Assembly (NCBI RefSeq): GCF_007666205.1 | Contig: NZ_VDOR01000001.1 | Span: 1-64,000 of the forward strand | Source of the DNA: Kocuria palustris | Lineage (GTDB): Bacteria > Actinomycetota > Actinomycetes > Actinomycetales > Micrococcaceae | Length of the DNA: 64,000 bases | Direction of reading: 5' to 3' | Shown: positions 1 to 64,000 of the stretch, piece after piece | Numbering within the stretch: the stretch's first letter is position 1 | Layout: the number at the start of each line of letters is the position of its first letter | Notes under the pieces: generated by a model | Told to the model about the DNA's origin: nothing | What the model saw: only the letters and a program-made list of their open reading frames with translations | The model's database searches: none | Program-made: the position numbers and the translations under genes

Positions 1-32
1 ACTCGCATTCTCCGGCCCATTATGGGCCAGAC

Positions 33-470
33 TCAGCGTGTCCACCACTCAGGGTTCATCCCCCCCGCAAGGAATGACGAGAAGGCGAACCCGAACATCC
101 CCGCGATCCCGATCTGCATGCAGTTGTACGCAATCACGGCGACCAGGGAAGCACCCACCCCGGTGGGCCGCCCGAGGCCTTTGGCGATGTAAGCGAAGAA
201 GGCTCCGGCGTTGTGCACATGCTGCGACATCGCTCCGTAGCCGATCGAGAACAGCAGCAGGAGGACGCCGAGGACCACGAAGGACAGCGGAATGCCCAGC
301 AGGCCGGTCACGGCGATATTGCTCGGGACCCCGCCGGCCATGACCGTCAACGGGGCCGAGGCGGCGACGATCGTGAAGACGAGCCCGGGGATGCCGATGC
401 TGCGGGCGACCAGCGACTCTTCGGCGCTCGGCTCGCCCCGAGCGCCCCTGGTAGGGATGAGAGTAGCCAT
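33..470 (-). pseudogene. APC-superfamily permease, N-terminal fragment only
   Basis: The 145-codon frame gives a typical N terminus of an APC amino acid/amine permease: a short cytoplasmic lead, a first membrane helix containing VFTIVAASAPLTVMAGG, a second with GIPLSFVVLGVLLLLFSIGY, and GAFFAYIAKGLGRP before helix 3. Family members are about 450-500 residues, but this frame ends in TGA at positions 33-35 after GGMNPEWWTR. The start at 470 was chosen because GTGAGGA lies about 8 nt upstream. A 15-bp palindrome at 14-28 follows the stop. The gene lies downstream of the AraC regulator on the same strand and beside the amine oxidase, so amine uptake is a reasonable guess. Either a frameshift or a real truncation broke it; the rest, if present, is outside the window. 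Confidence 0.6.
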
Positions 471-575
471 GGGATAGGTCCTCACTTCGGCATGTGATCT
501 GTCCCATGGATTGTCCGCGTCGCCCGCCATCGCCGATTGCCCCTGAGCGAACAGGGCTTGACCGCGGGTGCACCC

Positions 576-1538
576 TCATCCGGCCTCCCGCCGCAGCCTG
601 CCAGGGGCCACGCCGTAGCGGGCGCGGAAGACGCGTGAGAAGTGCGCCGGGTCCGCGAACCCCCATCGCGCGCCGATGACAGCCACGGGGCGATCCGCGC
701 ACCGTGCGTCCAGGAGCTCTTCGCGGCAGCGGGCGAGCCGTCGTTCCCGGATCAGCGCAGCCACAGTCTCCCCAGTGCCCTCGAACAGCAGATGCAGGGC
801 ACGCACAGAGATGAAGTGTGCTGCCGCGATACTCGCCGGCGTGAGGTCCGGATCCGTCAGATGCCGCTCGATGTGCTCGACGATCGCAGCTCTCTGCTTG
901 GCGCGCACAGCCTCGCCGTGAACCGCATGCGTCGACCCCGTCCGACTCGCCTCAACCCCGAGAACGTCGCTGACGAGAGTGCCGAGCAGGTCAACCGCGT
1001 TGCGCGCCAGCCGCGCCTCCAGCGAGCCGGACAGGCCCGGCGCCAGATCCATGGCCTGGCGCAGAAAGGACGCGACTGCCGGCCCGAGGTGATGCTCTCC
1101 CTCCAATGCCGTGGCTGTCAGCTGGCGCGCCGACTCGGGAGCGACCCCCAGCCCGGAATGCGGGAGCATCAGCACGTGGGTTGAGAACTCGCCATCGAAG
1201 CTGAGCGTGTACGGGATCGAGGTGTCGTAGAGGGCCAGGCTCCCTGGCCCCAGCATGATCTCCCTGCCGTCCTGGATCAGCAGCCCGGTTCCGCTGCGCT
1301 GGAGGCTGAGCTTGAACCTGCCGAGCTCCTCCTTCCGGATCAGTTCAGGGGTCCTCAGCACGGTGTGCGGACCCGCCGTGACCGTGGCCATCTCGTTGGT
1401 CCGATCGCCGCACACCCCCACCGCGCCCCTGAACCCCGCCCCGCCCCTGCCGCCGGCTTCGATCTCGAGGGGCACGAACGCCTCGGACACCAGCCGGCGC
1501 CACGAATCGAAGTCCCGGACGACTTCACGTCGCTGCAT
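576..1538 (-). CDS. AraC-family transcriptional regulator, FeaR-like
   Basis: A 320-residue regulator. Residues 1-190 form the N-terminal AraC-binding-like cupin domain seen in FeaR-type activators, with short stretches such as GPGSLALYDTSIPYTL. Residues from about 215 to the end carry the two helix-turn-helix units of the AraC family, including LTPASIAAAHFISVRALHLLF and the signature end WGFADPAHFSRVFRARYG. GGAGG lies 7 nt before the ATG. It is divergent from the copper amine oxidase gene. In E. coli FeaR is an AraC-type activator of the tyramine oxidase gene tynA, so by position and domain type this is the likely activator of the amine oxidase. The function is inferred; the family call is firm. 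Confidence 0.88.
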   Translation of the reverse strand: MQRREVVRDFDSWRRLVSEAFVPLEIEAGGRGGAGFRGAVGVCGDRTNEMATVTAGPHTVLRTPELIRKEELGRFKLSLQRSGTGLLIQDGREIMLGPGSLALYDTSIPYTLSFDGEFSTHVLMLPHSGLGVAPESARQLTATALEGEHHLGPAVASFLRQAMDLAPGLSGSLEARLARNAVDLLGTLVSDVLGVEASRTGSTHAVHGEAVRAKQRAAIVEHIERHLTDPDLTPASIAAAHFISVRALHLLFEGTGETVAALIRERRLARCREELLDARCADRPVAVIGARWGFADPAHFSRVFRARYGVAPGRLRREAG

Positions 1539-1697
1539 GGTTGCCTCCGCCCTGGTTCAGGACTGTGACGCGCATCTCGATTCCGGACACTCTAGCGCTC
1601 ACGCCATCCGCAGGAGGGGGCGGAACGTACGTGACGCGGCCACACCGGGGTGGATTGACGATCGGCGCACGATCCGACACCGATGCACGGATGACAT

Positions 1698-1726
1698 ATG
1701 ACGTCCGTCACAGCCATTCCTAGAGT
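1698..1726 (+). promoter_or_regulatory. putative promoter of the copper amine oxidase gene with overlapping palindrome
   Basis: ATGACG at 1698-1703 and TAGAGT at 1721-1726 are spaced 17 bp and would start a transcript near 1733, leaving a leader of about 70 nt to the ATG at 1804. A perfect palindrome TGACGTCCGTCA at 1699-1710 overlaps the -35 region, where an activator or repressor would bind. This placement also argues against an upstream in-frame start near 1726. Inferred from motif reading only. Confidence 0.35.
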
Positions 1727-1803
1727 TGAGGGACCGTTCAGGGCCGAGGCCCTCACCGTTCTGCCCTCCCCGAAGAGCAATGAGCACGAGGAATGAGGAC
1801 ACC

Positions 1804-3783
1804 ATGACCTCCCGAGACAAGACCACGGACAGCCGGATCGACGAGGGAGACTTCTCCCTGGCCAGCCGCGAGGAGATCGATGTGGTGGTGCAGGCGATGC
1901 GTGATGCAGCGTTGCTGCCCGAGAGCTCGCGGATCACCTATCTGGGCCTGCTCGACCCGCCTCGTGGAGAGCTTCGCGCCGAGATCTCGCACGATCGTCG
2001 TTTCCGTGCCTACATCCTGGACACCGAAGGCGGCCCCACGCTCGACGTGACCATCTCGGCCGCCCGCGGAGAGATCCTGCGAAGCGTGCAGGTGGATTCC
2101 AGCGAGAGCGGGGAGCAGCCCATCATGGAGGAGGAGTTCGAGGTCGTCGAAGCCGTCCTGGCACAGGACGAGCGCTGGCTGGCCGCCCTGGCCGCTCGGG
2201 GCCTTCCGGTCGAGGAGGTCAGGGTCGCACCCCTGTCAGCAGGTGTCTTCGAGTACGAGGAGGAGAAGGGCCGGCGGATCCTTCGCGGCCTGGCCTTCCA
2301 TCAGCAGCACGAGACGGATTCGGCCTGGGCCCACCCGATCGACGGTCTCGTCGCCTACGTCGACGTCACGAACCGGTCCGTGGACCAGGTCCTCGACTTC
2401 GGGCCGGTTCCGATCCCCGAAGAGCACGGGAACTACACCGATCCCGAACTCACAGGCCCGGTCAGAACTTCCCAGAAGCCGATCCGGATCACTCAGCCGG
2501 AGGGTCCCTCTTTCACCGTTGAGGGAGGCAATCACGTCGAATGGGAGAAGTGGTCCCTCGACATCGGGTTCGACATGCGCGAGGGCCTCGTCCTCCAGAA
2601 CATCGCTTTCGATGACGCACAGGGGCGTCGGCGCATTCTCGATCGGGCCTCGATCGCGGAGATGGTGGTGCCCTACGGCGATCCCTCCCCTGTGCGGTCG
2701 TGGCAGAACTACTTCGACACCGGTGAATACCTGGTCGGCCAGTGGGCGAACTCGCTCGAGCTCGGCTGCGACTGCCTGGGCGACATCACCTACCTCTCCC
2801 CATGGGTCGTGAACAACCGAGGAGAGGCGCGTCAGATCAAGAACGGCATCTGCATGCACGAGGAGGACTGGTCGATCCTCTCCAAGCACACCGACCTGTG
2901 GTCGGGGATCGCCTACACCCGGCGCAATCGTCGGCTCGTGATCTCCTTCTTCACCACGGTGGGCAATTACGACTACGGCTTCTACTGGTACCTCTACCTC
3001 GACGGGGCGATCGAGTTCGAGGCGAAAGCCACCGGCATCGTGTTCACCTCTGCGGTCCCCGACGGCACCACGGACTACGCCTCCGAACTGGCCCCCGGGC
3101 TCGGGGCCCCGTACCACCAGCACCTTTTCGGCGCGCGCCTGGACTTCGCGCTGGACGGCGGCACGTCCCGAGTCCTCGAGGAAGAAGCGGTGCGCCTCCC
3201 GTTCTCCGATGAGAACCCCCGTGGCAATGCCTTCACCCGCCGACGGACCGTCCTCGCCTCCGAACTCCAGGCTCAGCGCGATACGGACCAGTCGGCCGGG
3301 CGGAGCTGGGTCGTTCAGAGCGCCCAGCACACCAACCGCCTCGGCCACCCCGTCGGCTACCGACTGCTGCCTGCCGGACTGCCGACCCTGCTCGCGGCCG
3401 AAGGCTCCTCGATCCACCGGCGAGCGACCTTCGCGGCCAAGGCGCTGTGGGTCTCGCAGTATCACGAGGAGGAGCGCTACCCCACCGGGGACTTTCCGAA
3501 TCAGCACTCCGGCGGCGCCGGGCTGCCGGAATGGACCCAGGCGGACCGCCCGCTGGACGGCGAGGACCTGGTCGTGTGGCACTCGTTCGGCCTGACGCAC
3601 TTCCCCCGCCCGGAGGACTGGCCGATCATGCCCGTGGACCGTGTGGGCTTCCGCCTCCTTCCCGACGGGTTCTTCGACCGCTCGCCGGTGCTGGACGTCC
3701 CATCCCCGGAACCGGGATCGTGCCACGTCGGCGACGGGTCCGAGGCTTCGGAGTCCGATGATGGCTGCGGCTGTCAGCACTGA
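1804..3783 (+). CDS. copper amine oxidase (phenylethylamine/tyramine oxidase type)
   Basis: A topaquinone copper amine oxidase of 659 residues. It oxidises a primary amine to aldehyde, ammonia and hydrogen peroxide. The TPQ motif NYDYG puts the cofactor tyrosine at Y389. The catalytic base is D305 in the YFDTGEY motif. The copper ligands are H438 and H440 (HQH) and H599 (THFPRPEDW). The spacing of all five residues matches Arthrobacter globiformis phenylethylamine oxidase with a constant offset of 7. No signal peptide is seen, so it is probably cytoplasmic. The start at 1804 is chosen for GAGGAC about 5 nt upstream; an ATG 24 nt earlier has a weaker site. The C-terminal 20 residues are acidic and Cys-rich (ending CGCQH). 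Its aldehyde product would feed the phenylacetate genes downstream. Confidence 0.95.
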
Positions 3784-4219
3784 GTCGACCGCCCAGGGGA
3801 TGACTCTGCCCTGGGCGTCCGGTGCCGCCGGTCTCAGCTTCGCCTCAGCGCCGGTGCATGTGTGGCTGCTGTTCACCCACCGGCACTCAGCCGTGATGGC
3901 CGCCGCCCTGTGCCTGATGACCGCGGCCTGCGCTCTGTGCGCCGTGCACAGCCTCAGAAGCAGGGCCGGCAATAAGACCCCCGGCCTGCGAGGTCTGCTG
4001 GTGATGGCAGATGCCATGGCCATCACGCATTCCCTCATGCTGTTCTCCCCCGGTGGAGCGGGACACGGACACCACGGCAGTCACGGGCCCCTCGTCTTAT
4101 CGGCCTCGCCGAACACCGAATCCACCGGGGTCTCGCTCCTGCTCCTGGTCGGCCTGGAGCTGGCCGCAGCCATGTGCGCGGCGCTCGCGCTGCGGTCGCG
4201 TCGCCGCACCCTCGCTTGA
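3758..4219 (+). CDS. small His-rich integral membrane protein
   Basis: A 153-residue protein that overlaps the end of the copper amine oxidase by 26 nt. Start at ATGATG (3758), with GGAG just upstream. Four probable membrane helices are visible: around [55 protein letters not shown], and [21 protein letters not shown] His-rich loop GHGHHGSHG lies between helices 3 and 4, and further histidines sit near the helix ends. The layout resembles DUF5134-type actinobacterial membrane proteins, but I cannot confirm that. Translational overlap with a copper enzyme and the His cluster make a metal-related role possible. The function is unknown. Confidence 0.7.
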
Positions 4220-4281
4220 TCCCGGGAGTCGGCAGACCCGCCGGATCATCCCGACCCCATATCCCGATACGGAGAATCGCC

Positions 4282-5826
4282 ATGAACACCGACACCTCGA
4301 CCCGCCCATCCTCGGACTTCCTGGTGATCGGGGCCGGCTCCGCAGGGTGTGTGCTGACCCGACGACTGCTCGATGCAGGACATTCCGTCACTCTGGTCGA
4401 GGCGGGGGATCAGGACATCAATCCGGATATCGACGATGTATCACGGCTCGGGCTTCTCTGGGGATCCCCGGTCGACTGGAACTACTACACCGAGCCCCAG
4501 CCCGGTCTGGACGGCCGCCGTGTGCACCTCCCGCGGGGCAAGGTCCTCGGGGGGTCGCATGCGCTCAACGCAGCCATCTGGGTCCGAGGCGACCGCAAGG
4601 ACTACGACGGCTGGGCAGACAACGGCTGCCCAGGGTGGGGGTGGAGCCAGGTCGAGCCGTACTTCAGGGCCATAGAGGCGTATCCGGACGGAGACCCCGA
4701 TTCCCGGGGCCACGACGGCCCACTGGACATCACCACGCAGTACCCGCACCACCCGATCCAGCAAGCCATGTTCGACGCGACGGTTCAGGAAGGCATCCCC
4801 GAGAATCCCGACTACAACTCCGGAACAGTCGACGGGGTCGGATGGATGCAGCTCAATGTCCGCGACGGCAAGCGGTTCAACACCTGGCGCGCCAACCTGA
4901 AGCCGGTCGCAGATCACCCCCAGCTCAAGCTGGTCACCGGGGGCCATGTCCGCCGACTCATCGTCGAGGGCATGACGGTCACCGGTGTGCAGGTGACCGT
5001 CGAGGGCCAGGACATCGAGTGCTCAGCCGAGGAAGTCGTGCTCTGCGCAGGAGCCATCGGGTCACCGGAGCTCCTCCTGCGCTCGGGCATCGGCCCGGCA
5101 GCGCATCTCCGCGAGGTGGGCATCGATGCCGAAGGGGTCGGTCAGAACCTCCAGGATCATCTGCTGACGCCCGTCGTCTGCACCACGGCGCACCCGATGC
5201 CGACGCCGGAGGTGGCCGCTGCCCAGGTCCACTACTGGGCCAAGTCGGACGCGTCTCTGCCGACCCCCGACACCCAGCCCATCTTCTTCTCGGTGCCCAT
5301 GTACACGACAACTGCCGGAGACCCGATGGCGGGCCCCGAGGAGGGCTTCTCCCTGCTCGCCGGCATCGTCCGCCCGGTTTCGCGAGGACGGCTCACCCTC
5401 TCCGGCCCGGGACGCGAAGACCCCGTGCGGATCGACCTCGGCGCCTTCGCAGCGGAGGAGGACATGCGGTCGATGCTGTTCTCGCTCCGGCAGTGCCGTT
5501 CGATCGTCCGCCAGCCTGCACTGGCGGAGCTGGGCGCGGCCGAGATCCATCCAGGCCCCTCGGTGGGTGATTCAGATGAGGAGCTCATGGCCTACATCCG
5601 AAGCACGACGACCACCTATCACCACCAGGTAGGGACCTGCGCCATGGGGCCCAGCGGCGGCGAGGCCGTCGTCGATCCGGAGTCCTTCCGCGTCCATGGT
5701 CTGCAGGGGCTGCGAGTGGCAGATGCCTCGATCATGCCGCGCGTCCCGACGGGCAACACCAATGCACCCTCGGTCCTCATCGGAGAGAAGGCCGCCGCCT
5801 CGATCACCGGCTCCGTGCCGTTCTGA
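4282..5826 (+). CDS. GMC-family FAD-dependent oxidoreductase (choline/alcohol dehydrogenase type)
   Basis: A 514-residue glucose-methanol-choline oxidoreductase. The FAD-binding GAGSAGCV lies at residues 18-25. The first GMC signature follows (LPRGKVLGGSHALNA). The second signature is GAIGSPELLLRSGIGP near residue 260. The C-terminal active-site region has HHQVGTCAMG and ends with NTNAPSVLIGEKAA. ATG 4282 follows GGAGA with 6 nt spacing. It lies 62 nt after the membrane protein gene and probably shares the amine oxidase transcript. The substrate is not determined: it could oxidise an amino alcohol or aryl alcohol linked to the amine pathway, or be a choline dehydrogenase. Confidence 0.88.
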   Translation: MNTDTSTRPSSDFLVIGAGSAGCVLTRRLLDAGHSVTLVEAGDQDINPDIDDVSRLGLLWGSPVDWNYYTEPQPGLDGRRVHLPRGKVLGGSHALNAAIWVRGDRKDYDGWADNGCPGWGWSQVEPYFRAIEAYPDGDPDSRGHDGPLDITTQYPHHPIQQAMFDATVQEGIPENPDYNSGTVDGVGWMQLNVRDGKRFNTWRANLKPVADHPQLKLVTGGHVRRLIVEGMTVTGVQVTVEGQDIECSAEEVVLCAGAIGSPELLLRSGIGPAAHLREVGIDAEGVGQNLQDHLLTPVVCTTAHPMPTPEVAAAQVHYWAKSDASLPTPDTQPIFFSVPMYTTTAGDPMAGPEEGFSLLAGIVRPVSRGRLTLSGPGREDPVRIDLGAFAAEEDMRSMLFSLRQCRSIVRQPALAELGAAEIHPGPSVGDSDEELMAYIRSTTTTYHHQVGTCAMGPSGGEAVVDPESFRVHGLQGLRVADASIMPRVPTGNTNAPSVLIGEKAAASITGSVPF

Positions 5827-5838
5827 CGCGTCGCCAGA

Positions 5839-5869
5839 CCCCGGCCTGACCTCATCCGAGGCGCCGGGG
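5839..5869. terminator. weak hairpin between convergent genes
   Basis: CCCCGGC at 5839-5845 pairs with GCCGGGG at 5863-5869, between the ends of the converging GMC oxidoreductase and TetR genes. There is no T-run, as is usual in this GC range. Confidence 0.35.
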
Positions 5870-5886
5870 CCGCCGATCTTCTCCGC

Positions 5887-6492
5887 TCAGCGGGCTCGCA
5901 GGCCGCCCATCGCGATCTTCACGAGGGTGTCGGCGAGCTCGTCGGGGGTCCCGATGCCCTCGGGGCTGTACCAGTCCACGACGGAGTTGAGCATCCCCAG
6001 GACCAGGCGAGGGGCGGCCACGCCGCTGATGTCCGTCCGAAGGTCCCCGTCCTCCTGGGCGCGGACGATGAGCTCGCCGAGCTGCCGGGTGAAGACGCGG
6101 CGGCGCTTCATGGCCGCGAGCTCGACCTCCGAGTTGCCGCGCAGCCGCAGCAGCAGCGTCACATAGGGCATCTGCTCGACGAGCACGTGCACGGACCCGC
6201 GCAGGACGGCCTCGATGCGCTCCACGGCGGGCAGGCCGCCGCCCTGCACCTCCTCGAACATCGCCTCCAGGGCCCCCAGGGCGCGCTCGAGGGCGAGCTC
6301 GAGCAGCTCCTCCTTGGAGGAGACGTGGTGGTAGATCGCGGACTTGGTCACACCGAGCCGGTCGGCGAGGGCGCCCATGGACGTCGCGTCGTAGCCGTTC
6401 TCGTTGAAGACCTCCACGCACACGGACAGCAGCTGATCGCGGTCGTAGCCGGGCCGTCCGCGCTTGGCGGGACGCTGCGAGGACTCTGACAT
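5887..6492 (-). CDS. paaR: TetR-family regulator, PaaR-like
   Basis: A 201-residue TetR regulator. The DNA-binding domain spans residues 12-60, with the helix-turn-helix MGALADRLGVTKSAIYHHVSSKEELL. The C-terminal ligand domain is helical. It follows paaI and paaK on the minus strand and is probably co-transcribed with them. In actinobacteria TetR-type PaaR proteins repress paa operons and are released by phenylacetyl-CoA. Position and family support that role here, and the paired sites at 8502-8523 and 8614-8635 are the natural targets. The symbol is by context, not by an orthology search. No good Shine-Dalgarno precedes the ATG. Confidence 0.82.
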   Translation of the reverse strand: MSESSQRPAKRGRPGYDRDQLLSVCVEVFNENGYDATSMGALADRLGVTKSAIYHHVSSKEELLELALERALGALEAMFEEVQGGGLPAVERIEAVLRGSVHVLVEQMPYVTLLLRLRGNSEVELAAMKRRRVFTRQLGELIVRAQEDGDLRTDISGVAAPRLVLGMLNSVVDWYSPEGIGTPDELADTLVKIAMGGLRAR

Positions 6493-6640
6493 GGGGCCGC
6501 TTTCGACGGGGAGGACGACGACTGCCGCCCGTCGCCGGAGCGAGGAGCAGCGGGCGACCAGCTTACCGAGCCCCGGGCGAGCGGTACTCGGCCCGCGGCC
6601 CTGCGCTGCGGCCCGGAGGAGAGTGTGCCCCCTGCGCGTC

Positions 6641-7999
6641 TCAGCCCCGGTCGGTCGGCTTGGGGCGCTCGTCGTAGATGCGGCGGATCTTGCCCGAGGA
6701 GCGCTCCAGCGCCCCGGGCTCCTCGACGACGATCTCGGCCGAAGACCCGATCTGCGTCTTGATCTCGTGCTGCAGCGTGTGGGCGGCCTCCTGCGCGGTC
6801 TCGACGGAGACCGTCTCGCGGCGCTCGATGTGCACCGACATCCGGTCCATGCGCTCCGGGCGGGTGAGGCGCAGCTGGAAGTGCGGCGACAGCTCCGGGA
6901 TCTTCAGCGCGAGCTCCTCGATCTGCGATGGGAACAGGTTCACCCCGCGCAGGATGATCATGTCGTCGGAGCGCCCGGTGATCCGGCCCATGCGGCGGTG
7001 GCCGGGTCGAGCCGTGCCGGGCAGCAGGCGGGTCAGATCGTGGGTGCGGTAGCGGATGATCGGCAGCGCCTCCTTGGTCAGTGCCGTGAACACCAGCTCC
7101 CCCGGGCGCCCCATCTCCAGGACCTCGTCGGTGAAGGGGTCGATGATCTCGGGGCGGAAGTGGTCCTCCCAGATGTGGGAGCCGTCCTTGGACTCCGCGG
7201 ACTCGCCTGCCACGCCGGGGCCCATGACCTCGGAGAGGCCGTAGATGTCGGTGGCGGTCATGCCGCCGAAGGTCCGCTCGATCTCGCGGCGCATCTCCTC
7301 GGTCCAGGGCTCGGCGCCCAGCACGGCATGCCGGAGCGAGGTCTCGGCAGGATCCAGGCCGGCCCTCGTGAAGCCGTCGGCCACGGTGAGCAGGTAGGTG
7401 GGCGTCGAGAGGATGGCCTGCGGCTCGAAGTCGCGGATCATCTGGACCTGCTTCTCGGTCTGCCCGCCGGACATGGGGATCACGGTGCAGCCGAGGCGCT
7501 CGGCGCCGTAGTGGGCGCCGAGGCCCCCGGTGAACAGGCCGTAGCCGTAGAGGTTGTGCACCTTGTCGCCGGGACGGAGTCCGCTGAGCCGGAAGCAGCG
7601 GGCCACGAGCGTTCCCCAGGTCTGCAGGTCGTTCTCGGTGTAGGCCACCACGGTGGGCTGGCCGGTGGTCCCGGACGAGGCGTGGATGCGGCGGATCTGC
7701 TCCATGGGCACGGCGAAGCCCTTGAAGGGATAGGACCTCCGCAGGAACTCCTTGTCGGTGTACGGGAACAGCTTCAGGTCCTCGAGCTCTCGGAGGTCCT
7801 CCGGATGGACGCCGGCTTCGTCGTAGAGCTCGCGGTAGGCGGGGACGCTGTCGTACGCGTGGTGCAGTGTCCACCGCAGGCGCTCGAGCTGCAGCGACTC
7901 GATCTGATCCCGGCTCATGGTCTCCTCGGGATCCGGCGCGGTGCGGTCGTCGGGGATCGGGGCGGGCGCGTACGGGTTGCGGAGGCTCTCAGCGGCCAT
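6641..7999 (-). CDS. paaK: phenylacetate-CoA ligase
   Basis: A 452-residue AMP-forming ligase that activates phenylacetate to phenylacetyl-CoA with ATP, the entry step of the pathway. The adenylate-binding P-loop is HASSGTTGQPTVVAYT near residue 100. YGLSEVMGPGV near residue 245 and the C-terminal hinge region YRTHDLTRLLPG match the PaaK family, as does the length. The ATG at 7999 has GGAGT 7 nt upstream. It lies 50 nt after paaI and 148 nt before the TetR gene, all in one direction. Confidence 0.96.
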   Translation of the reverse strand: MAAESLRNPYAPAPIPDDRTAPDPEETMSRDQIESLQLERLRWTLHHAYDSVPAYRELYDEAGVHPEDLRELEDLKLFPYTDKEFLRRSYPFKGFAVPMEQIRRIHASSGTTGQPTVVAYTENDLQTWGTLVARCFRLSGLRPGDKVHNLYGYGLFTGGLGAHYGAERLGCTVIPMSGGQTEKQVQMIRDFEPQAILSTPTYLLTVADGFTRAGLDPAETSLRHAVLGAEPWTEEMRREIERTFGGMTATDIYGLSEVMGPGVAGESAESKDGSHIWEDHFRPEIIDPFTDEVLEMGRPGELVFTALTKEALPIIRYRTHDLTRLLPGTARPGHRRMGRITGRSDDMIILRGVNLFPSQIEELALKIPELSPHFQLRLTRPERMDRMSVHIERRETVSVETAQEAAHTLQHEIKTQIGSSAEIVVEEPGALERSSGKIRRIYDERPKPTDRG

Positions 8000-8049
8000 G
8001 GCGGACTCCTGTGCGGTCGGCGGGACGGGTACGGGGCAGGGCCGGGCCT

Positions 8050-8448
8050 TCAGCGCCGGTCGATGCGGCGGCAGCGCCCGCGGAACTCCGCGATGGTGCG
8101 CTCGCCGCTGCGCACGGTGATGTCGCAGAGGCCGCTGCGGCCGGCCTGGGAGATCAGGCGCCCCTCGGCCTCGAGGACCTCGCCCTCCCGGCTCTGCGCG
8201 AGGAAGTTGATGTCCACGCCGGTGGCGACGGTCATGGTGCCGTCGTCCTCCGTGGGGTGATTGCACGTCAGCGCGAAGCAGGTGTCCGCCATGGCGAACA
8301 CCATCCCGCCGTGGGTGATCGCGAAGCCGTTGAGCATCTCCCGCTTCACGGTCATCCGGAGGATGCAGTGCCCCGGATCGGCACGGACCACCTCGATGCC
8401 CATCCACTGCGTCGCGTGGTCCTCGGCCAGAATGCGGTGCTCTGCCAC
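8050..8448 (-). CDS. paaI: hydroxyphenylacetyl-CoA/phenylacetyl-CoA thioesterase
   Basis: A 132-residue hot-dog thioesterase. The PaaI motif GFAITHGGMVFAMADTCFAL is near residue 45, with the conserved Asn-Gly-X-X-X-X-His-Gly-Gly arrangement and active-site Asp. PaaI removes dead-end CoA thioesters that build up in phenylacetate degradation. The start is GTG at 8448, because AAGGAGGAAC ends 2-7 nt upstream. An in-frame ATG at 8517 lies inside the operator region and has no ribosome site. This is the first gene of the minus-strand paaI-paaK-TetR unit and is divergent from paaA. Confidence 0.93.
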   Translation of the reverse strand: MAEHRILAEDHATQWMGIEVVRADPGHCILRMTVKREMLNGFAITHGGMVFAMADTCFALTCNHPTEDDGTMTVATGVDINFLAQSREGEVLEAEGRLISQAGRSGLCDITVRSGERTIAEFRGRCRRIDRR

Positions 8449-8501
8449 CGTTCCTCCTTCGCTGCCGCCGGGCGTGCGCCCGGCGCGGACTGCGGACGGC
8501 G

Positions 8502-8523
8502 GAATTACCGAACGCATGGTCAG
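8502..8523 (-). promoter_or_regulatory. candidate PaaR operator, paaI side
   Basis: Read on the minus strand this is CTGACCATGCGTTCGGTAAT plus TC. It matches the plus-strand site at 8614-8635 at 17 of 22 positions and points the other way, toward paaI. The core is a palindrome with ACC and GGT half-sites. A TTGACA lies upstream on the minus strand at 8554-8559, but a clear -10 was not found. Confidence 0.6.
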
Positions 8524-8586
8524 GAATCACAGCGAACCAGCCGGGCGGACCGCGTGTCAAGGGTCACATCCGGCCGGCTCGAGCCG

Positions 8587-8615
8587 TTGACCGCCCCGCC
8601 CCGCCGATCTATCCT
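8587..8615 (+). promoter_or_regulatory. putative paaA promoter
   Basis: TTGACC at 8587-8592 and TATCCT at 8610-8615 are spaced exactly 17 bp. The candidate operator at 8614-8635 begins at the last bases of the -10 element, so a bound repressor would block open-complex formation. Confidence 0.55.
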
Positions 8616-8635
8616 GACCAAACGGTCAGTAATTG
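8614..8635 (+). promoter_or_regulatory. candidate PaaR operator, paaA side
   Basis: CTGACC (8614-8619) and GGTCAG (8624-8629) form a perfect inverted repeat around AAAC, followed by TAATTG. The whole 22-bp site is repeated in opposite orientation at 8502-8523. It covers the probable paaA transcription start. Confidence 0.65.
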
Positions 8636-8680
8636 AGACGGACCCCGGCCGCCAGGCTCCGGGCCACGGAAGGACCCACC

Positions 8681-9688
8681 ATGACCCAGCAGGAACCCCG
8701 CATCCACTCGGTCCCCGCGGGCTCCGACGTCGCAGAGGCCGCGGATCGCGAGGGCCAGGAGCACTTCGATCACCTCATCGGCCAGGACGCCCGCGTCGAG
8801 CCCCGGGACTGGATGCCCGCCGCGTACCGCAGGACGCTGACGCGCCAGATGTCGCAGCACGCGCACTCCGAGATCATCGGCATGCAGCCGGAGGCCAACT
8901 GGATCACGCGCGCCCCGTCGCTCAAGCGCAAGGCCATCCTCATGGCCAAGGTCCAGGACGAGGCCGGTCACGGGCTCTACCTGTACTCCTCCACCGAGAC
9001 CCTGGGCACCCCGCGCTCCGAGCTCAACCAGCAGCTGCTCGACGGCCGCGCCAAGTACTCCTCGATCTTCAACTACCCGGCGCGCACCTGGGCCGACATC
9101 GGGGCGATCGGCTGGCTCGTGGACGGCGCGGCGATCTGCAACCAGGTCCCGCTGTGCCGCGCCTCCTACGGCCCGTACGGACGCGCCATGGTGCGGATCT
9201 GCAAGGAGGAGTCCTTCCATCAGCGCCAGGGCTGGGAGATCCTCTGGGAGCTCTCGCACGGCACCCCGGCGCAGAAGCAGATGGCGCAGGACGCGGTGGA
9301 CCGCTTCTACGGCCCCGCGCTGCAGATGTTCGGCCCGCCGGACGCCGACTCCCCGAACTCGCAGCAGTCGATGGCCTGGAAGATCAAGCGCTTCTCCAAC
9401 GACGAGCTGCGCCAGCGCTTCGTCGACATGATCGTCCCCCAGGCCGAGGCCCTCGGGCTCACCCTCCCGGATCCGGACCTGGAGTGGAACGAGCAGCGGC
9501 AGCACTACGACTACGGCGAGCTGGACTGGGACGAGTTCTTCGCCGTCGTCAAGGGCCGCGGTCCGTGCAACGTCCAGCGCATGCAGCGGCGCCGCCGGGC
9601 CCACGAGGAGGGCGCCTGGGTCCGCGAGGCCGCGGCCGCCTACGCCGAGAAGTCCACCCGCACGACCGCCGAGCTGAGGGGAGCCTGA
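8681..9688 (+). CDS. paaA: 1,2-phenylacetyl-CoA epoxidase, catalytic subunit A
   Basis: A 335-residue di-iron oxygenase subunit. It inserts one oxygen into the ring of phenylacetyl-CoA as part of the PaaABCE complex. Carboxylate and His iron ligands are visible in [24 protein letters not shown] (EX2H), and [12 protein letters not shown]. The ATG at 8681 is preceded by GAAGGACC. It is the first gene of the plus-strand operon, just downstream of the operator. Length and motifs are those of canonical PaaA. Confidence 0.97.
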
Positions 9689-9689
9689 G

Positions 9690-10016
9690 ATGGCCGAGCA
9701 GAACGAGGGGCAGCAGCCGGGCAGCCCGCAGGCCCGCGACCAGTGGCCGCTGTGGGAGGTGTTCGTGCGCTCGTCGCGCGGGCTGTCCCACGTGCATGCC
9801 GGATCGCTGCATGCCCCGGACGCCACCATGGCCGTGCGCAACGCCCGCGATCTCTACACCCGCCGCAACGAGGGCACCTCGGTGTGGGTCGTCCCGTCCG
9901 AGGCGGTCACCGCCTCCGACCCCGATTCGAAGGGCGGCTACTTCGAGTCCCCGGCCGGCAAGGCCTATCGCCACGCCACCTACTACACCCGCAGCGAGGG
10001 GGTGAAGCACCTGTGA
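9690..10016 (+). CDS. paaB: 1,2-phenylacetyl-CoA epoxidase subunit B
   Basis: A 108-residue protein that starts one base after the paaA stop, with GGGGAG 6 nt upstream. The family motif WEVFVRSSRGLSHVHAGSLH is at residues 18-37. PaaB bridges the PaaAC heterodimers and is needed for complex assembly; it has no catalytic site of its own. Its stop overlaps the paaC start by 4 nt, implying coupled translation. Confidence 0.96.
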   Translation: MAEQNEGQQPGSPQARDQWPLWEVFVRSSRGLSHVHAGSLHAPDATMAVRNARDLYTRRNEGTSVWVVPSEAVTASDPDSKGGYFESPAGKAYRHATYYTRSEGVKHL

Positions 10017-10840
10017 GCTTCGCATCCACCGACTCCGCGACCGTCCAGTCCGCCGGCGACGCCATCACCCCGGAGGACGTCGCCGCGCAGGACCGCCGCG
10101 CCGACGAGGGCATCGCCCGCTATGCCCTGATGCTCGGCGACGACGCCCTGATCCTGGCCCAGCGCCTGGGCCACTGGATCTCGCGGGCCCCCGAGCTCGA
10201 GGAGGACGTCGCCCTGGGCAACATCGCCCTCGACCTCCTCGGCCACGCCCGCTTCCTCCTGACCTACGCCGGCAGCGCCTGGGGGGAGACCGAGGACGAT
10301 CTGGCCTACTTCCGCGACGAGGAGCAGTTCCGCTCGTGCCGCCTGGTCGAGCAGGAGAACGGCGACTTCGGGCAGACCATCGCCCGGCAGCTGATCTTCA
10401 GCGCGTACCAGAACGAGCTCTACCGCGGCCTGAGCGCGTCGACGGATCCGACGCTGGCCGCCGTGGCCGCCAAGGCGGCCAAGGAGGTCGAGTACCACCT
10501 GGATCACGCGATCCAGTGGACGCTGCGCCTGGGACTGGGCACGGAGGAGTCCGCCCGCCGCATGCAGGCCGGCCTGTGGGCCCTGTGGCCCTATGTCGAC
10601 GAGCTCTTCCTGGACGTCGAGGCCGCGACCGGGCTCGGCGACCGGGCCGTGCTGCCGTCGACGCTGCGCGAGCCCGCCATGGCCCGCATCACCGCGGTCC
10701 TCGACGACGCCGGGCTGCAGATCCCGCAGGTCGAGCCGGCCTTCGGCTCCGATCGCACCGGGCGGTTCTCGGAGCAGCGCGGCTACATCCTCGCGGAGAT
10801 GCAGGTGCTGGCGCGCCGACACCCCGGCGCGACCTGGTGA
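10013..10840 (+). CDS. paaC: 1,2-phenylacetyl-CoA epoxidase subunit C
   Basis: A 275-residue structural subunit that pairs with PaaA. It starts with GTG at 10013, overlapping the paaB stop by 4 nt (GTGA). Residues such as YALMLGDDALILAQRLGHW and LALDLLGHARFLLTYAG-like helices (here IALDLLGHARFLL) identify PaaC. The ferritin-like fold is kept, but like other PaaC proteins it lacks the full set of iron ligands. It is followed by a 62-nt gap before paaD. Confidence 0.96.
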   Translation: MSFASTDSATVQSAGDAITPEDVAAQDRRADEGIARYALMLGDDALILAQRLGHWISRAPELEEDVALGNIALDLLGHARFLLTYAGSAWGETEDDLAYFRDEEQFRSCRLVEQENGDFGQTIARQLIFSAYQNELYRGLSASTDPTLAAVAAKAAKEVEYHLDHAIQWTLRLGLGTEESARRMQAGLWALWPYVDELFLDVEAATGLGDRAVLPSTLREPAMARITAVLDDAGLQIPQVEPAFGSDRTGRFSEQRGYILAEMQVLARRHPGATW

Positions 10841-10902
10841 CGGAGCCGTCGTCGACGGACCCCCCGATCGGCGGTCGGCATTTCGAAGGAGGCGAGCAGA
10901 CC

Positions 10903-11508
10903 ATGACCACCGCACCCCGCGACGAGCTCTTCCCGCCCGTCGTCGACCTGATCCAGGACCCCGACGCCCTCCCGCGCCCCACGGGCGACGACATCCCCGT
11001 GCGCAGCGACGGCCTGCGCCCGGAGGACGCCGAGTCCGCACGGGTCTGGGACGTCGCCGCCACGGTCGCGGATCCGGAGATCCCGGTGCTGTCGATCGCC
11101 GATCTGGGCATCCTGCGGGCGGCCCGGATCGACGACGGCGCGGCCGTCGTCGTCATCACGCCGACGTACTCCGGCTGCCCGGCCATGGACACGATCTCCG
11201 CGGACGTCCGCGAGGCCCTGGCCCGGGACGGCTTCGAGCGCGTGCGGCTCGAGACCGTCCTGGAGCCCGCGTGGACCACCGACTGGATGACCGACGAGGG
11301 CCGGGCGCGGCTCGAGGCCTACGGCATCGCCCCGCCGACCGGGCGCAGCGCGGCCGGCGGGAAGGTCGGGCTGTCGCTGTCCGTGCGCTGCCCGCACTGC
11401 GGGTCGCCCTCCACCCGGGAGCTGACCCGCTTCGGCTCCACGTCCTGCAAGGCCCTGTGGGTCTGCCGGTCCTGCCACGAACCCTTCGACCACTTCAAGG
11501 TGCACTGA
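10903..11508 (+). CDS. paaD: phenylacetate degradation protein D, Fe-S assembly factor of the epoxidase
   Basis: A 201-residue MIP18/DUF59-family protein. The core VADPEIPVLSIADLGIL and TPTYSGCPAMDTI is at residues 55-105. A C-terminal four-cysteine zinc finger (CPHCGS, then CRSCHE) follows. PaaD is thought to help mature the Fe-S or di-iron centres of the epoxidase. Start 10903 is supported by AAGGAGG 9 nt upstream. An in-frame GTG at 10837 overlapping paaC would add 22 residues and cannot be excluded. The N-terminal 45 residues are low complexity. The stop overlaps the paaE start by one base. Confidence 0.93.
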   Translation: MTTAPRDELFPPVVDLIQDPDALPRPTGDDIPVRSDGLRPEDAESARVWDVAATVADPEIPVLSIADLGILRAARIDDGAAVVVITPTYSGCPAMDTISADVREALARDGFERVRLETVLEPAWTTDWMTDEGRARLEAYGIAPPTGRSAAGGKVGLSLSVRCPHCGSPSTRELTRFGSTSCKALWVCRSCHEPFDHFKVH

Positions 11509-12716
11509 TGAGCGAGAACACCACGACCGCGCAGGACGCCCCCGACCAGGCCGCCGCGGCTCCCGGCCGCCGCCGCGCGACGTTCAACACCCTCCCCGTC
11601 TCGGAGATCCGCCGGCTGACGGCCGACGCCGTCGAGGTCGCCTTCGCGGTGCCCGAGCACCTCCAGGACGACTACGACTACGCCCCGGGCCAGTACGTGG
11701 CCCTGCGCCGCGAGATCGACGGCCGGGAGGTCCGGCGCTCGTACTCGATCTGCTCGGCCCCCCGGCGCGGCGAGGTCCGCGTGGCCATCAAGAAGAGCCT
11801 CGGCGGCCTGTTCTCGACCTGGGCGAACGAGCAGCTGCAGGTGGGCGACGAGCTCGAGGTCATGAACCCGCAGGGCGCCTTCACCTCCCGGGCGGCCTCG
11901 GGGACGACCATCACCTCGATGAACGACGCCGAGCGCGTGGCCGCCGAGGAGGTCGCCCGCAAGCAGGACGTGCACCTCGTGGCCTTCGCCGCCGGCTCGG
12001 GCATCACCCCGATCATGGCGATCGCCCGGGCCGTGCTCAGCGCCTCGGACACCTCGACGGTGGACCTGGTCTACGCCAACCGCTCGTCCGCCGACGTCAT
12101 GTTCGCCGAGGAGATCGGCGACCTGAAGGACCGCTCGCCGGCACGGTTCGCGGTCCACCACATCCTCTCGCGCGAGCAGCGCATCAATCCGCTGCACTCC
12201 GGGCGGGTGGACCAGCAGCGCCTCGACAGCCTGCTCGACGAGGTCCTGCAGGCCGAGCGCACCGACGAGTGGTTCCTGTGCGGGCCGTTCGAGCTCGTGC
12301 AGATGTGCCGCGACGCCCTGGCCGCGCGCGGGGTGCCCGAGGAGAACGTGCGGTTCGAGCTGTTCACCACCGGGACCCCCGAGAACCCGCAGGGCCAGGC
12401 CGGACGCGCCGTGATCGCGGATCCGTCGGGCAAGCAGGTCTCGATCACCTTCACCCTGGACGGGCTGACCTCGGAGGTCGACTCCCCCGCCGCTGCCCAC
12501 GAGACCGTGCTCAACGCGGCGCTGCGGGCTCGTCCCGACGTCCCGTTCGCGTGCGCCGGCGGCGTGTGCGGCACGTGCCGCGCCCAGGTCACCGACGGCG
12601 GGTTCGAGATGGCCGAGAACTACGCGCTGGAGAAGGACGAGATCGAGGCCGGCTACGTCCTGACCTGCCAGACCCGCCCCACGGGCGAGGCGCTGAGCCT
12701 CACCTTCGACGCCTGA
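11508..12716 (+). CDS. paaE: 1,2-phenylacetyl-CoA epoxidase reductase subunit E
   Basis: A 402-residue NAD(P)H-dependent reductase that passes electrons to PaaA. It has a ferredoxin-reductase FAD domain with RRSYSICSAP near residue 75, an NAD-binding domain (GSGITPIMAI near residue 160; LCGPFELVQMC), and a C-terminal plant-type 2Fe-2S ferredoxin with CAGGVCGTC and a final LTC cysteine. It starts at ATG 11508 within the paaD stop (TGATG). The N-terminal 20 residues are Ala/Pro-rich. An extra segment between FAD motifs (about residues 128-150) is slightly longer than in E. coli PaaE (356 residues). Confidence 0.96.
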   Translation: MSENTTTAQDAPDQAAAAPGRRRATFNTLPVSEIRRLTADAVEVAFAVPEHLQDDYDYAPGQYVALRREIDGREVRRSYSICSAPRRGEVRVAIKKSLGGLFSTWANEQLQVGDELEVMNPQGAFTSRAASGTTITSMNDAERVAAEEVARKQDVHLVAFAAGSGITPIMAIARAVLSASDTSTVDLVYANRSSADVMFAEEIGDLKDRSPARFAVHHILSREQRINPLHSGRVDQQRLDSLLDEVLQAERTDEWFLCGPFELVQMCRDALAARGVPEENVRFELFTTGTPENPQGQAGRAVIADPSGKQVSITFTLDGLTSEVDSPAAAHETVLNAALRARPDVPFACAGGVCGTCRAQVTDGGFEMAENYALEKDEIEAGYVLTCQTRPTGEALSLTFDA

Positions 12717-12754
12717 GCCCGCCGCTGCCGAGCACCGCCGACCCAGGAGGACCC

Positions 12755-13528
12755 ATGATCGAGCTGAGCATCCAGGACGACGTCGCCGAGGTCGTGCTGA
12801 GCGCGCCGCAGAAGATGAACGCCCTGGATCCCTCGGCCCTGGCCGAGCTCTCGGAGGCCTACCGGGAGGCCGCGGACGCGGGAGTCCGCGCCCTGCTGCT
12901 GCGCGGCGAGGGCCGGGGGTTCTGCGCCGGGCGCGACATCTCGGACATCGACCCGGCCACGGACGACGCCCTGGGCTATCTCGAGGGCCGGGTGACGCCG
13001 CTGCTGCGGCAGATGGCGGAATTCCCCGCGCCCACGTTCGCGGCGGTGCAGGGAGCCTGCCTGGGGGTCGGCCTGGGTCTGGCGATCGCGACCGATGTCG
13101 TCTACGTCGCCGACGAGGCCCGGATCGGCTCGCCGTTCGCGAACCTCGGGGCCACGCTGGACTCCGGCGGCCACGCGCTGTTCACCGAGCGGCTCGGCGC
13201 GCACCGGACCCTGGATCTGATCTACACCGCCGAGCTGATGTCGGGGGCCGAGGCGGTGCGCTCGGGGCTGTTCTCCCGCTCGGTCCCGCAGGACGAGCTG
13301 CTCGGCTTCACCCGCGAGCGCGTCCGGAGCGCGGCCGCCGGGGCCACGGGCGCCTTCCTCGCCTCGCGGCGCCTGGTGGCGCAGATCCGCGACGAGCGGA
13401 TCGGGCTGTGGGCGTCGATGGCCCAGGAGAACCGGGCCCAGGACGAGCTGTGCCGCACCGCCGACTACGCCGAGGGCTTCGCGGCCTTCCAGCAGAAGCG
13501 CAAGCCCGAGTTCACCGGACGAGGCTGA
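12755..13528 (+). CDS. enoyl-CoA hydratase/isomerase of the phenylacetate pathway (PaaG/PaaF-like)
   Basis: A 257-residue crotonase-fold protein. The oxyanion-hole segments are RGFCAGRDIS near residue 60 and QGACLGVGLGLAIATD near residue 100. GSPFANLGATLDSGGHALF supplies the active-site region; the Asp in LDSGG is where PaaG-type isomerases place their catalytic acid. AGGAGGACCC precedes the ATG. As the last gene of the paaABCDE operon it is likely either the epoxide isomerase (PaaG) or hydratase (PaaF). I favour PaaG from the LDSGG segment but cannot separate them without a tree. Confidence 0.85.
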   Translation: MIELSIQDDVAEVVLSAPQKMNALDPSALAELSEAYREAADAGVRALLLRGEGRGFCAGRDISDIDPATDDALGYLEGRVTPLLRQMAEFPAPTFAAVQGACLGVGLGLAIATDVVYVADEARIGSPFANLGATLDSGGHALFTERLGAHRTLDLIYTAELMSGAEAVRSGLFSRSVPQDELLGFTRERVRSAAAGATGAFLASRRLVAQIRDERIGLWASMAQENRAQDELCRTADYAEGFAAFQQKRKPEFTGRG

Positions 13529-13557
13529 TCCGGCCGCTCCGACGGCGCGCTGCGCAC

Positions 13558-13604
13558 CGGCGCCCCGCTCCCCCTGTGCCGAGCACGGGAGGAGCGGGGC
13601 GCCG
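13558..13604 (+). terminator. terminator of the paa operon
   Basis: A 14-bp perfect stem (CGGCGCCCCGCTCC with its complement) has a 19-nt loop and ends 76 nt after the last paa stop codon. A short TCGTTC follows. Confidence 0.65.
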
Positions 13605-13625
13605 TCGTTCACGGCCCCTCGCATG

Positions 13626-13634
13626 GCCGTCCGC
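13626..13634 (+). repeat. left flanking direct repeat of the transposon (9 bp)
   Basis: GCCGTCCGC abuts the TGTGAC end and occurs again at 19389-19397 right after the GTCACA end. It may be read as a 9-bp target duplication. Alternatively it is a 5-bp duplication (CGTCC) if the two GC bases belong to the element on both sides. Confidence 0.75.
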
Positions 13635-13683
13635 TGTGACCTTCGCCGGTAAATGGCGGTGTTCTGTCGATGCTCCGTGGCGG
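13635..13683 (+). repeat. left terminal inverted repeat of the transposon
   Basis: Matches the reverse complement of 19340-19388 at 45 of 49 positions, including an unbroken 20-bp block AAATGGCGGTGTTCTGTCGA. Similarity continues inward with small gaps to about 13725. Confidence 0.9.
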
Positions 13684-13685
13684 CT

Positions 13686-13730
13686 TTAGTTGGTGGTACC
13701 GATGACAAGCGTGGTCTGGCCGTCCGTGGT
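13686..13730 (-). pseudogene. remnant of the 3' end of a tniB-like ATPase gene in the left end
   Basis: On the minus strand this encodes TTLVIGTTN and a stop. It aligns with the intact ATPase C terminus STLVIGTT plus stop at the right end. No further ATPase sequence is recognisable upstream, where the frame runs on as low-complexity Ala/Asp residues to the DUF3817 stop. The left end therefore looks like a diverged inverted copy of the right end, including its coding tail. Confidence 0.6.
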
Positions 13731-13770
13731 CGAGAGTCCTGCCGCCGATGCGAGGGCGGCAGTGTCATCG

Positions 13771-14100
13771 TCAGCAGCTGAGGTGTCCTCGTCGACGTAG
13801 CCAGATCTCCAGGGGAATGGTCGTCAGTGGCGGTACCGCGGCGATGATCGAGAGAGCTGTGACCCGCCATGGCCACCGCAGGGTGATGGCGGTGATGAGC
13901 GCTATGGCGAGGTAGATGAGGAACATGCCGCCGTGCAGGGCGCCGAAGATGCTGACACCGACGTCGGTTGTGCCCGTCACGTACTTGAGGAACATCCCCG
14001 CGAGCAGACCAGCCCAGGTGAAGGCTTCGAGAAAGGCCGCGACGATGGAGACTCTTGCCACAAGCGGAAGTCCATAACGCTGCTGGGTGCTTACGCTCAT
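13771..14100 (-). CDS. DUF3817-family membrane protein
   Basis: A 109-residue protein with three probable membrane helices (SIVAAFLEAFTWAGLLAGMFL, MFLIYLAIALITAITL, ALSIIAAVPPLTTIPLEIWL). It has the DUF3817 pattern of an N-terminal helix followed by KYVTGTTDVGVSIFGALHGG. The ATG at 14100 overlaps the TetR stop by 4 nt, so it is translated with the regulator. It is the last gene of the cargo operon. The function of the family is unknown; co-transfer with an efflux pump suggests an accessory membrane role. Confidence 0.82.
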   Translation of the reverse strand: MSVSTQQRYGLPLVARVSIVAAFLEAFTWAGLLAGMFLKYVTGTTDVGVSIFGALHGGMFLIYLAIALITAITLRWPWRVTALSIIAAVPPLTTIPLEIWLRRRGHLSC

Positions 14101-14669
14101 TGGTTCGCCTCGTTGCTCGGGAGTTCGTCTGCGTCCGCGACGGAGCGGGCGAGGTGCTCTGCCAGCGCGGCGCGCAGCTTGTGGTGTAGTGGGATCGCGC
14201 CGACGGATTCGCTGAGCCAAAGACCGTCGGCAGCGAGGTAGGCGACCATCTTCTGCAGTGCCCGAGGGTCGGTCGGGTCGATGCTGGCGGGGTCGGGGAC
14301 CCAGCGAGTGATGACTCGTTTCCACGGCTTGCTGAGCTCGCTGTCGGTGCTCGCTTCGAGCATAAGCAGTAACTCCGCGCCGGTGGCGCCGCGGGCGCTG
14401 ACTCGGGCATAGGCGGCGAGTCGCTCATCCTGCGATGCCTCATCCGGGTCCTTGCCCAGTGCGTGGATCATCTCCTCGTCCCAGTGCTGGGCTTGATGTT
14501 CGTGCAGCGCGAGCATCATGGCGTCCTTCGAGGGGAAGTGGTAGAGCAGCCCGCCTTTGGTGAGTCCGGAGGCGGCGGCGACGGATTCGTACGTGAGCGC
14601 CGTGACGCCGTCGGTCTCGACAACGCTGAGGGCGGCCTTGAGGATCGTGTCCCGTTTACTGGTCCGCAT
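14097..14669 (-). CDS. TetR-family regulator of the transposon efflux operon
   Basis: A 190-residue TetR regulator. The helix-turn-helix is at residues 25-50 (SVAAASGLTKGGLLYHFPSKDA). The C-terminal domain has the DGLWLSESVGAIPLHHKLR pattern of TetR_C_6-like repressors. It lies 17 nt downstream of the efflux gene and overlaps DUF3817. It probably represses its own operon by binding the 28-bp inverted repeat at 16215-16242, as QacR-type systems do. Confidence 0.88.
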   Translation of the reverse strand: MRTSKRDTILKAALSVVETDGVTALTYESVAAASGLTKGGLLYHFPSKDAMMLALHEHQAQHWDEEMIHALGKDPDEASQDERLAAYARVSARGATGAELLLMLEASTDSELSKPWKRVITRWVPDPASIDPTDPRALQKMVAYLAADGLWLSESVGAIPLHHKLRAALAEHLARSVADADELPSNEANQ

Positions 14670-14686
14670 GGGCGGTCCTTTTTCGG

Positions 14687-16186
14687 TCAGTGCTCGGAGT
14701 GCAGCTGTGACTGGGTGCCAGGCAGGTACCGGCGCAGAAGCACTCCGGTGATGACTGCGCCCACCGCGAGAACGACTGCGACGACCAGCATCACAACGAG
14801 GTAGGCGGAGTCGAAAGCCGTCGCCGCCGCCTGGAGGATCTCTGCGTCACCCTGCGCAGCAGCCTGTGCCTCAGCGATGCTGTTGCCAGCCGCGTCCGGG
14901 GCGCCGTCGGGTAGAACGACGCGGGCGCTGTAGATAGCCGTGAGCAGGCTCCCGAGCACGGACACTGCAATGAGGCTGCCGAACTCGTAGGAGACTTCTT
15001 CGATCGAGGCGGCCATGCCTGCTCGGCGCACCGGCACGTTCCCGATAATCGCGGTGGAGGCGACCGCCACGGCGGCTCCGATACCAGCTCCGGTCAACAG
15101 CAGTCCGAGGATCAGCACGCCGAAGGACGACTGGAATCCGATGACCGTCACCACGACGCCGCCGGTGGCGAAGGCGAGACCGCCGGTGATGAGCGCGAGC
15201 AGTCCGGTGCGGTGCAGGAACGCGCCCCCCAGGAGCGCTGTCGGCAACGCGCCCACGGCGATCGCGGCGACCAAGAGCCCAGCTTCCAGCGGGCTGAATC
15301 CGGCGACCTGCTGGAATCGCTGCGTGGTGACGAGCTGGATGCCCCCGATCGCGAACATCGCGAACGACGCGGCCAGCACTCCGGCAGTGAACGCCGGGTT
15401 GCCGAAGATGGAGAACTCCAACAGAGGTTGCTCCATACCTCGCTGACGGCGCACGAACAGCCAGAACCCGATGGCAGCAACGAGCAGCGCAACAATGATG
15501 GTCGTTGCCGAAGGCGGCGCGTGGCCGATCTCTTTGATGGCCATCACCGTTCCGACAAGCCCGATCATCACCAAGATCGAGGAGATGGCATCCCATCGCT
15601 TCGAGGGATCCGGGTCGTTGGCCGGGCGGATCAGCCAGGTAGCGACCAGCGCCAGCACCACAACGGGCACGTTGATCAAGAACACCGAGCCCCACCAGAA
15701 GAACTCAAGGAGTGTGCCGCCAATAATCGGGCCGAGGGCGAACCCGATGACCGACATACTTCCCCAGACCGCGATGGCGATATTGCGCTCACGCTCGACC
15801 GTGAAAGTGGTGCGGATCAGCGCCAGGGTGGCCGGCATCATCGCTGCCGCACCGACAGCGAGCACAGCACGCGCAGCGATCATGACCTCGGGTGACGGAG
15901 CGAACGCTGCCAGCAGGGAAGCCAGTCCGAAGATCACCAGACCGACAACAAACATCCGCGTGTGGCCGATGCGATCCCCCAGGGTTCCGCTGCCCAGCAA
16001 CAGCCCCGCCATCACCAGGGGGTAGGCATTGATGATCCAGAGGTTCTGTGTGTTCGAAGCCTGCAGTTCCTCAGTCAGCGTCGGCAGGGCCGTGTAGAGA
16101 ATCGAGTTATCCAAGGTGATCAGCAGCAGACCTGCTCCAACCGTCACCAGCAGCGACCAGCGTCGCCTCTTCGTCATCGCGGACAT
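14687..16186 (-). CDS. MFS transporter, DHA2 family (EmrB/QacA-like drug efflux)
   Basis: A 499-residue protein with about 14 predicted membrane helices, the DHA2 topology. Motif A-like GTLGDRIGHTRMFVVGL lies in the first cytoplasmic loop, and the motif C-like GFALGPIIGGTLLEFFWW in helix 5. LDNSILYTALPTL in helix 1 holds the acidic residue found in cation/drug antiporters (D26 region). GGGGAAG lies 6-12 nt before the first ATG; a second ATG is three codons on. It is the first gene of the cargo operon. Family members export quaternary ammonium compounds, dyes or antibiotics; the substrate here cannot be read from sequence. Confidence 0.92.
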   Translation of the reverse strand: MSAMTKRRRWSLLVTVGAGLLLITLDNSILYTALPTLTEELQASNTQNLWIINAYPLVMAGLLLGSGTLGDRIGHTRMFVVGLVIFGLASLLAAFAPSPEVMIAARAVLAVGAAAMMPATLALIRTTFTVERERNIAIAVWGSMSVIGFALGPIIGGTLLEFFWWGSVFLINVPVVVLALVATWLIRPANDPDPSKRWDAISSILVMIGLVGTVMAIKEIGHAPPSATTIIVALLVAAIGFWLFVRRQRGMEQPLLEFSIFGNPAFTAGVLAASFAMFAIGGIQLVTTQRFQQVAGFSPLEAGLLVAAIAVGALPTALLGGAFLHRTGLLALITGGLAFATGGVVVTVIGFQSSFGVLILGLLLTGAGIGAAVAVASTAIIGNVPVRRAGMAASIEEVSYEFGSLIAVSVLGSLLTAIYSARVVLPDGAPDAAGNSIAEAQAAAQGDAEILQAAATAFDSAYLVVMLVVAVVLAVGAVITGVLLRRYLPGTQSQLHSEH

Positions 16187-16214
16187 GCGCGTCTTCCCCT
16201 CGTCGTGAACGACA

Positions 16215-16242
16215 TAACTGTACCAGATGGATGGTGTAGTTA
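16215..16242 (-). promoter_or_regulatory. candidate operator of the transposon TetR repressor
   Basis: TAACTGTACCA and TGGTGTAGTTA form an 11-bp inverted repeat with two mismatches and a 6-bp centre. It ends 29 nt before the efflux-pump start. Promoter-like hexamers (TTAACT, TACAGT) lie inside it on the minus strand. Confidence 0.65.
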
Positions 16243-16518
16243 AGTCGACGGAGGGAGAGACTCACGGCGCGCGCTATGCATGGCGTGCGGGCGGCGAAGC
16301 TTGGAAGGTTTTAGAGCGAAGGCGCGGCACTTCGATGCAGGCAAAACCGGACGAGCTGGTGCCTCAGTTGAGTACAGGTTTATGAGACTTTCAGCGGGTG
16401 GTCGGCCTCAGGTTCGCTTCCTGCGTGAACGCGCTCTCGGGATTGTCTTGCGAAGTCGTCTCGACGGAAAGTGCCTCAAGGCGGTGACTTCCAGGACTTT
16501 CTGCACCATGCTGGGGGT
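16243..16518. other. transposon intergenic region, possible resolution (res) site
   Basis: This stretch lies between the divergent efflux operon and the resolvase gene. In related elements the res site and resolvase promoter lie here. I see a repeated GTGCCTCA (16360-16367 and 16470-16477) and small inverted repeats such as GTCGTCTCGAC, but no clear subsite pattern and no convincing gene. Confidence 0.35.
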
Positions 16519-17121
16519 ATGAGGCTTCTGGGATATACGCGGGTGAGCACGGCGACGCAGGACGCGCAGCTGCAAGTCGATGCGCTGGTGGAGGGCGGGG
16601 TGCAGAAGCGGGACGTGTTCTCCGATGTGACCTCGGGTAGCCGGACCGCGATCGAGCGACCGGGGATGAAACGTCTGCTGGACTACGCCGAGGACGGCGA
16701 CACGGTGGTGGTGTGGCGCATCGACCGGCTGGGCCGGTCCCTGCTCGACGTCCTGAATACGGTCACGCTGCTGCGCGGCCAGGGCGTGAAGATCAGATCG
16801 GTCTCGGACGGGATCGACCCGGAGACGACGTCGGGCCGGATGATGCTGGGCATGCTCGCGACCCTGGCCGAGTACGAGCGCGAGCTGATCACCGAACGGG
16901 TCAATGCCGGGATCGCCGCGGCGAAGCAGAACGGCACCCGCTTCGGCCGACCCCCGGTCGACCCGGCCGTGATCGCGGAGAAGCTCGAAATCGCGGGCGA
17001 TGCCCGCGCGAAGGGCCGCACCGCCGAGGACGCCGCCCGACTCGTCGGCTGGTCCCGGGCGACGCTCTATCGCCATCGGCAGGCGGCCCGTGCCCGCGAG
17101 GCCGTCGCCGAGCAGGTGTGA
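16519..17121 (+). CDS. serine recombinase/resolvase of the transposon
   Basis: A 200-residue small serine recombinase. The catalytic serine is S10 in GYTRVSTATQDAQLQ. The domain continues with VWRIDRLGRSLLDVL and the E helix GRMMLGMLATLAEYERELI. A C-terminal helix-turn-helix (AEDAARLVGWSRATLYRHRQ) binds DNA. It resolves cointegrates formed by replicative transposition. The start at 16519 follows a weak GGGGG; the catalytic motif would be badly placed with longer starts. The stop is one base from the transposase start. Confidence 0.92.
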   Translation: MRLLGYTRVSTATQDAQLQVDALVEGGVQKRDVFSDVTSGSRTAIERPGMKRLLDYAEDGDTVVVWRIDRLGRSLLDVLNTVTLLRGQGVKIRSVSDGIDPETTSGRMMLGMLATLAEYERELITERVNAGIAAAKQNGTRFGRPPVDPAVIAEKLEIAGDARAKGRTAEDAARLVGWSRATLYRHRQAARAREAVAEQV

Positions 17122-17122
17122 G

Positions 17123-18517
17123 GTGGACGGGCCGGCGCGGTGGCGCATCCTGCGGCTGCACGTCGAGGACGGTATCCCGCTGAGCGCCCTGGCCCGGGAG
17201 ACCGGGATCAGCCTGCGCACCCTGGAGCGCTGGCACGCCCGCTACCGTGCCGACGGGTACGCGGGCCTGGAGACAGGCCAGCGCTCGGACGCCGGCGCCC
17301 ACCATCTGCCCAGGGAGCTCGTGCGGTTGATCGAGGGCCTGGCGCTCAGCAAGCCCCGGCCTGCGATCGCCACGATCCACCGCAAGGTCACCGACATCTG
17401 CGGTACCCGAGGGTGGCCGGTGCCCTCCTACGGGGTGGTCCGCTCGATCGCGGGTGCCCTCGATCCGGGCATGGTCACCCTCGCCCTGGAGGGCGCGGCG
17501 TCCTACTGGGACAAGCACGAACTGGTGCTGCGCCGGCACGCCGAGCAACCGAATGCGATGTGGCAAAGTGACCACACGCTGCTCGACATTCTCGTGGTGG
17601 GCGCCGACGGCAAACCAGTCCGCCCCTGGCTGACGACGATCCTCGATGACTGCTCCCGCGCGATCTGCGGCTACACCGTCTTCCTGGGTGCGCCGTCCGC
17701 GATGAACACCGCCCTGGCGCTGCGGCAGGCTATCTGGCACAAGAGCGACCCCGCGTGGCCGATGTGCGGGCTGCCGGACGTGCTCTATGTCGACCACGGC
17801 AGTGACTTCATCAGCCGCCACCTCGCCGGCACCGCTGTTGACCTGCACATCCGGCTGATCCACTCCACCGTCGCCCGTCCCCAGGGCCGGGGCAAGATCG
17901 AGCGGTTCTTCGGCACCGTCAACACCGAGCTTCTCGCTGACCTGCCCGGCCACATCACCGAGGGCCATCCCGCGCCGACGCCGAAGCTGTCCCTGGCCGA
18001 GCTCGACAGCGCGGTGGAGGGGTTCGTGGCCACCTACAACGACCGGATCCACAGCGAAATCGGCACCTCGCCGCGCACCGCGTGGATCGCCGAGGGCTGG
18101 CTGCCGCGCATGCCCGAGAGCCTGGAAGACCTCGACGGGCTGCTGCTCACGGTCGCCCAGTCCCGGGTGGTGCGCCGTGATGGCATCCGCTTCCAGGGGC
18201 TGCGCTACGTCTCCCCGACGCTGGCCGGCTACGTCGGACGGTCAGTAGTGATCCGCTACGACCCGCGCGATATCACTGAGATCCGCGTGTTCGACCACGA
18301 CGAGTTCCTGTGCAAGGCCGTCAACCAGGACCATCACGACGAGAAGATCAGTCTCAAGGAGATCCAGGCTGCCCGCAACGCGCGCCGTCGCGCCCTGCGC
18401 CAAGGCATCAATGAACGGATCGCCGTCGTCGCCGCGCACACCACTGAGACGCCATCGACAGCCGAGCCGCCGGCGCCGCGGCGGAAGTTGAAGGTCTACA
18501 AGGAGGACTTGAGGTGA
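17123..18517 (+). CDS. tniA: DDE transposase (TniA/Tn552 p480-like)
   Basis: A 464-residue Mu-type transposase. An N-terminal helix-turn-helix (GIPLSALARETGISLRTLERW) binds the ends. The integrase core has WQSDHTLLDI (first Asp), LYVDHGSDF (second Asp) and GKIERFFGTVN (Glu). A Mu-C-like beta-barrel follows (RFQGLRYVSPTLAGYVG) and a basic tail. It starts with GTG at 17123, directly after the resolvase stop, and overlaps the ATPase start by 4 nt. It is somewhat shorter than Tn5053 TniA. Symbol by family resemblance. Confidence 0.9.
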   Translation: MDGPARWRILRLHVEDGIPLSALARETGISLRTLERWHARYRADGYAGLETGQRSDAGAHHLPRELVRLIEGLALSKPRPAIATIHRKVTDICGTRGWPVPSYGVVRSIAGALDPGMVTLALEGAASYWDKHELVLRRHAEQPNAMWQSDHTLLDILVVGADGKPVRPWLTTILDDCSRAICGYTVFLGAPSAMNTALALRQAIWHKSDPAWPMCGLPDVLYVDHGSDFISRHLAGTAVDLHIRLIHSTVARPQGRGKIERFFGTVNTELLADLPGHITEGHPAPTPKLSLAELDSAVEGFVATYNDRIHSEIGTSPRTAWIAEGWLPRMPESLEDLDGLLLTVAQSRVVRRDGIRFQGLRYVSPTLAGYVGRSVVIRYDPRDITEIRVFDHDEFLCKAVNQDHHDEKISLKEIQAARNARRRALRQGINERIAVVAAHTTETPSTAEPPAPRRKLKVYKEDLR

Positions 18518-19332
18518 GCCAGCGCTTCATCGTGACCAAAGAGCACCGCCGCTTCACCGAGTTCGCCGACGCTGTCCGCCGCGGCCACACCATCGGTCTG
18601 TGCTTCGGACCGGCCGGGGTGGGCAAGACGCTGTCCGCGCGCCGCTACGCCCACTGGGAGAAGGCCTATGACCTGCTGACCTATTGGGGTCCGCGCGCCG
18701 ACAGCGACGCCAAGATCTACGCCGCCCTCGCTCGGAGTCGTACCGTGCTCTACACCCCCAGCGTGCTCACCACCCCACGGGTGCTGAAGGATGAACTCGA
18801 CCAGGCGATCACCCGCACCAATATCTGCATCGAGCAGCATCTGGAGGCAGTCGGTCAGATCACCCCGCAGACGTGGGGCCGACGGCACGGCAGGAACCAC
18901 GTGCAGCTGGTCATCGTCGATGAGTCCGAACGGCTCCGCCCCACCGCGCTGGAGCTGCTGCGCGATCGCTACGACCGCGACAACATCGCCTTGATCCTGA
19001 TCGGCATGCCCGGGCTGGAGAAGCAGTTCAGCCACTACCCGCAGTTCTACAGTCGTGTCGGCTTCGCCCACCAATACCGGCCCCTGGGCACGGACGAGCT
19101 GCTGTTCGTCCTCCAGCGCCACTGGCGCTCCCTGGGCAAGACCCTCGACCCCGAGGACTTCACCGACGCGCAAGCCATCGCTTCCATCACCCGCATCACC
19201 CGCGGGAACTTCCGACTGCTGGAGCGGCTCTTCCCGCAGATCGAGCGCGTCCTGAAGATCAACGAGCTCGACACCATCACCAACGACGTCATCGAAGCCG
19301 CCGCCAGCACCCTCGTCATCGGCACCACCTGA
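18514..19332 (+). CDS. tniB: AAA ATPase, transposition helper (TniB-like)
   Basis: A 272-residue ATPase of the TniB/IstB/MuB group that selects target DNA and activates the transposase. Walker A is GPAGVGKT at residues 30-37, Walker B is VIVDESERL near residue 133, and a sensor-like LILIGMPGLEK follows. It starts with GTG at 18514, overlapping the transposase gene, with AAGGAGG 9 nt upstream. Its stop lies only 8 nt from the right terminal repeat, and its last codons are duplicated, in degenerate form, at the left end. Confidence 0.9.
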   Translation: MSQRFIVTKEHRRFTEFADAVRRGHTIGLCFGPAGVGKTLSARRYAHWEKAYDLLTYWGPRADSDAKIYAALARSRTVLYTPSVLTTPRVLKDELDQAITRTNICIEQHLEAVGQITPQTWGRRHGRNHVQLVIVDESERLRPTALELLRDRYDRDNIALILIGMPGLEKQFSHYPQFYSRVGFAHQYRPLGTDELLFVLQRHWRSLGKTLDPEDFTDAQAIASITRITRGNFRLLERLFPQIERVLKINELDTITNDVIEAAASTLVIGTT

Positions 19333-19339
19333 ACAAAGA

Positions 19340-19388
19340 CCGCCACTGAGCATCGACAGAACACCGCCATTTAACAGCGAAAGTCACA
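19340..19388 (-). repeat. right terminal inverted repeat of the transposon
   Basis: Pairs with 13635-13683 (45 of 49 matches). It ends GTCACA, complementary to the left TGTGAC. Confidence 0.9.
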
Positions 19389-19397
19389 GCCGTCCGC
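19389..19397 (+). repeat. right flanking direct repeat of the transposon (9 bp)
   Basis: GCCGTCCGC, identical to 13626-13634, marks the insertion site. Confidence 0.75.
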
Positions 19398-19406
19398 CGC
19401 GCCCGC

Positions 19407-19422
19407 ATTTCGTACACGAAAT
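19407..19422. promoter_or_regulatory. perfect 16-bp palindrome upstream of the symporter gene
   Basis: ATTTCGTACACGAAAT is two 7-bp arms around AC, AT-rich for this genome. It lies 10 nt beyond the transposon right flank and 165 nt before the symporter start. It has the look of an operator for a dimeric repressor such as a GntR/FCD protein. The regulator is not identified. Confidence 0.45.
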
Positions 19423-19586
19423 CAGCGGCCATGCACGTGCTTCTTGCCGCGATCCGGCAGAGGGGTGTTCCGCATCACATAGAATCGTATATGGTTCGGG
19501 ACATCGCTCCCGACCCCCGGCCCGTCCACGAGCTCGGCATCCCATCCGTCGTGGCCCGCACGGCCGGCACGACCCCAGGAGACACC

Positions 19587-20960
19587 ATGTCCCACACCCC
19601 CGGAGCAGACTCCGCCGCGCCGCCCCCGCAGGACGCCGAGCGCTCGCCGGACCAGCGGCGCGAGGAGCGCAAGGTCCTGGCGGGGACCATGGTCGGCACC
19701 ACGATCGAGTGGTACGACTTCTTCATCTACGCCCAGGCCGCCGCGCTCATCCTCGGGCCGCTGTTCTTCGAGCCGCTCGGCACCACCGGCGCCCAGATCG
19801 CCTCATGGCTCTCGCTGGGCATCTCGTTCCTGGTCCGCCCGATCGGCGCGATCGTCGCCGGCCACGTCGGGGACCGCTACGGCCGCAAGGTCGTCCTCGT
19901 CATGACCCTCGTGGGCATGGGCGCGGCCACCGTGCTCATCGGCCTGCTGCCCACGTACGCGCAGATCGGCGCCGCGGCCCCGATCCTGCTCGTGCTGCTG
20001 CGCCTGGTCCAGGGCTTCTCGGCCGGCGGCGAATGGGGCGGGGCGGCCCTGATGTCCGTGGAGCACGCGCCCTCGCACCGCCGCGGCTGGTTCTCCGGCT
20101 TCCCGCAGATCGGCGTCCCCGCCGGGATGGTGCTCGCCTCCCTCATGACCTTCGGCCTCTCCACGGTCATCTCGGAGGAGGCCTACTTCTCCTGGGGCTG
20201 GCGGGTCCCGTTCCTCATCTCCTTCGTGCTGATCCTCATCGGCCACATCATCCGCAGCACCGTGCAGGAGTCGCCGGTGTACACCGAGATGCAGAAGCTG
20301 AAGAAGGACGCCTCCGCCCCGCTGTCCACGCTCTTCCGCTGCCACTGGAGGACCGTGCTGCAGGCGGCGCTGATCTTCGCCGGCAACAACGCGGCCGGCT
20401 ACCTCGTGATCTCCTACCTCTCGCGCTACGGCACGACCCACCTGGGCATGGAGCGCACGGACACGCTGATCGCCTCGCTCGTGGGCGGCATCCTGTGGCT
20501 CGTGTTCACCCTGTGGGGCGCTCGGATCACGGACCGGATCGGCCGCGTGCTGACCTTCCAGCTCGGCTACGTCCTGCTGATCCTGTGGGCAGTGCCCATG
20601 TGGTTCCTGCTGGACACCGGGGCGCTGCCGGTCTTCATCCTGGCGATCGTCGTCCTGACGCTGGCCCTCGGCCCCACGCAGGGCGCCCTCCCGGCCCTGT
20701 TCGCCGAGATGTTCCCGGCCGGCGTGCGCCTGTCCGGGCTGTCCATCGGCTACGCCCTGGGCTCCGTGATCGGCGGCGCGTTCGCGCCGCTCATCGCGGA
20801 TCTGATCCTCGGCTCGACCGGCCAGGGCTGGCCGATCGGCCTCTACATCGCCGGCGTCAGCCTCATCTCGCTCATCGCCGTCTCGCTGGTCCCCAGGTCG
20901 CTCCAGGGACGCGACCTGCAGGCCGAGCGGGCCGACGAGTCGCCCCTCCACGACGGCTGA
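19587..20960 (+). CDS. MFS metabolite:H+ symporter (MHS family)
   Basis: A 457-residue transporter with about 12 helices. The MHS signature is GTTIEWYDFFIYAQAAALI in helix 1. Motif GHVGDRYGRKVVLVMTL follows helix 2, and RLVQGFSAGGEWGGAALM is in helix 4. The family includes shikimate, proline/betaine and dicarboxylate symporters such as ShiA and ProP. The ATG at 19587 follows AGGAGAC; longer upstream frames lack ribosome sites. In the absence of the transposon it would lie about 250 nt after the paa operon, so aromatic acid uptake is possible but not shown. Confidence 0.9.
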   Translation: MSHTPGADSAAPPPQDAERSPDQRREERKVLAGTMVGTTIEWYDFFIYAQAAALILGPLFFEPLGTTGAQIASWLSLGISFLVRPIGAIVAGHVGDRYGRKVVLVMTLVGMGAATVLIGLLPTYAQIGAAAPILLVLLRLVQGFSAGGEWGGAALMSVEHAPSHRRGWFSGFPQIGVPAGMVLASLMTFGLSTVISEEAYFSWGWRVPFLISFVLILIGHIIRSTVQESPVYTEMQKLKKDASAPLSTLFRCHWRTVLQAALIFAGNNAAGYLVISYLSRYGTTHLGMERTDTLIASLVGGILWLVFTLWGARITDRIGRVLTFQLGYVLLILWAVPMWFLLDTGALPVFILAIVVLTLALGPTQGALPALFAEMFPAGVRLSGLSIGYALGSVIGGAFAPLIADLILGSTGQGWPIGLYIAGVSLISLIAVSLVPRSLQGRDLQAERADESPLHDG

Positions 20961-21008
20961 CCCGCTCCCTCCACGTGCCGCGCGGAAGGCAGGGGCGGTG
21001 CGGGGGGG

Positions 21009-21593
21009 TCAGACCTCCTTCAGGAAGCATGTGACCCGGATCGTGGAGATCCGGCGCTGGTCCCTCTGCGCGCGCACCGTCACCTCGTAGGTGGCCACGG
21101 ACCGCCCGAGCTGGAGGGCCTCGGCCGTCGCCACGACCCAGCCGCTGCGGGCCGAGGAGTGATGCGTGGCGCTGACCTCCAGCCCCACGGCCACCCGCCC
21201 CAGGGCGGCCCCGTGGATGAAGGAGCCCATGGAGCCCAGCGACTCGGCCAGCGAGATCGTGGCCCCGCCGTGCAGCAGGCCGACCGGCTGGCGATTGCCC
21301 TCGACCGGCATGCGCGCGATCACTCGCTCGGCCGAGGCCTCGAGGTACTCGATCCCGAGCTTCTCGCTGAGCTCCCCGCCGTGCGCATTCAGCGCGGCCG
21401 CCTTGTCCTCGGCCTGGGCGAGCCGGGCGAGCGCCTCGGGGATGCCCGCCTCCGCGAGCGCCCGCGCACCGGCCTCGGCCCCGCCGGCGCCCCTCGGGGA
21501 GACCCTGCGGGCATCCGGCGGGGTCGGATCCTCGTGGGCGACGGGCGCGGACTGCACGGGCTCGGCGGACGAGTGCGGCGCGGGCTCGGTCAT
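21009..21593 (-). CDS. hot-dog thioesterase (MenI/PaaI-like)
   Basis: A 194-residue protein. A low-complexity N-terminal extension of about 60 residues precedes a hot-dog domain: LGIEYLEASAERVIARMPV, then QPVGLLHGGATISLAESLGSMGS, with the conserved LHGG and catalytic Glu of the 1,4-dihydroxy-2-naphthoyl-CoA type. The start at 21593 has GGAG upstream (AGAGGAGCCGCC). It converges on the symporter gene with 48 nt between. It could hydrolyse an aryl- or acyl-CoA; the substrate is unknown. Confidence 0.85.
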   Translation of the reverse strand: MTEPAPHSSAEPVQSAPVAHEDPTPPDARRVSPRGAGGAEAGARALAEAGIPEALARLAQAEDKAAALNAHGGELSEKLGIEYLEASAERVIARMPVEGNRQPVGLLHGGATISLAESLGSMGSFIHGAALGRVAVGLEVSATHHSSARSGWVVATAEALQLGRSVATYEVTVRAQRDQRRISTIRVTCFLKEV

Positions 21594-21750
21594 GGCGGCT
21601 CCTCTGGGACGGGTCGGCGACGGGCGCCGAACGTGATCTGCTCCACACGGTACCGCCCGACTCGCCCCGGGCGCAGGGCCGGCGCCCGCGGATCGGCGAC
21701 CGGCCGGACGTGCGCCATGTCATATCCGACGCGCTGGACAGCCGCTCCGG

Positions 21751-21778
21751 TCGCAATAGATGATGTATCACGTATAGT
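21751..21778 (+). promoter_or_regulatory. possible promoter of the FMN reductase gene
   Basis: TATAGT at 21773-21778 follows TCGCAA by 16 bp, in a stretch unusually AT-rich for the window. The -35 is weak. Confidence 0.3.
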
Positions 21779-21814
21779 TGGCCGGGGACGGCCGGGAGAC
21801 CTGAGGAGGCAGCA

Positions 21815-22351
21815 GTGAGGATCGGCATCATCGTGGGAAGCGTCCGGGACGAGCAGAACGGCGCGGCCGTGGGCCGGTGGGTCCTCGAGCACGCCCGCGC
21901 GAAGGGCGGCGCGGAGTTCGAGCTCGTCTCCCTCAAGGACTACGAGCTGCCCGTGCTCACGTCGGCGACGCTGCCCGCGATGGCCGGCAAGTCCTACGAC
22001 TCGCAGCAGGTCCAGGCCTGGTCGGACGCGATCGACGCCCTCGACGGCTACATCTTCGTCACCCCGGAGTACAACCACGGCGTCCCCGGCGGGTTCAAGA
22101 ACGCGGTGGACTCCCTGGGCCCCGAGTGGAACGGCAAGGTCCTGGGCCTGGTCGGCTACGGCGCCGTGGGCGGCGTCCGCGCGGTCGAGCAGTGGCGGCT
22201 GATCATGGCCAACTTCTCCCAGACCGTCGTGCGCGCGGCCGTGGACCTCAGCCTCTTCGTCGACTTCGCCGACGGGGCGGTCGTCGACTCGGACCCCAAG
22301 GTCGCGACCCTGCACGGCATGATCGACGAGATGACCGCCGCCCGCGCATGA
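21815..22351 (+). CDS. NADPH-dependent FMN reductase / flavodoxin-fold oxidoreductase
   Basis: A 178-residue flavodoxin-fold protein. It starts GTG (21815) 5 nt after GAGGAGGCA. The phosphate-binding loop is GSVRDEQNGAAVGRW at residues 7-21. FVTPEYNHGVPGGFKNAVD around residue 83 is the classic motif of the ArsH/azobenzene/FMN reductase group. LVGYGAVGGVRAVEQWR follows. Such enzymes reduce FMN, quinones or azo compounds with NADPH. It stands alone between a divergent thioesterase and the M13 peptidase. Confidence 0.9.
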   Translation: MRIGIIVGSVRDEQNGAAVGRWVLEHARAKGGAEFELVSLKDYELPVLTSATLPAMAGKSYDSQQVQAWSDAIDALDGYIFVTPEYNHGVPGGFKNAVDSLGPEWNGKVLGLVGYGAVGGVRAVEQWRLIMANFSQTVVRAAVDLSLFVDFADGAVVDSDPKVATLHGMIDEMTAARA

Positions 22352-22422
22352 GCCCCGCGGCGCGCGTTACGCGCACGGCGATGGCGGCGCCTGCGCCGTC
22401 GGCCCCGCACTAGCCTGGCGGT

Positions 22423-24501
22423 ATGACCGACAGCACCGCCACGCCCGGACACGAGCCCGCCGATCCGCCGGAGGAGGCGCTGACCTCCCTCGACGCCACG
22501 ACCTTCGACCGCACGGCCCGCCCGCAGGACGACCTCTTCCGCTTCGTCAACGGGCCGTGGCTGCGGGAGGCGCAGATCCCCGAGGACAAGGCGCTGATCG
22601 GCGCCTTCGTCGTGCTGCGCGACCGCGCCGAGGAGGCCGTGCGCGAGATCGTGACCGAGGAGCCCGGCGAGGACCCGGACCCGATCCGCGCCAAGATCGC
22701 GGATCTCTATGCGTCCTACATGGACGAGGACCGCCTCGAGGCCCTGGGCGCGCAGCCGCTGGCCGAGGACCTCGAGGCCGTGGACGCGGTCGAGGACGTC
22801 GAGGGGCTGAGCCGCCTGTTCGGCCGGCTGCTCTCCCGCGGCGTCTCGTCGATCCTCGGCGTGGACACCGATGCCGACCCGGGCGATCCCACCCGCTCCC
22901 TCGTGTTCGTGGGGCAGTCCGGACTGGGCCTGCCGGACGAGGAGTACTACCGCGAGGCCCAGCACACCGAGATCCGCGAGAAGTACCGCGAGCACATCGC
23001 GCGCATGCTCGAGCTCGCCGGGCGCAGCCGCGCCCACGACGAGGCCGAGCGGATCTTCGGGCTCGAGACCGAGATCGCGCAGCGGCACTGGGACAAGGTC
23101 GAGGTCCGCGATCTCACCAAGATGTACAACCCGAAGTCCATGGACCAGCTCCAGGAGCTCGGCAGGCGGCTCGACTGGCGGGCCATGCTCCAGGAGGGCC
23201 TGGGGCTGCCCGACTCCGCGGTCGAGACCGTCGTGAACCAGCAGCCCTCGTTCTTCTCCGAGCTCGATCCGCTGATCCACGAGGCGCGCCTGGAGGACTG
23301 GAAGTCCTGGGCCCGCTGGCGGGTCATCGACTCCCGCGCGGCCCATCTGTCGTCGGACTTCGTGGAGGCGGACTTCGCGTTCTACGGCACGGTGCTCTCG
23401 GGCACCCCCGAGCTCAAGGAGCGCTGGAAGCGCGGCGTCGGACTGGTCAACGGCGTGCTGGGCGAGGCCGTGGGCCGCGTCTACGTTCAGCGCCACTTCT
23501 CCCCGACCGCCAAGTCCCGCATGGACGAGCTGGTCCAGAACCTCCTGTCCGCCTACCGCCAGTCGATCGAGACCCTGGACTGGATGACGGAGCCCACGCG
23601 CGCGGAGGCGCTGCGCAAGCTCGCATCGTTCACGCCCAAGATCGGCTACCCGGAGCAGTGGAAGGACTACTCCCAGCTCGAGATCCGCGCCGACGACCTC
23701 GTGGGCAACATCGTGCGCACCTCCGAGTTCGAGCGCGCCGAGCTGATCCGCAAGGCCGGGAGGCCGATCGAGAAGCACGAGTGGCTGATGACCCCGCAGA
23801 CGGTCAACGCCTACTACCACCCGCTGCGCAACGAGATCGTCTTCCCGGCGGCCATCCTGCAGCCGCCGTTCTTCGACGAGGAGGCCGAGGACGCCGTGAA
23901 CTACGGCGGCATCGGCGCGGTGATCGGCCACGAGATCGGCCACGGGTTCGACGACAAGGGCTCGACGGCCGACGGCGAGGGCCGCCTGCGCAACTGGTGG
24001 ACCGACGAGGACCGCGCGGCCTTCGAGGAGCGCACCGAGCGCCTGGTCAGCCAGTACGACGGGCTCGTCCCGGACCAGCTCGCCGACCGCCCGGAGCCCC
24101 CGACGGTCAACGGCCGCATGACCCTGGGCGAGAACATCGGCGACCTGGGCGGGCTGTCCATCGCCTACAAGGCCTGGGCGCTCTCCCGCGGCATCGTCGA
24201 GGCGGCCGACGACCCCGACGAGGCGCGCGACCACGTCTCCGCCGACCCGCAGGCCTTCGACGAGCAGGACGACGACGGCTTCACCCCCGCGCAGAAGCTG
24301 TTCCTGTCCTGGTCCTTCGTCTGGCAGCAGAAGGCCCGCGACGAGACCACGGCCCAGCGCCTGGCCATCGACGTGCACTCCCCCAACGAGTTCCGCGCCA
24401 ATCAGACGGCGCGCAACGTGGATGCCTTCCACGAGGCCTTCGGGACCACGGAGTCGGACCTGATGTGGCTCGACCCGCAGGAGCGCGTGCGCATCTGGTG
24501 A
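22423..24501 (+). CDS. M13-family metallopeptidase (neprilysin/PepO-like)
   Basis: A 692-residue zinc endopeptidase. The zinc motif HEIGH is at 503-507 in VIGHEIGHGFDDKG. The third ligand lies in GENIGDLGGL. The C-terminal motif for substrate binding, NEFRANQTARNVDAFHEAF, ends near residue 680. No signal peptide or anchor helix is seen, so it is cytoplasmic, as in bacterial PepO-type oligopeptidases. There is no Shine-Dalgarno; TAGCCT at 22411-22416 sits 6 nt before the ATG, which points to a leaderless transcript. Confidence 0.94.
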   Translation: MTDSTATPGHEPADPPEEALTSLDATTFDRTARPQDDLFRFVNGPWLREAQIPEDKALIGAFVVLRDRAEEAVREIVTEEPGEDPDPIRAKIADLYASYMDEDRLEALGAQPLAEDLEAVDAVEDVEGLSRLFGRLLSRGVSSILGVDTDADPGDPTRSLVFVGQSGLGLPDEEYYREAQHTEIREKYREHIARMLELAGRSRAHDEAERIFGLETEIAQRHWDKVEVRDLTKMYNPKSMDQLQELGRRLDWRAMLQEGLGLPDSAVETVVNQQPSFFSELDPLIHEARLEDWKSWARWRVIDSRAAHLSSDFVEADFAFYGTVLSGTPELKERWKRGVGLVNGVLGEAVGRVYVQRHFSPTAKSRMDELVQNLLSAYRQSIETLDWMTEPTRAEALRKLASFTPKIGYPEQWKDYSQLEIRADDLVGNIVRTSEFERAELIRKAGRPIEKHEWLMTPQTVNAYYHPLRNEIVFPAAILQPPFFDEEAEDAVNYGGIGAVIGHEIGHGFDDKGSTADGEGRLRNWWTDEDRAAFEERTERLVSQYDGLVPDQLADRPEPPTVNGRMTLGENIGDLGGLSIAYKAWALSRGIVEAADDPDEARDHVSADPQAFDEQDDDGFTPAQKLFLSWSFVWQQKARDETTAQRLAIDVHSPNEFRANQTARNVDAFHEAFGTTESDLMWLDPQERVRIW

Positions 24502-24532
24502 TCGCGCTCGCGGCGACAGCCCGCGGCGCGGC

Positions 24533-24578
24533 GACGACGGCGGCCCGCCCTCATGATCGAGGGCCGGCCGCCGTCGTC
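24533..24578 (+). terminator. terminator hairpin after the M13 peptidase
   Basis: GACGACGGCGGCC at 24533-24545 pairs perfectly with 24566-24578 (13 bp, 20-nt loop). It lies between converging genes and may serve both. Confidence 0.65.
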
Positions 24579-24619
24579 ATGTCCTGAGGCTCGCCGCAGC
24601 CCCGGGGGCGGTCCCCGGG

Positions 24620-25471
24620 TCAGCCGGCGGAGTGCTGAGCCGCGGTCTGCCGGTCGGCGTCGGCGCCGAGCGGCTGATCGGCGAGCTCGCCGCTGCGGAA
24701 GCGGCGGTTGGCCAGCGACGGGACGGTCCGGCGGACCTCGTCGACCCGCTCGGGGTCGATCTGCGCGACGAGCAGCCGCTCCCCCTCCTCGACCCGGGCG
24801 GTGAGCCCGCCCAGCGGGTCGCGGACCTGGGAGTGCCCGACCGTGTGGTCGTTGGACGTGTCCGCCGCGGCGATCCAGAGGGTGTTCTCGATGGCGCGCG
24901 CGGAGAGCAGGGTCTCCCACTGGCGGACCTTGTCCTCGCCCGAGAACCAGGCGGCGGGCACGAGCACGAGCTGCGCGCCGTCGTCGGCCAGGTGCCGGTA
25001 GAGCTCGGGGAAGCGCAGGTCGTAGCAGGTGCTCAGCCCGATGCGCAGCCCGGCGACCTCGATGCTCGCGGCGCCGGAGTCCCCGGGGCGGATGCGCTCG
25101 GACTCCTGATAGGAGAAGGCGTCGTAGAGGTGCAGCTTGCGATAGGTCGCCAGCAGGCCGCCATCCGCTCCCACGGCCACCAGGGTGTTGTAGGGGCGGT
25201 GGTCGTCGGAGGGCTCGTAGGCCCCGGCGACGATCGCGATGCGCTGCTGGTGGGCGAGCTCCTGCAGCGAGGCGACGAACGTGTCCCACTCCTCGGCCAC
25301 GATCTCGGCGAAGCGGTCCTCGACCCCGCTCTCCACGCCGAGCATGGACTCCTCCGGGAAGACCACGAGATCCGCGCCGCGGGCAGCGGCATCGGTGACG
25401 AGGCGTCGGATGGTCCCCAGGTTGGCGGCCACGGACGGCGCGGGGTCGGTCTGCGCGAGGGCGAGGCGCAT
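24620..25471 (-). CDS. carbon-nitrogen hydrolase (nitrilase superfamily amidase)
   Basis: A 283-residue nitrilase-fold amidase with the catalytic triad E40 (VVFPEES), K111 (YRKLHLYD) and C148 (LSTCYDLRFPE). The DLRFPELYR motif places it with Nit/omega-amidase-like proteins that hydrolyse small amides such as deaminated glutathione or 2-oxoglutaramate; the exact substrate is unknown. AAGGAGG lies 8 nt before the ATG at 25471. Its C terminus extends some 15 polar residues past the fold. Confidence 0.9.
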   Translation of the reverse strand: MRLALAQTDPAPSVAANLGTIRRLVTDAAARGADLVVFPEESMLGVESGVEDRFAEIVAEEWDTFVASLQELAHQQRIAIVAGAYEPSDDHRPYNTLVAVGADGGLLATYRKLHLYDAFSYQESERIRPGDSGAASIEVAGLRIGLSTCYDLRFPELYRHLADDGAQLVLVPAAWFSGEDKVRQWETLLSARAIENTLWIAAADTSNDHTVGHSQVRDPLGGLTARVEEGERLLVAQIDPERVDEVRRTVPSLANRRFRSGELADQPLGADADRQTAAQHSAG

Positions 25472-25580
25472 GGCGGCTCCTCCTTCGTGATGGGCGTCGG
25501 AACCGAGCCTAGAGCCCCCCGCTGCAGCGCCCGCGCCCGTGACCTCCGGTTGCGCCCCCGCTGCCGGTAGCGTCGCGGGC

Positions 25581-25976
25581 ATGAGCCGCAGCACCGACGA
25601 CAGCGCACCGTCCGGACGCCCCGCCCTGTCGCTGCGGCTGCTCGGCGGCGGCCGCGAGCCGGACCCGCGCTTCACCCTGGCCAACGAGCGCACCTTCCTG
25701 GCCTGGATCCGCACCGCCCTCGGCCTGCTGGCCGGCGGGATCGCGCTCGAGGCCTTCGCCGGCGGGGCGATCCCCGCGCCCGTGCGCGTCGGCCTGGCGG
25801 CGGGGCTCATCGCGCTGTCCATGCTCGTGGCGGTCTCGGCGATCGTGCGCTGGCTGCGCGTCGAGCGTGCCATGCGCCGCGAGCGCCCGCTGCCGGTCTC
25901 CGTCATGGCCCCGCTGCTGGCCCTGGGCACGGCCTCCGCGGGCGGGGTCCTGATCGGCGTCCTGATCGGCCGATGA
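25581..25976 (+). CDS. DUF202 (YidH) family membrane protein
   Basis: A 131-residue protein. The DUF202 signature is RFTLANERTFLAWIRTALGLLAGGIAL, of which 20 residues suffice: ANERTFLAWIRTALGLLAGG. Three membrane helices are visible. It overlaps the next DUF202 gene by 4 nt. TAGCGT at 25568-25573, 7 nt before the ATG, with no Shine-Dalgarno, suggests a leaderless start. The function of DUF202 proteins is not established. Confidence 0.85.
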   Translation: MSRSTDDSAPSGRPALSLRLLGGGREPDPRFTLANERTFLAWIRTALGLLAGGIALEAFAGGAIPAPVRVGLAAGLIALSMLVAVSAIVRWLRVERAMRRERPLPVSVMAPLLALGTASAGGVLIGVLIGR

Positions 25977-26308
25977 GCCGCGCCGCCGATGGGCCGATCC
26001 ACGACGACCCGGGCCTGCAGCCCGAGCGCACGTCCCTGTCCTGGGCCCGGACCCTGCTCTCGCTCGTGGCCGCCTCGGCCCTGCTGCTGCGCTGGCTGCC
26101 GCAGCACGGCTGGGCGATCGCGCTCCCCCTGGCCGCGGCCGCCGTGCTGGCCCTGGCGATCTGGCTGCGCCAGGGCCGGCGCTACCGGCGCGGAGCGCGG
26201 GGCATCGCGGGCGAGTCGGCAGCGCCCGATCCGCTCGAGGTCCTGGGCGTGGGCGGGGCCGTCGTGGTGCTGGGCGCTCTGAGCCTGGCCACGGTCCTGT
26301 GGGCCTGA
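25973..26308 (+). CDS. second DUF202 family membrane protein
   Basis: A 111-residue protein whose start overlaps the previous stop (ATGA). It has the shorter DUF202 signature LQPERTSLSWARTLLSLVAA, then two more helices (WAIALPLAAAAVLALAIWL and GGAVVVLGALSLATVLW). Pairs of unlike DUF202 proteins translated in tandem are common, so the two likely form a heteromer. A terminator follows 17 nt later. Confidence 0.85.
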   Translation: MSRAADGPIHDDPGLQPERTSLSWARTLLSLVAASALLLRWLPQHGWAIALPLAAAAVLALAIWLRQGRRYRRGARGIAGESAAPDPLEVLGVGGAVVVLGALSLATVLWA

Positions 26309-26324
26309 GACCCTCCCCGCCGAT

Positions 26325-26358
26325 GCGCGAGGGCCCCGGTCCCCCGGGGCCCTCGCGC
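26325..26358. terminator. terminator between the DUF202 pair and the amino acid permease
   Basis: GCGCGAGGGCCCCGG pairs with CCGGGGCCCTCGCGC around a 4-nt loop. The genes converge here, so it may work both ways. Confidence 0.75.
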
Positions 26359-26390
26359 GCGGCGGCGGCATCGCAGCCGCGCGATCCGGC

Positions 26391-27869
26391 TCAGCCGCGC
26401 GAGAGATCCGCCCGGGCGGGGTCCACCGCGGGCTCCTTCGTCGTGGCCTTGTGCCCGATCCAGAAGGCCAGGAACAGCGGCAGCCCGATGTAGGACGACA
26501 GCAGCGCCACGGGCGTCACCGAGCCGGTCACGAAGGCCTCGTAGCCCTGGCCCAGGATGACGAGCAGGCACATGACGAGCGCGACGATCGGGCCCGCCGG
26601 GAAGAACCGGGAGCGGAACGGCAGCTCGGAGACCGACCGGCCCTGGGCCCGGAAGGCCTTGCGGAAGCAGTAGTGCGTCCAGGCGATGCCGGCCCAGACG
26701 ATGAACCCGGCCAGCGCGGAGGCGTTGAGCAGCCAGGTGTAGGCCGCGCCCTCGCCGATGAAGGTCGTGAGGAAGGCCAGCAGGCCGAACGACGACGTGG
26801 CCAGCAGGGCGCGCATGGGCACACCGCGGCGGTTGACCTTGGCCAGGAAGGCCGGGGCCTTGCCGTCGGTGGCCATGGACCAGAGCATGCGCGTGGACGC
26901 ATACAGCCCGGAGTTGCCGGCCGAGAGGATGGCCGTGAGGATCACGGCGTTCATCACGGAGGCCGCGAAGGCCACGCCCGCGTTCTGCAGCACGAGGGTG
27001 AACGGCGAGATCGCGACGTCCTCGATATCCGAGGCCAGCAGGTTCGGGTGGGTGTACGGCAGCAGGAAGCCGATGACGATGATCGCCAGGACGTAGAAGA
27101 GCAGGATGCGCACGAAGACGGTGCGGATGGCCTTGGGGACCGTGCGCTCCGGGTCCTCCGCCTCGCCGGCGGCCACGCCCACGAGCTCGGTGCCCTGGAA
27201 TGCGAACCCCGCGACCATGAAGATCGCCAGGATCGACATGGGCCCGCCGACGAACGGCGCCTCCCCGGTGGTCCAGTTCTCGAACCCGGGAGACTCCCCG
27301 CCCATGATGCCGAGCACCATGAGCAGACCCAGGGCCAGGAAGACGACGACCGCCGCGACCTTGATCGCCGAGAGCCAGAACTCGCCCTCGCCGTACGCCC
27401 GCGTGGACAGCGCATTGAGGCCGAAGACGATGAGCAGGAACAGCGCCGACCAGATCCATGCGGGGACGTCGGGCAGCCAGTAGCGCATCACGAGGGCCGC
27501 GGCCACGAGCTCGGCGGCCAGCGTGATCGCCCAGTTGAACCAGTAGTTCCAGCCGATCGCGAAGCCGAACGACGGGGAGACGTAGCGCGCGGCGTGATCG
27601 CCGAACGAGCCCGAGGTGGGGCGCCAGGCCGACATCTCGCCGAGGGACTGCATGAGCAGGAAGACCATGATGCCGATCGCGGTGTAGGCCACGAGCGCGC
27701 CGCCCGGTCCCGCGGTGGCGATCGAGTTGCCCGAGGCCACGAACAGGCCGGTGCCGATCGCGCCGCCCATGGCGATCATGGTCATGTGCCGGGTCTTGAG
27801 GCTGCGGCGCAGCCCCTCCCCCTCGGACCGCGCCGAGGCGGGGTCCAGTCTGGTGCTCTCTGTGGACAC
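26391..27869 (-). CDS. amino acid permease, APC family (LysP/AAT type)
   Basis: A 492-residue permease with 12 helices. Helix 1 carries the substrate motif GGAIGTGLFVASGNSIATAGP. The consensus for the amino acid transporter family, SLGEMSAWRPTSGSFGDHAA, follows. FNWAITLAAELVAA and AFQGTELVGVAAGEAEDP also match LysP-like basic or neutral amino acid permeases. The start is GTG at 27869 with GGAAGTG about 10 nt upstream. It is a single gene; the substrate is not decided. Confidence 0.9.
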   Translation of the reverse strand: MSTESTRLDPASARSEGEGLRRSLKTRHMTMIAMGGAIGTGLFVASGNSIATAGPGGALVAYTAIGIMVFLLMQSLGEMSAWRPTSGSFGDHAARYVSPSFGFAIGWNYWFNWAITLAAELVAAALVMRYWLPDVPAWIWSALFLLIVFGLNALSTRAYGEGEFWLSAIKVAAVVVFLALGLLMVLGIMGGESPGFENWTTGEAPFVGGPMSILAIFMVAGFAFQGTELVGVAAGEAEDPERTVPKAIRTVFVRILLFYVLAIIVIGFLLPYTHPNLLASDIEDVAISPFTLVLQNAGVAFAASVMNAVILTAILSAGNSGLYASTRMLWSMATDGKAPAFLAKVNRRGVPMRALLATSSFGLLAFLTTFIGEGAAYTWLLNASALAGFIVWAGIAWTHYCFRKAFRAQGRSVSELPFRSRFFPAGPIVALVMCLLVILGQGYEAFVTGSVTPVALLSSYIGLPLFLAFWIGHKATTKEPAVDPARADLSRG

Positions 27870-28051
27870 GATCGGTCACTTCCGTCGACGGGGCCGTGCG
27901 GGCTGCGCCCAGGCCGCACGGTCAGGGGCCCCGGCAGGCGGCAGGGCGCATCACGCCGGGACGAATGGAGCGATGCTATCGGACCTGCGCCTCTTCCCCG
28001 CCCAGTGCAGGGCGGGCCTCGCCCGGATCGCAGCCGCCGCCGACGACGGCC

Positions 28052-29338
28052 TCAGTCGATCAGGTCGCGGACCTCGATGGTGTTCTCGCGGCCCGGGCCG
28101 ACGCCGATGGCCGAGATCCGCGTGCCGGACATGTCCTCGAGCGCCAGGATGTAGTCGCGGGCATGGGAGGGCAGGTCATCGAGCGTCTGGGCCTGCGAGA
28201 TGTCCTCGCTCCAGCCGGGGAGGGTCTCGTAGATCGGCACCGCGTGGTGGAACTCGGTCTGGGTCATGGGCATCTCGTCATGGCGCACGCCGTCGACGTC
28301 GTAGGCCACGCAGACCGGGATCTCGTCGAGCCCGGTGAGGACGTCGAGCTTGGTCAGGAAGTAGTCCGTGAACCCGTTGATGCGCGACGCGTGGCGGGCC
28401 ATGACGGCGTCGTACCAGCCGGTGCGCCGGGGCCGGCCCGTGTTCACGCCGAACTCGCCGCCCACGGTGCGCAGCCGCTCGCCGGAGTCGTCGAACAGCT
28501 CGGTCGGGAAGGGGCCCGCGCCCACGCGCGTGGTGTAGGCCTTGATGATGCCGATCGAGCGGGTGAGCCGGGTGGGTCCGATCCCGGCGCCCACGCAGGC
28601 GCCGCCGGTCGTGGGGTTCGACGAGGTCACGAACGGGTAGGTGCCGTGGTCGACGTCGAGGTAGGTGGCCTGCCCGCCCTCGAGCAGGACCGTCTCGTCC
28701 CGGTCCAGGGCGTCGTTGAGCAGACGGGTCGAGTCGACGATCATCGGCGCCATGCGCTCGGCGTAGCCCATGAAGTAGTCGACGATCTCGTCGACCTCGA
28801 ACGCGCGCCGGTTGTAGACCTTGAGCAGCAGCTCGTTCTTCTGCCGCAGCGCGCCCTCGATCTTCTGCCGCAGGATGGACTCGTCGAGCACGTCCTGGGC
28901 GCGCAGGCCCAGGCGGCCGATCTTGTCCATGTAGGCCGGGCCGATGCCGCGGCCGGTCGTGCCGATCGCGCGCTTGCCCAGGAACCGCTCGGTGACCTGG
29001 TCCAGCGTCTGGTGGTACGGGGCCACCAGATGCGCGTTGGCCGAGATGCGCAGCCGGGAGGTGTCCGCGCCGCGGGCCTCCAGGCCGTCGATCTCCTCGA
29101 ACAGCGCCTGCGGGCTGACCACCACGCCGTTGCCGATCACGGGCGTGGCCCGCGGGGAGAGGATCCCGGCCGGCAGCAGCTTGAGCTCGAACTTGTCGCC
29201 GTTCACGACCACGGTGTGACCGGCGTTGTTGCCGCCGTTCGGCTTCACGACGTAGTCCGCCCGGCCGCCGAGGATGTCCGTGGCCTTGCCCTTGCCCTCA
29301 TCGCCCCACTGGGCTCCGACGATCGAGATGGCTGGCAT
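28052..29338 (-). CDS. purA: adenylosuccinate synthetase
   Basis: A 428-residue enzyme that joins IMP and aspartate using GTP, the first step from IMP to AMP. The N-terminal motif is [15 protein letters not shown] at residues 10-24, with the catalytic Asp and Lys; GNNAGHTVV gives the catalytic His. [16 protein letters not shown] binds IMP and TSSNPTTGG is conserved. The length is standard. GGAGAG lies 8 nt before the ATG. It is divergent from the SAM riboswitch/metFE unit. Confidence 0.98.
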
Positions 29339-29498
29339 GCGACTGCTCTCCTGACTGGGCCCGCACGAGGTCTGGGGACTGCCGTGCGCCGCACCGGAGG
29401 GCGGCGACGACGGGACCCGCGCCGCAGGCCGAGGACGCTGCCGGTCCTGGGCGATCCTATCGCGCCGGTCGCGAGGACCCTCCGGCGCCGCCCGGGGG

Positions 29499-29527
29499 TT
29501 GACAGGCGAGCGAGGGTGCTGTGTGAT
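29499..29527 (+). promoter_or_regulatory. promoter of the riboswitch-metFE unit
   Basis: Consensus TTGACA (29499-29504), a 17-bp spacer, then TGTGAT (29522-29527). The predicted start near 29534 coincides with the first base of riboswitch stem P1. Confidence 0.7.
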
Positions 29528-29533
29528 CTGTCT

Positions 29534-29630
29534 CGCTATCTATCCAGAGCGACCGAGAGACCTGGCTCGCAGACGTCGCAGCAACCATCCCCGCACGGGG
29601 AACGGTGCTCCCGCCAGGACCGATGGAGCG
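29534..29630 (+). ncRNA. SAM-binding riboswitch (SAM-I/SAM-IV clan)
   Basis: The core reads TATCCAGAGC, GAGAGACCTGG, GCAGCAACC and CGGTGC in order, the conserved skeleton of the SAM-I clan. P1 pairs CGCT-AT-CTATC (29534-29544) with GATGGAGCG (29622-29630). P2 pairs GCGAC (29549-29553) with GTCGC (29575-29579). P3 is CCCC/GGGG. A pseudoknot can form between CCTGG (29561-29565) and CCAGG (29614-29618). The short 3' half resembles SAM-IV or the SAM-I/IV variant more than Bacillus S-boxes. It senses S-adenosylmethionine and controls the methionine synthesis gene below. Confidence 0.82.
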
Positions 29631-29734
29631 TCCTTCCGACTTCCGTGGTCCACAGGATCCGTGTGCCCGCGCACCCGCGCCGGCGCCTGATCCGTGCGCG
29701 CCCCGTGGTCGTCCTCCATCGGGCTTCCACGGAA
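29621..29734 (+). promoter_or_regulatory. riboswitch expression platform with SD-sequestering hairpin
   Basis: TTCCGTGG (29641-29648) is complementary to CCACGGAA (29727-29734), which covers the start of the purine-rich GGAAAGG before the ATG. The 3' strand of P1, CGATGGAG (29621-29628), is complementary to CTCCATCG (29714-29721). The two pairings cannot form together. Folding of P1 with SAM would free the sequestering hairpin to hide the ribosome site, and loss of SAM would let the alternative pairing open it. No intrinsic terminator is seen. The mechanism is inferred from base pairing. Confidence 0.5.
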
Positions 29735-29746
29735 AGGCAAGACGGA

Positions 29747-32700
29747 ATGCCCGATCATCACCCCACGGACCCCCGCCCGGGCCGGCCGCCCGCGCGGTCT
29801 GCGGCCCCTGCGCGGCGGGCGGCGGCCTCGCGCCGCGCGGTCCCCGCGCTGTCCTACGAGCTCTACCCGCCGCGCAGCGCGGCGAGCACCGAGTCCCTCC
29901 TGCGGACCATCGAGGCCCTCGCACCCACGGTGCCGGACTACGTCTCGGTCACGGCCGCGGTCGATCCGCAGCGCCGCGTGCAGTCCATGGCGCTGCTGTC
30001 CCACCTGATCTTCGAGACCCCCCTGCGCCCGCTGGCCCACGTCCTGTGCACCGGTGTCACCGAGGAGCAGCTGCGCGAGCTGATCGACGAGCTGCTCGAG
30101 ATCGGGGTGCGCGGCGTCCTGGCCCTGCGCGGGGACCGCGACCCGTCCGCCGAGCCGGGCCCCGACGAGCTGCCCTTCGCCCGTCACCTGGTGGATCTCA
30201 TCCGATCCGTCGAGCGCGAGCGGGCCGCCCGGCTGTGCGCCGGCAGCGTCTCGATCGGCGTGGCCGCCTACCCGGTCAAGCACCCCGAGTCGACCTCCGT
30301 CCACCAGGACCTCGAGGTGCTGCTGGCCAAGCAGCGCGCCGGGGCCGACTTCGCGATCACCCAGCTCTACCCCGACGCCGACGACTACGCGGCCTTCGTG
30401 TCCCGCGCCCGGCGGGCCGGCGTCGAGCTGCCGATCGTCCCCGGGATCATGCCGATCACGAGCCTGCGTCGATACCTGCGCATCTGCGCCCTGGCCGGGC
30501 TCGCGCCGGACCCGCTCCTGGCCCACGGGCTCGAGACGGCGTCCTCGCAGGCCGAGCGCCACCGCCTCGGCGTGCGCACGGCCGTGCGCAGCGCCCGGGC
30601 GGCCCTGGACGCCGGGGCTCCCGGGCTGCACCTCTACACGTTCAACGAGCACGAAGCCGCCCTGGACGTGCTCGAGCGCCTGGACCTGCCCCGCCCCAGG
30701 CCCTCGGCCGGCCTGGCCGGCCTCATCCCCGCATCCCAGCCCGCCGACGGGCGCCCCATCCGCACCTGCGAAGCATCCGCCGCCACTTCCGAGGAGAACC
30801 CCGTGACCATCTCGAACGACACCCCTGCCACGCAGCACAACGAGGCGGCCGCCTTCCCGTCCGCCACGATCCTGGGCTACCCCCGGATCGGCCCGCACCG
30901 CGAGCTCAAGCGCGCCCTGGAGTCGCACTGGGCCGGTCGCAGCGACCTCGAGCAGCTGGAGTCGACCGCAGCCGAGCTGCGCGCATCGACCGCGCAGCGT
31001 CTCGAGGACCTGGGCCTGGATCAGCCCTCGGCCGTCCCCGGCTCCTACGCCCTCTACGACCACGTGCTCGACACCCTGATCGCGCTCGGCGCCGTCCCCG
31101 CCCGCTTCGGCGACCTGCGCACGGGCTTCGGGACCGTGGACCGCGCCGGGGAGTTCGTGCTCGCCCGCGGCGACGACGCCCGTCAGCCGCTCGAGATGAC
31201 CAAGTGGTTCGACACCAACTACCACTACCTGGTGCCGGAGATCGGCGCGCAGACGCCGTTCGCCGCCGCCCCCGGCCGCCTGCTGGAGCAGCTGGCCGAG
31301 GCGTCCGAGCAGGGCCGGAGCTTGCGCCCCGTGCTCGTGGGCCCGGTGACCTTCCTGGCCCTGGCCAAGGACGACGGCACTGCGGCCTCGCCCATCGAGC
31401 CGTTGGACCGCCTCGAGGAGCTGCTGCCGGTCTACGGGGAGCTCCTGGCCGCGCTGAAGGATGCCGGGGCCGAGTGGGTGCAGATCGACGAGCCCGCCCT
31501 GGTCGCGGACCACGCTCGGCTGTCCGGGGAGCAGCTGCGGGCGGCGGCCGAGCGATCGGCGGGCTTCCTGGCCCGGCTGCCCCGGCGCCCGCAGCTGCTG
31601 CTCACGACCCCGTACGGCGACGCCGGCCGCCTGCTCGAGCCCCTGGCATCCTCGGGGGCGGAGGCCGTGCACGTCGACCTGGTCCGCGGCGGCCTCGACG
31701 ACGAGCAGCTCGGCCTCTTCACCGGTGCGGAGGCGCCGGTGCTCGTGGCGGGCATCGTCGACGGACGCAATATCTGGCGCACCGATCTCGAGTCGGCCCT
31801 GCGGCGCCTCGCATCGCTGCGGGAGGCCGGCGCCCGCGTCAGCGCCGCCACCTCGACCCCGCTGATCCACGTCCCCCACACCCTCGAGGCGGAGCCCGGG
31901 CTGGACCCCGAGATCCGCTCGTGGCTCGCCTTCGCCGACGAGAAGGTCCGCGAGGTCGCGGTGCTCGCGCGCGGCCTGGCCGGAGGCCGTCGGGCCGTGG
32001 CCGCCGAGCTCGAGGAGGCGACGGCCGCGCGCCGGTCCCGCGCGACGGCCGCCGGGGTCCGCATCGAGGAGGTCCGTGCCCGGGCGGCGGCCCTGACCTC
32101 GGCGGACTCGACCCGCGGCAGCGCAGCCGAGCGCCGCGCGGCGCAGGCCGAGCACTCGTTCGGCGGCGATCGCCTTCCCCTGCTGCCCACCACGACGATC
32201 GGGTCGTTCCCGCAGACGGGCGAGGTCCGCAGGGCCCGCGCCGATCATCGGGCCGGGCGGATCGACGACGCCGCCTACGACGGGTTCCTGCGCGAGGAGA
32301 TCTCCCGGATCATCGCGCTGCAGGACGAGCTCGGGCTCGACGTGCTGGTCCACGGGGAGCCCGAGCGCAATGACATGGTCCAGTACTTCGCCGAGCACTT
32401 CGACGGCTTCGCGACCACGCAGAACGGCTGGGTGCAGTCCTACGGCTCCCGGGCCACGCGCCCGTCGATCCTGTGGGGCGACGTCTCCCGCGAGGGCGAG
32501 GGCCTGCGCGGCGCGGCGTTCACGGTCCCGTGGATCACGTGGGCGCAGCGGCAGACGCAGAAGCCGGTCAAGGGGATGCTCACCGGGCCGGTCACGATCC
32601 TGGCGTGGTCCTTCGTGCGCGATGACCAGCCCCTGGCCGAGACCGCCGATCAGGTGGCCCTGGCGCTGCGCGATGAGATCGCCGACCTCGAGGAGGCCGG

Positions 32701-33247
32701 GATCGGCATCATCCAGGTCGACGAGCCGGCCCTGCGCGAGCTGCTGCCCCTGCGCCGGGCGGAGCGCGCGGCATACCTCGACTGGTCGGTCGAGGCGTTC
32801 CGCCGGGCCACATCGTCGGTCTCGGACGCGACCCAGATCCACACGCACCTGTGCTACTCGGAGTTCGGCGAGGTGATCGCCGGGGTCGACGCGCTGAATG
32901 CGGACGTCACGAGCCTCGAGGCGGCCCGCTCCCGCATGGAGGTCCTGGCCGACGTCCGCGCGGTCGGCTTCGAGCGGGGCCTGGGCCCCGGGGTCTGGGA
33001 CATCCACTCCCCGCGCGTCCCGGCGGTCGACGAGATCGAGTCGCTGCTGGTGCAGGCGCTCGAGCACGTGGACGCGCGGCTGCTGTGGGTGAACCCGGAC
33101 TGCGGGCTCAAGACCCGCAGCTACGACGAGACCCGCACCTCGCTCGAGCACCTGGTCGAGGCCGCGCGGCGCGTCCGCCGGGGCCTCGGCGAGACTGCCG
33201 GCGAGGCCGGTGCCGCGTCGGTCGGGACAGCCGCCTCGCGGGTCTGA
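29747..33247 (+). CDS. metFE: MetF-MetE fusion: methylenetetrahydrofolate reductase joined to B12-independent methionine synthase
   Basis: One 1166-codon frame without a stop. Residues 25-315 are MetF: LSYELYPPRSAAS near the N terminus, GVLALRGDRDP, and the TIM-barrel end HLYTFNEHEAALDVLERL. After a roughly 50-residue Pro/Ala-rich linker, residues 368-1150 are MetE: TILGYPRIGPHRELK, TTTIGSFPQTGEVR, and zinc ligands in HTHLCYSEF and NPDCGLKTR. MetF makes 5-methyl-THF and MetE uses it to methylate homocysteine, so the fusion links consecutive steps. An in-frame GTG at 30803 (codon 353), preceded by GAGGAG, could also give free MetE of 814 residues. The start ATG 29747 lies after the riboswitch. 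The reading may be tested for a missed frameshift. Confidence 0.88.
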   Translation: MPDHHPTDPRPGRPPARSAAPARRAAASRRAVPALSYELYPPRSAASTESLLRTIEALAPTVPDYVSVTAAVDPQRRVQSMALLSHLIFETPLRPLAHVLCTGVTEEQLRELIDELLEIGVRGVLALRGDRDPSAEPGPDELPFARHLVDLIRSVERERAARLCAGSVSIGVAAYPVKHPESTSVHQDLEVLLAKQRAGADFAITQLYPDADDYAAFVSRARRAGVELPIVPGIMPITSLRRYLRICALAGLAPDPLLAHGLETASSQAERHRLGVRTAVRSARAALDAGAPGLHLYTFNEHEAALDVLERLDLPRPRPSAGLAGLIPASQPADGRPIRTCEASAATSEENPVTISNDTPATQHNEAAAFPSATILGYPRIGPHRELKRALESHWAGRSDLEQLESTAAELRASTAQRLEDLGLDQPSAVPGSYALYDHVLDTLIALGAVPARFGDLRTGFGTVDRAGEFVLARGDDARQPLEMTKWFDTNYHYLVPEIGAQTPFAAAPGRLLEQLAEASEQGRSLRPVLVGPVTFLALAKDDGTAASPIEPLDRLEELLPVYGELLAALKDAGAEWVQIDEPALVADHARLSGEQLRAAAERSAGFLARLPRRPQLLLTTPYGDAGRLLEPLASSGAEAVHVDLVRGGLDDEQLGLFTGAEAPVLVAGIVDGRNIWRTDLESALRRLASLREAGARVSAATSTPLIHVPHTLEAEPGLDPEIRSWLAFADEKVREVAVLARGLAGGRRAVAAELEEATAARRSRATAAGVRIEEVRARAAALTSADSTRGSAAERRAAQAEHSFGGDRLPLLPTTTIGSFPQTGEVRRARADHRAGRIDDAAYDGFLREEISRIIALQDELGLDVLVHGEPERNDMVQYFAEHFDGFATTQNGWVQSYGSRATRPSILWGDVSREGEGLRGAAFTVPWITWAQRQTQKPVKGMLTGPVTILAWSFVRDDQPLAETADQVALALRDEIADLEEAGIGIIQVDEPALRELLPLRRAERAAYLDWSVEAFRRATSSVSDATQIHTHLCYSEFGEVIAGVDALNADVTSLEAARSRMEVLADVRAVGFERGLGPGVWDIHSPRVPAVDEIESLLVQALEHVDARLLWVNPDCGLKTRSYDETRTSLEHLVEAARRVRRGLGETAGEAGAASVGTAASRV

Positions 33248-33295
33248 GCGCCGGGACGCCAAGCCGGCCCGTCCGGCGCCCAGGACCACGAACGG

Positions 33296-33331
33296 CGCGG
33301 CCGCACCGTCCGATCGGACGGTGCGGCCGCG
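33296..33331 (+). terminator. 36-bp perfect palindrome, terminator of metFE
   Basis: CGCGGCCGCACCGTCCGA and its exact complement form an uninterrupted palindrome 48 nt after the metFE stop. It lies between converging genes, so it may stop transcription from both sides. Confidence 0.7.
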
Positions 33332-33391
33332 TCGCTGCGCTCAGGAGCTCACAGGCGCTGCGGGGCTCGCAGCTCGCGGGAGCGGGGCCGC

Positions 33392-33811
33392 TCAGCGCTG
33401 GAGCTGCTCGGCGGCCTGCGGATCGGAGTCGTTGAGGAACTGCTGGATCCGCTGCGCCTCGTCGAGCTCGCCGATCGAGGCCGCGGCCTGCCCGAGAGCG
33501 GACAGCGCCCGCAGGAACCCGCGGTTGGGCTCGTGGCTGAAGGGGACGGGGCCGTGTCCCTTCCAGCCGCTGCCGCGCAGGGCGTCCAGACCGCGGTGGT
33601 ATCCCACGCGGGCGTAGGCATAGCCCTCCAGCGTGCGGCCGTCCTCCAGCGCCTCCTCGGCCAGGATCGCCCAGGGCAGCTGCTCCTTGGGGAAGGCGCG
33701 GGCCAGGTCCTCGGCCTCGTCGCCGGCGTCGAAGCGCGCCGTGAGCTCCGTGTTCTCCTCCAGCAGGGTGGGGTCGGGCTCGCCCAGCAGGTTCTTCCCG
33801 ATGTTCGACAT
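33392..33811 (-). CDS. DUF3151 family protein
   Basis: A 139-residue soluble protein with the DUF3151 pattern: NLLGEPDPTLLEEN at the N terminus, AEDLARAFPKEQLPWAILAE, and AYARVGYHRGLDALRGSGWKG with GHGPVPFSHEPNRGFLRAL. GAGGAG lies 6 nt before the ATG. It follows glmS on the minus strand by 25 nt. DUF3151 genes usually neighbour fructose-bisphosphate aldolase in actinobacteria, as here. Helical-repeat-like; the function is unknown. Confidence 0.9.
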   Translation of the reverse strand: MSNIGKNLLGEPDPTLLEENTELTARFDAGDEAEDLARAFPKEQLPWAILAEEALEDGRTLEGYAYARVGYHRGLDALRGSGWKGHGPVPFSHEPNRGFLRALSALGQAAASIGELDEAQRIQQFLNDSDPQAAEQLQR

Positions 33812-33836
33812 CGGTGCTCCTCTCGTCGTGCTCGGG

Positions 33837-35711
<1,875 letters not shown>

Positions 35712-35810
35712 GCCGGGAATGCTACCGCAAACATGGATCGCCCCTCCCGGCGCTCCCCTCGGCCCTGCCGGCGCCGCCGAGCGCAGGCCGCAGCGCTCGG
35801 ACACACGGAC

Positions 35811-35842
35811 GGGCCGCCCTCCCGGCAGCGGGAGGGCGGCCC
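35811..35842 (-). terminator. terminator after fba
   Basis: GGGCCGCCCTCCC pairs exactly with GGGAGGGCGGCCC around a 6-nt loop. It lies 33 nt past the fba stop on the minus strand. Confidence 0.75.
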
Positions 35843-35874
35843 ATCGCGGCGGTCGGGTCAGGCCGCCGAGCCGG

Positions 35875-36897
35875 TCACTTGACGCGGGTCCCGGCGGAGC
35901 CCAGGTTCTCGCAGGCCTGGACCACGCGGGCGGCCATGCTGTCCTCGGCCAGGGCGCCCCACACGCGGGGGTCGTACTTCTTCTTGTTGCCGACGTCGCC
36001 GTCGATCTTCAGCACGCCGTCGTAGTTGGCGAGCATGTGCCCGGCGACGGGGCGGGTGAAGGCGTACTGGGTGTCGGTGTCGACGTTCATCTTGATGACG
36101 CCGTAGGAGACCGCGTCCGAGATCTCCTGCTCGCTCGAGCCGGACCCGCCGTGGAAGACCAGGTCGAAGGGGCGGTCCTTGCCGTGCTTCTGGCCGACCT
36201 CGTCCTGGATCTGCTTGAGCAGCTCGGGACGCAGGCGCACGTTGCCCGGCTTGTAGACGCCGTGGACGTTGCCGAAGGTCAGCGCCGTGATGTAGCGGCC
36301 CTTCTCGCCCAGGCCCAGGGCCTCGACGGTCTTGAGGGCGTCATCGGTGGTCGTGTAGAGGGTGTCGTTGATCTCCCCGACGACGCCGTCCTCCTCGCCG
36401 CCGACCGCACCGATCTCGACCTCCAGGACGATGTGGGCCTTGCCGGTGCGCTCGATGAGCTCGGCGCCGATGCGCAGGTTCTCGTCGAGGTCGATCGCGG
36501 AGCCGTCCCACATGTGCGACTGGAAGATGGGGTCCTCGCCGCGGGCCACGGCCTTCTCGGACTCCTCCAGCAGCGGCAGCACGAAGCCCTCGAGCTTGTC
36601 CTGCGGGCAGTGGTCGGTGTGCAGCGCGATGTTGACGTCGTACTGCTTGGCGACCTCGCGAGCGTAGGCGGCGAAGGCCAGGGAGCCCACGACCATGTCC
36701 TTCTTGGAGGACCCGGACCAGTAGGCCGCGCCGCCGGTGGAGACCTGGATGATGCCGTCCGAGCCGGCGTCGGCGAAGCCGCGGATCGCCGCGTTCAGGG
36801 TCTGGGAGGAGGTGACGTTGATCGCGGGGTACGCGAAGCCCTTCTCCTTGGCGGTGTCGAGCATCTGTCCGTAGACGTCGGGTGTGGCGATGGGCAT
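35875..36897 (-). CDS. fba: class II fructose-bisphosphate aldolase
   Basis: A 340-residue zinc aldolase of glycolysis and gluconeogenesis. Zinc ligands lie in IALHTDHCPQDKL (His/Asp) and VFHGGSGSSEQEI; VEIGAVGGEEDGV is the second class II signature. YGVIKMNVDTDTQYAFTRP completes the active site. The start at 36897 has GAAGGAG 8 nt upstream; an ATG 30 nt earlier lacks one. The length fits the actinobacterial subclass. Confidence 0.98.
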   Translation of the reverse strand: MPIATPDVYGQMLDTAKEKGFAYPAINVTSSQTLNAAIRGFADAGSDGIIQVSTGGAAYWSGSSKKDMVVGSLAFAAYAREVAKQYDVNIALHTDHCPQDKLEGFVLPLLEESEKAVARGEDPIFQSHMWDGSAIDLDENLRIGAELIERTGKAHIVLEVEIGAVGGEEDGVVGEINDTLYTTTDDALKTVEALGLGEKGRYITALTFGNVHGVYKPGNVRLRPELLKQIQDEVGQKHGKDRPFDLVFHGGSGSSEQEISDAVSYGVIKMNVDTDTQYAFTRPVAGHMLANYDGVLKIDGDVGNKKKYDPRVWGALAEDSMAARVVQACENLGSAGTRVK

Positions 36898-37035
36898 GCC
36901 AGGCTCCTTCTTCATCGGAGGAATCACCGGACGGCCGTTGCGCGCTGTCCGGCTCGTGCTCCCCCCATTCTAGGCGGTGCGGCCTCCCGGCGGCAGGGCG
37001 CCGGGCCCTGGCTCCCAGGCCGTCGCGCGCCGCGC

Positions 37036-37695
37036 TCAGCGGGGGATCTGGCCGTGGACGTGACGCCGGATCCAGGCGTGCATGGTCACCGCCGCGGCGG
37101 CGCCGGCGTTGATCGAGCGGGTCGAGCCGAACTGCTCGATCGCCACCGTCGCCTCGGCCGCCTCGAGGATCTCCGGAGAGACGCCGGGCCCCTCCTGCCC
37201 GAAGACCAGCGCGCAGCGCCGAGGGAGGTCGAAGGTCTCCAGCGGCCGCGAGCCCTCCACGTTGTCCACGGCGATCACCGCGAGATCCTGCTCGCGGGCC
37301 CAGGCCAGGAAGTCCTCGGCGCCGGGGTGGTGGCGCACGTGCTGATAGCGGTCCGTGACCATGGCGCCGCGCCGGTTCCAGCGGCGGCGCCCCACGATGT
37401 GCACCTCGCGGGCCAGGAACGCATTGGCAGTGCGGACCACCGAGCCGATGTTGAAGTCGTGGCCCCAGTTCTCGATCGCCACGTGGAAGTCGTGGCGATG
37501 CTCGTCGAGGTCCGCGACGATGGCCTCGAGGCTCCAGTAGCGGTACCGGTCGACGACGTTGCGCCGATCGCCGTCGCGCAGCAGCTCCGGGTCCCAGTGC
37601 TCGCCGGTCGGCCAGGGCCCCTCCCACGGGCCGACGCCGACCGCCGGCCGGTCCCGGTCCTCGGCTCCCTCCGCAGCCGGCGGGAGCTCAGTCAA
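37036..37695 (-). CDS. SpoU/TrmH-family RNA 2'-O-methyltransferase
   Basis: A 219-residue SPOUT methyltransferase. Motif 1 is NWGHDFNIGSVVRTANAF near residue 76, motif 2 VFGQEGPGVS near residue 164, and motif 3 FGSTRSINAGAAAAVTMHAW near residue 189; together these make the knotted SAM site. The N-terminal 40 residues are extra. The likely start is TTG at 37695, overlapping the pyrE stop by 8 nt; an in-frame GTG at about codon 19 is an alternative. It methylates a tRNA or rRNA ribose, target unknown. Confidence 0.85.
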   Translation of the reverse strand: MTELPPAAEGAEDRDRPAVGVGPWEGPWPTGEHWDPELLRDGDRRNVVDRYRYWSLEAIVADLDEHRHDFHVAIENWGHDFNIGSVVRTANAFLAREVHIVGRRRWNRRGAMVTDRYQHVRHHPGAEDFLAWAREQDLAVIAVDNVEGSRPLETFDLPRRCALVFGQEGPGVSPEILEAAEATVAIEQFGSTRSINAGAAAAVTMHAWIRRHVHGQIPR

Positions 37696-38275
37696 GCCCG
37701 AGCTCGTCCTTGCCGAAGGCGTGGAGGCAGGGCACCCCGGCCGTCTCCTCGATCCGCTCCTCGGCGCCGGTGGCGCGGTCCACGATGATCGCCACGGCGA
37801 CCACCTCCGCGCCGGCGCGCTGCAGGGCCTCCACGGCGGTCAGCGCGGACCCGCCGGTGGTCGAGGTGTCCTCGACGACGACGACGCGGCGGCCCTCGAC
37901 CGAGGGGCCCTCGACCTGCCGGCCCATGCCATAGGACTTCTGGGCCTTCCGGACCACGAACGCGTCGACGGGGCGCCCGGCATCGCCCGCGGCGCGCATG
38001 ATCGCCCCGCCCACGGGATCGGCGCCCATGGTCAGGCCGCCGACGGCCTCGAAGTCGATCCCGGCCTGGTCGAGCAGCTCGAGCATGACCTGCCCGACCA
38101 GGCGGGAGGCCTCGTGGTGCAGGGTCACGCGGCGCAGGTCGACGTAGTAGTCGGCCTCGATGCCCGAGGCCAGGGTGACCCGGCCGCGCACCACGGCGAG
38201 TTCGATGATGAGCTCGCGCAGCCGCTCGCGGGCGTCGGCGGGGCTCTGAGCGGCGTTCCGGGTCTCGGTGGTCAT
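37688..38275 (-). CDS. pyrE: orotate phosphoribosyltransferase
   Basis: A 195-residue enzyme that makes orotidine 5'-phosphate from orotate and PRPP in pyrimidine synthesis. The PRPP loop is VVVVEDTSTTGGS near residue 124; TLASGIEADYYVDLRRVTL and GGLTMGADPVGGAI bind orotate. There is no Shine-Dalgarno, but TAGAAT on the minus strand lies 6 nt before the ATG, consistent with a leaderless mRNA. It is followed by an overlapping methyltransferase gene. Confidence 0.97.
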   Translation of the reverse strand: MTTETRNAAQSPADARERLRELIIELAVVRGRVTLASGIEADYYVDLRRVTLHHEASRLVGQVMLELLDQAGIDFEAVGGLTMGADPVGGAIMRAAGDAGRPVDAFVVRKAQKSYGMGRQVEGPSVEGRRVVVVEDTSTTGGSALTAVEALQRAGAEVVAVAIIVDRATGAEERIEETAGVPCLHAFGKDELGLD

Positions 38276-38284
38276 GCGGAGATT

Positions 38285-39316
38285 CTAGGCCGAGGCGCCG
38301 TCGTGGTCCGGATAGCGCAGCCCGATCTGCTCGCGGATCTCGTCGAGCAGCTCCATCTGCCGGATCGTGTCCGCCCACGGCATCACGGGTGTCTCCTGCA
38401 GCCCGGCCTGGATGCAGCGGGTGGCCTCGCGCATCTCGTGGCAGTACCCCGCGCCGACGATCTCGAAGCGCTCCTCGCGGCTGCGGCCCTGCGCGTCCGT
38501 GAGGACGAACGACGACGGCCGGTGCATGGGCGGGGCGATCTCGATCATCCCCTGCTCCCCGGAGATCACGGCCCGGCGGGGCCCCTGGGAGAACAGCGAG
38601 ACGGTCAGCTGCGCCCCGCCGGCCTCGGACTGCACCGCGATCTGGGTGAGCCCGTCCACGCTGCCGCGCATGACGGAGGTCGCCGTGATCCCGGTCGGCT
38701 CGCCGAGCGCGAGCCACGGCCAGTGCAGGGCGTAGCAGCCCATGTCCAGCAGCGCGCCGCCGCCGGCGTCGACGCGCCACAGGCGGTGCTCGTCGTCGTC
38801 CGGCCCGCGGAAGCCGAGGTCGGCCTGCACCCAGCGGGGCCGGCCGATCTCCCCGGCGGCCAGGATCTCGGCGATGCGGTGGCGCACCGGGGAGAAGCGC
38901 GTCCACAGGGCCTCCATGAGGAACAGCCCGCGCTCGCGCGCCAGGGCCACCGCCTCGCGGGCCTGCGCCGCGTTCATGGTGAACGCCTTCTCGCACACGA
39001 CGTGCTTGCCGGCCTCGAGCGCCGCCAGCAGATGCGCGTGGTGCTGCCCGTGGGGCGTGGCGATGTAGACGACGTCGACGTCCGGGTCGGCGAGCAGCCG
39101 GTCCATGCCGTCGTCGCCGCCGAAGGCCCGCTCGATCCCGTGCTCGGCGGCGAAGGACTCCGCGGCCGCGGCGGTGCGGGAGGAGACCGCGACCAGGCGG
39201 GCGTCGGCCAGGGCGGCGATGTCGGGGACCACCCTGCCCGCGATCGCCCCGGTCGAGATCACACCCCAGCCCAGGGTGCGGCCGGTGGGGCTCAGGACGT
39301 CGTCGGAGGTGCTCAT
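38285..39316 (-). CDS. Gfo/Idh/MocA-family NAD(P)-dependent oxidoreductase
   Basis: A 343-residue protein. The N-terminal Rossmann fold has WGVISTGAIAGRVVPDIAAL, then VYIATPHGQHHAHLLAALEAG and the sugar-dehydrogenase motif GKHVVCEKAFTMNAAQA with the catalytic Lys. GALLDMGCYALHW belongs to the C-terminal substrate domain. It acts on a sugar, dihydrodiol or inositol-type substrate, not identified. The chosen start at 39316 has TAGCAT 7 nt upstream on the minus strand and no good Shine-Dalgarno; an ATG three codons earlier is less likely. Confidence 0.88.
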   Translation of the reverse strand: MSTSDDVLSPTGRTLGWGVISTGAIAGRVVPDIAALADARLVAVSSRTAAAAESFAAEHGIERAFGGDDGMDRLLADPDVDVVYIATPHGQHHAHLLAALEAGKHVVCEKAFTMNAAQAREAVALARERGLFLMEALWTRFSPVRHRIAEILAAGEIGRPRWVQADLGFRGPDDDEHRLWRVDAGGGALLDMGCYALHWPWLALGEPTGITATSVMRGSVDGLTQIAVQSEAGGAQLTVSLFSQGPRRAVISGEQGMIEIAPPMHRPSSFVLTDAQGRSREERFEIVGAGYCHEMREATRCIQAGLQETPVMPWADTIRQMELLDEIREQIGLRYPDHDGASA

Positions 39317-39326
39317 GGCCCCCATG

Positions 39327-40976
39327 CTAGGGACGAGCGGGGCGGGCCGGCGCATCGGCCTCGGATCCGACGGCCCGGCCGGCCTCGAGGCGCACGGTGC
39401 GATGCGCCAGGGCACGGGCATCGCGGACGTCGTGGGTGACCAGCACGGCGGTGCGGCCCTCCAGGACGCGGCGCAGCAGCCTCCGCAGCTGCTCGGCCGC
39501 GTCCCGGTCCACCGCGGCCAGCGGCTCGTCCAGCAGCAGGACGTCGGGCTCCGCGGCCAGGGCGCGGGCCAGGGCCACGCGCTGGGCCTGGCCGCCCGAG
39601 AGCTCGCCCGCGCGCCGCTCGGCCAGATGCTCGGCGCCGACCTCCCTCAGCCACTCCCGGGCCCGCGCCCTCGCCTCAGTGCGAGGCAGCCCCGCGCATC
39701 GCGGGGCGAAGGCGGCGTTGTCCAGGACGGACAGCTGCGGGAAGAGCAGCGGCCGCTGGGCCAGCAGGGTGACCCGGCGCTCGTGCGGCGGCACCCAGGC
39801 CCCGCGGCCCCGGGTGTCCAGCAGCACCCGCTCGCCCAGCCGGACCCGGCCGGCATCGGGGATCAGCAGCCCGGCCAGGACCTCCAGGGCCGTGGACTTG
39901 CCTGCGCCGTTGGGCCCCATCAGCGCGATCGTCTCGCCGCCGCCGACGTCGAGGCCGAGGCGGACCGAGCGCGCGCGCACCTCGAGCCGCGCCTGCAGCG
40001 CGGGCCCGGCGGGCGCCCGGCCCCCGGGGGTGCGCGGCGCCGCCTCGCCGAGCGCCGGACCGCTGCGCGGCGGCTCATCGCGTCCCGGTGCGGGATCCGC
40101 GGCGGGGGAAGCGTCGGCGGCCCCGTCGTCACCCCGGGGGCGAGCGCGCTCGATCTGCCGCGGCGCGGACAGGCCCACGATCAGCACCGCGACGACGACC
40201 AGCACGAGCGCCAGTGCGATGGCCGCCTGCGGGTCCGACTCGCGCTGGAGATAGATCTCCAGCGGCAGCGTCCGCGTGACCCCCTGCAGCGAGCCGGCGA
40301 AGGTCAGCGTGGCACCGAACTCCCCCAGGCACCGGGCGAAGGCCAGCACGGCGCCCGAGGCCAGCCCCGGCAGCACCAGCGGCAGGGTGATCCGCCGCAG
40401 GACGGTCGACGGGGAGGCGCCGAGGGTCGCGGCCAGCGCCTCGTGCCGGTCCCCCGCGCTGCGCAGGGCGCCCTCGACGCCCACGACCAGGAACGGGAGG
40501 GCGACGAAGGTCTGCGACAGCACCACGGCGCTCGTGCTGAAGGTGATCTCGAGGCCGAGGACCTCGAGGACCCCGCCGAGCAGGCCCGCCCGCCCGAAGA
40601 CGTAGAGCAGGGCCAGGCCGCCCACCACGGGCGGCAGCACGAGCGGCAGCAGCACGATCGAGCGCACGAACCGGTGCCCCGGGAAGCTGGTGCGGGCCAG
40701 CAGCAGCGCCATGGGGGTCCCCAGGACCACGCACAGCAGGGTGCTGACCGCGGCCGTGCGCAGGCTGAGCCCCAGGGCGTCGAAGGAGGCGGGGGACGTG
40801 ATCAGCGGCCAGAGCCGTCCGGGCTCCACGCGCAGGAGCATCCCGAGCACCGGCAGCACGACCAGTCCGGCGCCCAGCAGCGCGGGCAGCAGCAGCCACC
40901 CCGGCAGCGCGAGCCGCGGCCGCCCGGGGCGGGGCGGACGGGATCGGCGGGTCGCGGCGCGGCGCACAGGGCTCAC
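39327..40976 (-). CDS. modBC: molybdate ABC transporter, permease and ATPase fused (ModB-ModC)
   Basis: One 549-residue chain. Residues 15-255 are ModB: five to six helices and the EAA loop, with [20 protein letters not shown] and [21 protein letters not shown] Pro/Ala-rich linker (about 275-330) leads to ModC, residues 335-540: Walker [10 protein letters not shown], signature [16 protein letters not shown], Walker [13 protein letters not shown]. The C-terminal Mop domain of classical ModC is absent; a Mop domain is instead on the HTH protein two genes upstream. It starts GTG at 40976, overlapping the modA stop by 4 nt. Confidence 0.92.
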
Positions 40977-41749
40977 GGGGTGCCGAAGCCCTCCTGCTCG
41001 AGCCGCTGCCTCCCGGTCTCGCCGAGCACGAGCTCCGAGAACTCCCCGGCGAGATCCGTCTCCTCCGAGCCCTTCAGGACGGCGATCGGATAGTCGTTGA
41101 CCGCCCGATCCGCCTCGGGGATCCCGACCTCCTCGACCTGATCCCCCGCCGAGATCACGTCGGTGCGGTAGACCACGCCGGCGTCGGCCTGCCCGGAGGC
41201 GACCTTGCCGAGGACGTCGGTCACGGAGCCCTCCTCGCTGACGGCCGCCGCATCGGCGCCGATCGCCTCCTCGAGCTCGGCCGTGGCGGCCCCGCAGGGC
41301 ACGCGCTGCTCGCAGATGACGGTGTCCAGCTCCGGGGAGGACAGGTCCCGGAAGGATCCGACGCCGCCCGGATTGCCCGGCGGCACGGCGATCGTCAGGG
41401 TGTTGGTCGCGAAGATCCGCGGCTCGCCCTCGATCAGGCCGGCGTCGATCGCCTGACCCATCGTCCGCTCGTCGGCGGTCGCGAGGACGTCGGCGGAAGC
41501 GCCCTCCTGGAGCTGGCTCACGAGCGCGGAGGAGCCGCCCGAGCTGAGCCGGACCTCCACCCCCGGGTGCTCCTGCTCGAACCGATCGGCCAGGTCCTCG
41601 AAGCTGCCGGCCAGCGACGCAGCGGCGTAGACGGTCAGCGTGCGCCGCTGCTCGTCCTCGGCCGGGCCGGAGCATGCGCTCAGGCCCAGCAGCGCTGCGG
41701 CCGCGAGCGCCAGGGGGGCGGCCGCGCGGCGCCCCCGCCCTGCGGTCAT
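40973..41749 (-). CDS. modA: molybdate-binding lipoprotein
   Basis: A 258-residue periplasmic-type binding protein. The signal peptide with lipobox LGLSAC puts the acylated Cys near residue 26. [21 protein letters not shown] is the ModA N-terminal motif, followed by [20 protein letters not shown] with the Ser residues that hold the oxyanion, and [17 protein letters not shown]. It delivers molybdate (or tungstate) to ModBC. Its ATG overlaps the stop of the upstream HTH gene (ATGA). Confidence 0.95.
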
Positions 41750-42150
41750 CGGCCGTCCCCCGGCACCTCGACGACGACCTGGGTCGCCTTGACCGAGGCC
41801 GTGGCGATCGCACCCGGCTCGAGCCGCAGGTCCCGGACGGCCTCGGTGCTCATCAGGGAGACGACGCGGTGCGGACCGCACTGCATCTCGACCTGCGACA
41901 TCACGGGATCGGAGCGGACCTCGGTCACGAGGCCCACCCAGCGGTTGCGCGCCGAGCTGGTCACCCCGGTGGGGTCCTGCGGAGCCGCGGAGCGCTCCTT
42001 GGCCAGCCGTGCGAGCTCGAGGCCGTCGACCGCGCTTCGCCCCGAGGCGTCGCGGTGATCGCCGAGCCGCCCGGCGGAGATCCACCGGCGCACGGTGTCG
42101 TCGCTGACGTCGAGGAAGCGGGCCGCCTGGGCCACGGTGAGCTGCTGCAT
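41746..42150 (-). CDS. MerR/excisionase-like HTH protein with Mop (TOBE) domain
   Basis: A 134-residue protein. Residues 1-50 form a helix-turn-helix of the excisionase type ([20 protein letters not shown]). Residues 65-130 form a single Mop/TOBE domain ([20 protein letters not shown]) that binds molybdate. This architecture suggests a ModE-like molybdate sensor controlling the modA-modBC genes it overlaps. There is no Shine-Dalgarno; TAAGGT on the minus strand ends 7 nt before the ATG, suggesting a leaderless mRNA. Confidence 0.87.
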
Positions 42151-42283
42151 GCCCTCGACCTTATGCGGGCACCCGCAGATGCGTCTCGATGTTGCCCCGG
42201 GTTCCGCAGATCAGCGCCCCTGGCGCCTCTGGGTCCCCGCTGCTCTTCATGCCGCGTGCGCGCCCGCTGGCTACGATGAGCCC

Positions 42284-43105
42284 ATGCGCGAACTGCAGCA
42301 GGTCATCATCGAGGAGATGGGCGTCCGGCCCGAGATCGACCCCGCCCACGAGATCCGGCGCCGCATCGAGCTGCTGTGCGACTACGCGCAGGCCGCGCGC
42401 TCCTCGGGCTTCGTCCTGGGCATCTCGGGCGGGGTCGACTCGACCCTGGCCGGTCGGCTCGCGCAGCTGGCCGCCGAGCGGATGCGCGAGCAGGGCCGGG
42501 ACGCCGCCTTCACGGCGGTGCGCCTGCCGTACCGCGTCCAGGCCGACGAGGACGACGCCCAGGCCGCCCTGCGCTTCATCGGAGCCGACGAGACCGTCAC
42601 GCTCGACGTCGCCCCGGGCGTCGACGGGATCGATGCGGAGCTCACGCGCGCCCTGGGGGCGCGGACCTCCGACTTCAACCGGGGCAACATCAAGGCCCGC
42701 GTGCGGGCCGTGGCGCAGTACGCGATCGCCGGCGAGCGCGGGCTGCTCGTGCTGGGCACCGATCACGGCGCGGAGTCCGTGACGGGCTTCTTCACCAAGT
42801 TCGGCGACGGCGCAGCGGACGTGCTCCCGCTCCACGGCCTGGACAAGCGCCAGATCCGCGCGCTCGTGCGCCACCTGGGCGGGCCGGAGGCCCTGTGGTC
42901 GAAGGTGCCGACCGCCGATCTGCTCGACGACTCCCCGGGCCGCACGGACGAGGACGAGCTGGGCCTGGGCTACGACGACATCGACGACTACCTGGAGGGC
43001 CGGGAGGTCCCCGACGACGTCGCCGAGCGCATCGAGGCGCGGTGGCGGGCCTCGCGGCACAAGCGGACCACCCCGGCCACGCTGCTCGACGACTGGTGGC
43101 GCTGA
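42284..43105 (+). CDS. nadE: ammonia-dependent NAD+ synthetase
   Basis: A 273-residue enzyme that amidates nicotinic acid adenine dinucleotide with ammonia and ATP, the last step of NAD synthesis. The ATP pyrophosphatase P-loop is [18 protein letters not shown] near residue 46. [20 protein letters not shown] and [19 protein letters not shown] are family signatures. It lacks a glutaminase domain. TACGAT at 42272-42277 lies 6 nt before the ATG and no Shine-Dalgarno is present: probably leaderless. Confidence 0.97.
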
Positions 43106-43127
43106 GCCCCGCGGGCTGACGCGCCGT

Positions 43128-43141
43128 GGGCCGCGCGGCCC
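43128..43141. terminator. short GC palindrome between nadE and the GHL15-like gene
   Basis: GGGCCGCGCGGCCC is a perfect 14-bp palindrome between converging genes. Weak as a terminator alone. Confidence 0.35.
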
Positions 43142-43147
43142 GCGGCC

Positions 43148-44317
43148 TCAGGCCCGGCGCAGCACGAGCCCCTGGTGGGCGCCGAGCACCACCGTCCCGC
43201 GCGCCTGCCGGCCGTCCGGGCCGACCAGCCCGTCGGGCACGGCCACGTGCCGGCGGCGCCGCCCGTCGGAGGCCAGGTTCACCACGGCCCAGCCGCGCTC
43301 GAACTCGCGGGACACCACGCTCACCACGCCCTCGGGCGGCCCGAGCGGCCGCCCGAGGTCCCACTGCATCTCGGGGATCCAGTGCGCCTGCGCGCCGTCC
43401 CCCGACCCCGCGCTGAACAGGCCGCGGCCCCCGCCCAGGATCCAGACCTGCGCCAGGCCGCACAGCACGAGCTGATCGATCTCGGTCTGGCCGATGCTCG
43501 GGCGCCGCAGCAGCGAGGCCGCGATCGGCATGTGCACGAGCACGAGCCGATCGGCGGGGACGCCCTCGGCGGCCTCCGGAGCGATCCGCGCCGCCTGCTG
43601 GCGGGCCGCCCCCGGGTCCAGCATCCGCCCGCTCGCCGTGGCCAGCCAGCGGGGCTCGCACACACCGCCCCACTCCGAGAGGGACCGCCATCGGCCCGGC
43701 GACCGGCGGGCGTCGCCGACGGTCGCGACCAGGATCCGGCCCGCCTCCGCGAGCGCCTCCCCGGCCTCGGCGACGAGGGCGTCGTGGGCGTCGCGCAGCT
43801 GCGACTCGGAGCCGAGGTCAGGCAGCGGGAGGTCGAGGGGGTGCGAGCCGAGATCGAGATCATCGACCAGGACGCCGTCGAAAGGGGAGCCGGCCAGCTC
43901 GCGCGCGACGGTCTCCGTCCAGGCCGCCCGGCACTCGGGGTCCCAGATCCGCAGCTGCCGCAGCCCGGGGCGGTCGTCCCAGGCGATGGTCCTGCCGGCG
44001 CGGTCCACGGCCAGCCACTGCCCGGTCGCGGCGGCCTGCTCCCAGCCCAACCCCGTGGAGCGCGCCGGGCCGGTCTCGCGCTCGTCGACCACGAAGGTGC
44101 GCTTGCGGCACAGCACGGTCAGAGTGGGCTCGGCCGCCTTCAGCCGCGCGGCGGCCTCGGTCTCCCGCGGCTCGAGCACGACGGCGCCGCAGGACCGCGC
44201 GGCGCGCTCGATCTCCTCTGCTCCGGGCGCCGGCCCCGCGGCGCCGCCCAGCCTCAGCCAGGCCCCCGGACGCCGCACTGCCCCTGCATCCCGGCCCTCG
44301 GCCGGTGACTGCCACAT
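43148..44317 (-). CDS. putative glycoside hydrolase-like protein (GHL15-type)
   Basis: A 389-residue soluble protein without a signal peptide. It has a TIM-barrel look: CGAVVLEPRE, then GLRQLRIWDPECRAAWTE, PFDGVLVDDLDLGSH with an acidic pair at a strand end, GRILVATVGDA and a C-terminal beta segment. This order resembles the hypothetical glycosyl hydrolase family 15 group, in which the Asp of the VDD motif would be a catalytic candidate. GGGGGAG lies 6 nt before the ATG at 44317. The assignment rests on motif layout, and enzymatic activity is uncertain. Confidence 0.6.
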   Translation of the reverse strand: MWQSPAEGRDAGAVRRPGAWLRLGGAAGPAPGAEEIERAARSCGAVVLEPRETEAAARLKAAEPTLTVLCRKRTFVVDERETGPARSTGLGWEQAAATGQWLAVDRAGRTIAWDDRPGLRQLRIWDPECRAAWTETVARELAGSPFDGVLVDDLDLGSHPLDLPLPDLGSESQLRDAHDALVAEAGEALAEAGRILVATVGDARRSPGRWRSLSEWGGVCEPRWLATASGRMLDPGAARQQAARIAPEAAEGVPADRLVLVHMPIAASLLRRPSIGQTEIDQLVLCGLAQVWILGGGRGLFSAGSGDGAQAHWIPEMQWDLGRPLGPPEGVVSVVSREFERGWAVVNLASDGRRRRHVAVPDGLVGPDGRQARGTVVLGAHQGLVLRRA

Positions 44318-44803
44318 GTGACTCCCCCTCGTCGTCGGGTCGGCGCGAGCCGCGCGCGGCGACGGCCCACCGGCCGTGCGCCGGCGTCGGCGTCCCCGGA
44401 TCCCCTGTCGGCGGCAGCCCCCGCTGCCGTCCCCGCCGCGGCGCTCCCCTTGCGCCGGCGGCGCCGTCGCGCCCTCGGATCGCAGACCCGGCGGACGCGG
44501 ACCCGGCGGATTCCCGCACCGGACTCCCCATTGGAACCGACCGTGCATCGGAGCGGCAACGCGACACCCGTCCCCTCAACGGGCGCACCCGGGATGCGCG
44601 GGCCGCGGCCGGTCCCCGCCCCGACGGGCCCCGGACCCGCACACGCCCCTGCGCGGATCAGCATCCGCGCAGGTCAGGAGCCCCTGACGGAGCGTTCCGC
44701 GCCGGAGCCGCAGCCCCTCGCGCGCTCCGTCCCCGGGAGCCGGGGCGCGGCGCGATCGCCGATGTGACGGGCTGTGTCGCCGCCGGGTCCGGGGCCCTGG
44801 GGC
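44318..44803. other. 486-nt intergenic region without a recognisable gene
   Basis: Very GC-rich, with many short open frames on all strands. None has a Shine-Dalgarno, TANNNT start signal or protein-like composition. It probably includes the promoter of the GHL15-like gene. No RNA gene or repeat was recognised. Confidence 0.5.
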
Positions 44804-45712
44804 TCAGGCGAGGGCCACCAGGATGATCGGCATGGCGATCACGGCCACCAGGATCGAGGACGACGCGATGAACGACGAGAGCTCGACGTCCCCGCCGATC
44901 TCGTAGGTGAAGCCCGGGACCATCGACGCCAGCGGCGCGAAGTACAGCGCGCACAGCACGGCCCGGACGGTCTGATCCAGCGGCAGCAGGTGCCAGGTGA
45001 GCAGGGCCGCGACCGCCGCCGTGCCGTAGCGCACCGCCAGGTGCTGGACCGCGGCGAGGTACTTGGAGCGCGGCAGGACGATCTGCAGCCCGATGCCGAT
45101 CATGAGCATGGCCAGGAACGTGTTGGCCGAGGCCACGGTCTCGATCAGCGGCAGCAGCACCGCGGGCACGTGCAGATCCAGCAGGCGCATGATCACGAGG
45201 GCCACGTAGACGTCGAAGATCACCGACGAGAACATCCGCCGCACGAACGACCCGACGCCGCCGGCCCGCTCGGGGGCCGCCAGGGACATCGCCCACGCCC
45301 GCGAGGTGCCGGCCGTGTTCACGACGTTGCCGACGTCGAACATCGAGGCGTACACGACGGCCTGCGGCCCCGCGATGCCCGCCAGGTACGGCACCGCGAA
45401 GGCGCCCACGTTGTAGGAGCCCGCGTTCAGGACGCTGAAGGCCTGGTCGATCGAGGCGCCCCGCGGGCGCAGGAAGCGCCCGATCACCATCTGCGCGCCG
45501 CTGAGCACGAAGCCGATCACGGAGATCCCCAGCAGCGCGGCCGTCATGTCCACCTGGTCGAAGCTCACGATCAGCGCGGCCGGCAGCGTCACCTTGATGA
45601 CGAGGTGGGAGAAGATCGGGAAGTGCTCGGCGCGGATCCAGCCGATGGCGCGGGTGAGCTGGCCGAGGCCGATGACGGCCACGAGCGCGAGCGCCTGCAC
45701 GATGATCTCCAC
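44804..45712 (-). CDS. AEC-family transporter (auxin efflux carrier/malate permease fold)
   Basis: A 302-residue membrane protein with about 10 helices. The AEC pattern includes GQLTRAIGWIRAEHFPIFSH, LVIKVTLPAALIVSFDQVD, and after helix 4 LNAGSYNVGAFAVPYLAGI with the family's Asn/Gly/Pro-rich crossing. Relatives move malonate, malate or other small carboxylates. The start GTG at 45712 has TAGGGT 7 nt upstream on the minus strand, consistent with a leaderless mRNA; a GTG three codons later after GGAG is possible. It is divergent from exonuclease III with 72 nt between. Confidence 0.87.
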   Translation of the reverse strand: MEIIVQALALVAVIGLGQLTRAIGWIRAEHFPIFSHLVIKVTLPAALIVSFDQVDMTAALLGISVIGFVLSGAQMVIGRFLRPRGASIDQAFSVLNAGSYNVGAFAVPYLAGIAGPQAVVYASMFDVGNVVNTAGTSRAWAMSLAAPERAGGVGSFVRRMFSSVIFDVYVALVIMRLLDLHVPAVLLPLIETVASANTFLAMLMIGIGLQIVLPRSKYLAAVQHLAVRYGTAAVAALLTWHLLPLDQTVRAVLCALYFAPLASMVPGFTYEIGGDVELSSFIASSSILVAVIAMPIILVALA

Positions 45713-45784
45713 CCTCCCGACCCTATCCGCGCGGCGCTCGGCGCCGGGGCCGCGGCGTCGGAGCGCCCGGATACTGTGGGCGCC

Positions 45785-46591
45785 ATGAAGATCGCCACGT
45801 GGAACGTGAACTCGATCCGGGCCCGCGCCGACCGCGTGGAGGCCTGGCTGGAGCGCTCGGACGTCGACGTCCTGGCCATCCAGGAGACCAAGGCCAAGGA
45901 CGAGTCCTTCCCCTGGGAGGCCTTCGAGTTCTCCGGGTACGAGGTCGTCCACTTCGGGCTGAGCCAGTGGAACGGCGTGGCCATCGCCTCCCGGGTGGGC
46001 CTCGACGACGTCGAGCGGACCTTCGCCGGGCAGCCGTCGTTCGGCAAGGAGGGCCAGGAGCCCGTGCAGGAGGCCCGCGCGATCGGAGCCACCTGCGGCG
46101 GCGTGCGCGTCTGGTCGCTGTACATCCCGAACGGCCGCGGGCTCGAGGACCCGCACATGGCGTACAAGCTCGAGTGGCTCTCCGAGCTGCGCGACCGCGC
46201 CCGCGAGTGGCTGCAGGAGGATCCTCAGGCCCAGATCGCCCTGGTGGGCGACTGGAACGTGGCCCCGCAGGACGAGGACGTGTGGGACATGCAGTTCTTC
46301 CTGGACAACGGCATGACGCACGTCTCCGAGCCCGAGCGCTCCGCCTTCGCCGCCTTCCTGGAGGAGGGCTACCGCGACGTGGTCCGCGAGCGGCTGCCCG
46401 GCCCGGAGGTCTACACGTACTGGGACTACACGCAGCTGCGCTTCCCCAGGAACGAGGGGATGCGCATCGACTTCCAGCTGTGCTCCCCCGCCCTGGCCGA
46501 GCGCGTCGCGGGCGCCTCGATCGACCGCGACGAGCGCAAGGGCAAGGGCGCCTCGGACCACGTGCCGGTCGTCATCGAGGTGGCTCCGTGA
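45785..46591 (+). CDS. xthA: exodeoxyribonuclease III / AP endonuclease
   Basis: A 268-residue EEP-fold nuclease for base-excision repair. Motifs: WNVNSIRARADRVEAWL at the N terminus, LAIQETKAKDESFPW with the metal-binding Glu, SLYIPNGRG, GDWNVAPQDEDVW with catalytic Asp/Asn, and GASDHVPVVIEV with the final His. The length matches the family. TACTGT at 45772-45777 lies 7 nt before the ATG and there is no Shine-Dalgarno: probably leaderless. Confidence 0.96.
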   Translation: MKIATWNVNSIRARADRVEAWLERSDVDVLAIQETKAKDESFPWEAFEFSGYEVVHFGLSQWNGVAIASRVGLDDVERTFAGQPSFGKEGQEPVQEARAIGATCGGVRVWSLYIPNGRGLEDPHMAYKLEWLSELRDRAREWLQEDPQAQIALVGDWNVAPQDEDVWDMQFFLDNGMTHVSEPERSAFAAFLEEGYRDVVRERLPGPEVYTYWDYTQLRFPRNEGMRIDFQLCSPALAERVAGASIDRDERKGKGASDHVPVVIEVAP

Positions 46592-46630
46592 GCCCGGCCG
46601 TCCGCTGCGGGCGCCGCTGAGGGGCCGATC

Positions 46631-47494
46631 ATGGCCTCCCTGACCGGACTCGGCTCCGCCTGGCGGGCCGCCGTGGGCCCCGCCCAGAGGTTCTCGCTGC
46701 GCGTCTACGTCGCGCAGGAGGATCTCGACGGCATCTACCTGCCGCTGATCCCCCACGCCGTCTCCCCGGAGCAGGGCGCGCTCGCCCAGCTCGAGGAGCA
46801 GCTCGCGCGGCTGGCCGTCGCGGAGGACGGCCGGCTGCCGCCGCGCGTCGATGCCCTGTGGACCCTGCCGCGCTCGTGCGCACCCGCCGCACCCGCGGCG
46901 ACGCCGGACACGCCGCTGTTCCACCCCTCGCAGCGGCTGCGGCGCAGCCTCCAGCTGTTCGCTGCCGTGGAGGAGGGTGCTCAGGAGGCCCCGCTGCTGC
47001 CGCTGCTGCTGCCCCAGGAGGAGGTCGTCGCCCGCGGCGAGAACGCGGCCCCCGAGCACTTCCTGCCGCAGTACGCCCGACAGGCCGACTGGACCGTGCC
47101 GCTGGCCTGGTTCGCGCTGTTCCGCGAGGACGACCTGGTGCGCACCCCGTTCCGCGGGCGGATGATCCACCGGCTCGTCGCCGATGCGGCCTCGGCCGCG
47201 CAGCGCGCGGCCCGTGCGGCCGAGGCCGTCGAGGCGATGGAGCGCGATGACGTCGCGGAGCTCGGCGAGGACCTGGCCCGGATGGGCCGCTGGGTGGGCT
47301 CGTTCCCCGCCGGGGCCCTGATCACCCTGGACTACGGCGCGATCGCCGATCGCCTCCAGCCGGACGAGAGCCCCCGCGACATGGAGGACGCCATGGCCTT
47401 CGTGGCCGACGGGGACCTGGACAGCGCGGCGATCGCGCTGCGGCGGCTCGTGCGCCGCTGGCTGCCGCTGGCCCAGCTCGAGCACGCGAGCTGA
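46631..47494 (+). CDS. conserved protein of unknown function
   Basis: A 287-residue protein without membrane helices or signal peptide. It has a beta-rich first part (FSLRVYVAQEDLDGIYLPLI), a mid region with VPLAWFALFREDDLVRTPFRG and FRGRMIHRLVADAASAAQRA, and an Ala/Glu-rich helical C-terminal half (AEAVEAMERDDVAELGEDLA). Codon use and third-position GC fit a real gene. It follows exonuclease III by 39 nt on the same strand, so it may be co-transcribed. I do not recognise the family. Confidence 0.75.
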   Translation: MASLTGLGSAWRAAVGPAQRFSLRVYVAQEDLDGIYLPLIPHAVSPEQGALAQLEEQLARLAVAEDGRLPPRVDALWTLPRSCAPAAPAATPDTPLFHPSQRLRRSLQLFAAVEEGAQEAPLLPLLLPQEEVVARGENAAPEHFLPQYARQADWTVPLAWFALFREDDLVRTPFRGRMIHRLVADAASAAQRAARAAEAVEAMERDDVAELGEDLARMGRWVGSFPAGALITLDYGAIADRLQPDESPRDMEDAMAFVADGDLDSAAIALRRLVRRWLPLAQLEHAS

Positions 47495-47531
47495 GCCGGC
47501 GGCGCCGTCGGCGATCCCCCGGAGGCGGGGC

Positions 47532-49106
47532 TCAGGCCCGCTCGGCGGCGCCCACGGCCGCATCCACCGTGGCCAGGAACCGGCCCGAGCGCAGGTACTC
47601 CTCCGCCTCGGCGAGCTCGGGGGCCAGGAAGCGGTCCGGTCCGGGCGCGCCCGTGCGCCCCTCGAGCTCGCGCAGCACGGCGGCGGCCGCCGGGCTCGGC
47701 TCGAGCGGGGCGCGCAGGGCGATCGCGCGCAGGCCCGCGAACAGCTCGATCGCCAGGACCCGGCGCAGGCTCTCCACGGACTTCCTGAGCTTCCGGGCGC
47801 CGTGCCAGCCCATGGACACGTGGTCCTCCTGCATGGCCGAGGACGGGATCGAGTCCACGGACGACGGGACCGCCAGGCGCTTGAGGTCCGAGACCAGGCC
47901 TGCCTGGGTGTACTGGGCGATCATCAGCCCGGAGTCGGTGCCGGGGTCGTCGGCCAGGAACGGCGGCAGGCCCTGGGAGCGGGCGGGATCCAGCATGCGG
48001 TCGGTGCGCCGCTCCGCCATCGAGGCCAGGTCGGCCACCGGGATGGCCATGAAGTCCAGCGCATAGGCCACCGGCGCGCCGTGGAAGTTGCCGTTCGAGG
48101 TGACCTGGCCGTCCTCGAGCACCACGGGGTTGTCGATCGAGGCGGCGAGCTCGCGCTGGGCCACCTGGCTCACGTAGTCCAGGGTGTCCCGGGCGGCGCC
48201 GGCGACCTGCGGGGCGCAGCGCAGCGAGTAGGCGTCCTGCACGCGGTCGTCGCCCTCCTTGTGGGAGGCGACGATCCCGGATCCCTGCAGCACGGCGAAC
48301 ATGGTGGTCGCGGAGGCCGCCTGGCCCGGGTGGGGGCGCAGCGGCTCGTGCAGCTCGGGGCGGAAGACCTGGTCCGTGCCCAGCAGCGCCTCGACGGAGA
48401 ACGCCGCGGTGACATCGGCGATGCGCAGCAGGTCCCGCAGCTCCGCGATGGCCAGGATGAGCTGCCCGAGCATCCCGTCGGTGCCGTTGATCAGCGCCAG
48501 GCCCTCCTTCTCGGCCAGCACGACGGGCTCGATCCCGGCCTCGGCCAGCAGCTCGGGGACGGGCCGCTCGACGCCGTCGCGGTCGCGGGCGCGGCCCTCG
48601 CCCATGAGGACCAGCGCGCAGTGCGCCAGCGGCGCCAGATCGCCCGAGCAGCCCAGGGAGCCGAATTCGTGGACCACCGGGGTGATGCCCGCGTTGAGGA
48701 CGTCGAGCATGGTCTGCAGGGTCTCCGGGCGGATGCCCGTGCGCCCGGAGGCCAGGGTCTTGGCGCGCAGCAGCATCAGCGCCCGCACCGTCTCGCGCTC
48801 GACCTCGGGCCCCATGCCGGCGGCGTGCGAGCGCACGAGCGACTTCTGCAGGTGCGTGCGCTTCTCCTGGGGGATGTGCTTGTTGGCCAGGGCGCCGAAG
48901 CCCGTGGAGATGCCGTAGACCGGCTGCGGATCCTCGGCCAGGCCGTCGATGTGCCTCCGGACCCCGGCGACCCGCTGCCGCGCGGACTCGGCGAGCTCGA
49001 CCCGCGCCTCGTGGCGCGCGACCGCGATGACGTCCTCGATCCTCAGCCCCTCCGAGGACAGCTCGATCGCGTCCTGACCGCCTGCGCTGTGCTGCATGCT
49101 GCTCAT
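47532..49106 (-). CDS. hutH: histidine ammonia-lyase
   Basis: A 524-residue enzyme that deaminates histidine to urocanate, the first step of histidine use. YGISTGFGALANKHIP gives the catalytic Tyr region. The MIO prosthetic group would form from C153-S154-G155 in FGSLGCSGDLAPLAH; most described enzymes have Ala-Ser-Gly. QDAYSLRCAPQVAGAARD and NGNFHGAPVAYALDF are conserved. ATG 49106 follows GGGAGGAG by about 10 nt. An IclR regulator follows it in the genome and a permease is nearby; hutU and hutI are not in the window. Confidence 0.96.
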   Translation of the reverse strand: MSSMQHSAGGQDAIELSSEGLRIEDVIAVARHEARVELAESARQRVAGVRRHIDGLAEDPQPVYGISTGFGALANKHIPQEKRTHLQKSLVRSHAAGMGPEVERETVRALMLLRAKTLASGRTGIRPETLQTMLDVLNAGITPVVHEFGSLGCSGDLAPLAHCALVLMGEGRARDRDGVERPVPELLAEAGIEPVVLAEKEGLALINGTDGMLGQLILAIAELRDLLRIADVTAAFSVEALLGTDQVFRPELHEPLRPHPGQAASATTMFAVLQGSGIVASHKEGDDRVQDAYSLRCAPQVAGAARDTLDYVSQVAQRELAASIDNPVVLEDGQVTSNGNFHGAPVAYALDFMAIPVADLASMAERRTDRMLDPARSQGLPPFLADDPGTDSGLMIAQYTQAGLVSDLKRLAVPSSVDSIPSSAMQEDHVSMGWHGARKLRKSVESLRRVLAIELFAGLRAIALRAPLEPSPAAAAVLRELEGRTGAPGPDRFLAPELAEAEEYLRSGRFLATVDAAVGAAERA

Positions 49107-49257
49107 CGGCTGCCTGCTCCTCCCGGTGCCGCCCGAAGCCTCCGGGGCACCCTCGCCGTGCGTGGATGCGGCCCATGCCACCATGCGCGCTCGCCCCGAC
49201 CCGCCGCCTGGGGACCACGAGCGTCCGGGATCCCAGACCCGGGTGCGCAGCGGGGCA

Positions 49258-50040
49258 TCAGTCCCGGGGCCCGTAGAGCCGCACGGACAGCCGGGCGGCG
49301 GCCTGCTGCAGCCGCTCGACGTACCGCCCGCGCAGCTCGTCGTCGACCTGCCCGCTCTCGTTGCGGAAGGTCAGCGCGATGCTGGCCACCGGCAGGCCCC
49401 GATGATCGAGGGCGGCCACGGCCACCGTGTCCAGCCCCGTGGTGACCTCCCCGGTCTCCAGTCCCCAGCCGCGGGCCCGGGTGCGCACGAGCTCCGCGGC
49501 CAGCTCGCTCGGCGTCGTGATCCGGTCCGCGCCGTCGCCCTGCACGGCGAAGGACTCCCGGCTCGGGTACAGAGCGCGCACCTGCGTGCGGGGCAGCAGC
49601 GCCAGCATGGACCGGCCGGAGGCCGTGCGGTGGGCGGGGATGCGCACGCCCACATTGGTGATCAGCGAGGGCCGGCGCGGGGCCCGCTCCTCGAGGACGT
49701 ACAGGACGTCCCGGCCGTGCAGGGTGGCCAGGTGGGCGCTCTCCCCCAGGTCGTCGACCAGCCTGGACAGCACCGCCCGGCCCATGCGCGCCAGGGGGTC
49801 CTGGCGCACGTAGGCGGAGGACAGCTCGAAGGCCGCGACCCCCAGCCCGTAGAGATGCTCCTCCGGCAGCCACACGACGAACCCCTGGTCCTCCATCACC
49901 CGCAGGAGGTGATAGACCGAGGACCGGGGCAGCTCGAGGGCCCCGGCGATCGAGGCCGCCGCCACGGGCGCGCCCCGACCGGCCAGGTAGCTCAGGATCC
50001 GCAGGGTGCTGTGCGCCGCCGGGACCTTGGACGCTGCCAT
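49258..50040 (-). CDS. IclR-family transcriptional regulator
   Basis: A 260-residue IclR protein. The N-terminal winged helix-turn-helix has [20 protein letters not shown] and [19 protein letters not shown]. The C-terminal effector domain includes [20 protein letters not shown] and [20 protein letters not shown]. It sits between hutH (same strand, downstream) and a divergent amino acid permease, so it is the likely regulator of histidine use. Candidate sites lie in the 335-nt gap beside it. Confidence 0.92.
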
Positions 50041-50375
50041 GTGATCGACCTCCGCTCCGTCGCTCGCGCTGCCTCGGCTGCCTGCCGGTCAGGCAGCCGG
50101 TCGGCGTCCGGTGCGGCGCGAGAGGCGCCCGGCGCGGCCGCCGCAGCCAACACTGTGCCAGTCCGCCCGGCCGCCGCGCGCAGGGCCTGCCAGGATGTCC
50201 TGCGGCACACGGTGCGGATCTGGCATCTCAGACAGGATCTCGGTCTGCGCGGCGCCGATCGCGGCGAAGTGCGCTTCGCTTCAGCAGGAGAGCGATCCAC
50301 GTCACATCGGAGCGCTCGATCCGAGACGGAGGGCCCGCCCGCGGCCTCCGCGAGGACAGGACATCAGGAGACCCC
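50041..50375. promoter_or_regulatory. intergenic control region between IclR regulator and permease
   Basis: GGCTGCCTG (50076-50084) and CAGGCAGCC (50090-50098) form a perfect 9-bp inverted repeat close to the IclR start. CAGGATGTCCTG near 50190 and CAGAC/GTCTG flanking a 9-nt spacer near 50230-50250 are further dyads. One or more may be IclR operators. No gene is seen. Confidence 0.4.
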
Positions 50376-51839
50376 ATGACCCAGCATGACGCAGACGGGC
50401 CGCCTCCGGCGGCCGGACTCGCTCCCGGAGAGACCGGCACCGAGCTCAAGCGCGGTCTGACCAACCGGCACATCCAGTTCATCGCCCTCGGCTCGGCCAT
50501 CGGCACCGGCCTGTTCTACGGCTCGGCCTCGGCGATCGCCATGGCCGGCCCGGCCGTTCTGCTGGTCTACCTCGTGGCCGGCTTCGCGGTCTTCATGGTC
50601 ATGCGCGCGCTCGGGGAGATGGCCGTGCGCCACCCGATCCCGGGCTCCTTCGGGCAGTACGCGGCGCGCTACCTCGGCCCGTTCGCCGGCTACGTGACCG
50701 GCTGGACGTTCGTGTTCGAGATGGCGGTCGTGGCCATCGCGGACGTGACGGCCTTCGCGGTCTACATGAGCTTCTGGTTCCCCGAGACCCCCGCCTGGAT
50801 CTGGATCGGCGCGGTCATCCTGTTCATCGGCGCGATCAACACCCGCAACGTGAAGACCTTCGGCGAGCTCGAGTTCTGGCTCTCGAGCATCAAGGTGCTC
50901 GCGATCATCGCGATGATCGTCGGCGGCATCGCCCTGATGATCATGGGCGTCTCCTACGCCCCCGGCGCCGCCCCCGGACCGCACAACCTCGTCGACCACG
51001 GCGGGTTCGCTCCCCAGGGCGTGTGGGGGATGCTCGCCTCGCTGTCCGTCGTGGTCTTCGCCTTCGGCGGCATCGAGACGATCGGCATCACCGCCGGCGA
51101 GTCCGACGACCCCGGGCGCACGATCCCCCGGGCGATCAACGCCGTGCCGTTCCGCATCCTGCTCTTCTACATCGGCGCTCTGGGCGTGATCATGTCGCTG
51201 GTCCCGTGGGACTCCATCGACGGGGAGACCAGCCCGTTCGTGCAGATCTTCGACGCCCTCGGCGTGCCGTGGGCCCCGTCGATCCTGAACATCGTCGTGA
51301 TCACCGCCGCGATCTCGGCGATCAACGCCGACACCTACGGCGCCGGCCGCGTGCTCTTCGGCCTGGCCCGGCAGGGCCACGCGCCCAAGGCCTTCGCCTC
51401 CGTCTCGCGCACCGGCGTCCCGTGGCTGACGGTGATCGGCATGCTCCTGGTGCTCGCCCTGGGCGCGGTGCTCAACACGGTGATGACGAACGTCTTCCAG
51501 GTCATCGCCTCGATCGCGACCTTCGCGACCGTGTGGGTCTGGCTGATGATCCTGCTCTCGCACCTCGCCATGCGCCGGGAGATCGCGCTCAAGGGCCGCC
51601 CGGAGTCCGATTTCAAGGTGCCGCTGTGGCCGGTCGCGTCCTGGGCCGCCGTGGGCTTCGTCGTGCTCGTGATCGTGGTGCTGGGCATCGTCCCGGCGAC
51701 CCGCGGCGCCCTGCTCGTGGGCGTCGTGTGGCTGCTGCTGCTGGGCGTGGGCTACCTGTTCATCCGCGGCCGCGGCCATGCCCGCCCGGACCTCGAGGAC
51801 CACACCTCGACCCTGCCGCAGGTGCCGCCCCGCGGCTGA
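50376..51839 (+). CDS. amino acid permease, APC family (probable histidine transporter)
   Basis: A 487-residue permease with 12 helices. [22 protein letters not shown] lies in helix 1; its first 20 residues are diagnostic of the AAT group. [20 protein letters not shown] follows, and [20 protein letters not shown] in helix 6. It resembles HutT/ProY-type transporters. CAGGAGACCCC precedes the ATG. Being divergent from the IclR-hutH pair suggests histidine uptake; this is contextual. Confidence 0.88.
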
Positions 51840-51864
51840 GCTCCGGCGCCGGGGCCCGGACGGC

Positions 51865-53154
51865 TCAGCGCGAGCTCTCCGGGCCCTGCCCGTTCTCGCC
51901 GGGCGCCCGGTCGCCCTGCTCGCGCTGCTGCTTCCTGATGACCTCGGTGTCGATCGCCCCGGTGATCGCCCGGTCGTCGGCCACGGACTCGCCGGCATAG
52001 CGCTCCAGGCGCTTCTCGTGGCCCTGGGTGTACGTGCGGCGGGGGTCCTCGCGCAGGGTCAGCAGCGCGCGGATGCGGTCGCGGCGGCCGGTCTCCCTGA
52101 CGATCTGCACGCGGCGGCGCAGGGACCAGACCACGAACAGCGCGATCATGAACATCCCGACGTAGCCGATGACCGGGTACAGGTAGGACATCAGCGTCGA
52201 GAAGCCCACGAAGCTGATCGCGTACCCCGCCACGCAGACCAGCGGGAAGACCCAGCGGTAGTGCTGCGGGCGCTCGGCGGTCAGGCGGCGCCCCAGGGCG
52301 TAGAACATGCCGATCGCCGTGTTGAAGATCATCAGGAAGATGATCACGACCATGGTCGAGGCCGCGACCGGGTGGATCGACTCGAAGGTCTTCAGCATGG
52401 GGACGTCGGAGCCGGTCACCTCGGGGATGCGCAGGTAGAGCAGCACGGCGGCCATCACCACGAGCAGCGCGCACATCAGTCCGCCGAAGAAGCCGCCCCA
52501 GCGGGCCTCGCGGGTGTTCGGGAGGTTGCCGCCGATCACCAGGCTCATGGACACGGCCAGCATCATATTCATGCAGGCGTAGTTGATGCCGGAGAGCCAC
52601 CAGGGCCGCACAGGCGTCTCGTTCTGCTGGGCGACCTCGTCGAACGCGGAGGTGTCCACGGGCAGCTGGAGCATCGTGTAGACGAAGGCCGCCAGGACCG
52701 CGATCACGATCAGCGGCGTCACCAGGGAGATGATGTTCGAGACGCGGTCGACGTCGAGCTGGCCCACCGCCAGCACGAGCAGGGTCATCAGCCCCGCTCC
52801 GATCCAGGTGGGGAGGCCGAAGTGCTGGTGGAGGGTGGAGCCGGCACCGGCCAGCATGACGAACCCCATCACGAACAGGGTGAACGTCACCGACCAGTCC
52901 AGGAACCGGGAGACCACCGGGTGGGCCACGTTGCGGAAGACCTTGTAGTGGTTCTCGGCCAGGAAGTAGCTGCCCAGCTGGACGATCACCATCCCGCCGA
53001 CGGCCATGACCACCCCGGAGAGCACGGCGCCCACGATGCCGATGGCCCCGAAGGAGATGAAGTACTGGATCACCTCCTGCCCCGTGGCGAATCCGGCTCC
53101 GACCACCAGCCCCACGAAGGCCAGGGCGGTCATCAGGACGGTGCGCATGCGCAT
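51865..53154 (-). CDS. YkvI-family membrane protein, copy 1
   Basis: A 429-residue protein with about 10 helices. The N terminus ALAFVGLVVGAGFATGQEVI carries the broken-helix GAGFATGQE motif of the YkvI (COG3949) group, a LeuT/APC-fold branch. IFNTAIGMFYALGRR and PVIGYVGMFMI are shared with the next two genes. A cytoplasmic tail of about 80 residues has RRDRIRALLTLREDP, GHEKRL and ITGAIDTEV. GGGAG lies 7 nt before the ATG. It is the third gene in the direction of transcription. Substrate unknown; amino acids or amines are plausible. Confidence 0.87.
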   Translation of the reverse strand: MRMRTVLMTALAFVGLVVGAGFATGQEVIQYFISFGAIGIVGAVLSGVVMAVGGMVIVQLGSYFLAENHYKVFRNVAHPVVSRFLDWSVTFTLFVMGFVMLAGAGSTLHQHFGLPTWIGAGLMTLLVLAVGQLDVDRVSNIISLVTPLIVIAVLAAFVYTMLQLPVDTSAFDEVAQQNETPVRPWWLSGINYACMNMMLAVSMSLVIGGNLPNTREARWGGFFGGLMCALLVVMAAVLLYLRIPEVTGSDVPMLKTFESIHPVAASTMVVIIFLMIFNTAIGMFYALGRRLTAERPQHYRWVFPLVCVAGYAISFVGFSTLMSYLYPVIGYVGMFMIALFVVWSLRRRVQIVRETGRRDRIRALLTLREDPRRTYTQGHEKRLERYAGESVADDRAITGAIDTEVIRKQQREQGDRAPGENGQGPESSR

Positions 53155-53357
53155 GGAGGGCTCCCGGGGAGGCGGTCGATCCGGCGCCTCGACCCGCTCG
53201 GATCCTCGCGGCGGGCGCCTCTGCGAACTCCACCGAGTGTAGGCACCGGGCCGCCCTGGGCCCCGTCGCCCCGGGACGCCGGGGCGGCCGTGTCCGTGCC
53301 GGCGCCTGCCGCCCCGGCGTCCTGCGCACCTCGGCCCCTACGGCTCCGGCCTCTGCC

Positions 53358-54629
53358 TCAGGGGCCCGCGGGACCCCCGTCCGCGCGCTCGCCGCGGGCC
53401 CGGGCCTCCTCGACGACCTCCGTGTCGATCGCCCCGGTCACGGCCTCCCCCTCGGCCGCGGACTCCCGGGCGGCCCGGGCCAGCCGCTGCTCGTGGCCCT
53501 CGGAGAACCGGCGGGCGGGGTCGTCGCGCAGGCGCAGCAGGGCGCGCATGCGGTCGCGGCGGCCGAGCTCCTGGGCGATCAGGCGACGGCTGCGGATCCA
53601 CCACACGACGAAGACGGCGATCATCAGCATCCCGATGAAGCCGATGATCGGGTAGAGGAACGACATCAGCGTCGAGAAGCCCACGAAGCTCAGCCCGTAG
53701 CCCACCAGGCAGATGACGGTGAAGACCACGCGGAAGCGCTGGGGCGCCCGCACCGTGACGCGGCGCCCCAGGGCGTAGAACATCCCGATCGCGGTGTTGA
53801 AGATCATCAGGAAGATGATCACGACCATCACGGCCGAGACCGCGGGGTGGATCGCGTCGAAGAGCATCAGCATGGGGACCTCGGCCCGGCCGACGGTCTC
53901 GATGTTCAGGTAGAGCAGGACCGCCGACATCAGCACCAGGGCGGTGTAGAGCAGCCCGCCCAGGACGCCGCCGACTCCGGCCTCGCGCATGTTCGGGGTG
54001 CTCCCCCCGATCACCAGGCACATCGAGACCGCCACGAGCAGGTTCATGCCCGTGTAGTTCATGCCGGAGAGCCACCAGGGCCGGACCGGGGACTCGGCCT
54101 CCTGCGCGACGGCGCTCAGGTGCGAGAGGTCCGAGGGCAGCGTCAGCAGCGTGTGGACGAAGGCCGCCACGATGGCCAGGACGATCAGCGGGGTGACCGC
54201 CGAGATGACGTTCGAGACCCGGTCGACGTCGAGCTGGCCCACGAGGACGACGAGCAGCGTCATCAGGCCCGCGCCGATCCAGGCCGGCAGGCCGAACTGC
54301 TGCTCCAGGGTCGAGCCGGCCCCGGCGAGCATCACGAAGCCCACCGAGAACAGGGTGAAGGTGACCGAGTAGTCCAGGAACCGCGAGACCACCGGATGCG
54401 CCACGTTGCGGAAGACCGTGGAGTGGTTCCCGGCGAGGAAGTAGCTGCCGAGCTGGATGGTCACCCCGCCCGCGATCACCACGATGATCCCCGACAGCGC
54501 GGCCCCCGCGATGCCGATCGCGCCGAAGGAGATGAAGTACTGGATGATCTCCTGGCCCGTGGCGAATCCCGCCCCGACGATCAGCCCCACGAACGCCAGG
54601 GCGATCTTCACGGTGGTCATGGGTCTCAT
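53358..54629 (-). CDS. YkvI-family membrane protein, copy 2
   Basis: A 423-residue paralogue of the flanking genes, alike along nearly the whole length: VGAGFATGQEIIQYFISFGA, LAGAGSTLEQQFGLPAWIGA, IFNTAIGMFYALGRR and the tail RRDRMRALLRLRDDP, GHEQRL, VTGAIDTEV. The start at 54629 is chosen for GGAGAG 7 nt upstream; a longer in-frame ATG at 54662 has none. The gaps to its neighbours (203 and 173 nt) allow separate promoters. It looks like a product of tandem duplication kept under selection. Confidence 0.87.
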   Translation of the reverse strand: MRPMTTVKIALAFVGLIVGAGFATGQEIIQYFISFGAIGIAGAALSGIIVVIAGGVTIQLGSYFLAGNHSTVFRNVAHPVVSRFLDYSVTFTLFSVGFVMLAGAGSTLEQQFGLPAWIGAGLMTLLVVLVGQLDVDRVSNVISAVTPLIVLAIVAAFVHTLLTLPSDLSHLSAVAQEAESPVRPWWLSGMNYTGMNLLVAVSMCLVIGGSTPNMREAGVGGVLGGLLYTALVLMSAVLLYLNIETVGRAEVPMLMLFDAIHPAVSAVMVVIIFLMIFNTAIGMFYALGRRVTVRAPQRFRVVFTVICLVGYGLSFVGFSTLMSFLYPIIGFIGMLMIAVFVVWWIRSRRLIAQELGRRDRMRALLRLRDDPARRFSEGHEQRLARAARESAAEGEAVTGAIDTEVVEEARARGERADGGPAGP

Positions 54630-54802
54630 CGCGGGCTCTCCTCGCACTCGGCTCCGGCGCACCCCGGGGCCCGGCTGCGCGCCGGTGCGCGGGGACGCGC
54701 CCTTCCGCCCATGCTACGGAGGCCGGGACGCACGGCGGCCCGCGGAGCGCGTCCGCGGGCCGCAGGGCTCAGGAGGCCGTCGAGCTCAGGAGAGCGCCGG
54801 GC

Positions 54803-56107
54803 TCAGGAGACCGCGGTGCTGCCCCCCGCCGAGCCGCCGGGCTTGTCCGCGGCCTCGCGCGCCTGCTCGTCCACATCGTCGAGCTCCTCGACGACCTCCG
54901 AGTCGATGGCCTGGGTGAGCCACTCGCCCTTGGCGGGGGACTCCTGGGCCGCGCGCTGGATGCGCTCGTCGTGGCCCTCGCTGAACTCCTTCTCGGGATC
55001 GTCGCGCAGGCGCAGCAGCGCGCGCAGGCGGACGCGGCGGGCTGCCTCCTCGCCGAGCTCGGCGCGGTGCGTGATCCAGAAGAAGATCATGACGACGACC
55101 ATGATCATGCCGATGTAGCCGATGACCGGGTAGACGTAGGTCATCAGGGCGTCGAAGCCCACGAAGCTCACGGCGTAGCCGATCAGGCACACGATCAGGA
55201 ACACCGGGCGGTACTTCGACGGGCTGCGCGAGGTGAGGCGGCGGCCCAGCGCGTAGAACATGCCGATCGCGGTGTTGAAGATCATCCCGTAGATGATGAA
55301 GACCATGATCACCGCGAAGACCGGGTGGATGGTCTCGAAGAGCTCGAGCATCGGGACAGAGGCCTCGCCGACGGACTCGATGTTGACGTAGAGGACCACG
55401 GCCGCCATGACCAGCAGGACCGTGTAGAGCAGGCCGCCCAGCAGGCCGCCGCGGGCCGCGTCCCGGGGATCGGTCGTGCTGCCGCCGATCAGCAGGCACA
55501 TGGACACGCCCAGGATCAGGGCCAGGCCGTTGTAGTTCAGGGCCGAGAGCAGCCACGGGGAGACGGGCGACTCGGCCTGCTGCGCGATCGCGCCGAGCCC
55601 GGAGGCCTCCGACGGCAGGTTGAACATCGTCCACGCGAAGGCGACGACCACCGCGACGATGATGGCCGGGGTGATCATCGAGATCAGGTTCGAGACCTTG
55701 TCGACGTTCAGCATCCCGGCGAGCATCACGAGCACGGTCATGATGAGCGAGCCCAGCCAGGCGGGGAAGCCGAACTGCTGCTCGAGCGTCGAGCCTGCGC
55801 CGGCGAGCATCACGAAGCCGACGGCGAACAGCGTGATCGTCACGGAGACGTCGAGGAACTTCGAGACCACCGGGTGCGCCACGTTGCGGAAGACCGCGTT
55901 GTGGTCGCGGGCCAGGAAGTAGCTGCCCACCTGGATGATCACGGCGCCCGCCGCGGCCATGACGAGCCCGGAGATCACCGCTCCCAGCAGACCGATCGAG
56001 CCGAAGGAGATGAAGTACTGGATGACCTCCTGGCCCGTGGCGAATCCCGCTCCCACGAGCAGGCCCACGAAGGCCAGGGCGATCTTGAAGGATCTCATCA
56101 GACTCAC
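54803..56107 (-). CDS. YkvI-family membrane protein, copy 3
   Basis: A 434-residue paralogue and the first in the direction of transcription. It starts GTG at 56107 with GAGGAG about 11 nt upstream; an ATG three codons later is possible. It shares VGAGFATGQEVIQYFISFGS, LAGAGSTLEQQFGFPAWLG, IFNTAIGMFYALGRR and the tail RRVRLRALLRLRDDP, GHDERI, LTQAIDSEVVEELDD. It has slightly different loops (QQAESPVSPWLLSALNYNG in place of RPWWLSG), hinting at a different substrate or partner. The C-terminal 25 residues are low complexity. Confidence 0.87.
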   Translation of the reverse strand: MSLMRSFKIALAFVGLLVGAGFATGQEVIQYFISFGSIGLLGAVISGLVMAAAGAVIIQVGSYFLARDHNAVFRNVAHPVVSKFLDVSVTITLFAVGFVMLAGAGSTLEQQFGFPAWLGSLIMTVLVMLAGMLNVDKVSNLISMITPAIIVAVVVAFAWTMFNLPSEASGLGAIAQQAESPVSPWLLSALNYNGLALILGVSMCLLIGGSTTDPRDAARGGLLGGLLYTVLLVMAAVVLYVNIESVGEASVPMLELFETIHPVFAVIMVFIIYGMIFNTAIGMFYALGRRLTSRSPSKYRPVFLIVCLIGYAVSFVGFDALMTYVYPVIGYIGMIMVVVMIFFWITHRAELGEEAARRVRLRALLRLRDDPEKEFSEGHDERIQRAAQESPAKGEWLTQAIDSEVVEELDDVDEQAREAADKPGGSAGGSTAVS

Positions 56108-56325
56108 GGTGTGCGGGCTCCTCTTCGTCGTTCGTCGTCTCGGCCGGCGCCTCGCGCAGAGCCCGCCTCGGGGGCCGACCGCCCGGCGGCAGTCGTCGGC
56201 CCCCAGGTGCTCTGGGGGCCGGGGTCCGGAGGCAGGCGCGACGGCGCCAGCGGTTCACTGTAGGTGAAACCTCCGGCATTCCCCAGCACGGCAGGTCACG
56301 GGGAGGGCCGCCGGACCGGGGCCGC

Positions 56326-56784
56326 TCAGGCCGAGCAGTGCCGTCCGAGCCAGGTGTCGACGGGCTGCAGGCGGGTGCGCAGCTCGTCGAGCTCCCTCGG
56401 CTCGAGCTCGTGCCCGTAGCCCTCGAGCAGCTCGGCCGCGGCGGCGAAGTCGTCCTGCACGGCGGCCGGGACGCGCTCGGCGCGGCGGCCCGCATCGGCC
56501 GCGGTCCGCGACAGGTCCAGCTCCTGCGCCTGCTCGTCCTCGGCCAGCGGAAGCAGCGTGAGGGACAGGTGCAGCTGCGCGACGTCGAAGCAGTCGTCGT
56601 CGTCCGCCGGGCGAGGGGGCTCCGCGGCCGGCGCGGACTCCTCGGAGGCAGTGGGCGCGGGCGTGATCTCGAGGCCGCCCGGAGCGGGCCGGCCGTCGCC
56701 CACGCATCCCGTCAGGGCCGCCGCGGCGACCGCGGCCAGCGCGGCCGCCGCCGGCAGGGGGCGCGGGGCAGGAGCTCGGGTCAC
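56326..56784 (-). CDS. small lipoprotein of unknown function
   Basis: A 152-residue secreted protein. The signal peptide PLPAAAALAAVAAAALTGC ends in a lipobox with Cys near residue 27. A Pro/Glu/Ala-rich linker with DDDDCF leads to a helical domain (AQLHLSLTLLPLAEDEQAQE) ending in WLGRHCSA; C68 and the last Cys may form a disulphide. The start GTG 56784 is picked because TAGTGT on the minus strand ends 6 nt before it; the GTG two codons earlier would overlap that element. It is the last gene before the P450. Family not recognised. Confidence 0.7.
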   Translation of the reverse strand: MTRAPAPRPLPAAAALAAVAAAALTGCVGDGRPAPGGLEITPAPTASEESAPAAEPPRPADDDDCFDVAQLHLSLTLLPLAEDEQAQELDLSRTAADAGRRAERVPAAVQDDFAAAAELLEGYGHELEPRELDELRTRLQPVDTWLGRHCSA

Positions 56785-56841
56785 GCCCACACACTAGCGG
56801 CCCGCCCCGTCGGGGGCGGGCCGCCGGCCTCCGGATGCCCG

Positions 56842-58071
56842 TCAGGCGGCGGGACGCAGCACGAAGCCGCTGCGCGGCAGGGCCGGGAACCGGTTCAGCG
56901 GGATCGACAGGTCCTGGACGGGGACCTCGTAGTCCGCCGCGGACAGCTGCCGGACCACGCGCTTGAGCAGCTCGACGGTGCTCCACTCCCCGGGGCACCG
57001 GTGGTCCTCGGAATGCCGGCCCGCGCCCTGGGCGATGAGCGTGTTCGGGCTCTCCGCCCAGGAGAAGCCCTGGAAGCGCTCCGGCTGGAAGCTCTGCGGA
57101 TCCGTCCAGAGCCGCCGGTCGTGGCATGTTCCGTAGAGATCGAGGATGACCCAGTCGCCGGTGCCGAAGCGGTGGCCGCGCCACTCGAAGGGCTCCTTCA
57201 CGCGGCCCGGGACGGCCGGGAAGAACGGGTAGAACCGGCGCACCTCCTGCACGAAGGGCTCCAGGCCGCTCTCGTCCCCGGCGGCGAAGGACTCGCGCCA
57301 GCGGGGGTTCTGGTCCAGGGCGAGCGCGGCGAACACGATGAAGCGCTCGACCGCGAAGGTCGGGCGCAGGATGTTGATGATCTCGACGGCCGCGACCTCC
57401 GGGGACAGGGGCTGCCCGTCGGCGTCCTCGTGGCGGGCGAAGACCTCGAGGGCCGTGCCCTCCTCCGGACGCAGGCCTCCGGCGCGCACGTCCTCGACGA
57501 GGCCCGCGGCCCACTTCTCCGTCCCGCGGCGGCGCAGCTGGGCATACCAGTTGGCCGGCCCGAGCTGCGCGACGCGGTCGATCATCAGGCCCAGCTCCGT
57601 GCTCAGCCGGCCCACGTCGACCCGGTCCATCGGGATGCCCGCCCACCGGCACGAGGTGCGCGTGAGCACCTCGCGCGCCAGGGCCTGCAGCACGACGGTG
57701 GACCCGCCGGCGCGGCGCATGGCCGCCTGCCACTCCTCGTCGAAGATCTCCCCCAGCCGGTCCATGTCGGCGCTGCCCATCAGCGACAGGAAGGCCGCCT
57801 TGCGGTGCCGGTGGGCCTCGCCGTCGAGGTCCTGGACGGAGCCCTTGTCCTGGAGCAGGTGCTGGATCGTCGGGGGCATCGCGGACTCGCGGGTGAAGCG
57901 CCGCCCGTCGTAGAAGATGCCCGCGGCCTCCTCGCCGCGGATGAAGGTCACCGGCTGCAGCGCGATGCGGCTGGTCAGGACATCGGTCCCCAGCTCGTCG
58001 CACCGCGAGGAGATGTAGGAGTAGCCCTCCCGGAGGAAGGGGATCGTGCTGTCGAACGGCCGACGTGCCAT
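56842..58071 (-). CDS. cytochrome P450 of the CYP152 peroxygenase family
   Basis: A 409-residue heme protein. CYP152 enzymes use hydrogen peroxide to hydroxylate or decarboxylate fatty acids. The acid-binding pair is R236-P237 in INILRPTFAVERF. The heme ligand is C359 in DHRCPGEW. The residue that separates hydroxylases from decarboxylases (Gln in Bacillus P450-BS-beta, His in OleT) is Q80 in KGSVQDLDGEAH, so hydroxylation is expected. The pre-ligand loop GAGRHSEDHRC is unusual for this family, which normally has GGG followed by an acidic residue. No redox partner is needed. AAAGGTGAG lies 6 nt before the ATG. Confidence 0.9.
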   Translation of the reverse strand: MARRPFDSTIPFLREGYSYISSRCDELGTDVLTSRIALQPVTFIRGEEAAGIFYDGRRFTRESAMPPTIQHLLQDKGSVQDLDGEAHRHRKAAFLSLMGSADMDRLGEIFDEEWQAAMRRAGGSTVVLQALAREVLTRTSCRWAGIPMDRVDVGRLSTELGLMIDRVAQLGPANWYAQLRRRGTEKWAAGLVEDVRAGGLRPEEGTALEVFARHEDADGQPLSPEVAAVEIINILRPTFAVERFIVFAALALDQNPRWRESFAAGDESGLEPFVQEVRRFYPFFPAVPGRVKEPFEWRGHRFGTGDWVILDLYGTCHDRRLWTDPQSFQPERFQGFSWAESPNTLIAQGAGRHSEDHRCPGEWSTVELLKRVVRQLSAADYEVPVQDLSIPLNRFPALPRSGFVLRPAA

Positions 58072-58214
58072 GAGCGCTCACCTTTTCTCTCTGCGTGCCC
58101 GGTGCGGCAGCCCCGGCCGAGACCGCCAGCTGACTGACGATCCGAGGATAGTGAGCAGCGCTCGCGCTCGGCCAAGCGGAGGCCGTCGGTTGCCGGAAGG
58201 GCCTCCCGGACATG

Positions 58215-58251
58215 CGGAAGGCCCCCCGCACGAGGTGCGAGGGGCCTTCCG
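58215..58251 (-). terminator. terminator after the tRNA gene cluster
   Basis: CGGAAGGCCCC pairs with GGGGCCTTCCG around a 15-nt loop, 6 nt past the 3' end of tRNA-Phe in its direction of transcription. Confidence 0.75.
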
Positions 58252-58256
58252 GGCCG

Positions 58257-58329
58257 TGGCTCCGACCGGCGTCGATCCGGTGACCTTACGATTTTCAGTC
58301 GTACGCTCTACCAACTGAGCTACAGAGCC
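58257..58329 (-). tRNA. tRNA-Phe (GAA)
   Basis: A 73-nt cloverleaf. Acceptor GGCTCTG/CGGAGCC has one G-U pair. Anticodon stem TACGA/TCGTA encloses CTGAAAA with anticodon GAA, and the discriminator is A. The CCA end is not encoded. Confidence 0.95.
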
Positions 58330-58385
58330 GGGCATCCGATGCCTCAGATGCCAAGACGGCCTCAGCTGAGCTGACGCCGTCCGTG

Positions 58386-58459
58386 CGACCCTGACGGGAC
58401 TTGAACCCGCGACCTCCGCCGTGACAGGGCGGCGCGCTAACCAACTGCGCTACAGGGCC
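58386..58459 (-). tRNA. tRNA-Asp (GTC)
   Basis: A 74-nt cloverleaf. Acceptor GGCCCTG/CAGGGTC, anticodon GTC in the loop CTGTCAC, T arm GGGTTCAAGTCCC, and the discriminator G typical of tRNA-Asp. Confidence 0.95.
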
Positions 58460-58656
58460 TCGTGGAGATCTTTCGGGCGGTCCCGCGGGACCTCCCTGCC
58501 GTTTTCCAACGAGGCAAGATATTAGCACCACGACGACCGCTTCGCGCAAATCGACGGCCCCGCCCTGCCCTGCGCGCCCCGCTTCCCCGGCGCGAGGCCC
58601 GTCCCGACGACGCAGCGCCCGGTCGGCGGATGCCGTCCGGGCGCTGCGGCCGCTGG

Positions 58657-58729
<73 letters not shown>

Positions 58730-58887
58730 GCGCCGCGCGCACAGCGCGCGGCCGAGTCGCGATCCTACCAGGTCGGTCCAGCCGCCTCCGGGCCGGTGTG
58801 CCGAGACCGGACCCGCGGATCCGACCGCGGGGCCGGGATCGCTCGGCGGCGGAGCCTGTCGGCGGCGCGCGAGACAATGGCCGCGTG

Positions 58888-59235
58888 ATGCACGTCAGCG
58901 ACGCCGAGTTCGAGTCCCTGGTCGACGATGCCCTCGACGGCATCCCGGAGGAGATCTTCGCGACCCTGGACAATGTCGTCGTGCTGATCGAGGCGGAGCC
59001 CCCGGCCGGGATGCCGGAGCTGCTCGGGCTCTACGAGGGCGTGCCGATCACCCAGCGGGACGCGTCGTGGATGGGCTCGCTGCCCGATCACATCCGGATC
59101 TTCCGCGGCCCCCTGCTGCGGCTGTGCGAGGACCGGGAGCAGCTGGTCCGCGAGGTGGCCGTGACGGTGGTCCACGAGATCGCCCACCACTTCGGGATCG
59201 AGGACCAGCGCCTCCACCGGCTCGGCTGGGGCTGA
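58888..59235 (+). CDS. small zinc metallopeptidase-like protein (PF06262/DUF1025 type)
   Basis: A 115-residue minimal zincin. The zinc-binding motif is HEIAHHFGI near residue 96, with EEIFATLDNVVVLIEAEPP and LLGLYEGVPITQR before it, as in the actinobacterial and proteobacterial DUF1025 group. No signal peptide. ATG 58888 is preceded by an in-frame GTG; GACAAT 6 nt upstream of that GTG may serve a leaderless start. Substrate unknown. Confidence 0.88.
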   Translation: MHVSDAEFESLVDDALDGIPEEIFATLDNVVVLIEAEPPAGMPELLGLYEGVPITQRDASWMGSLPDHIRIFRGPLLRLCEDREQLVREVAVTVVHEIAHHFGIEDQRLHRLGWG

Positions 59236-59328
59236 CCCGGCTCCGTCCCGCCGCCGCCGCGGCGAGCGGGGCAGAATGTCCCCAGGACGGCATCGCCGTC
59301 CGCACCCTCATCCTCACCAGGAGACACC

Positions 59329-60681
59329 ATGACCCCACCGGATGGGCTCCCCTCGCAGACGGGCCCCACCACCTGGACCACCTGGGACCGCTCGCACGAG
59401 GCGGAGGACGTCCGCACCGTGCGCCCCCAGAGCATCCAGGAGGTCGCCGACGCCCTGGAGGCGGCCGCCGCCGCAGGTCTGCGCACGCGGGTCACGGGCG
59501 CGGGCCACAGCTTCAGCCGGCTGGCCGAGCCGCAGGAGCTGCGCCTGGACACCTGCGGGCTCGTGGGGCTGGACCACGTCGACACGGCCGCGCGGCGGGC
59601 CACCTTCCTGGGCGGCACCCCCCTGATCCAGGCCGCGCGCGAGCTCGACGCCTGCGGACTGGCCTTCTCCAATCTGCCCGACACCCTGCATCAGAGCATC
59701 GCCGGGGCGATCTCGACCGCGACGCACGGCACCGGCGCCGGCTTCCAGTCGCTGTCGGGGCAGGTCGCCGGCCTGACCGTGGTGCTGGCCTCCGGGGAGA
59801 TCGTGGAGTGCTCGCCGACGCAGCGCCCCGAGCTCTTCCAGGCCGCGCGCACCGGGCTGGGCGTGGTCGGCGTGATCGCCGCGGTCACCGTGCAGTGCGA
59901 GGACTCCTACCGGCTGCACTCGGCCGAGTTCAACGAGTCGCTCGCGCCCCTGATCGAGAACCTGGGCGAGCGCATGGCCGGGGCCGATCACTTCGAGCTG
60001 TTCTGGGCCCCGGGCAGCGACTCCGCGCACACCCGCATCATGAGCCGCCTGCACCGTCTGCCCGCCGAGTGGTCGGCACCGGGATCGCGGGTGGCCCAGA
60101 GCGTGCGGCGCAGCGACGACGCCGTGCTGCGCCGCGCCCTGCCCGCCGCCCTGAACCGGCTGGCCGGCGCCGCCCCGCGCGCGATCCCCGGGCTGCACCG
60201 CCTCGATGCCATGTCCCTGAGCTCGCGGCGCTACACCGACCTGTCGTACAAGGTCTTCGCGTCGTCGCGCCCGGTGAAGTTCGTGCAGACCGAATGGGCC
60301 GTCCCGCTCGAGGACCTGCCCGACGCCTTCCGCGAGGTCCAGGCGGTGCTCGAGCGCCACGAGACCGACCTCGGGCTGCCGTTGACCGTGCGCTGCTCGG
60401 CGCCGGAGGAGACCTGGCTCTCGCCCGCGCACGCCCGCTACACCGGCTGGATCACGGTGCGCCAGTTCTGGCGCCGCTGGCGCCCGGAGACCTTCCGGGA
60501 GCTCGAGGCGGTCTTCCTGGCCCACGGCGGACGGCCCCACTGGGGCGGGCGGCACAGTCTGCAGGCGGATCGGCTGCGGCCCATGTACGAGCGCTGGGAC
60601 GACTTCCTCTCGGTGCGCGAGCAGGCCGATCCGCACGGGCGGCTGCTCAACGAGGCGGCGCGGGGCCTGCTGGGCCTGTGA
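59329..60681 (+). CDS. FAD-linked aldonolactone oxidase-like oxidoreductase
   Basis: A 450-residue VAO-family flavoprotein. The PP-loop RVTGAGHSFSRLAEPQ near residue 60 includes the His that binds FAD covalently in aldonolactone and alditol oxidases. NLPDTLHQSIAGAISTATHG is the FAD-domain signature. The C terminus RPHWGGRHSLQADRL and DPHGRLLNE are typical of gulonolactone/arabinonolactone oxidases. It would oxidise a sugar lactone or alditol and reduce oxygen or another acceptor. AGGAGACACC precedes the ATG. Confidence 0.9.
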   Translation: MTPPDGLPSQTGPTTWTTWDRSHEAEDVRTVRPQSIQEVADALEAAAAAGLRTRVTGAGHSFSRLAEPQELRLDTCGLVGLDHVDTAARRATFLGGTPLIQAARELDACGLAFSNLPDTLHQSIAGAISTATHGTGAGFQSLSGQVAGLTVVLASGEIVECSPTQRPELFQAARTGLGVVGVIAAVTVQCEDSYRLHSAEFNESLAPLIENLGERMAGADHFELFWAPGSDSAHTRIMSRLHRLPAEWSAPGSRVAQSVRRSDDAVLRRALPAALNRLAGAAPRAIPGLHRLDAMSLSSRRYTDLSYKVFASSRPVKFVQTEWAVPLEDLPDAFREVQAVLERHETDLGLPLTVRCSAPEETWLSPAHARYTGWITVRQFWRRWRPETFRELEAVFLAHGGRPHWGGRHSLQADRLRPMYERWDDFLSVREQADPHGRLLNEAARGLLGL

Positions 60682-60689
60682 TGCCCGGG

Positions 60690-60731
60690 GCACGAGCCCG
60701 CTCCCTCAGGGCCGATGGAGCGGGCTCGTGC
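60690..60731. terminator. bidirectional terminator between convergent oxidoreductase genes
   Basis: A 15-bp perfect stem, GCACGAGCCCGCTCC with its complement, and a 12-nt loop. It lies 9 nt after one stop codon and 35 nt from the other. Confidence 0.8.
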
Positions 60732-60765
60732 GGCAGGGGCGAGCCGGCGCGGGGCCGGCCTCCGG

Positions 60766-62178
60766 TCAGCTCTGACGCGAGACCCGGACCATCTCCTCGC
60801 GGTCGATGACCTTGACGCGCTCGCGGGGGTTGCCCTCGGCGTCATGGGACGACGCGCCCAGGGCCTGCTCGTGCTCGTCGAGCTGCAGCCAGCCGTCCCA
60901 GGTCGTGTACTCGATGCCCTTGGCCTCGAGCGTCTCGATGATCGCCTCGGGCTCGGGGCGCTGCGCCGACAGCGACCCGCGGTCCTCGAGCAGGTGCGTG
61001 ATCGTCTCGAGGGCGTCCGACTTGGTCGCCCCGATCAGACCCACGGGCCCGCGCTTGATCCACCCGGACGCGTAGACCCCGGACTGGACATTGCCCTCGG
61101 GATCCCGCACGCGGCCCTCGGAGTTGAGGATGACGCCGCGGTGCAGGTCGAACGGGATCTCCGGCAGGGGGGAGCCCAGGTAGCCGATCGCGTAGTAGAC
61201 CGCGCCCATGGGGTGGTCGACGAATTCGCTGATCGGGGACACGGAGCCGTCCTCGTTGAGGCGGGTGCGCTCGGTGCGCAGCGCGACGACCCTGCCGTCC
61301 TCCCCCAGGATCTCCTCCGGGCGCTGGAAGAAGTGCAGGTGCAGCCGGCGCGAGGCCGTCCTGGGCGCGTCGTCGTCCATCCACTTGCGCAGGGTCTTGA
61401 GCATGACCTTGACCTGGTTGGAGTCGCCGGCGGCCTCGTCGGCGACGTCCTCCGGGGAGAAGTCCTCGTCGTGGACGACCACATCGACATCGGGCACCTT
61501 GCCGAGCTCGCGCAGCTCGAGCGGGGTGAACTTCATCTGCGCCGGGCCGCGGCGGCCGAAGACGTGGACGTCCGTGACGGGATTCGCCTTGAGCCCCTGG
61601 TAGACGTTGCCGGGGATCTCGGTGGTGAGCATGTCGTCGGCGTGCTTGGCCAGCACGCGAGCCACGTCCAGGGCCACGTTGCCGTTGCCGATGACGGCGA
61701 CCTGCTCGGCGTCCAGGGGCCACTCGCGCGGGTAGTCGGGGTGGCCGTCGTACCAGGCGACGAAGTCGGCGGCCCCGTGGACGCCCTCCAGGTCCTTGCC
61801 CGGGACCTCGAGCGGGGCGTCCTTGACGGCGCCGGTCGAGAACACGACGGCGTCGTAGAGATCCTGCAGATCGCCCAGGCTCAGATCGCGGCCGTACTCG
61901 ACGTTGCCGAAGAAGCGCACCGCTCCCCCGCCCAGGATCTGGCGCAGGGCGGTGATGATGCCCTTGATGCGGGGGTGATCGGGGGCCACGCCGTAGCGGA
62001 TCAGCCCGAAGGGCGTCGGGTAGCGGTCGAAGAGGTCGACCGAGACCTCGATCTCGCCGCTCTTCACGGCCTCCGACTTGCTGAGCATGTCCGCGGTGTA
62101 GATGCCCGCAGGACCGGCGCCGATGATCGCCACGCGCAGCGGGCGGGCGGTGCCCGGGGCCTGCGTCTGTTCCGTCAT
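60766..62178 (-). CDS. ferredoxin-NADP+ reductase, adrenodoxin-reductase type (FprA-like)
   Basis: A 470-residue flavoprotein. The FAD site is VAIIGAGPAGIYTADML near residue 16, followed by FDRYPTPFGLIRYGVAPDHP. The NADP site is QVAVIGNGNVALDVARVL near residue 162 with VHVFGRRGPAQMKFT. It passes electrons between NADPH and ferredoxin, and could supply monooxygenases or Fe-S assembly. It matches mycobacterial FprA in length and motif order. Paired motifs and length make the call firm; the partner ferredoxin is not in the window. Confidence 0.94.
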   Translation of the reverse strand: MTEQTQAPGTARPLRVAIIGAGPAGIYTADMLSKSEAVKSGEIEVSVDLFDRYPTPFGLIRYGVAPDHPRIKGIITALRQILGGGAVRFFGNVEYGRDLSLGDLQDLYDAVVFSTGAVKDAPLEVPGKDLEGVHGAADFVAWYDGHPDYPREWPLDAEQVAVIGNGNVALDVARVLAKHADDMLTTEIPGNVYQGLKANPVTDVHVFGRRGPAQMKFTPLELRELGKVPDVDVVVHDEDFSPEDVADEAAGDSNQVKVMLKTLRKWMDDDAPRTASRRLHLHFFQRPEEILGEDGRVVALRTERTRLNEDGSVSPISEFVDHPMGAVYYAIGYLGSPLPEIPFDLHRGVILNSEGRVRDPEGNVQSGVYASGWIKRGPVGLIGATKSDALETITHLLEDRGSLSAQRPEPEAIIETLEAKGIEYTTWDGWLQLDEHEQALGASSHDAEGNPRERVKVIDREEMVRVSRQS

Positions 62179-62272
62179 GGTCTCTCTCCTCCTCGGCCCC
62201 TTCGCGGGCCGTGCTGGGACGTGTCTGCGGCAGCCTCGGTCGAGGCGAGCCGATGATGCGCTGGGCTGCGGG

Positions 62273-63295
62273 TCAGGTCCGCAGCAGCCCGCGGCCGCGC
62301 AGCAGCCGTTTCTCGAGCGGGTTGAACAGCAGCAGCTCGATCACGATGCCCACCGCCAGGATGCTCAGCACCGCGGTCAGCACGACGGCCATGTCCGATA
62401 CGGTGCGCCCCTGCGCCAGCAGGGAGCCCATGCCGAAGCCGATGGACCCGCCGATCGCGATGAGCTCCGCGCCCATCAGGGACCGCCACGAGAAGGCCCA
62501 GCCCTGCTTGAGCCCGGCGACGTAGCCGGGCATCGCCGCGGGCAGCACGACCTTCAGCGCCAGGGTGGAGCCCGTCGCGCCCATGATCCTGCCCGCCTTG
62601 AGCAGCTGCGGCGGGATCTGGTCCACGCCGGCGAGCATGCCGTTGACGATCGACGGGATCGCGCCCATGAGCACCACGAAGTACACCGTGGCGTCCGAGA
62701 GCCCGAACCATACGATCGCCGCCGGCACCCAGGCCACCGAGGGCAGCACCTGCATGCCCGAGATCAGCGGCCCGACGGCATGGCGCAGACCCTGCCACGA
62801 GGCGATCAGCAGCGCCAGCGGGGTGGCCACCGCGACCGCGATCAGGAACCCGCTGACCCCGCGCCACAGCGAGGTCGCCAGGGCCCCCGGCAGCGTGCCG
62901 TCGGCCGTGGCGGCCCCCACCTGCCGGGCCACGTCGAGCGGGCCGGGCATGATGTCCGGGCGCGGGTCGATCAGCGCGACGAGCAGCTGCCACACCAGCA
63001 CGGCGGCCACCAGGGCCGCCAGCGGAGGGGCCACCCGCTCGCGGAAGACGTCGCCGGCGGTGCGGCGCCGCGGGCCGTCGCTCTGCAGGGCGTCGAGGCC
63101 CGCCAGGGCGCTGTCCGAGGACGGATCGGCGGGGCCGGCGACCTCGGGGTCGGCCTGATCCGCGGTGCGGGCCCCCGCGGAGCCCGGCGCGGCGGCGGGC
63201 ACGGCGGCGCCGGCGGGTCCGGTCTGCGCGGCCGCCGTCGAGGACGCCCAGGGAGCCTCGGCGGACGGGCCGGTGGTGACGCGATCAGCGGGCAT
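62273..63295 (-). CDS. ABC transporter permease, sulfonate/nitrate/taurine type (SsuC/TauC-like)
   Basis: A 340-residue protein. Residues 1-85 are an Ala/Pro/Gly-rich, probably disordered extension. The membrane domain has six helices and the EAA loop GRIMGATGSTLALKVVLPAAMPG with GLKQGWAFSWRSLMGAELIA, typical of the SsuC/TauC/NrtB group. It overlaps the ATPase gene by 11 nt. The substrate (sulfonate, taurine, nitrate or thiamine precursor) cannot be decided without the binding protein, which lies outside the window. Confidence 0.9.
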   Translation of the reverse strand: MPADRVTTGPSAEAPWASSTAAAQTGPAGAAVPAAAPGSAGARTADQADPEVAGPADPSSDSALAGLDALQSDGPRRRTAGDVFRERVAPPLAALVAAVLVWQLLVALIDPRPDIMPGPLDVARQVGAATADGTLPGALATSLWRGVSGFLIAVAVATPLALLIASWQGLRHAVGPLISGMQVLPSVAWVPAAIVWFGLSDATVYFVVLMGAIPSIVNGMLAGVDQIPPQLLKAGRIMGATGSTLALKVVLPAAMPGYVAGLKQGWAFSWRSLMGAELIAIGGSIGFGMGSLLAQGRTVSDMAVVLTAVLSILAVGIVIELLLFNPLEKRLLRGRGLLRT

Positions 63296-64000
63296 GGCGG
63301 CCGATCTCCTCCCTGAGCCGTCGGGTGATGGTGCGGGTCAGCTCGGCCCGCGTCTCCTCGGCGGTCTGGCCGCCGGCCTCGAATCCGTGGGCCTCGGGGT
63401 GCTTCCAGGGCCCGGTGTCCCACTGCTCCACGATCCGCCCGGGCCGCGACGACAGCAGCAGGACGCGCTGCCCCAGACGGACGGCCTCGGAGACGTTGTG
63501 GGTGATGAACACGATCGTGCGCCCCGTGACCTCCCAGATGCGCAGCAGCTCGTCCTGCAGCAGATCGCGCGTGATGGCGTCGAGGGCCGAGAACGGCTCG
63601 TCCATGAGCAGGACCTCGCGCTCCTGGGCCAGGCCCCGGGCCAGGCCCACGCGCTGGCGCATGCCGCCGGAGAGCTCGTGGGGGCGCTTGTCGGCGACCT
63701 GCGGCAGCCGCACGAGCTCGAGCAGCTCCTCGGCCCGGTCCCGCCGCCGTGCCCGCGGGACCCCGGCCAGCTCGAGGGCCAGCTCGACGTTGCGCCCGGC
63801 CGTCAGCCACGGGAACAGGGACGCGTCCTGGAACATGAACGCCGTGCCCTCGGCGGGGGCCGTGACGCTGCCGGACGAGGGCTGCTCGAGCCCCGCGATG
63901 ATGTTCAGCAGCGTCGTCTTGCCGGAGCCGGAGGCACCGAGCAGGCTCACGAACTCCCCGCGGCGCACGTCGAGGTCCAGATCGGCGAGCACGGGGGCGT
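63285..64000 (-). CDS. ABC transporter ATPase, sulfonate/nitrate type (SsuB/TauB-like), 5' end outside the window
   Basis: The visible 238 codons have Walker A GASGSGKT, Q-loop FMFQDASLFPWLTA, signature LSGGMRQRVGLARGLA, Walker B VLLMDEPFSALDAITRD, and the H-loop in FITHNVSEAV. The VSEAV and FPWLT segments are typical of the NrtD/SsuB/TauB group. The frame is open to the right edge, so a short N-terminal part is missing. It couples with the overlapping permease downstream. Confidence 0.92.
   Translation of the reverse strand, partial: APVLADLDLDVRRGEFVSLLGASGSGKTTLLNIIAGLEQPSSGSVTAPAEGTAFMFQDASLFPWLTAGRNVELALELAGVPRARRRDRAEELLELVRLPQVADKRPHELSGGMRQRVGLARGLAQEREVLLMDEPFSALDAITRDLLQDELLRIWEVTGRTIVFITHNVSEAVRLGQRVLLLSSRPGRIVEQWDTGPWKHPEAHGFEAGGQTAEETRAELTRTITRRLREEIGRHAR

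Follow-up and report, generated by a model that had tools for sequence, protein, structure and literature searches.

Three permease genes lying in tandem in the stretch of Kocuria palustris DNA analysed here (64,000 nucleotides, below called the window) belong to a tailed subfamily of YkvI-type proteins and arose by ancient duplication. The C-terminal tail that sets these proteins apart marks the whole subfamily and is not special to the Kocuria array. The family as such was already known, the tailed branch was not found described in the literature search, and the array itself is not special. On balance we lean towards a reading in which the tailed subfamily carries out amino-acid-like transport, the tail acts as a built-in regulatory module, and the copies have possibly diverged in substrate or affinity.

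The array consists of three YkvI-family permease genes arranged head to tail on the minus strand and transcribed in the order P0003, P0002, P0001 (Table 1). All three open reading frames are found where the original prediction had placed them, and each encodes the motif GAGFATGQE. Chance resemblance is excluded because P0003 matches a relative with an E-value of 5e-188 and shares 62% and 58% identity with its two array neighbours. In a codon alignment the three genes are 70-76% identical at the DNA level, and their GC3 values are 0.97-0.98. Long open reading frames on the opposite strand (for example, 51778-53655, plus strand) are taken to be by-products of high GC content. For P0002, an N-terminal overhang in the alignment with relatives makes the ATG at 54629 the more likely start, which would give a protein of 423 residues. 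A promoter scan of the array detected nothing, and a terminator scan reported one terminator-like site, inside P0003, with a score at the level of shuffled sequence. The genome (G000; 2.82 Mb in 61 contigs) holds five family members, namely the array trio and two genes on contig C44: a fourth copy that is tailed (38% identity) and a fifth without a tail (27% identity).

Table 1. Features of the permease array and its surroundings, in window positions
Feature	Position	Strand	Remarks
P0003, first gene, tailed YkvI-family permease	54803..56107	-	434 aa, GTG start; orthologue in G021
P0003 C-terminal tail, residues 346-416	54860..55072	-	model helices 348-369, 377-388, 394-421
P0003-P0002 gap, 173 bp (P0002 counted from ATG)	54630..54802	.	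holds GC-rich inverted repeat
GC-rich inverted repeat in P0003-P0002 gap	arms 54730-54746 and 54752-54768	.	unreported by terminator scan
P0002, second gene	53358..54662	-	434 aa from GTG at 54662; orthologue in G021
P0002 C-terminal tail	53382..53594	-	alignment and tail profile
P0002-P0001 gap, 203 bp	53155..53357	.	perfect 15-nt inverted repeat, 53274-53288 and 53308-53322
P0001, third gene	51865..53154	-	429 aa; decayed remnant in G021
P0001 C-terminal tail	51907..52119	-	alignment and tail profile
AroP/ProY-type amino acid permease, convergent to array	50376..51839	+	Pfam AA_permease match

Family membership can be traced through a 345-residue protein of Bacillus velezensis (L100), with which P0003 shares 29% identity over 341 aligned positions. 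The gene for this protein, X, lies between clpE and queC in the order motB-motA-clpE-X-queC-queD-queE-queF. We take this clpE-X-queC location to be the ykvI locus, and Bacillus YkvI presumably corresponds to COG3949. Judged by sequence, the array proteins are homologous to YkvI over a core of about 340 residues. The GAGFATG-type break in the first transmembrane helix (TM1) is also present in L100, and some tailed relatives differ in one or two of these residues. Pfam gives no match above cut-off for P0001, P0002 or P0003, even when results are listed to an E-value of 10, and NCBIfam gives none at 0.001. The same holds for all nine family members compared with the cut-offs of these two collections (the three array proteins and six relatives, L100 included). 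The nearest curated match is that of a plasmid homologue (L101) to TIGR00912, the endospore germination permease model, which scores 25.7 bits against a cut-off of 139.55. A sequence search of the PDB returned no match for the array proteins.

An AlphaFold2 model of P0003, built from 17 sequences, reaches a pLDDT of 78.5 and a pTM of 0.77. It has ten membrane-length helices, the first of which is broken at GAGFATGQE. Structural comparison of this model gives Z scores of at least 8 for 440 of 989 chains. The best 50 of these 440 matches (Z 26.5-30.2, identity 9-14%) include cytosine, choline, LAT1, MhsT, ApcT, AdiC, AgcS and LeuT transporters, and we take all 50 to have the LeuT fold. According to the model, the P0003 core has a LeuT-type fold with 5+5 inverted-repeat helices, as in the APC superfamily. 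In cores of this type, small solutes cross by alternating access; the break at GAG in TM1 is reminiscent of the carboxylate-binding turn of amino acid permeases. Among the best 50 structure matches, the alignment ends by residue 360, ahead of the tail or near its start, in 44 and at residues 367-397 in the other six. A reading of the sequence finds the long loops after TM5 and TM7, which are assigned to the outside, to be acidic and the end of TM10 to be rich in arginine. Because there are ten helices and the N terminus faces inward, the tail would be located in the cytoplasm.

Family members fall into two length classes. Among 72 aligned rows, 6-34 residues follow the core in 27 and 64-159 in 45, with none between; the 27 untailed rows represent 23 genes, since four untailed genes entered twice. 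None of the array proteins has the Bacillus-type length of about 345 residues with an end directly after TM10. They are filed as a tailed subfamily, and not as plain YkvI, because 64-159 residues rather than 6-34 follow the core. Of the 68 family genes examined, 23 lack the tail, including a Bacillus YkvI. The tail is extra to the transport fold, as had been predicted, and is not a feature common to all YkvI proteins. The original prediction also treated the tail as telling for this particular array; it is in fact subfamily-wide, and single-copy relatives keep it.

The same division is seen in phylogeny. In a core-only tree of the 72 rows (339 columns), tail presence corresponds to one change, with an SH-aLRT value of 99 on the branch, and no untailed protein lies inside the tailed clade; the tree is a quick, unrooted one with several long branches, including that of a Selenomonas protein, and gain and loss of the tail are indistinguishable in it. 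The rows comprise 30 of the proteins in the 48-protein tree described below plus later loci. Duplicate loci were left out, as were L125 (a near-copy of L124), L117 (split in two frames) and L111 (without a frame that cleared the filter). Tails were detected with a profile, an earlier regular expression having missed many real ones. This profile matches all 45 tailed genes, some of which are outside its training set.

Tailed genes are common in Corynebacterium and are also present in Rothia, in Kocuria and on one Selenomonas plasmid. At an E-value of 0.001, the tailed profile has matches in 134 of the 151 Corynebacterium genomes, at one to six places per genome. Best matches are at 5e-157 or better in 131 of the 134; in the remaining three genomes the best match is weak (2e-35, 5e-49 and 7e-4), and the presence of a tail there is only presumed. 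Among the Corynebacterium matches listed, all end between model positions 405 and 423 of 426. The Selenomonas ruminantium plasmid pSRC1 encodes a tailed membrane protein of 440 residues with 36% identity over 425 positions, which matches the tail profile at 5.8e-11 and is outside the training set. Four other plasmid homologues, from Bacillus, Priestia, Lysinibacillus and Staphylococcus, have no tail. A Staphylococcus equorum plasmid carries a second homologue, which is split and is left unassigned between the tailed and untailed classes.

A broader family survey finds a match in 90 of 295 genomes, our own included. Fragments aside, matches with identity of at least 38% extend to residue 404 or beyond, and those with 23-34% identity end by residue 371. 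Class-wide and phylum-wide surveys, in which the four best candidates per genome were scored, give matches in 3 of 394 and 5 of 396 genomes, respectively, again with our own included. The others are one tailed Corynebacterium-type genome (G676) and five that are untailed.

The conserved part of the tail spans about 67 columns (P0003 residues 346-412) and is followed by a poorly conserved end. A tail of 80 residues had been predicted; a tail is present in all three proteins, but its conserved part is shorter. Its layout is a basic helix followed by a second one and then by a third that is acidic, and mean net charge along these parts runs from +4.3 in the first helix through -2.1 in the middle to -4.1 in the third. 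The third helix is modelled with low confidence in P0003. When the tail is modelled alone (pTM 0.56), confidence is high for its first two helices (pLDDT blocks of 90-93 across tail residues 11-40) but not for the third.

These features can be assembled into a mechanism. The core would transport a solute resembling an amino acid, with alternating access centred on TM6 and on TM1 with its GAGFATGQE break. The tail would start as an Arg-rich continuation of TM10 and end in acidic helices. Most likely it works as a built-in regulatory module, which would fold against the membrane or the inner loops and so control how fast transport runs, much like the BetP and ProP tails in other families. P0003 differs in TM6 type from the second and third copies, so that substrate or affinity may differ between them. 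Regulation is our first choice for the role of the tail because it is charged and lies in the same place as the BetP and ProP tails. Common regulation of the three copies, as originally suggested, is plausible. A more ambitious proposal, which we advance only tentatively and consider less probable than its contrary, is that the tail is an undescribed cytoplasmic sensor domain that arose once and by which ions, lipids or amino acid pools gate the entire subfamily of LeuT-fold permeases in Kocuria, Rothia, Corynebacterium and one Selenomonas or more. It would be an independent counterpart of the BetP tail, and tandem copies would share this sensor while their substrate sites diverge.

The main rival to regulation is assembly, and the computed data do not separate the two. 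Here the tail would be an oligomerisation module in which helices of different protomers pair with each other, and hetero-oligomers may form from the three copies. The opposite charges along the tail and the confident prediction of its first two helices are consistent with such pairing, as is the recurrence of tandem pairs and triplets of tailed genes in Corynebacterium, but the pTM of the tail-alone model argues against it, and we rate this explanation as rather unlikely. Hetero-oligomerisation is in any case not the general reason for the tail, because single-copy relatives keep the same one.

The phylogeny of the copies, which had been proposed as a check on the prediction, reveals old duplications. 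A tree of 48 proteins was built once 30 rows had been removed as duplicates, near-copies, fragments or decayed copies. In this tree P0003 pairs with one gene of a sister species, G021 (support 98/93), P0002 pairs with another gene of the same genome (99/94), and P0001 joins the latter pair (100/100). A single clade of P0001, P0002 and P0003 is rejected (p-AU 1.4e-5). The duplications are therefore older than the split from G021, since P0002 and P0003 have separate orthologues there and the one-clade arrangement is rejected. The same p-AU value and the DNA identities given above contradict a recent array of identical copies. For a tandem pair already present in a common ancestor with Rothia kristinae, the p-AU values are 0.10 and 0.19, which neither establish nor reject it.

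Retention of all three copies, which the original prediction had assumed, is not strict. Stretches flanking the array in G021 show 79-88% DNA identity, and the third gene there, the orthologue of P0001, is a decayed remnant with two inner stretches missing and a stop inside the tail. Family matches occur in 13 of 25 genomes of the genus, and 12 have none. One of the 13 carries an intact array (the K. palustris genome studied here) and one, G021, has two genes and the remnant. Among the other 11, one (G015) has an untailed copy only, and ten have tailed genes, intact or disrupted, and no array of this kind.

P0003 and its orthologue are distinguished from P0001, P0002 and their orthologues by 16 fixed differences over 409 positions. 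Four of the 16 fall within the 22 positions of TM6 (p 0.0075, or about 0.08 after correction for 11 segments), and three of these four lie directly behind the invariant N191-Y192. A narrower TM6 stretch, picked after the data had been viewed, gives p 0.0017. An NYNGL type of TM6 occurs in P0003 and its orthologue from G021, in 10 of 26 Corynebacterium rows and in the first of the Rothia kristinae copies. P0001 and P0002 have an M-N type instead, as do the orthologue of P0002 in G021 and the second copy of Rothia. The idea that the P0003 type is ancestral was dropped, as no more than 10 of the 26 Corynebacterium rows have it. The TM6 differences weakly suggest that substrates differ between P0003 and P0001/P0002. 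The predicted distinct substrates find weak support in TM6, a lead rather than a proof, as the enrichment is not significant once corrected for multiple segments.

Alternatively, the three copies could overlap largely in function, have no separate substrates and be kept for dosage or by drift. We find this doubtful. The decay of the P0001 orthologue, the 12 genus genomes without a family match, the restriction of the array to two genomes and the loss of TM6 significance upon correction all fit redundancy, but the copies are old and diverged, their frames are open, and a quarter of the fixed differences (4 of 16) sit in TM6.

Searches with the tail alone, also proposed as a check, reveal no common Pfam domain. 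Ten weak families appear, each in 1 of 23 rows and none common to the members; the best E-value among all of them is 7.6e-4, and these are taken as chance matches. Sequence matches of the tail to three PDB chains (best E 0.032) are likewise taken as chance. Comparison of the tail model with PDB folds gives no match (best E 1.9), and a weak match of this kind is no proof of a new fold. Across 29 genomes from the genus and order, a tail search yields 16 matches below 1e-10, all in YkvI-family genes or fragments, and the remaining 14 matches are at 0.005 or worse.

Gene neighbourhoods were considered as a clue to substrate, and no conserved neighbour is common across genera among the Kocuria, Rothia and Corynebacterium sites. 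Kocuria sites adjoin a Na/alanine symporter, an AroP-like permease and ilvD. The cluster that contains the AroP/ProY-type permease next to the array also has members beside the tailed gene at five further loci within the genus. The locus appears to be shared across Kocuria, because in other members the tailed gene faces an AroP-like permease of this same cluster. Rothia sites are near leuS, and several Corynebacterium sites are near gatB, which can be flanked by two or three copies. Other Corynebacterium neighbours are aspartokinase with semialdehyde dehydrogenase and catalase, a fructosamine-kinase-type protein with a YetF-type protein, MgtE with an amidase, and a Band-7 protein. Amino acid themes recur among the neighbours of tailed genes.

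If the tail served a partner protein, for example, a cell-envelope or proteolytic factor, as a signal for docking or localisation, its nearly fixed length, its patterned charge and the confinement of strong tail matches to this family in the 29 genomes searched would be in keeping with that role. No neighbour shared across genera was found as a candidate for such a partner, and the same tail occurs in another phylum (Selenomonas). Both observations argue against docking, which we judge improbable.

Mean pairwise identity is 0.57 in the core, 0.45, 0.32 and 0.25 in successive thirds of the tail, and 0.12 in the end. Across 24 aligned members, R348, E354, R358 and L364 are invariant in the tail, and W344, R360 and S390 are nearly so. 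Motifs of the RALLxLRxDP, GHxxR and AIDTEV types had been named in the original prediction. They are common to the three array proteins but are not general, as, of 38 tailed members, 22 have H379 and 23 have P371. The tail is free of gaps over 67 columns in all 38 tailed members of the first set, which includes some near-copies. In the wider set, indels of 1-4 residues occur in 7 of 45 tailed genes, all of them from Corynebacterium. The two orthologue pairs have dN values of 0.19 and 0.25 and dS values of 0.46 and 0.49, the latter bounded by the extreme GC3. For these pairs, dN is 0.296 and 0.466 in the tail versus 0.167 and 0.194 in the core.

A neutral relic without function, for which fast substitution, low identity in the last third and the small indels might speak, is a very poor explanation of the tail given the lack of any indel over 67 columns in the first set, the four invariant residues and the absence of untailed proteins from the tailed clade of the core tree. 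Several observations also run against the regulatory reading that we prefer. Conservation of the tail is below that of the core, its dN is higher, and 7 of 45 genes have indels in it. Its third helix has low confidence, no neighbour is common across genera, and one copy has been lost in the sister species.

Since the tailed profile is found in 134 of 151 Corynebacterium genomes, the branch is a sizeable and unstudied component among the transporters of that genus. The single change of tail state and the strict pairing of the tail with one fold pose a clean question as to what the tail does for transport. Interest is moderate: the branch is widespread, multi-copy and testable, and its function is so far predicted.

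Several known systems can be compared with the array. YkvI of Bacillus has the homologous core of about 340 residues and the GAGFATG break, but it is 345 residues long and lacks the tail. We take YkvI and YyaD to be paralogues. In the accessible portion of one study, B. subtilis ykvI is a sigmaE sporulation gene and is among the sigmaE-transcribed genes picked as Tn-seq hits for delayed sporulation (PMC4703394). The accessible portion of another lists ykvI as BSU13710 and places it near a SpoIIID-bound region (PMC517825). The literature search, as far as its sources were accessible, found no substrate for the YkvI family, and its titles and abstracts do not name a tailed YkvI branch.

The Putative Amino Acid Permease family (PAAP, TC 2.A.120, APC superfamily) resembles the array in that a LeuT-type fold is expected, and its cited example is B. 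subtilis YyaD (PMC10862720, available excerpt). It is counted with the families that hold only amino acid transporters (PMC5809530, available excerpt). Unlike the array proteins, it is described in these two excerpts without mention of a tail. The neighbouring AroP/ProY-type permease is similar to the array proteins as an amino acid permease of the APC superfamily, but it belongs to a separate family: Pfam AA_permease matches it and does not match the array proteins.

BetP of Corynebacterium glutamicum (BCCT, TC 2.A.15) has, like the array proteins, a long C-terminal cytoplasmic domain, which in BetP controls activity; the resemblance would concern the mode of action only. BetP differs in that it belongs to another family, forms a homotrimer and carries betaine. 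It is listed among the LeuT-fold transporters of known structure in the part of PMC5809530 that was available. According to the available part of PMC10710835, the C-terminal domains of ProP and BetP change their contacts with the membrane, with loops or with neighbours, and in this way set transport activity.

The untailed fifth copy of the Kocuria palustris genome, which lies on contig C44, offers a lead to its function in the genes around it (see the table below). It is adjoined by a GntR-type regulator, and a gene resembling the sarcosine oxidase beta subunit is also beside it; both identities were read by eye. Homologues of two of the oxidase-side genes occur close to the untailed copy of another genome of the genus (G010, locus L133). 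Among the loci fetched, they are absent near most other untailed copies. The oxidase neighbours make sarcosine or an N-methyl amino acid a candidate substrate of the untailed copy.

Several tailed genes are broken or partial. The split genes of G708 and G002 are either decaying genes or assembly errors. The G013 fragment would, judging by its sequence, belong to the fourth-copy type. In two other Corynebacterium genomes, G770 (L124) and G815 (L125), gatB is flanked by three tailed copies, with a pair on one side and the third across the gene from them.

Positions of broken or partial tailed genes, the untailed copy and neighbours of the window array
Feature	Location	Genome	Remark
Decayed orthologue of permease gene P0001	L060:7995-8675	G021, sister species	Two inner stretches missing; stop within tail
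Tailed gene split across two open frames	L117:6993-8258	G708, Corynebacterium	
Tailed gene, two open frames	L016/L022	G002	
C-terminal part with tail	C1:101329-101661	G013, same genus	Sole part matched at that place
Untailed fifth copy and oxidase-side neighbours	L040:14112-15254 and 16116-17333	Kocuria palustris, contig C44	
CYP152-type fatty-acid peroxygenase	Window 56842-58071 (-)		Resembles CypC
Small ORF upstream of permease gene P0003	Window 56326-56790 (-)		

Family genes also appear in records filed as plasmid or phage. A YkvI-like gene (L100:3974-5011) has motB-motA-clpE and queC-queF as neighbours; it lies on pDMB05-1, a Bacillus velezensis record that spans 807 kb and is listed as a plasmid. 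Staphylococcus equorum plasmid NZ_CP013982.1 carries a second YkvI-family homologue of its own (3472-4544), which is divided between two annotated genes and adjoined by split FAD-oxidoreductase pieces. Two records filed as Staphylococcus phage, OR849928 and OR844990, contain YkvI-family genes that perhaps derive from host DNA.

Beside the window array, the small ORF has no Pfam match and has a counterpart in G021. The peroxygenase product scored 434.8 bits, under the cut-off of 600, against the model for CypC.
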